In this document: positions 1-32,762 of the stretch, piece by piece
Numbering within the stretch: the stretch's first letter is position 1
Layout: each line of letters opens with the position of its first letter
Origin: Candidatus Nanoarchaeia archaeon
Lineage (GTDB): Archaea > Nanobdellota > Nanobdellia > SCGC-AAA011-G17 > JACPNG01
Direction: 5' to 3'
Length of the DNA stretch: 32,762 bases
Assembly (NCBI GenBank): GCA_030745695.1
Contig: JASLOB010000022.1
Coordinates: 1 to 32,762 of the forward strand
Translations under genes and position numbers: made by a program
Notes under the pieces: model-generated
What the model was told of the DNA's origin: nothing
The model's input: the letters and a program-made list of their open reading frames with translations, nothing else
Databases searched by the model: none

Positions 1-1
1 A

Positions 2-247
2 CAAAGAGGAAGCAAATACAATAAAAGAACAATTCAACAAATTGTAAAAAATGCTTCTAGAAAAGTTGGAATAAAGAAAAACATTACACCTCACACTTTG
101 AGACACAGTTTCGCTACACATTTACTTGAATCGGGAGCAGACATAAGATACATTCAACAATTATTAGGGCACAAAGACTTGAAAACTACCCAAATTTATA
201 CTCATGTAGCTAATAAAGATATAAAAAATTTAGCAGAATTGCTATAA
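2..247 (+). CDS. xerA: Tyrosine recombinase XerA/XerC-like, C-terminal catalytic part (5' truncated by window edge)
   Basis: Hand translation in frame 2: ...[53 protein letters not shown]; contains HxLRH, LGH and the catalytic Tyr in TTQIYTHV. Confidence 0.9.
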
Positions 248-348
248 ATCTTAAACCTTAATCCAGGAACTTACTCATTCCTAAAATCAAAACTCCCGTT
301 AACTTAACAGCTCAATAGCTTAGAAAGATTTAAAAACCCAAATTCTTT

Positions 349-390
349 GTACCAGATAACAGAAGCGCTTATTCTAATGTTATCCAGTAC
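349..390. repeat. Imperfect inverted repeat (13-nt arms, 11/13 matching, 16-nt spacer) upstream of the PIN-ATPase gene
   Basis: GTAC-CA-GATAACA (349-361) against TGTTATC-CA-GTAC (378-390); only the two CA positions break symmetry. Confidence 0.6.
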
Positions 391-430
391 GATATAGATA
401 GGAGAATTTCAATTTAAAAAACTTTCGAAA

Positions 431-2227
431 ATGGAAAATATATATGTAGTAGACACAAGCGTTATAATAGAAAAAGCTATTTCAAAATTCATAAAAAACA
501 AAGAAATAGAAGGAAAAATAATAATTCCAAAAGCAGTAATAGCTGAATTAGAACATCAAGCAAATAAAGGACAAGAAACAGGTTATTTAGGATTAGAAGA
601 GATACAAGAACTACAAAAACTAAAACAAGAAAATAAAATAGATTTAGATTTCACAGGACAAAGACCTAATCCTCTACAAATTAAATATGCTAAATCAGGA
701 GGGGAAATTGACGCACTAATAAGAGATGTAGCATATAATGAAGGAGCAACATTAATTACAGCAGATAGAGTACAAGCAGAAGCTGCAAAAGCTCTTGGAT
801 TAAATGTTAAATTTATAGAATTAAAAATAGATTATAAAGAGATTGGATTAGAAAAATTCTTTGATTCTAAAATAATGAGTGTACATCTAAAAGAAGATTG
901 TATTCCTAAAGCGAAAAAAGGACAACCAGGAGATTGGGAATTAGTTGGATTAGGGGATAAAAAAATAACACAAAAAGAAATAAAAGATTTATCAAAAGAA
1001 GTAGTAGAAAAATCTAATGTAGATCCAAAATCATTTGTTGAAATTTCTAGAAAAGGATCTACAATTATTCAATATAAAGATTTTAGGGTTGTAATAACCA
1101 AACCTCCAGTATCAGATGGTTGGGAGATAACAGCAGTTCATCCTCTAACACAATTAAAATTAGATGAGTATAATCTACCAGAAGAAATACTTGAAAGAAT
1201 AAAAACTAAAGCAAGAGGAATAATAATAGCAGGAGAAACAGGATCTGGAAAATCTACGATATCCCAAGCTATTGCTGAATCTTATGTTAAAGAAGGAAAA
1301 ATAACTAAAACAGTTGAATCTCCAAGAGACTTACAATTAACAGATTCAATAACCCAATATAGTAAAAATTTCACAAGTCCAGAAGAAATTCATGATATTT
1401 TATTCTTATCCAGGCCAGATAACATAATATTTGATGAGATAAGAGACACTCCTGATTTCAAATTATATATTGATTTGAGATTAGCTGGAAGTAATTGTTT
1501 AGGAGTATTACATTCAGCATCTCCAATAGATGCAGTACAAAGATTTATTTCTAGAATTGATACTGGAATAATTCCATCTGTCTTAGATACAATAATGTAT
1601 ATAAAAAAAGGAACAGTATCCAAAGTATTAACATTAAATATGATAGTTAAAATTCCATCAGGAATGAAGGAAGCAGATTTAGCCCGTCCTGTTGTAGAGG
1701 TTAAAGATTTCTTAACTAATAAGTTAGAATATGAGATTTATAGTTATGGAGAACAAACTGTTGTAGTTCCAATTAGTTTAGTAAAAGAATCTTCAGTTAA
1801 AAAATTAGCTAAAAAACAAATTGAAGCGGAGTTTTTAAGAAATGTAGATAATGTAAAAGTAGAAATTACTTCTGAAGATAGAGCTAGTGTTTATGTTAAA
1901 GAAGATGAGATAGGAAGAATAATAGGAAAACAAGGAAAAACTATAGAAACTATAGAAGCTAGATTAGGAATTCATATAGATGTTAAAGAATTAGAAGAAA
2001 CAAATAAAGAAGACTCATTAGAATATGATGCTAAAGATACAGGAAAATATGTTGTTTTTTATATAAATGAAGAAAATAAAGAAGTTGATATCCATATTAA
2101 TAAACAATTTTTAGTTTCAACAAAATCTTCAAAAAAAGGAGAAATTAAAATTAAGAAAAAAAGTAAATTAGGACAAACTTTATCAAAATCTTTAAGTTCA
2201 AAACAAAAAATAGAATTAAAAGGTTAA
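431..2227 (+). CDS. PIN domain - PilT/VirB11-like ATPase - KH domain protein (archaeal PINc/VapC ATPase family)
   Basis: N-terminal PIN motifs (VVDTSVIIEKAI, ALIRDVAYNEGATLITADRV), Walker A GETGSGKST, C-terminal KH motif VKEDEIGRIIGKQGKTIETIEARLGI. Confidence 0.93.
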   Translation: MENIYVVDTSVIIEKAISKFIKNKEIEGKIIIPKAVIAELEHQANKGQETGYLGLEEIQELQKLKQENKIDLDFTGQRPNPLQIKYAKSGGEIDALIRDVAYNEGATLITADRVQAEAAKALGLNVKFIELKIDYKEIGLEKFFDSKIMSVHLKEDCIPKAKKGQPGDWELVGLGDKKITQKEIKDLSKEVVEKSNVDPKSFVEISRKGSTIIQYKDFRVVITKPPVSDGWEITAVHPLTQLKLDEYNLPEEILERIKTKARGIIIAGETGSGKSTISQAIAESYVKEGKITKTVESPRDLQLTDSITQYSKNFTSPEEIHDILFLSRPDNIIFDEIRDTPDFKLYIDLRLAGSNCLGVLHSASPIDAVQRFISRIDTGIIPSVLDTIMYIKKGTVSKVLTLNMIVKIPSGMKEADLARPVVEVKDFLTNKLEYEIYSYGEQTVVVPISLVKESSVKKLAKKQIEAEFLRNVDNVKVEITSEDRASVYVKEDEIGRIIGKQGKTIETIEARLGIHIDVKELEETNKEDSLEYDAKDTGKYVVFYINEENKEVDIHINKQFLVSTKSSKKGEIKIKKKSKLGQTLSKSLSSKQKIELKG

Positions 2228-3939
2228 TATTTAACAGACTCTGTCTTTGGATGCTCATGTCCAACTTCTTTTCTTTCTTTCAAATGTTTAATTTGTTTAT
2301 TTCTTTCTTTTAGAAATTTATCTAAATTAAATCCATACCTATCAATTATATTTGACATATATTTTCCACCTAAGAAGTGAGGCATCAAAACATATGTTAC
2401 TCTTTTATTGTACAATCCATAAGCCTCATCAATATGGTGAGATACAACAATAATGATTGCTTTTCTATTTACTTTACGAATCTTTTCAATTAATAATGAA
2501 TTAGTCTCATAATATGGAATAGTAGAAACAGCCATCTTTATTTTATCTAAATTTAATTCATCTAAAAATTCAGGATCATCTACATCTCCATAAATACATT
2601 CTACCTTTCTATCTGTTAATCTAGAAATAATATCTGGATTGTAATCAACAACAAGAAACTTCTTTTTTAGTCTTTGAAATGTTTTTACAAAATCATATCC
2701 AACTCTATTGTAACCAAATAATATGATACTATATTTTTTAGATGATTCTTTAATTTTTTTAGGTTGTTTTCTTTCAAATATTGATAACATATTTGAGAAA
2801 TAAGGATATAATTTTTCAGAATAGATTATTAGATAAGATGAACCAGCTATTGTTATCAACCCTGTTAATGTAATTAATGATACAATATCATTTTGTATAT
2901 GTTCTGATCTAACCCCTAAAGCTATCACAATAAAAGAAAATTCGCTTATCTGTGCTAATGTCAATCCAACTAGAAATCCATTTCTTTTTTTATGTCCAGT
3001 CAATCCCATAAAAGTAAGAATTGTTAAAGGTTTTATGATAAAGATGAATAATGATAATATAAGAGCAGGAATTAATATTTTAGTTAATTCTTCAAAAGCT
3101 AATTGTGATCCTAAGAGTACAAAAAATAAAATCATAAAAAAGTCTCTTAATGGACGCATTTTAGCACTTATCTCATGGGAATAAGGAGACACAGATAAAG
3201 TAACTCCTGCAATTAAAGCCCCTATCTCAATTGATAAATTTAAAAATTGAAATAATATTGATAATCCAAAACCCCATGCAATTGAAAACAAAAATAAATA
3301 TTCTTGAGACTTTGCAAAGAATTTAGCTAAATGTGGAAGTATATATTTACTAATTAGTATTAATAAAACAATTATTATGGATCCAGTTATGATTGTTTGT
3401 GTTGCTAATTCACTTATTCCAATATTATTAGAAATTGAAGATATTACAATTAAAGCTAATATTGCTATTAGATCCTGAAGTAATAATATTCCAATTGAAA
3501 TTTTTCCATATAATGTTTCTAAATCTTTTTTATCTGATAGTAACTTCATGATCACAATTGTACTACTAAATGTTAAAGCAATTGCAACATATAATGCAGA
3601 AATAGATGGAAATCCAAGTAATTTAGTTATAACAAAACCTAATATAAAAGTAATGGATATCTGTCCTAATCCAGCTATTAAAGCTACTGGACCAACCTCT
3701 CTTATTACTTTTGGAGTTAAGTTCAACCCAACTATAAATAATAATAAAGCAATTCCAATTTCAGAAAATAATGATATTGTATCTGTTGATTCAACAATAT
3801 TAAAAACATATGAACTTACTAATATTCCAGTAAGTAAATAACCAATAATTGCTGGTTGTCTTAATAATCTAATTATTCCTGTAGTTACAGCCGCTATGAC
3901 TATAATCATACTTAACTCAAAAAATAAATTTGATGCCAC
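2224..3939 (-). CDS. Kef-type cation/proton antiporter (CPA2) with C-terminal TrkA-N/RCK nucleotide-binding domain
   Basis: Multi-TM CPA2 sequence (LLTGILVSSYVF, ALTFSSTIVIMKLLSDKKDLETLYGK); C-terminal FGYNRVGYDFVKTF...VVDYNPD...YGDVDDPEFLDEL Rossmann pattern. Confidence 0.93.
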   Translation of the reverse strand: MASNLFFELSMIIVIAAVTTGIIRLLRQPAIIGYLLTGILVSSYVFNIVESTDTISLFSEIGIALLLFIVGLNLTPKVIREVGPVALIAGLGQISITFILGFVITKLLGFPSISALYVAIALTFSSTIVIMKLLSDKKDLETLYGKISIGILLLQDLIAILALIVISSISNNIGISELATQTIITGSIIIVLLILISKYILPHLAKFFAKSQEYLFLFSIAWGFGLSILFQFLNLSIEIGALIAGVTLSVSPYSHEISAKMRPLRDFFMILFFVLLGSQLAFEELTKILIPALILSLFIFIIKPLTILTFMGLTGHKKRNGFLVGLTLAQISEFSFIVIALGVRSEHIQNDIVSLITLTGLITIAGSSYLIIYSEKLYPYFSNMLSIFERKQPKKIKESSKKYSIILFGYNRVGYDFVKTFQRLKKKFLVVDYNPDIISRLTDRKVECIYGDVDDPEFLDELNLDKIKMAVSTIPYYETNSLLIEKIRKVNRKAIIIVVSHHIDEAYGLYNKRVTYVLMPHFLGGKYMSNIIDRYGFNLDKFLKERNKQIKHLKERKEVGHEHPKTESVKY

Positions 3940-4035
3940 TATTTTTCCTCTTTTTTATTTAAATAGGATAGATTTATGATTAATAAATCTTATCAAGATA
4001 AAGTTTTTTAAATAAATACAATAATTTTATTAAAT

Positions 4036-4111
4036 GAGCCTGTAGCTCAGTCTGGATTAGAGCATCTGCCTCCTAAGCAGAAGGTCGAGGGTTCAAATCC
4101 CTTCAGGCTCG
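4036..4111 (+). tRNA. tRNA-Arg (CCU anticodon)
   Basis: Acceptor GAGCCTG/CAGGCTC, anticodon arm CTGC-CTCCTAA-GCAG, T arm GAGGGTTCAAATCCCTT; discriminator G; no encoded CCA. Confidence 0.95.
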
Positions 4112-4636
4112 TTATATAAATAATAAAATAGAAATTAAAGATAACAATCCAAATATAGTAAATCCTATAACTAATTTATTAATATTAAGTCTATATCTAA
4201 AGAACAATACCCCAAAAATAAAATAAGAAAATAATAATTCTCTTGTAAAAAATCTAGCTATACTACTCAATCCTAAAAATTGTAATGGTGTAGCTCCTAA
4301 AAATACCCAAACTATAACTGAGATGTAATCTATTACTGCATCTGAAATCCAACCATAAGCAAAAAATCTTAATCTTATGAATTTAAACCAAAAAAATGTA
4401 AATACTAATCCTATAACTAATTCTTCTAAAACTCCCAAAAACGGAAAAGTATTATAGATTTTAACTGTTTCATAACTAACTATAAACCCAACTGAATTTG
4501 TTTTAAGGAAAGTTACATAATACAAAACTTGTCTAAGTATGTTAGGAGCTAGAATAATTAGAAAAAATTTGAATATATCTACTTTATCATACTTAACTAA
4601 AGTCATACCTAAAAGATTTTTTAAGTCAAAATTCAT
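4112..4636 (-). CDS. Hypothetical multi-pass membrane protein
   Basis: Intact 174-aa ORF with several hydrophobic segments; overlaps the upstream gene by 4 nt. Confidence 0.7.
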   Translation of the reverse strand: MNFDLKNLLGMTLVKYDKVDIFKFFLIILAPNILRQVLYYVTFLKTNSVGFIVSYETVKIYNTFPFLGVLEELVIGLVFTFFWFKFIRLRFFAYGWISDAVIDYISVIVWVFLGATPLQFLGLSSIARFFTRELLFSYFIFGVLFFRYRLNINKLVIGFTIFGLLSLISILLFI

Positions 4637-5115
4637 TTTTTCTTAAATAAACTAGACAATCTCTCAATAGATGATTGAATATTTGAATCTAAAGTGTCAT
4701 ATGATTTCGATTTTCTCTTTGTTCCTAAAACAACTTTAAGGGGTTTTTTCTCTACTTTTTGTGTTTTTTTCTTCTTTTTATACTTAAATGAATTTATTAA
4801 AGATACTGCCACTAAAATGAGTAACACTCCTATCAATCCGTATAACACAAAAATAAAATTAAAATCTCTTTTTTGTTTTATAGTTTGACATTCATTATCA
4901 CATAAATAACTTTTACATTCATAATCAAACAAACAAGGATCTCCATCATTTTTTGCTGTTTCTATTTTTCTATTTGAACTACAATAGATTTGTTCCCCAT
5001 ATTCTGATGTTAATCTTTGTGTTCCAACTTTAACACATTTATCATTATACTCACAACCTTCACATTGGGCATACACAAATGGAATTAATAATAACAAAAT
5101 TATCAATATTTTCAT
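4633..5115 (-). CDS. Secreted Cys-rich protein with C-terminal TM anchor and basic tail
   Basis: Signal peptide (MKILIILLLLIPFVYA), 8 Cys in a short ectodomain (CEGCEYNDKC...CLFDYECKSYLCDNEC), TM then KKKKK. Confidence 0.75.
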   Translation of the reverse strand: MKILIILLLLIPFVYAQCEGCEYNDKCVKVGTQRLTSEYGEQIYCSSNRKIETAKNDGDPCLFDYECKSYLCDNECQTIKQKRDFNFIFVLYGLIGVLLILVAVSLINSFKYKKKKKTQKVEKKPLKVVLGTKRKSKSYDTLDSNIQSSIERLSSLFKKK

Positions 5116-6158
5116 TTCTTTCCCCTATCTATTTTATATAATAGATTAACTGTTTCCTCTGCACCATTACATTTTATTTTACTTTTATTTATTTTTCTTT
5201 GAAGTTTCTTTAAATTATATAAAAATTCACCTAAAGATTCTTTAACATTATCTCCCACAATAACATAATCTTTAATTAAATCAGCATTTAATTGTTGTTC
5301 TACATGATTTTTTATAGGAAAAACTAAAATTGGCTTCTTCATAAAAAAAGATTCAGATAAAGTCAAATTCCCAGCTAAAGTTATAACTCCTTTAGAAACA
5401 TAAAGATAATCTAAAAAATTATCTTTAAAGATATAATGGGATTTTGTAACTTTTTTAGTTCCACCAAAAACAATGAAATTTTCTTTATATTTTCTATTTA
5501 ATTTCATTATCTCTTTAGCTAACTCTATCCCATAATCAGATCCACCTAACATGATTAATATAGGATTTTTTTTCAGTTCTAGTTTTTTCATAATATTTCT
5601 TTTCTTCTTATATTCTCTAACAATAGGACAAACATAAGAAATATTAGAAAAACTTTTTCTTTTTTTAAGTGAAGGAATGATAACCTTTGTTGAATTTTTG
5701 TAAATATTTTCTATAAACTTAGATTGGATATCCAATCTTTTAGATTTATTTTTATATTTCTTATAAGCTTTAGGATCATAACCAAAAATAGAAATACATT
5801 TTTTCTTTAAAGATTTAGCAATAAAAAGTGACATTGGTTCAAAATCAGATATAATTAAATCTGGATCAAATGATTTAAGTGTTTCTTTATGTTTTCTCCA
5901 AGTTAACATCCAAGAAAATGGTAGATAATAATTTTTTATAAGAAATCTATGTGTTTTAAATTCTAATCCATCATCTGGAAATTTATAACCTTCTACTTCT
6001 AAAACTTTAAATTTATCTTTAAAATATTTATAAGAATTGTCATATCCTAAGATTAAAACATCATTTAATTTATTTCTTTTTAGAAATTCATTTATTATAG
6101 TTTCTACTCTTATAGAATCACCATATCCAAATCCTGTTACAACAAATAAAAGTTTCAT
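5112..6158 (-). CDS. Glycosyltransferase, MurG/GT28-like
   Basis: N-terminal VVTGFGYGDSIRVETIINEF; C-terminal ILIMLGGSDYGIELAKEI...GVITLAGNLTLSESFFMKKPILVFPIKNHVEQQLNA, typical GT-B donor-binding site. Confidence 0.8.
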   Translation of the reverse strand: MKLLFVVTGFGYGDSIRVETIINEFLKRNKLNDVLILGYDNSYKYFKDKFKVLEVEGYKFPDDGLEFKTHRFLIKNYYLPFSWMLTWRKHKETLKSFDPDLIISDFEPMSLFIAKSLKKKCISIFGYDPKAYKKYKNKSKRLDIQSKFIENIYKNSTKVIIPSLKKRKSFSNISYVCPIVREYKKKRNIMKKLELKKNPILIMLGGSDYGIELAKEIMKLNRKYKENFIVFGGTKKVTKSHYIFKDNFLDYLYVSKGVITLAGNLTLSESFFMKKPILVFPIKNHVEQQLNADLIKDYVIVGDNVKESLGEFLYNLKKLQRKINKSKIKCNGAEETVNLLYKIDRGKK

Positions 6159-6180
6159 CCTCTTTTTATATAATTTAATG

Positions 6181-6810
6181 TTACTTCAATTTATAAAATT
6201 TTTCTGCATATTTACAATTATTCTTATTTCCATATAATCTAGCCCTAAATATAACAGGTAATAATTGAACATATATAGACAACCATTGACTCTTAAAATG
6301 TTTAAGTATTCTTAATTTTTCTTTAAAAGTGTCACTTATATCTACATACACAACTGGTTTATTTTCATTAATAACATTCCAAACCTCAAATGCATAAACC
6401 CCCCCTTTATACTTCATTTCTTCAATAGAATCCATAACTAGATTATTAACTGCTCTATGATCTGGATGTGGATCTAAAGAGCATAGAGTATAAATTTTAC
6501 TTGGTTTATTTTTTTTAATAATCTCAATTATTTTTTTCTTTGTTTTTTCTGAATCTTCTTTAAACTTCCCCTCTTTTAATCCTAAAAAAATAGTTTTTCT
6601 TCCTAATATCTTATCTATTACATTTGTTTCTTTTTCTCTTTTTTTTGCAACAATTTTTTCTTTTAAATGTGGATGGCTTTTCTCTCCATATGAAAAAACA
6701 GTATGAACAATATTTTTACCTTCTTTTACAAATTTCAATATAGCTCCGCCACATCCTATCTCTGTATCATCTGAATGTGCACAAAACACTAATATATTTT
6801 CTTTAGTCAT
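6181..6810 (-). CDS. PIG-L/LmbE family deacetylase
   Basis: Motif VFCAHSDDTEIGCGGAI and CSLDPHPDHRAVNNLV (metal-binding AHxDD and HxDH). Confidence 0.92.
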   Translation of the reverse strand: MTKENILVFCAHSDDTEIGCGGAILKFVKEGKNIVHTVFSYGEKSHPHLKEKIVAKKREKETNVIDKILGRKTIFLGLKEGKFKEDSEKTKKKIIEIIKKNKPSKIYTLCSLDPHPDHRAVNNLVMDSIEEMKYKGGVYAFEVWNVINENKPVVYVDISDTFKEKLRILKHFKSQWLSIYVQLLPVIFRARLYGNKNNCKYAEKFYKLK

Positions 6811-6822
6811 TTTAAATTAAAA

Positions 6823-6912
6823 TGCACCGGCCGGGATTCGAACCCGGATCATCGGCTTACTTCGTTTTAGTATCTTGGAAGGCCGAGATTCTAGCCATTA
6901 AACTACCGATGC
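6823..6912 (-). tRNA. tRNA-Gly (UCC anticodon) with an 18-nt intron after position 37
   Basis: Reverse complement GCATCGGTAGTTTAATGGCTAGAATCTCGGCCTTCCA[agatactaaaacgaagta]AGCCGATGATCCGGGTTCGAATCCCGGCCGGTGCA. Intron at 6858-6875. Splice region folds as BHB: CTTC/GAAG 4-bp helix flanked by 3-nt bulges CAA and TAA. Confidence 0.95.
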
Positions 6913-6955
6913 ATAACAAGAAAACTCAAAAACAACTTATATATTTTTCTATATA

Positions 6956-9598
6956 TTAAAACCAACTATTTGCTTTTTTAAATCCTTTATTTATTTGATC
7001 ATTAGTCCAACCTTTCTGCAATAATATCTTCTTTATATTCACATCATCCATCTTAGATTTTCTACATCTTCTAATATATTTTTTGACTACTTTAATATTT
7101 TGTCCTTTAGTTGGAACATCTATCTTTATCAACACCCATTTTTGTTCCCATTCTATCTCTTCAAAAGCATATCTTATTTGGCGTTTATTCCATCCTTTTC
7201 GTAATAATGTTTTAGATATATTCTTCTTTTCTATATTTTTACTTAATGAATTTTTGATAAATTTCTTAACATTTTCTAAATCATTTTTAGCTTTAAATGG
7301 ATTTTTTCCTTTAGTTAATTTTCTAAAATCTAATTTTCCTTTGTAAAAATTAAGATATATTACTCCAACAAGTATTACAATAATGGCTAATATTATCCAT
7401 AACCAAGAAAAACTTCTATTTTCACAGTCTATTGGACAACTTATTTTGTCTTCAAAAGGAATAGAACAAACTTCATCTCCACAAGTATGTGTTTCTTCTT
7501 GAGGTTCTTGTATAATTGTTGTTTCTACATCTAAAGGCACAATAATTGTCTTTAAATTTAATATTTTTTCAATAAACTCTCCATCTATCACATAACTAAA
7601 TTCTACATCACTATTCTTAACTAAACTAGAAAACTTTTTCCTTAACAAAGGATCTCTTTCTACAACTTCGAAATCATCAATGAAATTTATATTATCTACA
7701 TCATTTGTTATACTTTTAGGAATCTTCTCATAAACATAAACATCATCTAAATTTTCTTTTGGATTAATTATTTTTTTTATTAAAGTTTTTTTAACTTCAT
7801 TTCCAGAATTTAAAATTGTTTTTATTGTTGTAGCTTCTACATTAACATTAACTTTATTTTGTAACTCATAAACAGATATTTTGTCATTAGTATCAACAAT
7901 ATTATTTAAATCACTTGGTCCTACAACTGAAATATCTTTTAATATTTCAGTTTCTTTAATTGATTTAGGAAGATTATTCTTAAAAGAATTTATTTTATTT
8001 CTAAGTTTTTCAGTTTCATTTTCTACTTTATCCAAAGAAATATTTGATAATGAGTTTAATTCATTCTTATATTGATTTAGTTGGAATAAAGATTGATCTA
8101 TATCATATTCAAAATATCTTAAAAATTTATTGTTTTTTATTTGATTTAAATCATTTTTAATATCGGATATTTCATCTTCTAAATTAGATGAATCAAACTC
8201 AAATAAATTAATATTTATACTTTTAGCAATATCAGGCCCTAATGTAGCCTTTAAAACTTCTGATTTATTTTGTAATGTAAAATTAAAAGGTTTAAGAGAC
8301 AAACTAATTGAAACATTATCAACAGATTTTCTATTTATTTCATATATAACTCCTGGAAAAGTTATTAGATCATGAAATAGATTATATTCAACCCCTCCAA
8401 TATCTACTAATAGATTAGTTAATACTACTTTTCCTTTAGAATTAGAACTTACAGATATGGGAACTATACAAAAATTATCATCAGGAATCCTACAAAGACT
8501 AACTTCTTGTTCAATGGAATTTTTTAAAAGATTTGTAGAAACATTCACTTTAGATAATTTTATTGGTGTGGTAAAAACAACATTATAATTTGCACCTCTG
8601 GCTTTTATAAAATAATCAAAAAATGATTGTTGTTCACAACTAGTTGAATCTATACCACATTGAAATGAGTTAATTGATTCACTAAAATCAATTGCTATTC
8701 TATAAGCCCCTTCAGAATTCTCATTACGTAAACAAACTAAAAACTCTCCCTCTATTGCTTCTGAAAATTTTAAACTACAACTATTAAAAGAAAAAGAAGT
8801 TCCAGGTTCTGGTAAATCACAATTATTTCCTCCACCTAAAATTTGATTTGATAAAGAGTCATAGGATAGTATAGAAGCTGTTATGTTCCCTCCAATACTT
8901 GTATCATCAAAAAGTCTATAATTAGCATTTATCTCAAAATCTCTTGATGAAGGTAGATCTATTAAACTACAATGATAAGTTTGAGTATCATTCAATATTA
9001 CAGTAGCAGGAACAACATCTAAATCTAAAGTATCTGATTTTACAAATTCATTTTTCAAACCAGTCTTTTCTCCTAGATACCTCCAGTCTACATCTCCATC
9101 ACTCCCTACATCAAAAGTTAATGAAGAAGGATAACTTCCATCAATAACTTCACTAAATATATCCATATCAATAGAACTAATTGAAACTCCAAATGGCAAT
9201 CTAAATCCTATTAATCTTTCACCTAATTGATTATAAATCAATATTTTAGAATCACTAGGATTTATTGCTTTAGTCTCATCATCAGTATTAGCATAAGTTC
9301 TCCCTAATTGAAAAAGCACAGTTCCAATATTCTTGTTATACATAAAACTTCCAAATTTTATAGTAAGATTTGTATCTAATTTAATTGGTCCATTAAAATT
9401 AATAGTTAAATTTCCATCTATAATCTCATCAGTTTTGTAAGATTCTCTATTAAGTCCTATATTTAAACTAGGATTTATATGTTGTAAAGTAGTAAAACTA
9501 GTAAAAGTGTTGTCCATAGACATAAAAAAACCAAAAGCTAATAAAAAAACTAAGAGAACAACCTCTAATCTATGATTATTTACATCACCTCTTTTCAT
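6956..9598 (-). CDS. Large secreted/membrane protein of unknown function, with C-terminal TM and cytoplasmic tandem KGW repeats
   Basis: 880-aa ORF: N-terminal hydrophobic segment, long beta-rich ectodomain with coiled-coil, Cys motif CGDEVCSIPFEDKISCPIDC, TM WLWIILAIIVILVGVIYL, then two repeats with LLxKGWxxxQI. Confidence 0.85.
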   Translation of the reverse strand: MKRGDVNNHRLEVVLLVFLLAFGFFMSMDNTFTSFTTLQHINPSLNIGLNRESYKTDEIIDGNLTINFNGPIKLDTNLTIKFGSFMYNKNIGTVLFQLGRTYANTDDETKAINPSDSKILIYNQLGERLIGFRLPFGVSISSIDMDIFSEVIDGSYPSSLTFDVGSDGDVDWRYLGEKTGLKNEFVKSDTLDLDVVPATVILNDTQTYHCSLIDLPSSRDFEINANYRLFDDTSIGGNITASILSYDSLSNQILGGGNNCDLPEPGTSFSFNSCSLKFSEAIEGEFLVCLRNENSEGAYRIAIDFSESINSFQCGIDSTSCEQQSFFDYFIKARGANYNVVFTTPIKLSKVNVSTNLLKNSIEQEVSLCRIPDDNFCIVPISVSSNSKGKVVLTNLLVDIGGVEYNLFHDLITFPGVIYEINRKSVDNVSISLSLKPFNFTLQNKSEVLKATLGPDIAKSININLFEFDSSNLEDEISDIKNDLNQIKNNKFLRYFEYDIDQSLFQLNQYKNELNSLSNISLDKVENETEKLRNKINSFKNNLPKSIKETEILKDISVVGPSDLNNIVDTNDKISVYELQNKVNVNVEATTIKTILNSGNEVKKTLIKKIINPKENLDDVYVYEKIPKSITNDVDNINFIDDFEVVERDPLLRKKFSSLVKNSDVEFSYVIDGEFIEKILNLKTIIVPLDVETTIIQEPQEETHTCGDEVCSIPFEDKISCPIDCENRSFSWLWIILAIIVILVGVIYLNFYKGKLDFRKLTKGKNPFKAKNDLENVKKFIKNSLSKNIEKKNISKTLLRKGWNKRQIRYAFEEIEWEQKWVLIKIDVPTKGQNIKVVKKYIRRCRKSKMDDVNIKKILLQKGWTNDQINKGFKKANSWF

Positions 9599-9635
9599 AA
9601 AAATTTAGAGTAAAATGTATATTTAAGTTTTATGT

Positions 9636-10409
9636 CTACTTTACATTAATCTCTAAAATAGCATAATTATCTATTTTAGTTCCTTTAAAGAAAATTTTTA
9701 CATTAGTTATTTCAATATTATCAAAAGTCTTAGTTTTCCCTTCTAACAACCTTTGTTTAAGATCTTCATCTATATCTAATAAAATAACATTCTCTTTCTC
9801 TTTAAGAATAGATCTTATTATTATCTGTTTTCCACCAATATTTAATACATCCTCAGTCTTAACTAAATAACTATTTGTTTCTAAACCAAATTCTTCTACT
9901 TTTATACTAATACTTACATCATCACCCACTCCAATAATAGTATCAATAAAAAGGCTTACGTCTCCTACAATATCTTGTGTTTTTGTTCCATAAATTGTTG
10001 TTAATTTTCCTCCAACATCAAATACTGCATTTAGATTTTCTCCCACATCTAAACTTATTAATTTTATTTCTACATTATTAAATTTAATAGTATCACCTAT
10101 AGATAATTGATAATTTCCTTCTTCTAATTTTTCTGTTTCTAACACAGGTTCTTGAATCTCTTCTTCAACTTCTGGTTCTTCAACAATTATCTCTTCAACC
10201 TCTAACTCTTCTAAAACCAGAGTCTCTTGAACTTTTATTTCATCTTTATCACAAATAGAATTATTACTTTTATCTAAACAACATTCTCCCTCTTTATATT
10301 CAAAATAAGGATCTTTACAAAAACTTGATTCTTTGATTACTGTCTCTTTAACACAAGCGCTAATAAATAATAAACTTAAAAGAAATAAAACAATTGTTAA
10401 TCTTTTCAT
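9636..10409 (-). CDS. Putative lipoprotein of unknown function with acidic linker
   Basis: Signal peptide with lipobox-like LLFISAC; acidic EELEVEEIIVEEPEVEEEIQEP segment; C-terminal beta-rich region. Confidence 0.75.
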   Translation of the reverse strand: MKRLTIVLFLLSLLFISACVKETVIKESSFCKDPYFEYKEGECCLDKSNNSICDKDEIKVQETLVLEELEVEEIIVEEPEVEEEIQEPVLETEKLEEGNYQLSIGDTIKFNNVEIKLISLDVGENLNAVFDVGGKLTTIYGTKTQDIVGDVSLFIDTIIGVGDDVSISIKVEEFGLETNSYLVKTEDVLNIGGKQIIIRSILKEKENVILLDIDEDLKQRLLEGKTKTFDNIEITNVKIFFKGTKIDNYAILEINVK

Positions 10410-10467
10410 AATCTTTTAAAAATAATGTATTATATAAATATTTCCTATCATTCATAAATAAAAAAGG

Positions 10468-10476
10468 TTATAAATA
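10468..10476 (+). promoter_or_regulatory. Archaeal TATA box for secF (likely leaderless or very short leader)
   Basis: TTATAAATA begins 30 nt upstream of the secF ATG at 10498. Confidence 0.55.
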
Positions 10477-10497
10477 GTTGAGATGCTAATTTAGATA

Positions 10498-11373
10498 ATG
10501 AGTCTAAAAGAGTTTTATTTTAAAAATTTAAAGAAATTAATTTTTGTCCCTATCATCCTAATTATTTTAAGTTTGTTTATAATATCTACTTTATATTTTA
10601 AGACAGGAGATTTTGTCTATAAAGATGTTACATTACAAGGAGGAATTAGTGCTACTCTCCAAACAACTAAAGAATTTCCGAATTTAGAAAAACAAATAGA
10701 ATCACAAACAAATAAAGATGTTATAGTTAGACAGTCTACTCAATTTGGAACAGACAAACAAGTAGGATTGATTATAGAAAGTTCAGATTTAACTAATGAT
10801 GAATTAAAACCAATTCTAGAAAAGATAACTGGAATAAAAATAACAAATGAAAATTATTCTATAGAAGAAACAGGTTCAACATTAGGACAAGCATTCTATA
10901 AACAAATGATCTCAGCTATTCTTATTGCTTTTATTTTGATGAGTATTGTAGTATTTATTATATATAGGGCATTAATTCCATCTATAGCCATTATATTAGC
11001 TGCATTTGCTGATATGGTAGTAACAATTGCGATAATAGATATAATAGGATTAAGAATCTCAACAGCAGGGATTGCTGCAATATTATTATTGATGGGTTAT
11101 TCTATAGACACAGATGTTCTTCTAACTACAAGAATGATAAAAAGAAGAGAAGAAAGTGTAGAAAATAGAATCTTAAAATCAATTAAAACAGGATTAACAA
11201 TGACTTTTACAACAATAGCTGCTTTGACAACAGGTTATTTTATTACAAATTCTTTTGTTATAAAAGAAATGTTTCTAATATTAATAATTGGATTAATAGT
11301 AGATATAATCATGACTTATTTACTTAACACAAATTTATTATTAAAACATGTAAGGAAAAAAGAATATGGCTAA
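10498..11373 (+). CDS. secF: Preprotein translocase subunit SecF
   Basis: VTLQGGISATLQ, GSTLGQAFYKQMISAILIAFILMSIVVFIIYR and GYSIDTDVLLTTRMIKR motifs; partner of the adjacent SecD. Confidence 0.92.
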   Translation: MSLKEFYFKNLKKLIFVPIILIILSLFIISTLYFKTGDFVYKDVTLQGGISATLQTTKEFPNLEKQIESQTNKDVIVRQSTQFGTDKQVGLIIESSDLTNDELKPILEKITGIKITNENYSIEETGSTLGQAFYKQMISAILIAFILMSIVVFIIYRALIPSIAIILAAFADMVVTIAIIDIIGLRISTAGIAAILLLMGYSIDTDVLLTTRMIKRREESVENRILKSIKTGLTMTFTTIAALTTGYFITNSFVIKEMFLILIIGLIVDIIMTYLLNTNLLLKHVRKKEYG

Positions 11374-13093
11374 AAAGATTTTCAATTTAAGAATTTGGAT
11401 ATTAGTAATGGCTTTGATCATTTCATTAATTGCTATAAATCCAAATCCTGGAGCTTCTGGAGTTGTGATAAGTGATGTAGAATTAGGGAGTTTAGAATCT
11501 TATCAAGGTCTTAGTAAAGGAGAAAAGATAGAATCTATCAATGACATTCCTATAAACACATTAGCAGAATATCAAAATATCATTTCAGAATATCAAACTC
11601 AAATAAAAGAAGTAAAACTTGAAACAAATGTTTCTATATATAGATATAATATAACAGAAGATATTGGTTTTATTCATGATGATCTTACTATTCTATCTGT
11701 ACAAAAACCAGAACTGAATAGAGGAGAGAAAATATTAAGTATAAATAACAAGAAAATTAAATCAAGTAATGATTTTGATGAAGTAATAGAAAATTTATTT
11801 CCTGGGAAAAATATTGATATAAAAACTTCCAAATCATTATATTCTTACTCTACAAATACCCAACCAAAAATATCTGTTTCTAAAGCTCAATCTACTAATA
11901 TAAAAAAAGGATTAGAATTAGAAGGAGGAACAAGAGCATTGATCAAGCCAATATCAGATAAACAGATATCTGATTTGGACATCCAAAATTTAATTGATGT
12001 TATGGAAAATAGATTAAATGTTTTTGGATTATCAGATATAAAAATAAGATCTGCTGATGTAGGAGATGAAAAATTAGTTTTAATTGAAATCTCAGGAGCG
12101 AATAGTGAAGAAGTAAAAAAGATAATCTCTAAACAAGGAAAATTCGAAGCAAAAATTGGAGAAGAAGTAGTTTTTGTTGGAGGCAATAAAGATATCCCAT
12201 TTGTTTGTAAAGATGATGGAACTTGTGCTACAGTAAGTTATTGTAATCAATTTAATGAACAACATCAATGTGCTTTTCAATTTGCCATAACATTAAGTCA
12301 GGAAGCAGCTAAAAGACATGCAGAAGTAACTAAAAATTTAAACATTATAACTGATGATTCTGGAGGACATCTAGATCAAGAATTAGATTTGTATCTAGAT
12401 GATATATTAGTTACTAGCTTACAAATCTCTCCAGATTTAAAAGGTGTTGAGACTAATCAAATTTCTATTAGTGGTCCAGGTTATGGATCAACTCAAAATC
12501 TAGCTATAGATGACACTTCAAAAAGAATGAATGAATTACAAACAGTTTTGATAACTGGATCATTACCATTTAAAATAGAAATTGCTAAACTAGATAATAT
12601 CTCCCCAATACTTGGAGATAATTTCATAAAAAATGCATTTTTAGTTGGATTCGTTGCATTATTAGCTGTCATTGTTGTTGTTTATATTAAATATAGAAGA
12701 ATTAAAATTTTGATTCCCATGTTAATAACTAGTTTAAGTGAATTGTTGATAATATTAGGAGTGGCTTCTTTAATTGAATGGAATCTTGATTTAGTTGCGA
12801 TTGCTGGAATAATAGCTGCAATTGGTACAGGTGTAGATCATCAAATAATAATAGCAGATGAAATTATTTCTGGAGAATCTCAAAATCTTAATTGGCCTGA
12901 AAGAATAAAAAGAGCTTTCTTTATTATAATGGGTGCATATGCAACTACAATAGCCACAATGATTCCATTGTGGTGGGCTGGTGCAGGATTAGTACGAGGA
13001 TTTGCTGTTATAACAATAATAGGAACTTCAATTGGAGTATTTATAACAAGACCAGCTTTTGCTTCTATAGCTGAAAAACTATTTAATAAATAA
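11366..13093 (+). CDS. secD: Preprotein translocase subunit SecD (archaeal type)
   Basis: LELEGGTRALIKP, VDVMENRLNVFGLSDIKIR-like motif, TGSLPFKIEIAKLDNISPILGDNFIKNA, GTGVDHQIIIADE; start overlaps the secF stop. Confidence 0.92.
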   Translation: MAKKIFNLRIWILVMALIISLIAINPNPGASGVVISDVELGSLESYQGLSKGEKIESINDIPINTLAEYQNIISEYQTQIKEVKLETNVSIYRYNITEDIGFIHDDLTILSVQKPELNRGEKILSINNKKIKSSNDFDEVIENLFPGKNIDIKTSKSLYSYSTNTQPKISVSKAQSTNIKKGLELEGGTRALIKPISDKQISDLDIQNLIDVMENRLNVFGLSDIKIRSADVGDEKLVLIEISGANSEEVKKIISKQGKFEAKIGEEVVFVGGNKDIPFVCKDDGTCATVSYCNQFNEQHQCAFQFAITLSQEAAKRHAEVTKNLNIITDDSGGHLDQELDLYLDDILVTSLQISPDLKGVETNQISISGPGYGSTQNLAIDDTSKRMNELQTVLITGSLPFKIEIAKLDNISPILGDNFIKNAFLVGFVALLAVIVVVYIKYRRIKILIPMLITSLSELLIILGVASLIEWNLDLVAIAGIIAAIGTGVDHQIIIADEIISGESQNLNWPERIKRAFFIIMGAYATTIATMIPLWWAGAGLVRGFAVITIIGTSIGVFITRPAFASIAEKLFNK

Positions 13094-13147
13094 TTTTAAC
13101 ATAACCTTTTTATAGTAGAGTAATATATATTTTAAATAGGTGATTTA

Positions 13148-13300
13148 ATGGCTCTTGAAGAACAAATAGTTTTAATTTTATACATTCTTTTAGGTGCAGT
13201 AGCTGGAATGATATATGCATTAAGAAGAATATTTATCCTAGAAAGAAGAATTTTAGAAATGGATCAAAAACTAGTTACAGCTTTAAAGAAAAAGCGTTAA
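13148..13300 (+). CDS. Small single-TM protein (50 aa), not in the supplied ORF track
   Basis: ATG preceded by SD-like AGGTGAT; translation MALEEQIVLILYILLGAVAGMIYALRRIFILERRILEMDQKLVTALKKKR*; stop shares TTAA with galE. Confidence 0.75.
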   Translation: MALEEQIVLILYILLGAVAGMIYALRRIFILERRILEMDQKLVTALKKKR

Positions 13301-14265
13301 TTTATTTTTTGATGCCAATTCCAAGCATGTTCTATCATTTCATTAATATTAAATTGTTCTTTCCAACCAACTTCTTCTTTAAATCTTTTAGGATCAGCAA
13401 CTAACATTGGAGGATCCCCCTCTCTTTTTTTATCAATAACAACATTAATTTCTTTTTTTGTAATTTGTCTACATAAATCTATTACTTCTTTAACACTATA
13501 ACCTTGTCCTGTCCCTATATTATAAGATTTAGTTTGCATATTTTTTCCTAAATAATTTAAAGCATCTAAATGAGCTTTTGCTATATCAACAACATGAACA
13601 AAATCTCTTATACATGTTCCATCTTTTGTATCATAATCCTCTCCAAATATTTTTATATTATCTCTCTTGTTTAAAGCAACATCTAATACAATTGGGATTA
13701 AATGTGTTTCATCTTTATGTTTTTCCCCTATACTATTATCTAAAGAAGCTCCTGCAACATTAAAGTATCTTAATGATATAGACTTTAAATTATAAGCAGT
13801 ATCATAATATCTTAACACTCTTTCAAAAACCATTTTTGATTCTCCATAAGAGTTAATAGGATTTAATGTATGTTTTTCAATTATTGGAATCTCTTTAGGA
13901 ATACCATATACTGCACATGAAGATGAAAAAATAATTTTATTTACATTATTTTTAATCATAACATCTAATAGATTAAATCCATTAACTAAATTATTTTCAA
14001 AATATTTACTTGGATTCTCAAAAGATTCCCCTACAAGCGCATAGTTAGCAAAATGCATAACAATCTCTATTTTATGTTCTTCAAATAATTCATTAAGTTT
14101 TTTAGTATCTGATAAATCTCCTTGTATAAAAATAGCTTTTTCATCTACAAACTCTTTATTACCTAATTCAAGATTATCATATACTATAACTTCATGTTCT
14201 TTAACTAATTCTTTAACTGCATGACTTCCAATATACCCTGCTCCACCAGTAACGAGAATTTTCAT
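13297..14265 (-). CDS. galE: UDP-glucose 4-epimerase GalE family (NAD-dependent sugar epimerase)
   Basis: GGAGYIGSHAVKEL, SSSCAVYG, SYGESKMVFERVL, SLRYFNVAGA, RDFVHVVDIAKAH. Confidence 0.93.
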   Translation of the reverse strand: MKILVTGGAGYIGSHAVKELVKEHEVIVYDNLELGNKEFVDEKAIFIQGDLSDTKKLNELFEEHKIEIVMHFANYALVGESFENPSKYFENNLVNGFNLLDVMIKNNVNKIIFSSSCAVYGIPKEIPIIEKHTLNPINSYGESKMVFERVLRYYDTAYNLKSISLRYFNVAGASLDNSIGEKHKDETHLIPIVLDVALNKRDNIKIFGEDYDTKDGTCIRDFVHVVDIAKAHLDALNYLGKNMQTKSYNIGTGQGYSVKEVIDLCRQITKKEINVVIDKKREGDPPMLVADPKRFKEEVGWKEQFNINEMIEHAWNWHQKIN

Positions 14266-14266
14266 T

Positions 14267-15124
14267 TTAATATGGATTTTCAGATGTTGCTCCTTTAATA
14301 TCTAACCAATCTCTATTTTTTCTAAATAATAGATTAGTATTCCATATTGCTTCAAGAAGTTCAACAGAAATATTTAATTCTTTCGCAAGAAAAGTTGAAG
14401 CAAGAAGATCTTTTGGAAAGCATTTACCCCCAACACCATAATCTCCATCAGGTCCTGGAACTTCAGTATTAGTCCCAATTCTTTCATCAAGTAAAATTTC
14501 TTTTCTTAAAGTAGAATAATCTATACCTTGTTCTTCACATATCTTACAAATCACATTAGCAACCATTATTTGTCCAGTTAAAGTAACATTTGCTGCATAT
14601 TTTATCATTTCAGCTGTTTTTCTATTAACAATAGAATAGTGTGCATTAGGAAATACAGGTTTGTATATCTCCATTAATAAATCCTCACTCCATTTATCTT
14701 CTACTCCTAAAACTACTCTATTTGTATTCTCCATATCATCTATTGCAGTTTTTTCTCTTAAAAATTCAGGGTTAACTGCAAATTTAAATGGGTATTCCTT
14801 ATCAAGTTTATCTGTAGAACCAGATACAGCAGTAGATTTTATAACAACAAGAAGACCAGAAGGATCTCTTTCTATCTCTTCTACTTTATCTTGTAAAGAT
14901 TGAAGAGAATTATGGATAGGAGAATAGTCTATCTCTCCACTTTCTTTCATAGGTGTAGGCACACAAATAAAAGTAGCTCTTGCCTCTTTAGCAATCACTT
15001 CTAAATGTCTAGAGGTATTATAAGGTGATTTAAATTTGTCATAAGGAAATACATTATGGGCTTTGTCTAATACATGTTTAGTTGCTCCACCTACAAATCC
15101 AACTCCTATTATTCCAACTTTCAT
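14267..15124 (-). CDS. UDP-glucose/GDP-mannose dehydrogenase family protein, short form
   Basis: GVGFVGGATKHVL, CVPTPMKESGEIDY, STAVSGSTDKL, NPEFLREKTAIDD, GGKCFPKDLLASTFLA (catalytic Cys). Only 285 aa; ends soon after the central domain. Confidence 0.88.
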   Translation of the reverse strand: MKVGIIGVGFVGGATKHVLDKAHNVFPYDKFKSPYNTSRHLEVIAKEARATFICVPTPMKESGEIDYSPIHNSLQSLQDKVEEIERDPSGLLVVIKSTAVSGSTDKLDKEYPFKFAVNPEFLREKTAIDDMENTNRVVLGVEDKWSEDLLMEIYKPVFPNAHYSIVNRKTAEMIKYAANVTLTGQIMVANVICKICEEQGIDYSTLRKEILLDERIGTNTEVPGPDGDYGVGGKCFPKDLLASTFLAKELNISVELLEAIWNTNLLFRKNRDWLDIKGATSENPY

Positions 15125-15178
15125 TGAAGTAGAAATTATAAATTACAATTTTTAAACTTATGTGAGATAAAAGAAATA

Positions 15179-15700
15179 TTATTCTCCTTCAAAATCTACT
15201 AGTTTATAGATAGAATGACCATTTAATTTGTCTCTTCCGTTTAAATCTGGAAGCTCAACAACGCATCCAAATTCAACTAATTTAGCCCCTCTTTTCTCTA
15301 TTAATTCTGTTGATGCTTTAGCTGTTCCTCCAGTTGCTAATAAATCATCTATTAAAATAACTCTATCTCCTTCCTTTAAAGCGTCTAGATGTATCTCTAA
15401 TTTATCTATTCCATACTCTAACTCATATTCAATAGAATCCACATTTGAAGGAAGTTTTCCAGGTTTTCTAATTGGAATAAAACCTTTATTTAATTTATGA
15501 GCTATTGCTCCACCTAAAATAAAACCTCTGCTTTCAATTCCAACAACATAATCAAAATTCTCATTTTTATACCTCTTAACAAATTGATCTATAACATAAT
15601 TAAAGCCAATAGGATTTTTTAGTAAAGTTGTAACGTCTCTAAACATAATTCCTTCTTTTGGAAAATTAGGAATGGTCCTTATCATAGATTTTATATCCAT
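15179..15700 (-). CDS. apt: Adenine phosphoribosyltransferase
   Basis: RTIPNFPKEGIMFRDVTTLLKNP, VVGIESRGFILGGAIA, VILIDDLLATGGTAKAS. The supplied ORF starts at 15730, but MDIKSMIRTIPNFP at 15700 is the better start. Confidence 0.93.
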   Translation of the reverse strand: MDIKSMIRTIPNFPKEGIMFRDVTTLLKNPIGFNYVIDQFVKRYKNENFDYVVGIESRGFILGGAIAHKLNKGFIPIRKPGKLPSNVDSIEYELEYGIDKLEIHLDALKEGDRVILIDDLLATGGTAKASTELIEKRGAKLVEFGCVVELPDLNGRDKLNGHSIYKLVDFEGE

Positions 15701-15701
15701 T

Positions 15702-16721
15702 TTAACTTTTTCTATACTTCTCAGTCTCAAGATTATATATCTTAATTACTGCTACTAACACTCCCAATAAAACAGGACCTAATATCAATCCTATAAAACC
15801 AAATAATTTTAACCCCCCTAACACTCCCAATAATACAACTATAGGATGTATTCTTGTTCTAGCACTTATTAATTTAGGTCTTAAAATATTGTCTATTAAA
15901 CTTATTATCACTACTCCATATACTATTAATCCAATTCCATTAAAATAATCTCCACTAAATAATTTAACTAATGCTGCTGGAAACCAAACTATAGATGCTC
16001 CAAAATAAGGGAACATTGCAGTTATTGTCATTACTAATCCCCAAATTATAGGATTTTCAATTCTAAATATAAACAACCCTATAGTCCCAATAATCCCTTG
16101 TGCTATTGCTGCTACAATAACTCCATAAATTGTAGCTTGCATAAACTCATTAAATTTGTTTATTATCTTTTCACTATGATCTTTTTTTAATAGTAGATTT
16201 TCTTTAAATTTACCAACTAAACTTTCTCCTTCTTTAAACAAATAATACATTGTAAAAAATATTATGAATAAACTAATTGCTTTTTGAGGAATCGTTAAAG
16301 CAATATCAGATAATGATGTTAAAATAAAATTTAATCCTCTATTAACTATCTCTTTAAAATATAAATTTAAATCAATATTCTCCCCTAAAACTCCTGATAA
16401 CATAGTAGACAATTCTTTTATGTCTGCTTTCTTAAAAGTATGATATAATGTAACTGATTCATTTATCAATAAATTTGTTATGAAAGACAAAAAAATTAAA
16501 GTTACGATTGTTATTATTAATATTAAAATAAAAGATCTTAATGATTTATTCCTAATAATGTTTTCAGATTTGGCATATAAAGGATAGAATATATAAGTTA
16601 ATACAAAAGCAGTTAATATTGCTGTTATGAATGGTTGAACTAATACAAAAGAAACTATAATTATTGATGATACTACAATAAAAAGAAATAATTTATTGTA
16701 GTCTAAACTCAGATTCTTCAT
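15702..16721 (-). CDS. AI-2E family transporter (PerM/YdiK-like)
   Basis: Multi-TM 339 aa with ITAMFPYFGASIVWFPAALVKL and DNILRPKLISARTRIHPIVVLLGVLGGLKLFGFIGLILGPVLL signatures. Confidence 0.92.
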   Translation of the reverse strand: MKNLSLDYNKLFLFIVVSSIIIVSFVLVQPFITAILTAFVLTYIFYPLYAKSENIIRNKSLRSFILILIITIVTLIFLSFITNLLINESVTLYHTFKKADIKELSTMLSGVLGENIDLNLYFKEIVNRGLNFILTSLSDIALTIPQKAISLFIIFFTMYYLFKEGESLVGKFKENLLLKKDHSEKIINKFNEFMQATIYGVIVAAIAQGIIGTIGLFIFRIENPIIWGLVMTITAMFPYFGASIVWFPAALVKLFSGDYFNGIGLIVYGVVIISLIDNILRPKLISARTRIHPIVVLLGVLGGLKLFGFIGLILGPVLLGVLVAVIKIYNLETEKYRKS

Positions 16722-16753
16722 AATAATCTTTTAAGTATATAAAATATTTAAGC

Positions 16754-17269
16754 TTAACTATTATCAATTATAAAATTAGCAGCATCTAACAAATCTTTAG
16801 TTATATAATCAGCTAATCTTTCCTTATTTTTGATTCCCAAAAATATGGTTCTACATCCAGCATTCTTTCCAGCCTCAACATCAGACAATTTATCTCCAAT
16901 CATCCAACTTTGTTTTAGACTTATGTTATGTTCTTTAGCACCTTTTAGAATATTTCCTGGATTTGGTTTCCTACAATCACAATTTTCTCCTGATTTATGT
17001 GGACAAAAGTAGATTCCTGTAAATTCTACTCCTTCATTCTTTAATTGAGAAACTAAATATTCTGTAAATCTATAATAATCTTCTTTTGTGAATACATTTC
17101 TTCCAATTCCCGATTGATTTGTTATAATTATTAGCTTATAATCTTTATCAATAAATAATTTTAATGCTTCAATAACATTTGGTCTTAATTCAAAGTCTTC
17201 TACTCTATAAACATCTATTTTATCTACATTTATTGTATCATCTCTATCAAGAAATATTGCTTTATTCAT
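16754..17269 (-). CDS. gmhB: D-glycero-D-manno-heptose 1,7-bisphosphate phosphatase-like HAD phosphatase (GmhB/HisB-N)
   Basis: FLDRDDTIN, ITNQSGIGR, zinc loop CPHKSGENCDCRKPNPG, MIGDKLSDVEAGKNAGC. Confidence 0.88.
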   Translation of the reverse strand: MNKAIFLDRDDTINVDKIDVYRVEDFELRPNVIEALKLFIDKDYKLIIITNQSGIGRNVFTKEDYYRFTEYLVSQLKNEGVEFTGIYFCPHKSGENCDCRKPNPGNILKGAKEHNISLKQSWMIGDKLSDVEAGKNAGCRTIFLGIKNKERLADYITKDLLDAANFIIDNS

Positions 17270-17753
17270 TTTTTATTTTCTCAATCAATTTTGAAGTAGA
17301 CATTCCTTCTTTTAGTTTTATGATATGTATTTTTCCACCATATTTTTTAACAATGGGAGACTCAATACAATCTTCTCCATATTCTGATCCATTAACATGA
17401 ATATTTGGCTTGATGGATTCAACAAATTTCAAACAATCTGTTTTATTAAATATTGTAACAAAATCAACACATTCAAATCCTGCTAACAACTTTGCTCTAT
17501 TTTTTTCATTGTTGTAGGGTCTTTTTTCAAAATCTTCATTATTCATTAATCTTTTCCATTCCCTAACTGAATCATCAGAATTAACTCCAACAATTAAAAT
17601 ATCTCCTTGTTTTTTAGCTTCTTCTAAAATATATAAATGTCCGATGTGTATGATATCAAAACTACCATTTATTGTAACTATAGTTTTTCCTTTAGCTTTT
17701 AATTCATCTACTAATTTAGAAATTTCTTCTCTAGACTTAATTTTACTTATCAT
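17262..17753 (-). CDS. Heptose-1-phosphate nucleotidyltransferase (HldE C-domain/RfaE2-like)
   Basis: Cytidylyltransferase fold motif NGSFDIIHIGHLYILEEAKKQGDILIVGVNSDDSVREWK, typical of RfaE domain II. Confidence 0.88.
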   Translation of the reverse strand: MISKIKSREEISKLVDELKAKGKTIVTINGSFDIIHIGHLYILEEAKKQGDILIVGVNSDDSVREWKRLMNNEDFEKRPYNNEKNRAKLLAGFECVDFVTIFNKTDCLKFVESIKPNIHVNGSEYGEDCIESPIVKKYGGKIHIIKLKEGMSTSKLIEKIKNE

Positions 17754-18714
17754 TTTTCATTGATTTTTCAATTTCAATAGTAGTTGCAGTTGATGTGCCA
17801 AATTTATTTACAACTATTCCTGCAGCATAATTTGCTAAGGTGATTGCCTCTTCCATATTTGCTCCAGAGGATAAAGCTAAAGTTAAGATAGATATCACTG
17901 TATCTCCTGCTCCAGAAACATCATAAACTTCTCTAGCTTTAGTTGGAAAATGTTTAACTTCATCACTAAAAAGGATCATTCCTCTTGGACCTCTTGTGAT
18001 CAATAAATCAGAATCAAATTTTTCTCTTAATTTATTTCCAACTTTATTAATATTATCTTCTTCTTTTCCAAAAACCTCTGCCATTTGACTTGCTTCTTCA
18101 TAATTTGGGGTGATTAAATTAACTCCTTTGTACAACTCTTTATTTTCAGGTTTAGGATCTACAACTAAATATTTATTTTTATCCTTGCATAATCTGATTA
18201 ATTCATCCATAACTTTTTTGTTGATTAATCCTTTTCCATAATCTGAAACTATTACAGAATCAATTTCTGGAACTATTTGTTTTATTTTTTTAATAGCTTC
18301 TTCTTCAATCTCTTCATTTATTGTATCCTTAACATCATAATCTATTCTCAATAATTGCTGATTATTTGCAACTACTCTTTCTTTTAGTATAGTTCTTCTA
18401 TTTGCATCTTTAATTAATAAATCTGTTCTAATTTTTCTAGAATTTAATTTGTTTAATAATATTTCAGCATGTGTATCTTCTCCTATGACTCCAATTATAG
18501 AAACTTTAACACCTAAACTAGCTAAATTATTAGCTGCATTAGCTGCACCTCCAGGAACATAATTTTCCCATCCTACATCTACTAGAGGAATAGGTGCTTC
18601 AGGAGAGACTCTAGAAACATCTCCAAAAACATATTTATCTAATATGATGTCTCCAACTACTAAAACTTTTTTTTCTTTAAATTTACTCATAATTTTAATT
18701 AAATTTTCTTTCAT
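17743..18714 (-). CDS. Heptose-7-phosphate kinase-like PfkB kinase (HldE N-domain/RfaE1-like)
   Basis: VGDIILDKYVFGDVSRVSPEAPIPLVDV (RfaE1-type), GGAANAANNLASLG, DVSGAGDTVISILTLALSSG. Confidence 0.9.
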   Translation of the reverse strand: MKENLIKIMSKFKEKKVLVVGDIILDKYVFGDVSRVSPEAPIPLVDVGWENYVPGGAANAANNLASLGVKVSIIGVIGEDTHAEILLNKLNSRKIRTDLLIKDANRRTILKERVVANNQQLLRIDYDVKDTINEEIEEEAIKKIKQIVPEIDSVIVSDYGKGLINKKVMDELIRLCKDKNKYLVVDPKPENKELYKGVNLITPNYEEASQMAEVFGKEEDNINKVGNKLREKFDSDLLITRGPRGMILFSDEVKHFPTKAREVYDVSGAGDTVISILTLALSSGANMEEAITLANYAAGIVVNKFGTSTATTIEIEKSMKNDK

Positions 18715-19058
18715 AATTCTAATTCATCTAAATTTATTTTTTCGCTCTCTGTTTTTCTATATGTATCTTCATCTTGATGTTGGGTTGAAAACTCAAATAT
18801 TTCAGAATTTTCTAATCCAGTAAATCTATGCCATTGTTCTGGAACTAAATGTTGTATATCTCCTTCTTGCATTATCCATTTTTTATCTTCTAATTCCATT
18901 AATACTCTTCCAGATTGGATGTAAAATGTTTCTTCTTTAATTTTATGTTTGTGCATACTCCCTCTAAATCCTTTTTTTAATATTAATTTTTTACCACAAT
19001 ACTTCTCATTATTTATAATCCAATGTTCTTCACCCCACATTTTAGGAACTATTTTCAT
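18711..19058 (-). CDS. Cupin-domain protein (mannose-6-phosphate isomerase-like)
   Basis: MWGEEHWIINNEKYCGKKLILKKGFRGSMHKHKIKEETFYIQSG...GDIQHLVPEQWHRFTG: double cupin motif; 4-nt overlap with the downstream kinase. Confidence 0.85.
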   Translation of the reverse strand: MKIVPKMWGEEHWIINNEKYCGKKLILKKGFRGSMHKHKIKEETFYIQSGRVLMELEDKKWIMQEGDIQHLVPEQWHRFTGLENSEIFEFSTQHQDEDTYRKTESEKINLDELEL

Positions 19059-19086
19059 GATATATCAAGTATAAAATATAGAATTT

Positions 19087-19616
19087 TTAAGCTTTTCTAC
19101 AATAATTCTGAATCTTTCTAGAACATTCTTTAGAAGATAATTTTGAAGTATTGATGATTAAACTTCTTTTATAAGGATAAACTAATTCATCATCATATTT
19201 TTTTAGCCATTCCATCAACTTTTTATTAGTTGTTATTTTATCAAATTTTTTCCTAGATTTGTTATATGCTCTTTTATTCAATTTATTAAAATCACAATTA
19301 AGTTTGATAAGATAAACTTTTCCTTTATTTTCTTCTACAATCTTAATAACTTTTTTTATAAGCTCATTCTCTTGACTGTATATGCTAATGTGATTATTAG
19401 TCCATTAACATTTTCTTTAACAGCTTCTTTTATCAAATCTAATCTTATTTTTTTACAAAAAGACCAAAATAATTTTGATTTAGAATCAAGAATTGAAGAT
19501 ACTAAATCTATTACTAAATGATTATGAAACAATTTATATCTTGTTATTTTTTCTATTTTTTTAGCAATAGTTAATTTTCCTGATGCGGGAGGTCCATAAA
19601 TTAATAATAATTTCAT
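19087..19616 (-). pseudogene. P-loop nucleotide kinase-like gene interrupted by one frameshift (two ORFs in the supplied track)
   Basis: ORF 19356-19616 gives MKLLLIYGPPASGKLTIAKK...GLIITLAY; a different frame continues YSQENELIKKVIKIVEENKGKVYLIKLNCDFNKLNKRAYNKSRKK...NTSKLSSKE without a stop from about 19382 down to 19087. Confidence 0.8.
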
Positions 19617-19725
19617 AAAATATTAATATAAACAGTATTTTTAAATTTATATAATTGATTTTTTCTTCAAAATAACACTCTATTAAACAGACACATTTAA
19701 ATACCATTTTTTTATTAGCTAAAGA

Positions 19726-20094
19726 ATGGATAAAATAGTAATTGGCGTCATAGAAAAAGTAAAAATTAAAGGTAAAACTACAATAGAAATGCTGGCTAAG
19801 ATAGATACTGGAGCCCAACATAACTCAATTAGTATGAAATTAGCATCAGAACTTAAATTAGGCCCAGTAGTAAGAACAGCTATAATTAAGAACGCGCATG
19901 GAAAAGCAGTTCGTCCAGTAGTAAAAGCAGTTATAGAAATAAAAGGGGAAAAAATAGAATCAGAGTTTAACTTATCAAATAGAGAAAATATGAAATATCC
20001 TATATTAATTGGAATGAGTGTGTTAAAAAATGGATTTTTAATAGATCCTTCTCAAGATAATTCAAAAGATGAAACTAGCAATAATAAGTCTTAA
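19726..20094 (+). CDS. RimB/ATP-dependent zinc protease-like (retropepsin-like fold)
   Basis: AKIDTGAQHNSISMKLASEL (DTGA aspartyl-protease-like motif), NLSNRENMKYPILIGMSVL; directly precedes a RimK-like gene. Confidence 0.85.
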   Translation: MDKIVIGVIEKVKIKGKTTIEMLAKIDTGAQHNSISMKLASELKLGPVVRTAIIKNAHGKAVRPVVKAVIEIKGEKIESEFNLSNRENMKYPILIGMSVLKNGFLIDPSQDNSKDETSNNKS

Positions 20095-21133
20095 AGGAGA
20101 AAGTAGTTCTAAGATAGCAGATGAAGCTAAAGAATTGTTTAAAGTAGTTGATAGATTAGACATTAGAAAGATAGAAGTCCATGCTACCTCAAAAGGATTA
20201 AATGTTTTGTATGAAGGAAAATCTATAGAAAAATATGATTGTATCTATGTAAGAGGGTCTCATAAATATTTATTGTTACAAAGAACACTAACAGAAGCTC
20301 TAAATAAAGAAGCTTATATGCCAATACAACCAAGTGCTTTTACTATAGGTCATGATAAATTCTTAACATTAGCTGAATTACAAAAAAATAAAGTACCAAT
20401 TCCAACTACATATTTAGCAGCAACTGTAGGTAGTGCAAAAAAAATATTATCAAAAATAAATTTTCCAATTATTATGAAATTATCTTCAGGAACACAAGGA
20501 AAAGGAGTTATGTCTGCTGATTCTCTACAATCTGCTAATTCTATATTAGATACATTAGAAGTTTTCAAACAACCATACATAATTGAAGAATACATAGAGA
20601 CAAATGCAACAGACATTAGATTAATAGTAGCAGGAGATAAAATAATTGGGGCAATGAAAAGAAAAGCTACTTCTGAAGAGATGAGAGCTAATATACATAT
20701 GGGTGCTATTGGATCTAATTTTGTTCCTAGTCTAGAGATTGAAGAAATCTCACTTAAAGCTGCAAAAGCAATAAAATCAGATATATGTGCTGTTGATATA
20801 CTAGAAGGATTAAAACCAATGGTAATAGAAGTAAATTTATCTCCAGGGTTAGAAGGAATAACAAAAGCAACTGGAAAGAACATTCCAAAGTTAATAGCTA
20901 AATTTTTATATGAAAAAACTAAAAAATTTAAATCTTCTAAAACAACTAAAGATTATAATGATGTATTAAAAGAGATAGATAATGGAAAAGAAATTATAAC
21001 TAACTTAAACATAAAAACTGGTAAGATAAGGCTCCCTGAAATCATAACTAAAACAACAAGGTTTAAAGATGATGATGAAGTCTCAATAAGTATAGATAAA
21101 GGTAAAATTATTGTGAAAAAAATCAATGATTAA
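20069..21133 (+). CDS. RimK-family ATP-grasp ligase with C-terminal AbrB/MazE-like extension
   Basis: ATP-grasp features: FPIIMKLSSGTQGKGVM, PYIIEEYIETNATDIRLIVAGDKIIGAMKR, ICAVDILEGLKPMVIEVNLSPGLEG; C-terminus IKTGKIRLPEIITKTTRFKDDDEVSISIDKGKIIVKK. Confidence 0.9.
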   Translation: MKLAIISLKGESSSKIADEAKELFKVVDRLDIRKIEVHATSKGLNVLYEGKSIEKYDCIYVRGSHKYLLLQRTLTEALNKEAYMPIQPSAFTIGHDKFLTLAELQKNKVPIPTTYLAATVGSAKKILSKINFPIIMKLSSGTQGKGVMSADSLQSANSILDTLEVFKQPYIIEEYIETNATDIRLIVAGDKIIGAMKRKATSEEMRANIHMGAIGSNFVPSLEIEEISLKAAKAIKSDICAVDILEGLKPMVIEVNLSPGLEGITKATGKNIPKLIAKFLYEKTKKFKSSKTTKDYNDVLKEIDNGKEIITNLNIKTGKIRLPEIITKTTRFKDDDEVSISIDKGKIIVKKIND

Positions 21134-21165
21134 TCTTATATATTTTTCTCTTATATATTCTAGAC

Positions 21166-21690
21166 ATGATAAAATACATATTGATGACGTTATTAATGAG
21201 TTCTTTAGTTAGTGCTACTACTGAAACTATTAATTTGGATATTGGTGAAAGTTTTGTAATAAGAGATAAAAACATCACTTTAGTTAATATTAATGAAGAT
21301 GATGAAAAAGTGGTAGTTTGTGTAAATAATAAAAGAGCAATAGTTGAAGATAATGAAGGTGAGAAATTAGTTAATGGAGTTTATGTTGAAGTTAAAAGCG
21401 TAGATAGAGAAGATGCTAGACTAAAAATAGAGAGAGATTGTGATGACAATGATTGTGAATGTGAAAGTGATTGTAGTAATAATTTATGTGTTACTAAGAA
21501 AGAAGGGACAACACAAGAAACTCAAAATATTGAAGAGATTAAAGATATAAAAGATAATATTAATCAAGAAGATGAAGAAATAATAGTAATAAGAAACACT
21601 CAATCTCAATCTAATAATGGATTATTAATTTTAGGAATATTCATTCTTTTAGTGATTATTATCTTTATAATTATAAAAAGAAAAAAATAA
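21166..21690 (+). CDS. Secreted protein of unknown function with C-terminal TM anchor
   Basis: Signal peptide MIKYILMTLLMSSLVSA, Cys/Asp cluster CDDNDCECESDCSNNLC, C-terminal TM plus KRKK. Confidence 0.75.
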   Translation: MIKYILMTLLMSSLVSATTETINLDIGESFVIRDKNITLVNINEDDEKVVVCVNNKRAIVEDNEGEKLVNGVYVEVKSVDREDARLKIERDCDDNDCECESDCSNNLCVTKKEGTTQETQNIEEIKDIKDNINQEDEEIIVIRNTQSQSNNGLLILGIFILLVIIIFIIIKRKK

Positions 21691-21978
21691 TTATTTTTTT
21701 TCTAACTTTCTTTTATATGTTTCTGCATGTTCTTCACTACAGAATCTATAGAGCTCACCCTTAAGTTCTTCTTCAATAAAATCATCTGATAAAATTTTCA
21801 AACATAAAGAACATTTAGCTAGTCTATCACCTGCATCATAACCTTGCATAAATCCTTGTTCTACTTCATCTATCTCATCATCTTCAATAGATTCTTCTCT
21901 TCCTTCTTCAGAATACACATCTCTTAGCTCTTTATCTTCGTTTTCAACTGTTTCTTCAATAAATTCTTCTTCTTCCAT
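21691..21978 (-). CDS. Acidic protein with C-terminal TRASH/MYM-like zinc-binding motif
   Basis: CSLCLKILSDDFIEEELKGELYRFCSEEHAETYKRKLE (CxxC...CxxxH) after a highly acidic N-terminus. Confidence 0.7.
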   Translation of the reverse strand: MEEEEFIEETVENEDKELRDVYSEEGREESIEDDEIDEVEQGFMQGYDAGDRLAKCSLCLKILSDDFIEEELKGELYRFCSEEHAETYKRKLEKK

Positions 21979-22030
21979 AAAAAATGAATTATCAAAATAT
22001 TTAAAAAGATTTTTATTCTTAATAGATTAT

Positions 22031-22735
22031 ATGAACATTGCAATATTATTTAGTGGTGGAAAGGATTCAATTAATGCAGTCCAATTAGCAAAACAAAAAG
22101 GTTGGAATATTAAATATTTATTATCTGTTAAGCCAAGTAGAACAGATTGTTACTTATTTCATTTCGCTACAGTAGAACACACAAAAGAAATTGCTAAAAT
22201 TTTAGGTTATAGCCATATCTTAGTTGATTGTGATGTAGCTGATCCTCAAAAAGAAGCAGATATTGTTAAAGAAGTTGTAACTAAAAATCCGGTTGATGCT
22301 GTTGTTTTAGGAGGTATTGGATTACAAGAAACTCAACTAAAAGTTATTAGAGATACTTTATTTCCATTAGGTATTGAAGTATTTGCTTCCCATAAAGATG
22401 AAAATCACGAATCTTTAATGAGAAAACTAATAAAAGATAACTATGAGATCATAATAACTCAAGTAGCTTCAGATGGAATGAGTAAATGGTTAGGTAAAAA
22501 ATTAACAAAAGATAACTTTGAAGAACTAAAAAAAGATTCAATTAAGTATGGATTTCATGTTGGATTTGAGGGTGGATATGCTGACACATTTGTTGTTAAT
22601 GGTCCTATATTCAAAAAAAGATTTGAAGTTTTAGACACTGAAAAAGTTATGGATACTGAAGAAAGTGGTTATGTAATCATTAAAGATTATATAATTAAAG
22701 ATAAAAAAAGTAGAATAACTCAAATTTCTAAATAA
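22031..22735 (+). CDS. dph6: Diphthine--ammonia ligase-like ATP-pyrophosphatase
   Basis: LFSGGKDSINAVQLAKQKGW PP-loop, VLGGIGLQETQLKVIRDT, DGMSKWLGKKL, NVDFV-type EGGYADTFVVNGPIFKKR. Confidence 0.88.
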   Translation: MNIAILFSGGKDSINAVQLAKQKGWNIKYLLSVKPSRTDCYLFHFATVEHTKEIAKILGYSHILVDCDVADPQKEADIVKEVVTKNPVDAVVLGGIGLQETQLKVIRDTLFPLGIEVFASHKDENHESLMRKLIKDNYEIIITQVASDGMSKWLGKKLTKDNFEELKKDSIKYGFHVGFEGGYADTFVVNGPIFKKRFEVLDTEKVMDTEESGYVIIKDYIIKDKKSRITQISK

Positions 22736-24037
22736 TCAATCCTCAACAATTGATAAACTAGGATCTTCTAAATATTTTTTTAGTTCATTCATAAATCTAG
22801 ATGTGGTTGCACCATCAAATATTCTATGATCAAATGTAACAGATATTGGTAGAATTTTTCTTATTACTATTTTTCCATCTACTACTCTAGGAATATCTTT
22901 AGCTCTTCCTAATCCTAAAATAGCTGCTTCAGGATAATTAACAATAGGGGTTCCATAACTCCCACCTATACTTCCATAATTTGTTATTGTAAATGTTCCA
23001 CCTTTTAAATCTCCTAAATCAACTTTTCTTTCTTTTGTTTTGTCAGCTAACTCTTTTATTTCTTTAGCTAAATCTAATATTCCTTTTTGATCAACCCCTT
23101 TTACTACAGGAACAATCAATCCATTTTCAGTATCAACTGCTATCCCAAAATTATAATATTTTTTTATGATAATCTCTTCTCCTTGTATTGAAGAATTAAC
23201 TATAGGATATGACTTTATTGCATGTATTAATGCTTTTATTATATATGGCAAGAAAGTTAGTTTAATCCCTTTTTTCTCTGCTACTTCTTTTTGTACTTTT
23301 CTTACATCACTTAATTCAGTAATGTCTATTTCATCCATGGAAGTAACATGGGCAACTTCATTAACTGCCCTCATCATATTATCAGCAATAGTTTTTCTTA
23401 TTCCTTTTAATGGAATTCTATCTACATAGCCATATAAATCATATTTCTTTGTAACTTTAATCTCTTTTTTCTCTTCAATCTCTACTGGAACTTCTCCTTT
23501 AGATGCTTTTTTGATATCTTCTTCTACAACTCTTCCACCTTGTCCAGTTCCTTCTAAAGTAGAAATATCAACATTTAATTCTTTAGCTAATTTTCTTATA
23601 GAAGGTGTTGCTAAAACTTTCTTTTTTTCTTTTGTTTCTTTTTTTGTTTCTTCAACTTTAAATTCTTCATCTGATTCTTCTAAATCTCCAACAACAGAGG
23701 TAGTCTTTCTTTTTTCTTTCTTAGGCTCTTCTTTTATTTCTTCTTTTACTTCCTTCTTTTCTTCAATTTTTTTCTCTTTAGTTTCTTCAACTTTCTCTCC
23801 TTCTTCCCCTATTACAGCTAATGTTTCTCCAACTTTAACAGTTTCTCCTTCTTTAAAGTTTAATTTTAAAATTTTACCAGATTTAGGACTTGGAATATCC
23901 ACAACAGCTTTATCAGTCTCAACTTTAGCTATTGGATCATGTTCTTTTATATCATCCCCTTCTTTAACAATCCATTCTACTAATTCACCTTCAGCTATTC
24001 CTTCACCAACATCTGGAAACTTAAACTCATATGCCAT
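22736..24037 (-). CDS. pdhC: 2-oxoacid dehydrogenase E2 (dihydrolipoamide acyltransferase)
   Basis: Lipoyl domain (KFPDVGEGIAEGELVEW...VETDKAVVDIPSP), E3/E1-binding domain (ATPSIRKLAKELNVDISTLEGTGQGGRVVEEDI), catalytic DHRIFDGATTSRFMNELKKYLEDP. Start MAYEFKFP at 24037 with SD-like GAGGT preferred over the supplied 24073. Confidence 0.95.
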   Translation of the reverse strand: MAYEFKFPDVGEGIAEGELVEWIVKEGDDIKEHDPIAKVETDKAVVDIPSPKSGKILKLNFKEGETVKVGETLAVIGEEGEKVEETKEKKIEEKKEVKEEIKEEPKKEKRKTTSVVGDLEESDEEFKVEETKKETKEKKKVLATPSIRKLAKELNVDISTLEGTGQGGRVVEEDIKKASKGEVPVEIEEKKEIKVTKKYDLYGYVDRIPLKGIRKTIADNMMRAVNEVAHVTSMDEIDITELSDVRKVQKEVAEKKGIKLTFLPYIIKALIHAIKSYPIVNSSIQGEEIIIKKYYNFGIAVDTENGLIVPVVKGVDQKGILDLAKEIKELADKTKERKVDLGDLKGGTFTITNYGSIGGSYGTPIVNYPEAAILGLGRAKDIPRVVDGKIVIRKILPISVTFDHRIFDGATTSRFMNELKKYLEDPSLSIVED

Positions 24038-24755
24038 GATAATCGACCTCTTTTTTATTGAATACTTCAGCAAATCTATAAACCAATTTATCTTTAACTT
24101 CTTGTAAAACTAATTCTCTACCTAAAATTGTTTGCATACTAATAGGTGGAGTTTTACTTACTGGAAATCCACAAGGATCTATTAATTCAGTGTAAGGAAT
24201 ATTATGAGAATTATTAACATTTAATGCAAATCCATGATGGGTATAAATCCATTCTCCTCTAGTTTCAGTTCCTATACCTTTAGTACAAAGGACTTTGTAT
24301 TTACCATCTTGATTATACCATGTTGCCCTATATGGTTTATCAGTTTTTGGATTCATAGTATCTACTCTTGTGATTAGAATGTTAAAATCTTTAGCAGTTC
24401 TTATCATAACTTCTTCAAAAGATATCATAAGTTCACGTATACTAGGTCGTCTCCATTTCATTATCGTATATCCAACAATTTGACCAGGACCTAAAAAAGC
24501 TGCTCCACCCCCTCTCTCAGTTTTCTCATGAAAATCTATATTATACTTACTTAATTCAGCCTTATCAACTTTTAATTTATTCCATCCATTATTACTTATT
24601 CCAAATGTAATTGTTGGTGGATGTTCCACTAATATTAAAGTATCAGATGTTTCTCCATCTATTCTTCTTTGAAGTTCTTTTTTTTGTCGTTCCCATGATT
24701 CTTCATAAGATATATTCCCTAAATCTATCACATCTAATCTATTTTCCAAATTCAT
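24027..24755 (-). CDS. lipB: Lipoyl(octanoyl) transferase LipB
   Basis: LVEHPPTITFG, RGGGAAFLGPGQIVGYTIM, GIGTETRGEWIYTHHGFALNVN, DPCGFP. Start MNLENRLDV at 24755 (preceded by GGTGTGAGGG) preferred over 24818. Confidence 0.93.
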   Translation of the reverse strand: MNLENRLDVIDLGNISYEESWERQKKELQRRIDGETSDTLILVEHPPTITFGISNNGWNKLKVDKAELSKYNIDFHEKTERGGGAAFLGPGQIVGYTIMKWRRPSIRELMISFEEVMIRTAKDFNILITRVDTMNPKTDKPYRATWYNQDGKYKVLCTKGIGTETRGEWIYTHHGFALNVNNSHNIPYTELIDPCGFPVSKTPPISMQTILGRELVLQEVKDKLVYRFAEVFNKKEVDYHGI

Positions 24756-24816
24756 TCCCTCACACCTAATAATATACAATAAAAACTTTTTTAAGTATAA
24801 AAATGTTATCTTAAAC

Positions 24817-25248
24817 ATGCCTGATTTTAAAACACATTATGCAACTATAATGATAACTTTACTTTTTGTATTAGGATTCTTTTGGTTTTTACAAAATCCG
24901 AGAAGTTTAGAAACAGATAGTGGATTAGAAGATATTACTGGAATGGATATTTCTGAAATTTTGTTAGATAGTATAACTTCTTCTAAAGAAGATAATAATG
25001 AGATTATGAAGAATGCTGAAAGGATAGTCTTTGATTATTTGATTAGTAATAATATAGATGGAGATATTCAAAAATCTTCTAAAGAAGATGAATTGTTTAG
25101 AATAGAAGTAGATCTATTTAATTCTGAATTTGATGTTGTATTTGATTTAGATAGTGGTGGAAATATAAAATGTTTTCAAAGATTCAATGATAAAAAATGT
25201 TATGATAACTTCGATGATCTTAACATAAGATTTTTATCTATGTCCTAA
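24817..25248 (+). CDS. Hypothetical protein with N-terminal TM segment
   Basis: 143-aa ORF, HYATIMITLLFVLGFFWFLQN near the N-terminus; two Cys near the C-terminus. Confidence 0.65.
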   Translation: MPDFKTHYATIMITLLFVLGFFWFLQNPRSLETDSGLEDITGMDISEILLDSITSSKEDNNEIMKNAERIVFDYLISNNIDGDIQKSSKEDELFRIEVDLFNSEFDVVFDLDSGGNIKCFQRFNDKKCYDNFDDLNIRFLSMS

Positions 25249-25344
25249 ATTTACATTCTTTTCACTTGACTAAACACATTTATATAATATAAAATCTTAG
25301 ATATTTTATCAATAAAATCAATTCTAACACATAAACTTAAGACA

Positions 25345-25524
25345 ATGGAAATCGAAGCCTCCACCTCTTCAATAATAAGTCATATAGAAGAGATTGTAGC
25401 TCTTCTAGAAAGAAACCCAAATGCTACAGAAGGAGATCGTATTTATGTTGAAACTCAAATTAAAAATCTTCCTGAGAGACTACAGGGAGAATATTTAGAA
25501 AGAGTTGAGGTAATAACATATTAA
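25345..25524 (+). CDS. Small soluble protein (59 aa), not in the supplied ORF track
   Basis: TATA-like TTTATATAA about 70 nt upstream; translation MEIEASTSSIISHIEEIVALLERNPNATEGDRIYVETQIKNLPERLQGEYLERVEVITY*. Confidence 0.55.
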   Translation: MEIEASTSSIISHIEEIVALLERNPNATEGDRIYVETQIKNLPERLQGEYLERVEVITY

Positions 25525-26483
25525 AAACTCATAACTTTATCTATAGCTTTTTTTATTCTATCAATATTTGGCATGTAATACTTTTCTAATTTAGGAAGAG
25601 GGACTACAATATCGTATCCAGTTACTCTTTGTATAGGTGCTTCTAAACTTAATAATTCTTTTTCATTTATTAAGGCTATTATCTCAGAAGCTAATCCTAA
25701 AGTCTTTGGGGCTTCATGAACAATAATACATCTTCCTGTCCTAGAAACAGAATTTAAGATAGCTTTAGTGTCTAATGGCTTTAATGTTCTTAAATCAATT
25801 ACTTCTATATTATATTTAGAATCTTTAATTGCTTTTAGTGTTTCTCTAACCCAAGATCCATAAGTTATAATTGTTAAGTCTTCTCCTTGTTTAATTATAT
25901 TAGCTTTTCCTAATGGAATTGTATATTCTTTTTCTGGAACTTCTTCTTTAAATGCTCTATAAATTTTCTTAGGTTCAAAAAATATAACAGGATCAGGGTC
26001 TCTTATTGCACTTATTAATAATCCTTTAGCATCATAAGGTCTAGAAGGAATCACAACTTTTAATCCAGGTGTGTGTATAAAATAAGTTTCTGGAGAATCT
26101 GAATGATGTTCTAATGCTTTAATGCCTCCACCAAAAGGACTTCTTACTACAAGTGGAACATTAAACATTCCTCTTGATCTATTTCTGATTCTAGAAGCAT
26201 GACTTATTATTTGATCTAAAGCAGGCATTAAAAATCCTTCAAATTGTATTTCTGGAATTGGTTTTAATCCATTTAATGCTAACCCTATAGATGATCCAAC
26301 AATACCTGATTCAGCTAAAGGGGTATCAAAAACTCTATCTTTATATTTTTGAAACAATCCTTCTGTAACTCTAAAAACCCCTCCATCTATGCCTACATCC
26401 TCTCCTAATAGAACAATAGACTTATCTTTCTCCATTTCTTGGCTTAATGCCATATTTATTGCTTGAACTAAATTAGCTTTCAT
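25521..26483 (-). CDS. pdhB: Pyruvate dehydrogenase E1 component beta subunit
   Basis: LLGEDVGIDGGVFRVTEGL, FDTPLAESGIVGSSIGLALNG, EIQFEGF, HHSDSPETYFIHTPGLKVVIPSRPYDAKGLL. Confidence 0.95.
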   Translation of the reverse strand: MKANLVQAINMALSQEMEKDKSIVLLGEDVGIDGGVFRVTEGLFQKYKDRVFDTPLAESGIVGSSIGLALNGLKPIPEIQFEGFLMPALDQIISHASRIRNRSRGMFNVPLVVRSPFGGGIKALEHHSDSPETYFIHTPGLKVVIPSRPYDAKGLLISAIRDPDPVIFFEPKKIYRAFKEEVPEKEYTIPLGKANIIKQGEDLTIITYGSWVRETLKAIKDSKYNIEVIDLRTLKPLDTKAILNSVSRTGRCIIVHEAPKTLGLASEIIALINEKELLSLEAPIQRVTGYDIVVPLPKLEKYYMPNIDRIKKAIDKVMSF

Positions 26484-27532
26484 TTTTCATTTTGTTGTTC
26501 TTTTAGATTATCAGTTAATTCTGAATACATATAATTGAATATTTCTTCTCTCTTTGGAGCTTCTAAAGATTCCATTTTTTTAACAGCTTCATCAATCTCT
26601 TCATTAAACTTTTTATCTAATTCATCTTCATAATCTTGAGCCCATAATTTTTTACTAGACATATAGTTTCTTAACCTATCAATAGGATCTTTTTTCTTCC
26701 ATTGATTAACCTCTCTATCTGTTCTATATTTTTTAGAATCATCAGATGTAGTATGATCTCCTCTTCTATAAGTTAAAGCTTCAATTAATGTAGGCTTGCC
26801 TTTCTTTGCTCTTTCTAAAGCTTCTTTTGTTGCCCTATACATTGCAAAAACATCATTACCATCTACTCTTATTCCATACATCCCATAAGCAATTGCTTTT
26901 TGTGCGATAGTTTGTGCTTTAGTTTGTTTGTTAACAGGAAGAGAGATAGCATATTGATTATTTTGACAAATAAAAACTAAAGGAACTTCAAAAACAGAAG
27001 CAAAATTCATAGCTTCATGAAAATCTCCTTCTGATGTTGCTCCATCTCCAAAATAAGTTATAACTGCTCTTGATTCTTTTTTTATTTTACAAGCCCAGGA
27101 ATAACCCATGGCATGTAACATATGTGAACCAACAGGAATAGAAACTGTAAAAATATTAGCATCTTTAGTAAATTTCATACCTCTTTCATCACCTTTCCAA
27201 TAAGCTAAGTATTGATCTATAGGAATGTTTCTTGATAAATAAACCCCTTGTTCTCTAAAACTTGGAAAAACAAAATCTTCTTTTCCTAAAGCAAAAGCAC
27301 TTCCAATATGTGTTGCTTCTTGTCCTAAACAAGATGCATAAGTTCCTAAACGACCTTCTCTTTGTAATTTCAAAGCTTTCTCATCAAGTATTCTTGTTAA
27401 TTTCATTAACTCAAACATTTTTTTAATATTTTCACCATTTAACTTTGGCATTAATTTAGAATCAACTTTTCCTTTCTCATCTAATACACTTAGAAATTCT
27501 ACATTAAATTGATGTATCACCTCTTTAGGCAT
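26480..27532 (-). CDS. pdhA: Pyruvate dehydrogenase E1 component alpha subunit
   Basis: TPP motif YFGDGATSEGDFHEAMNFASVFEVPLVFICQNNQYAIS, GQEATHIGSAFAL, YRRGDHTTSDDSKKYR. Confidence 0.95.
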   Translation of the reverse strand: MPKEVIHQFNVEFLSVLDEKGKVDSKLMPKLNGENIKKMFELMKLTRILDEKALKLQREGRLGTYASCLGQEATHIGSAFALGKEDFVFPSFREQGVYLSRNIPIDQYLAYWKGDERGMKFTKDANIFTVSIPVGSHMLHAMGYSWACKIKKESRAVITYFGDGATSEGDFHEAMNFASVFEVPLVFICQNNQYAISLPVNKQTKAQTIAQKAIAYGMYGIRVDGNDVFAMYRATKEALERAKKGKPTLIEALTYRRGDHTTSDDSKKYRTDREVNQWKKKDPIDRLRNYMSSKKLWAQDYEDELDKKFNEEIDEAVKKMESLEAPKREEIFNYMYSELTDNLKEQQNEK

Positions 27533-27533
27533 T

Positions 27534-27791
27534 TTATTTAGAAGCCCATTTCTTTAGTTCTTCATAACTAACTGAACCACATATCCACTTTTTATTCTCT
27601 TCATTAAAGAAAAAAGGAACACCACCACACTTTCCATTATCTAATGCTTCCATATTTTTTTTATTTGTTTCATTGTGCCACACTTCTAATACTTTAACTT
27701 TAACTTTTGTCTCTTTTTCTAATTTTTTAACTAATGGATCCATCTCATGACAATGTGGACATTCTTTACCTGTAAACATGATTAAAGCCAT
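27534..27791 (-). CDS. Thioredoxin/glutaredoxin-like protein with CPHC motif
   Basis: MALIMFTGKECPHCHEMDPLVKKLEKE...GGVPFFFNEENKKWICG (CxxC and cis-Pro region). ATG at 27791 preceded by GAGGTGAT; the supplied start at 27800 is a GTG inside that SD-like motif. Confidence 0.88.
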   Translation of the reverse strand: MALIMFTGKECPHCHEMDPLVKKLEKETKVKVKVLEVWHNETNKKNMEALDNGKCGGVPFFFNEENKKWICGSVSYEELKKWASK

Positions 27792-27864
27792 ATTTATCAC
27801 CTCTTATCTTTTTTAATAATATAATTTGCTTGTTTTTAAATTTAATGCTTAACATTAACAAAAC

Positions 27865-27875
27865 CTATATAAATA
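27865..27875 (+). promoter_or_regulatory. TATA box for the SpoIIM-family gene
   Basis: CTATATAAATA begins 32 nt upstream of the ATG at 27897. Confidence 0.55.
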
Positions 27876-27896
27876 AAGATATACAATTAATTATTA

Positions 27897-28760
27897 ATGG
27901 TATTGGAGTCATTAATTGGACCAGTCAAAGCAGAGAAAAAATTTTGGGAACTTTTCTTTTTTGGTGTTTTATATTCATCCATTGCTGTTATTTTAGCATT
28001 ATGGATCTTTAAAGATCAATCCAGTTTAATTGTTGTTTTTCTAACAGTTTTAGCTACAGTCCCTTTAATGTATAGAACAATCAAATTTGAAGAAAAAAAA
28101 GATTTGAAAATACAAAATGAAGTTAGTTTATTAAAAGCACATAGTAGGGCATTAGCGTTCTTTATGTTTTTATTTATGGGAATAACAATTGCATTTTCAT
28201 TATGGTATACATTCCTTCCAGAGGAATTAGTTAACACATTATTTTCTACCCAAGTTAAAACAATAGAATCAATAAACGCTCAAATCTTAAGAACTGGAAT
28301 ATCAAGTTTAACAATAGCTCAAGATTTTTATATGCAAATATTATCAAATAACTTTAAAGTTTTATTATTTAGTATATTCTTTTCTTTCTTTTATGGGGCA
28401 GGTGCAATTTTTATATTAACATGGAATGCATCAGTAATAGCAAGTGCTATTGGGATATTTATTAGGAGAAATTTAAGTGAGTTAGCTACTAGTTTTGGTT
28501 TGGGAAATATTGCTAGTTACTTCCAAGTATTCTCAATTGGAACTTTAAGATACATGACCCATGGTACATTTGAGATATTAGCTTATTTTATTGGAGGATT
28601 GGCAGGAGGATTAATCTCTGTAGCAATAATAAGACATAACATTGATAGTAAAGAATTTAGGCATGTTTTAATTGATTCAATAGATTTAACATTATTAGCA
28701 GTAGCAATACTAGTTGTAGCAGCTTTTGTTGAAGTGTATATAACTCCCTCTTTATTTTAA
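27897..28760 (+). CDS. SpoIIM/DUF95-family membrane protein
   Basis: Multi-TM; NNFKVLLFSIFFSFFYGAGAIFILTWNASVIASAIG and MTHGTFEILAYFIGGLAGGLIS are characteristic SpoIIM/DUF95 segments. Confidence 0.88.
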   Translation: MVLESLIGPVKAEKKFWELFFFGVLYSSIAVILALWIFKDQSSLIVVFLTVLATVPLMYRTIKFEEKKDLKIQNEVSLLKAHSRALAFFMFLFMGITIAFSLWYTFLPEELVNTLFSTQVKTIESINAQILRTGISSLTIAQDFYMQILSNNFKVLLFSIFFSFFYGAGAIFILTWNASVIASAIGIFIRRNLSELATSFGLGNIASYFQVFSIGTLRYMTHGTFEILAYFIGGLAGGLISVAIIRHNIDSKEFRHVLIDSIDLTLLAVAILVVAAFVEVYITPSLF

Positions 28761-28798
28761 AGGTAAAATTTTTAAACACAATATATTAATTATTATCA

Positions 28799-29410
28799 AT
28801 GAAATCTTCAATAATAAGAAAAGAAAAAATACCATTCTATAAAAATAAAAAGATACTAACTGGATCTATAGGATTGTTTATTATAGGAACTATGGTTTTT
28901 AGTATATTTGGTTATAGTAGCACACAGCATAGTAGGTCAGGAGATTCTAATTATTATGATTATGATGGTTATAGATTTGTAGCAACAAATCAAGGATGGT
29001 TAACACATCTAGGAGAAAATCCTATTTCATTTTATTTTGGCCCTAGAGAGCTAGAATATTTTAATCCAGAAATTGATTTTAAAATAAATAATTTAGATTA
29101 TTTAGATAAAATTTATGTAAGTTTGCATCCTAATGAAAATTTGCATCCTGCTGCCCAAGAGTTTACTAGATTTATTAATTTCGGGAATAACTATGTTATT
29201 GCTTGTTCAGAAGATGGACAAGGATGTGAAGATATTCCTATTAAAACATGTGAAGATGCAACTAATACTATTGGAGTGATAGAATTTAATTTTTCAAATG
29301 AAACAAAGATTATAACAGACAATACATGTGTAAAAGTTGAAGGATCACAACAATCTATAATCATGTTAACAAATAAAATTGTTTTAACTGAATTAGGAAT
29401 AATGAAATGA
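28799..29410 (+). CDS. Membrane-anchored protein of unknown function, paralogue of the next gene
   Basis: N-terminal TM; C-terminal IGVIEFNFSNETKIITDNTCVKVEG...LGIMK matches the downstream protein. Confidence 0.75.
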   Translation: MKSSIIRKEKIPFYKNKKILTGSIGLFIIGTMVFSIFGYSSTQHSRSGDSNYYDYDGYRFVATNQGWLTHLGENPISFYFGPRELEYFNPEIDFKINNLDYLDKIYVSLHPNENLHPAAQEFTRFINFGNNYVIACSEDGQGCEDIPIKTCEDATNTIGVIEFNFSNETKIITDNTCVKVEGSQQSIIMLTNKIVLTELGIMK

Positions 29411-29964
29411 AAAAAATATTAGTATTATTAATTTTAAGTATATTTTTTATATCAAGTTGTACTTTCTTTACTTCTGCTCCAGGAACTTATAAATATGGAG
29501 AATATGAAGTTACAAGAACTAGACAAGGAGGTTATGCAGGATATTTAACAACCGTTTATATTAATGATAATACTAATCCAACACAAATAAACACAAGACA
29601 TGACCCTCAAAGTTTAGAGAACATTAAAGTTGGAAAAAATGTTAGAGAGTCACTATTAACTAAAAAAGAATTATTTTTACATATTAATGATGAAAATTTA
29701 ACTGGACTTACTACAGTAGCTGGATTAGAATTTAATAATTTAATAGAAAGATTTTATAGCATCCCAGTAAGATATGAAGAAAATAAGTATGATTGTAGTC
29801 ATAATTTAGATAATAGGATAGGTATAGTTAAATTACAATTAGGAGATGAAACTAAAGTATTTGTTGAAGATAGTTGTGTGGTTTTACAAGGGCAAACTGA
29901 AAAAGATCTAGTTAGAGCAGCTGATAGAACAATATTTTTCTTATTAGGAATAATGGAAGAGTAA
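29407..29964 (+). CDS. Putative lipoprotein of unknown function, paralogue of the preceding gene
   Basis: Lipobox-like FFISSC; C-terminal IGIVKLQLGDETKVFVEDSCVVLQG...LGIMEE; ATGA overlap with the upstream gene. Confidence 0.75.
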   Translation: MKKILVLLILSIFFISSCTFFTSAPGTYKYGEYEVTRTRQGGYAGYLTTVYINDNTNPTQINTRHDPQSLENIKVGKNVRESLLTKKELFLHINDENLTGLTTVAGLEFNNLIERFYSIPVRYEENKYDCSHNLDNRIGIVKLQLGDETKVFVEDSCVVLQGQTEKDLVRAADRTIFFLLGIMEE

Positions 29965-29995
29965 TATTTAATAATGCTTTCTTATTCTTATAAAT

Positions 29996-30151
29996 GTGAA
30001 AGATCCAATATCTAAAGAACTATATGATTTATTAGCATGTCCAATATGTAAATCAAATATTATATATAATAAAGATAAAACATCTTTAATATGTAAAAAA
30101 TGTGATAAAAATTATCCAATAAAAGAAGGAATCCCTTTATTATTACCTTAA
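29996..30151 (+). CDS. Trm112-like zinc-ribbon protein (51 aa, GTG start), not in the supplied ORF track
   Basis: VKDPISKELYDLLACPICKSNIIYNKDKTSLICKKCDKNYPIKEGIPLLLP*: LACPxC...LxCxxCxxxYPIxEGIPxLLP is the Trm112/UPF0434 signature. Confidence 0.85.
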   Translation: MKDPISKELYDLLACPICKSNIIYNKDKTSLICKKCDKNYPIKEGIPLLLP

Positions 30152-30322
30152 GCCGAGATTCTATAACATTATTTAAATTTCTTATTTTGTTTAATTAAAG
30201 TCTGTGTTGTTAATATTTACAATTCTTTTCCCAGCTTTTTAGAGAAGTTCCATGATTCAGATACTAAACTTCTTAAAATTGGAGGGATACCTAACTATCA
30301 TGGTTTAGAGACTAGAGAATTA

Positions 30323-30622
30323 ATGGCTGGATTTTTAGAGTCACCTTTACCTAATCTTATTAAGATAGCTAATCAGGTGGATAAAAAAGGAGAGCTTACT
30401 TTATTAGCTAAAAATTATAGGGAACTTGCTCAGATAGCATTTGATGCAAATTTTAAAGCTATGTCTCCATCTGATTATAAAAATTTCATTAAGTCAACTG
30501 AAGGGATAGAATGTGAAGATGAAGCTTGTATTGAGTTTAGATGTTTAACTTACAAATATGCTTGTTGTGTTAATTTTCTAGAGTCTAATAATTGTCAACA
30601 AAAAAAAGAAGAAGTAGATTAA
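30323..30622 (+). CDS. Cys-rich protein of unknown function; reading frame open upstream to 30167 without a standard start
   Basis: 99 aa from the ATG, ending CEDEACIEFRCLTYKYACCVNFLESNNCQQKKEEVD; in-frame upstream translation NSFPSFLEKFHDSDTKLLKIGGIPNYHGLETREL looks protein-like. Confidence 0.5.
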   Translation: MAGFLESPLPNLIKIANQVDKKGELTLLAKNYRELAQIAFDANFKAMSPSDYKNFIKSTEGIECEDEACIEFRCLTYKYACCVNFLESNNCQQKKEEVD

Positions 30623-30702
30623 TTTTATTTTATAAAAATATTTGGGACTGGGCGTTCTACATTCCATAAATCCTTTTTATTAAGTTGTTTAAATAACAAA
30701 TC

Positions 30703-30713
30703 TTATATATAAA
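30703..30713 (+). promoter_or_regulatory. TATA box for tRNA-Ser
   Basis: TTATATATAAA 42 nt upstream of the mature tRNA 5' end. Confidence 0.5.
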
Positions 30714-30744
30714 AAGTTTGTAGTCCATTAAGGGCCACAATTAC

Positions 30745-30827
30745 GCCGAGATCGCATAATCTGGTATTGCACTGGCCTTGAGAGCCAGGCCCTTCGGGGC
30801 ATCTGGGTTCGAATCCCAGTCTCGGCG
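30745..30827 (+). tRNA. tRNA-Ser (UGA anticodon)
   Basis: Acceptor GCCGAGA/TCTCGGC, anticodon arm CTGGC-CTTGAGA-GCCAG, long variable arm GCCC-TTCG-GGGC, T arm CTGGGTTCGAATCCCAG. Confidence 0.95.
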
Positions 30828-30843
30828 TTCTACAATTAACAGA

Positions 30844-31404
30844 TTAAATAATAAAAATTCTCTCAATAATAACATCATTTACAGGCCTATCTGCACCATC
30901 TACTTGAGTTTTTCCAATATTCTCTAATATCTCCTCTCCTTTAGTTATTTGACCAAAAATAGCATGTTTATCATCTAACCAAGGTGTTGGAACTAAAGTT
31001 ATGAAAAATTGACTACTTCCAGTATCTGGACCTTTGTTAGCCATTGATAACAATCCTTTCTTATCATGTCTTAGTTCATTAGTAAATTCATCTTTTATTA
31101 CATATCCAGGACCACCAGTACCCCATCTATCTTTTTGATTAATATCTTTACTTAAAGGATCACCCATTTGAATCATAAAATCCTTTATAACTCTATGAAA
31201 TCTTTGTCCATTATAGAATCCTTGTTCTATCAATTTTTTAAAATTTTGAGTAGTTTCAGGAACTAATTCGTCAAACAACTCAAATTCCATCTCTCCTAGA
31301 TTAGTTTCAATCTTTACTTTAGTATTATTCATCTTATTTATGTTATCACAACCACTAATTAAAATTAAAGTTATAAAAAATAACATTAATATAACTTTTT
31401 TCAT
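30844..31404 (-). CDS. Cyclophilin-type peptidyl-prolyl isomerase, putative lipoprotein
   Basis: Lipobox-like ILISGC; VKIETNLGEMEFELFDELVPETTQNFKKL, YNGQRFHRVIKDFMIQMGDP, NKGPDTGSSQFFITLVPTPWLDDKHAIFGQI. Confidence 0.94.
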   Translation of the reverse strand: MKKVILMLFFITLILISGCDNINKMNNTKVKIETNLGEMEFELFDELVPETTQNFKKLIEQGFYNGQRFHRVIKDFMIQMGDPLSKDINQKDRWGTGGPGYVIKDEFTNELRHDKKGLLSMANKGPDTGSSQFFITLVPTPWLDDKHAIFGQITKGEEILENIGKTQVDGADRPVNDVIIERIFII

Positions 31405-31453
31405 TTTACAACATTAAAATATGTTATATAAAAAGCTATTTATTATTAAAAAT

Positions 31454-32335
31454 TTACCAAAAAAATCTTCTTGTTTTTCTTTTTATATATCTTCTATTCC
31501 AGACTAAAAGAAATAAAACAACAAGGCCAATTAATGTTAATATCCAATTATTTGCTAATTTATTTATTACTCTAGGCCTTCCAGTTGTTAATCCTGTTAT
31601 TTCTTCTAATCCTTTATCTCCTTCTTCCTCAGCAATTTCTTCTTCAATTACCTCTTCCTTCATTATCTCTTCAGCCTCTTCTTTAATTTCTTCTTCCACT
31701 TCTTTTTCTTGTTCCTCTTTTATTTCTATTGGTTCTTCTACAATAACCTCTTCATCTATTTCTTTAACCTCTTCTAAATCTCTTCCAAAAATCTCTTCTG
31801 AGAACAATCTTGATAAAAATCCCAGAATAGGATTTTCTTCTTTTTCTTCTACATTCTCTCTCTTTGTTAATCCAAATAATACAATTTTATCTGTCTTATC
31901 ATCTTCTTTTTTATGTTCTAAAGTAAGAGTAACTTCTTTATCATTTATACTACTTAATCTTAAGATCATATCTTCAAGACTATCTCTATCAAAATCTAAT
32001 CTAATGGCATTTTTTGATCCTAAATTAAGATATTGAGGGGTCTCAGCATCTTGTATAAATACTGTTAATCTAATAAAATTCCTATCTATTTCTACTTCTC
32101 TAATCATAACTTTATGTTCCTTTTCAATTAACTCATAATCTATCTCTCCTTCTTTATATTTATCAACATCATATTCTCTAAAAGGGACTACAAATCTAAC
32201 TACATCTCTTTCATTAATTGTGGTTTTTATTGTACTTTCTTTAGAAAAGTCTAAATCATGAACTTTTCCTGCAAAAACTAGATTTATACTTAATAGAATA
32301 AAAAGAGATACATATAACAATCTTACACCATTCAT
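31454..32335 (-). CDS. Secreted protein of unknown function with acidic linker and C-terminal TM
   Basis: Signal peptide (LLYVSLFILLSINLVFA), low-complexity Glu-rich linker, EITGLTTGRPR before TM WILTLIGLVVLFLLVW and basic tail. Confidence 0.8.
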   Translation of the reverse strand: MNGVRLLYVSLFILLSINLVFAGKVHDLDFSKESTIKTTINERDVVRFVVPFREYDVDKYKEGEIDYELIEKEHKVMIREVEIDRNFIRLTVFIQDAETPQYLNLGSKNAIRLDFDRDSLEDMILRLSSINDKEVTLTLEHKKEDDKTDKIVLFGLTKRENVEEKEENPILGFLSRLFSEEIFGRDLEEVKEIDEEVIVEEPIEIKEEQEKEVEEEIKEEAEEIMKEEVIEEEIAEEEGDKGLEEITGLTTGRPRVINKLANNWILTLIGLVVLFLLVWNRRYIKRKTRRFFW

Positions 32336-32414
32336 AAATGATAATTAAGATAGATTACTTATAAACATTTAGAAATTATAAAATATATAAATCAATATAA
32401 AAAAAGAAAAAGAA

Positions 32415-32762
32415 TTATTTCTTTTGCATAAAGTAGTACACAACTAACAATACTACTATCACTAATATCACTATAATAGTTATTGTTGTTCCATAACCTT
32501 TAGCTTCTGTTGGTGTTGGTGCTACTTCATCTACTGTTCCTGTAGTTGTTTCTTCAGCAGCTGCAGCTATCTCTTCTTCTGCTACAATAGCTGCTCCTTC
32601 TTCTACTTTAACAATAGATAAGTCTACAACTCCATTATCAACACTATTTAGAGTAACTTCTAAATCATCTAATCCATCATCATTAATATCAACACCTCTT
32701 GTCTCTCCTACATTCATCTCAAATGTTTGAGGATCTGAGGATATTGTTATTGTTGCAGATGT
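32415..32762 (-). CDS. Membrane-anchored secreted protein, N-terminus beyond the window edge
   Basis: The frame is open from the supplied ATG (32717) to the window end (TSATITISSDPQTFE-MNVGETRG...); DINDDGLDDLEVTL calcium-binding-like loop, Ala/Glu/Thr-rich linker, C-terminal TM. Confidence 0.75.
   Translation of the reverse strand, partial: TSATITISSDPQTFEMNVGETRGVDINDDGLDDLEVTLNSVDNGVVDLSIVKVEEGAAIVAEEEIAAAAEETTTGTVDEVAPTPTEAKGYGTTITIIVILVIVVLLVVYYFMQKK

Follow-up and report, generated by a model that had tools for sequence, protein, structure and literature searches.

The stretch of DNA analysed here (the window, 32,762 nucleotides) is contig 22 of an archaeal MAG of 546,515 bases in 35 contigs that is 76.6% complete. 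Four ORFs on its minus strand overlap one another in series, the cupin and kinase genes by 4 nt (18711-18714), the kinase and nucleotidyltransferase genes by 11 nt (17743-17753), and the nucleotidyltransferase and GmhB genes by 8 nt (17262-17269). An ORF check thus agrees with the first-pass annotation, which had placed four overlapping genes here and named their products a cupin, an RfaE1-like kinase, an RfaE2-like nucleotidyltransferase and a GmhB-like phosphatase. These names are upheld by profile and structure-database matches (Table 1), with the kinase and phosphatase above their curated cut-offs and the nucleotidyltransferase below its equivalog cut-off. A plasmid megablast search with the cluster gave no match.

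Table 1. Features of the window and the matches on which their names rest.
Feature	Coordinates	Strand	Matches and remarks
Cupin, 115 aa; proposed sedoheptulose-7-phosphate isomerase	18711..19058	-	PF07883
RfaE1/HldA-type heptose-7-phosphate kinase (PfkB family), 323 aa	17743..18714	-	TIGR02198, 375.9 bits (NCBIfam cut-off 345); PDB 4e84, HldA heptose-7-phosphate kinase, E 7e-59 (next, ribokinase, 4e-16)
RfaE2/HldC-type heptose-1-phosphate nucleotidyltransferase, 163 aa	17262..17753	-	TIGR02199, top NCBIfam model, 151.4 bits (equivalog cut-off 181.5); PDB best 5x9q, E 1e-23
GmhB-type heptose-1,7-bisphosphate 7-phosphatase (HAD), 171 aa	16754..17269	-	TIGR00213, 163.6 bits (NCBIfam cut-off 149.6); PDB 3l8e, E 2e-30
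UDP-glucose dehydrogenase-like ORF, 285 aa	14267-15124		N-terminal and central domains match; C-terminal domain without match
GalE-type NDP-sugar 4-epimerase	13297..14265	-	TIGR01179, 429.5 bits (TIGR02197, 140.5); conserved neighbour in G178
Apparent pyruvate dehydrogenase-type genes	22736-27532		Lipoyl E2, E1 transketolase-like domain, LipB-like
Transketolase-like match	25956-26474		Read as dehydrogenase E1 subunit; near the lipoyl E2 gene

The proposal that the cluster serves heptose-nucleotide biosynthesis holds: kinase and phosphatase both score above curated cut-offs, and another part of the genome has a glycan cluster with three genes of the GT9 (heptosyltransferase) family. These GT9 genes are on contig 23 (L300 9998-12222, and L301), in a polysaccharide cluster with further glycosyltransferase-like genes and a flippase-like gene. 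For the two that were tested, heptosyltransferase models score best, under cut-off; the GT9 family was found in none of the archaeal control genomes. Given this setting, the source archaeon may plausibly build heptose into a surface glycan.

Contamination of the contig by a bacterium, which would undercut this reading, is not indicated. The contig is archaeal, judging from its matches to the archaeal PINA ATPase and Dph6 models and from synteny with G178, the nearest searched relative (same family, 91% complete). The order of cupin, kinase and nucleotidyltransferase is identical in G178. Downstream of the window cluster lie genes for an AI-2E-type transporter, an adenine phosphoribosyltransferase, a short UDP-glucose dehydrogenase and GalE, and the G178 neighbourhood matches in its transporter, phosphoribosyltransferase and GalE genes, along with genes sized and ordered like SecD and SecF.

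As first noted, neither GmhA nor HldD is encoded in the window, and the suggested genome-wide check detected neither in the source assembly (by family searches, at 76.6% completeness), leaving the three GT9 genes as its positive result. GmhA was not detected in G178 either. A weak SIS_2 match in the source assembly (E 0.01) falls in a stretch whose only long ORF is IspH-like, and four Epimerase-family matches are to GalE, a protein that by sequence is GDP-mannose dehydratase-like, and other SDR proteins; this GalE is the GalE-type ORF of the window, which was rejected as HldD on its model scores. Searches for transketolase found none in the source assembly or in its relatives G178 and G162, the one transketolase-like match in the window being read as part of an apparent pyruvate dehydrogenase-type gene set in this small archaeon. 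Where sedoheptulose-7-phosphate comes from is a question not specific to the cupin version of the cluster, since G162, in which transketolase was likewise not found, carries GmhA and no cupin.

The cupin contains no SIS domain and matches only cupin-type proteins, by sequence and by fold. Its score against PF07385, the D-lyxose isomerase family, is 19.0, below the cut-off of 20.8. Cupins that the structure model (pLDDT 97.7) resembles include phosphomannose and D-lyxose isomerases; among its closest matches are Thermococcus phosphomannose isomerases as well as KdgF and oxalate decarboxylase. The aldose that D-lyxose isomerase forms from a ketose has the manno/lyxo configuration at C2, and turning sedoheptulose-7-phosphate into D-glycero-D-manno-heptose-7-phosphate calls for the same outcome. 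When the cupin profile is aligned with the Bacillus subtilis enzyme (2y0o), H36, H38, K41, E43, H77 and E89 fall on H69, H71, K80, E82, H137 and E150. By this alignment H36, H38, E43 and H77 correspond to the metal site of three histidines and one glutamate, and K41 and E89 to the catalytic lysine and glutamate. K6, K23 and R101 are candidate residues of the phosphate site. None of the six aligned residues varies among 76 cupins or among 41 phage cupins of greater divergence. Asp163 of the isomerase is matched by D96, a position that varies (Asp or Glu in 75 of the 76 cupins); D98, close by, is invariant. In the Thermofilum enzyme the counterparts of the six are H75, H77, E88 and H143, which are metal ligands, and K86 and E156, and mutation of the equivalents of the latter two abolishes activity (PMC8378251).

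To get a comparative view that did not depend on the cupin, we searched 371 genomes of the phylum for the nucleotidyltransferase, a sample selected independently of the cupin, and found a match in 123. Two versions of one operon recur among the loci: GmhA, HldD, kinase and GmhB/nucleotidyltransferase in one (L039, L042, L044, L053), and the same order with the cupin in place of GmhA in the other (L040, L043, L049). Fusions follow the same pattern, with the kinase fused to the cupin in L045 and others and to GmhA in L052. The exchange occurs within genera as well. In genus g174, one locus has GmhA (L238) and another the cupin (L237); in genus g162, GmhA is present in L242 and the cupin occupies the same place in L239 and L240, the upstream genes of L240 being of the same size. 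The L239 cupin (genome G183) has a stop codon within the matched stretch and may therefore be a decayed copy. Between the isomerase slot and the kinase, L242 also encodes a GSU2086-family protein (6907-7830; NF052581, 414 bits), and other g162 loci have similar-sized ORFs at this position.

The first-pass annotation had suggested that the cupin might stand in for either an isomerase or an epimerase step. Slot exchange and mutual exclusivity support the isomerase half of this suggestion, which is now the best supported of the first-pass proposals. The epimerase half is disfavored, as the cupin co-occurs with HldD and in L041 is fused to it, the HldD part scoring above its cut-off (277.7 against 274.6); the cupin was accordingly rejected as an HldD substitute.

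Exclusivity was assessed in the 80 archaeal genomes, of the 123, with the better nucleotidyltransferase matches. A strong GmhA (E < 1e-50) was found in 37, a strong cupin (E < 1e-28) in 23, and both in none (Fisher p 1.4e-8, ignoring kinship, with both thresholds set after the E-values were seen). At the looser search-limit thresholds, seven of the 80 hold both SIS and cupin matches, never both at the kinase locus. Among 82 distinct cellular kinases, the gene nearby or fused was the cupin only in 42, GmhA only in 36, neither in 4 and both in none; because some of these kinases had been gathered by way of the cupin, the lack of GmhA is all that can be read from these counts. On a kinase tree with sparse bacterial sampling, the state switches between cupin and GmhA at least 14 times, five of these changes being forced by well-supported branches. 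The five independent pairs on those branches all point in the same direction, giving a sign test value of 0.0625, the minimum attainable with five pairs.

A scan with the cupin returned 75 loci, Patescibacteria and Planctomycetota among them, and no GmhA homolog above 25 bits was present at any of these loci or at 80 viral cupin loci. Fifty of the cupin-locus genomes were examined, and 35, including Patescibacteria, have a cupin linked or fused to the kinase. None of the 35 contains a strong GmhA (E < 1e-50), with four weaker SIS matches. GmhA was found in none of six Planctomycetota genomes whose cupin is solo and whose strong heptose kinase lies elsewhere. A real exception is a pair of Opitutaceae genomes that have GmhA beside the kinase plus a solo cupin. 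Solo relatives of the cupin also lie beside NeuB/KdsC-like genes or beside enolase and PRPP synthetase-like genes (L116 7986-8360, L128, L136, L139), and in a Pacearchaeota locus the cupin is fused to a PF00483 sugar-nucleotidyltransferase domain (L134 7980-9017). Since some relatives are solo and far from heptose genes, the family may hold several sugar isomerases with various substrates.

The same arrangement appears in phages. The window kinase as a lone query yielded no viral match, and the viral kinase scan required a family alignment. Phage loci carry a compact set of nucleotidyltransferase, short heptose kinase, small HAD protein and cupin, often with an HldD-like gene, one of which exceeds the HldD cut-off (304.6 against 274.6); examples of the set are L173 6536-8342, L164 5040-7701 and L178 5339-7102, with many further viral loci. 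The phage kinase scan retrieved 80 loci, of which 71 have the cupin, none GmhA and nine neither (several of the nine on short or truncated contigs), the 71 not being an unbiased rate because the seed kinases were taken from cupin loci. The GmhA profile is able to detect viral GmhA, as a scan with it returned 80 viral loci; 19 of these have a heptose kinase, and none of the 19 has the cupin. In PHROGs the phage cupin is labeled 'cysteine dioxygenase' and the small HAD protein 'phosphoheptose isomerase', both of which are probably wrong.

Given that related archaea, bacteria and phages use one gene or the other at the kinase locus, and never both, the cupin is probably an unrecognized replacement for GmhA. 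We consider it likely that the operon makes nucleotide-activated D-glycero-D-manno-heptose and that the cupin is a metal-dependent sedoheptulose-7-phosphate isomerase in place of the non-homologous GmhA. The cupin, holding a divalent metal, probably Mn2+, through its three histidines and one glutamate, would isomerize the ketose sedoheptulose-7-phosphate to D-glycero-D-manno-heptose-7-phosphate, probably by a cis-enediol route as proposed for D-lyxose isomerase. The kinase would then add the 1-phosphate, GmhB would remove the 7-phosphate, and the nucleotidyltransferase would yield the NDP-heptose, which the GT9-family transferases encoded elsewhere in the genome may put onto a surface glycan. 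Support at the level of sequence comes from the gene identities, the lack of a detectable GmhA in the assembly, the slot exchange, the mutual exclusivity and the conserved catalytic residues; we infer the reaction catalyzed, the metal bound, the nucleotide attached and the glycan ultimately formed.

The main competing explanation is that the cupin is a ketol-isomerase for some other sugar phosphate, converting for example fructose-6-phosphate to mannose-6-phosphate or acting on a pentulose, so that the cluster makes a different NDP-sugar. The Thermococcus phosphomannose isomerases among the structural neighbors, the family members that are solo or beside NeuB/KdsC-like genes, and the lack of a transketolase find in the source genome all fit such a role. 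Still, the operons in which the cupin and GmhA replace each other have a kinase, a GmhB and an HldD that curated models assign specifically to heptose, and HldD is over its cut-off in the cupin-HldD fusion and at one phage locus, which makes another sugar phosphate an unlikely substrate. It is less probable again that the cupin is an RmlC-like epimerase or other modifying enzyme acting on the NDP-heptose, with GmhA simply missing or supplied by a host. Cupin-fold epimerases do act on heptose nucleotides in some bacteria, DPANN archaea are often host-dependent, and the assembly is 77% complete. Yet the invariant residues (His-x-His...Lys-x-Glu...His...Glu) are those of metal-dependent aldose-ketose isomerases, and one would not expect a modifying enzyme to trade places with GmhA in a single slot, or to track the absence of GmhA in archaea, Patescibacteria, Planctomycetota and phages.

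Many cupins are non-enzymatic, and the cupin could in principle be a regulatory or structural accessory whose exclusion of GmhA reflects lineage history only, the label counts across related genomes being non-independent. The kinase tree with its 14 or more changes, the swaps within genera, the viral repeat of the pattern and the complete conservation of the catalytic set make this very improbable. Returning to the isomerase assignment, we consider the general form of the claim likely too: metal-dependent cupins would constitute a second, non-homologous family of sedoheptulose-7-phosphate isomerases, replacing GmhA in many DPANN archaea, in Patescibacteria, probably in Planctomycetota and in many phages, and surveys requiring GmhA would have missed those heptose pathways.

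In the usual view GmhA catalyzes the committed first step toward ADP-heptose, which is an immune agonist. If the assignment is correct, heptose, including ADP-heptose, could be made by many archaea, bacteria and phages that currently count as pathway-negative, and proteins annotated as 'cupin domain' (or, in one phage library, 'cysteine dioxygenase') would gain a specific function. One would then also have to ask what purpose heptose serves in archaea and phages. Searches of the open-access literature, with subscription papers outside their scope, returned nothing joining a cupin with sedoheptulose and heptose, and nothing relevant for a cupin together with GmhA.

The closest known system is the Gram-negative ADP-heptose pathway (GmhA, HldE or HldA/HldC, GmhB, HldD). 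By curated models the kinase, phosphatase and nucleotidyltransferase described here are members or close relatives of its enzymes, and GT9 transferases are present in the source genome. Unlike that pathway, the source archaeon has a cupin in the slot of the undetected GmhA, HldE split into two proteins, and no detected HldD, a 6-epimerase needed only for the L-glycero form. The new part is the cupin: the cluster would work like the bacterial pathway, with a first enzyme that lies outside the GmhA family and is related to D-lyxose isomerase but no more than that. Archaea and viruses are already known to have NDP-heptose enzymes, according to a review (PMC11461863). As described there, Tang et al. 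2024 (Science) reported archaeal, viral and eukaryotic NDP-heptose enzymes, with functional sets shown in vitro, from a survey that intersected nucleotidyltransferase matches with the three other known enzyme types. Their sets resemble the present cluster in combining archaeal or viral heptose nucleotidyltransferases with partner enzymes, and differ from it in that the review makes no mention of a cupin in the isomerase's place (PMC11461863). That a cupin can take over from an unrelated sugar-phosphate isomerase has a precedent in the archaeal cupin-type phosphoglucose isomerase, although that enzyme has another substrate, belongs to another cupin subfamily and is not among the sequence matches listed. 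With the cupin D-lyxose/mannose isomerases (PF07385; 2y0o, 7nzo), the present protein would share the fold, the metal ligands, the catalytic lysine and glutamate and the stereochemistry at C2. In contrast to them, it is shorter and single-domain, is linked in the genome to a heptose kinase, and presumably acts on a phosphorylated substrate.
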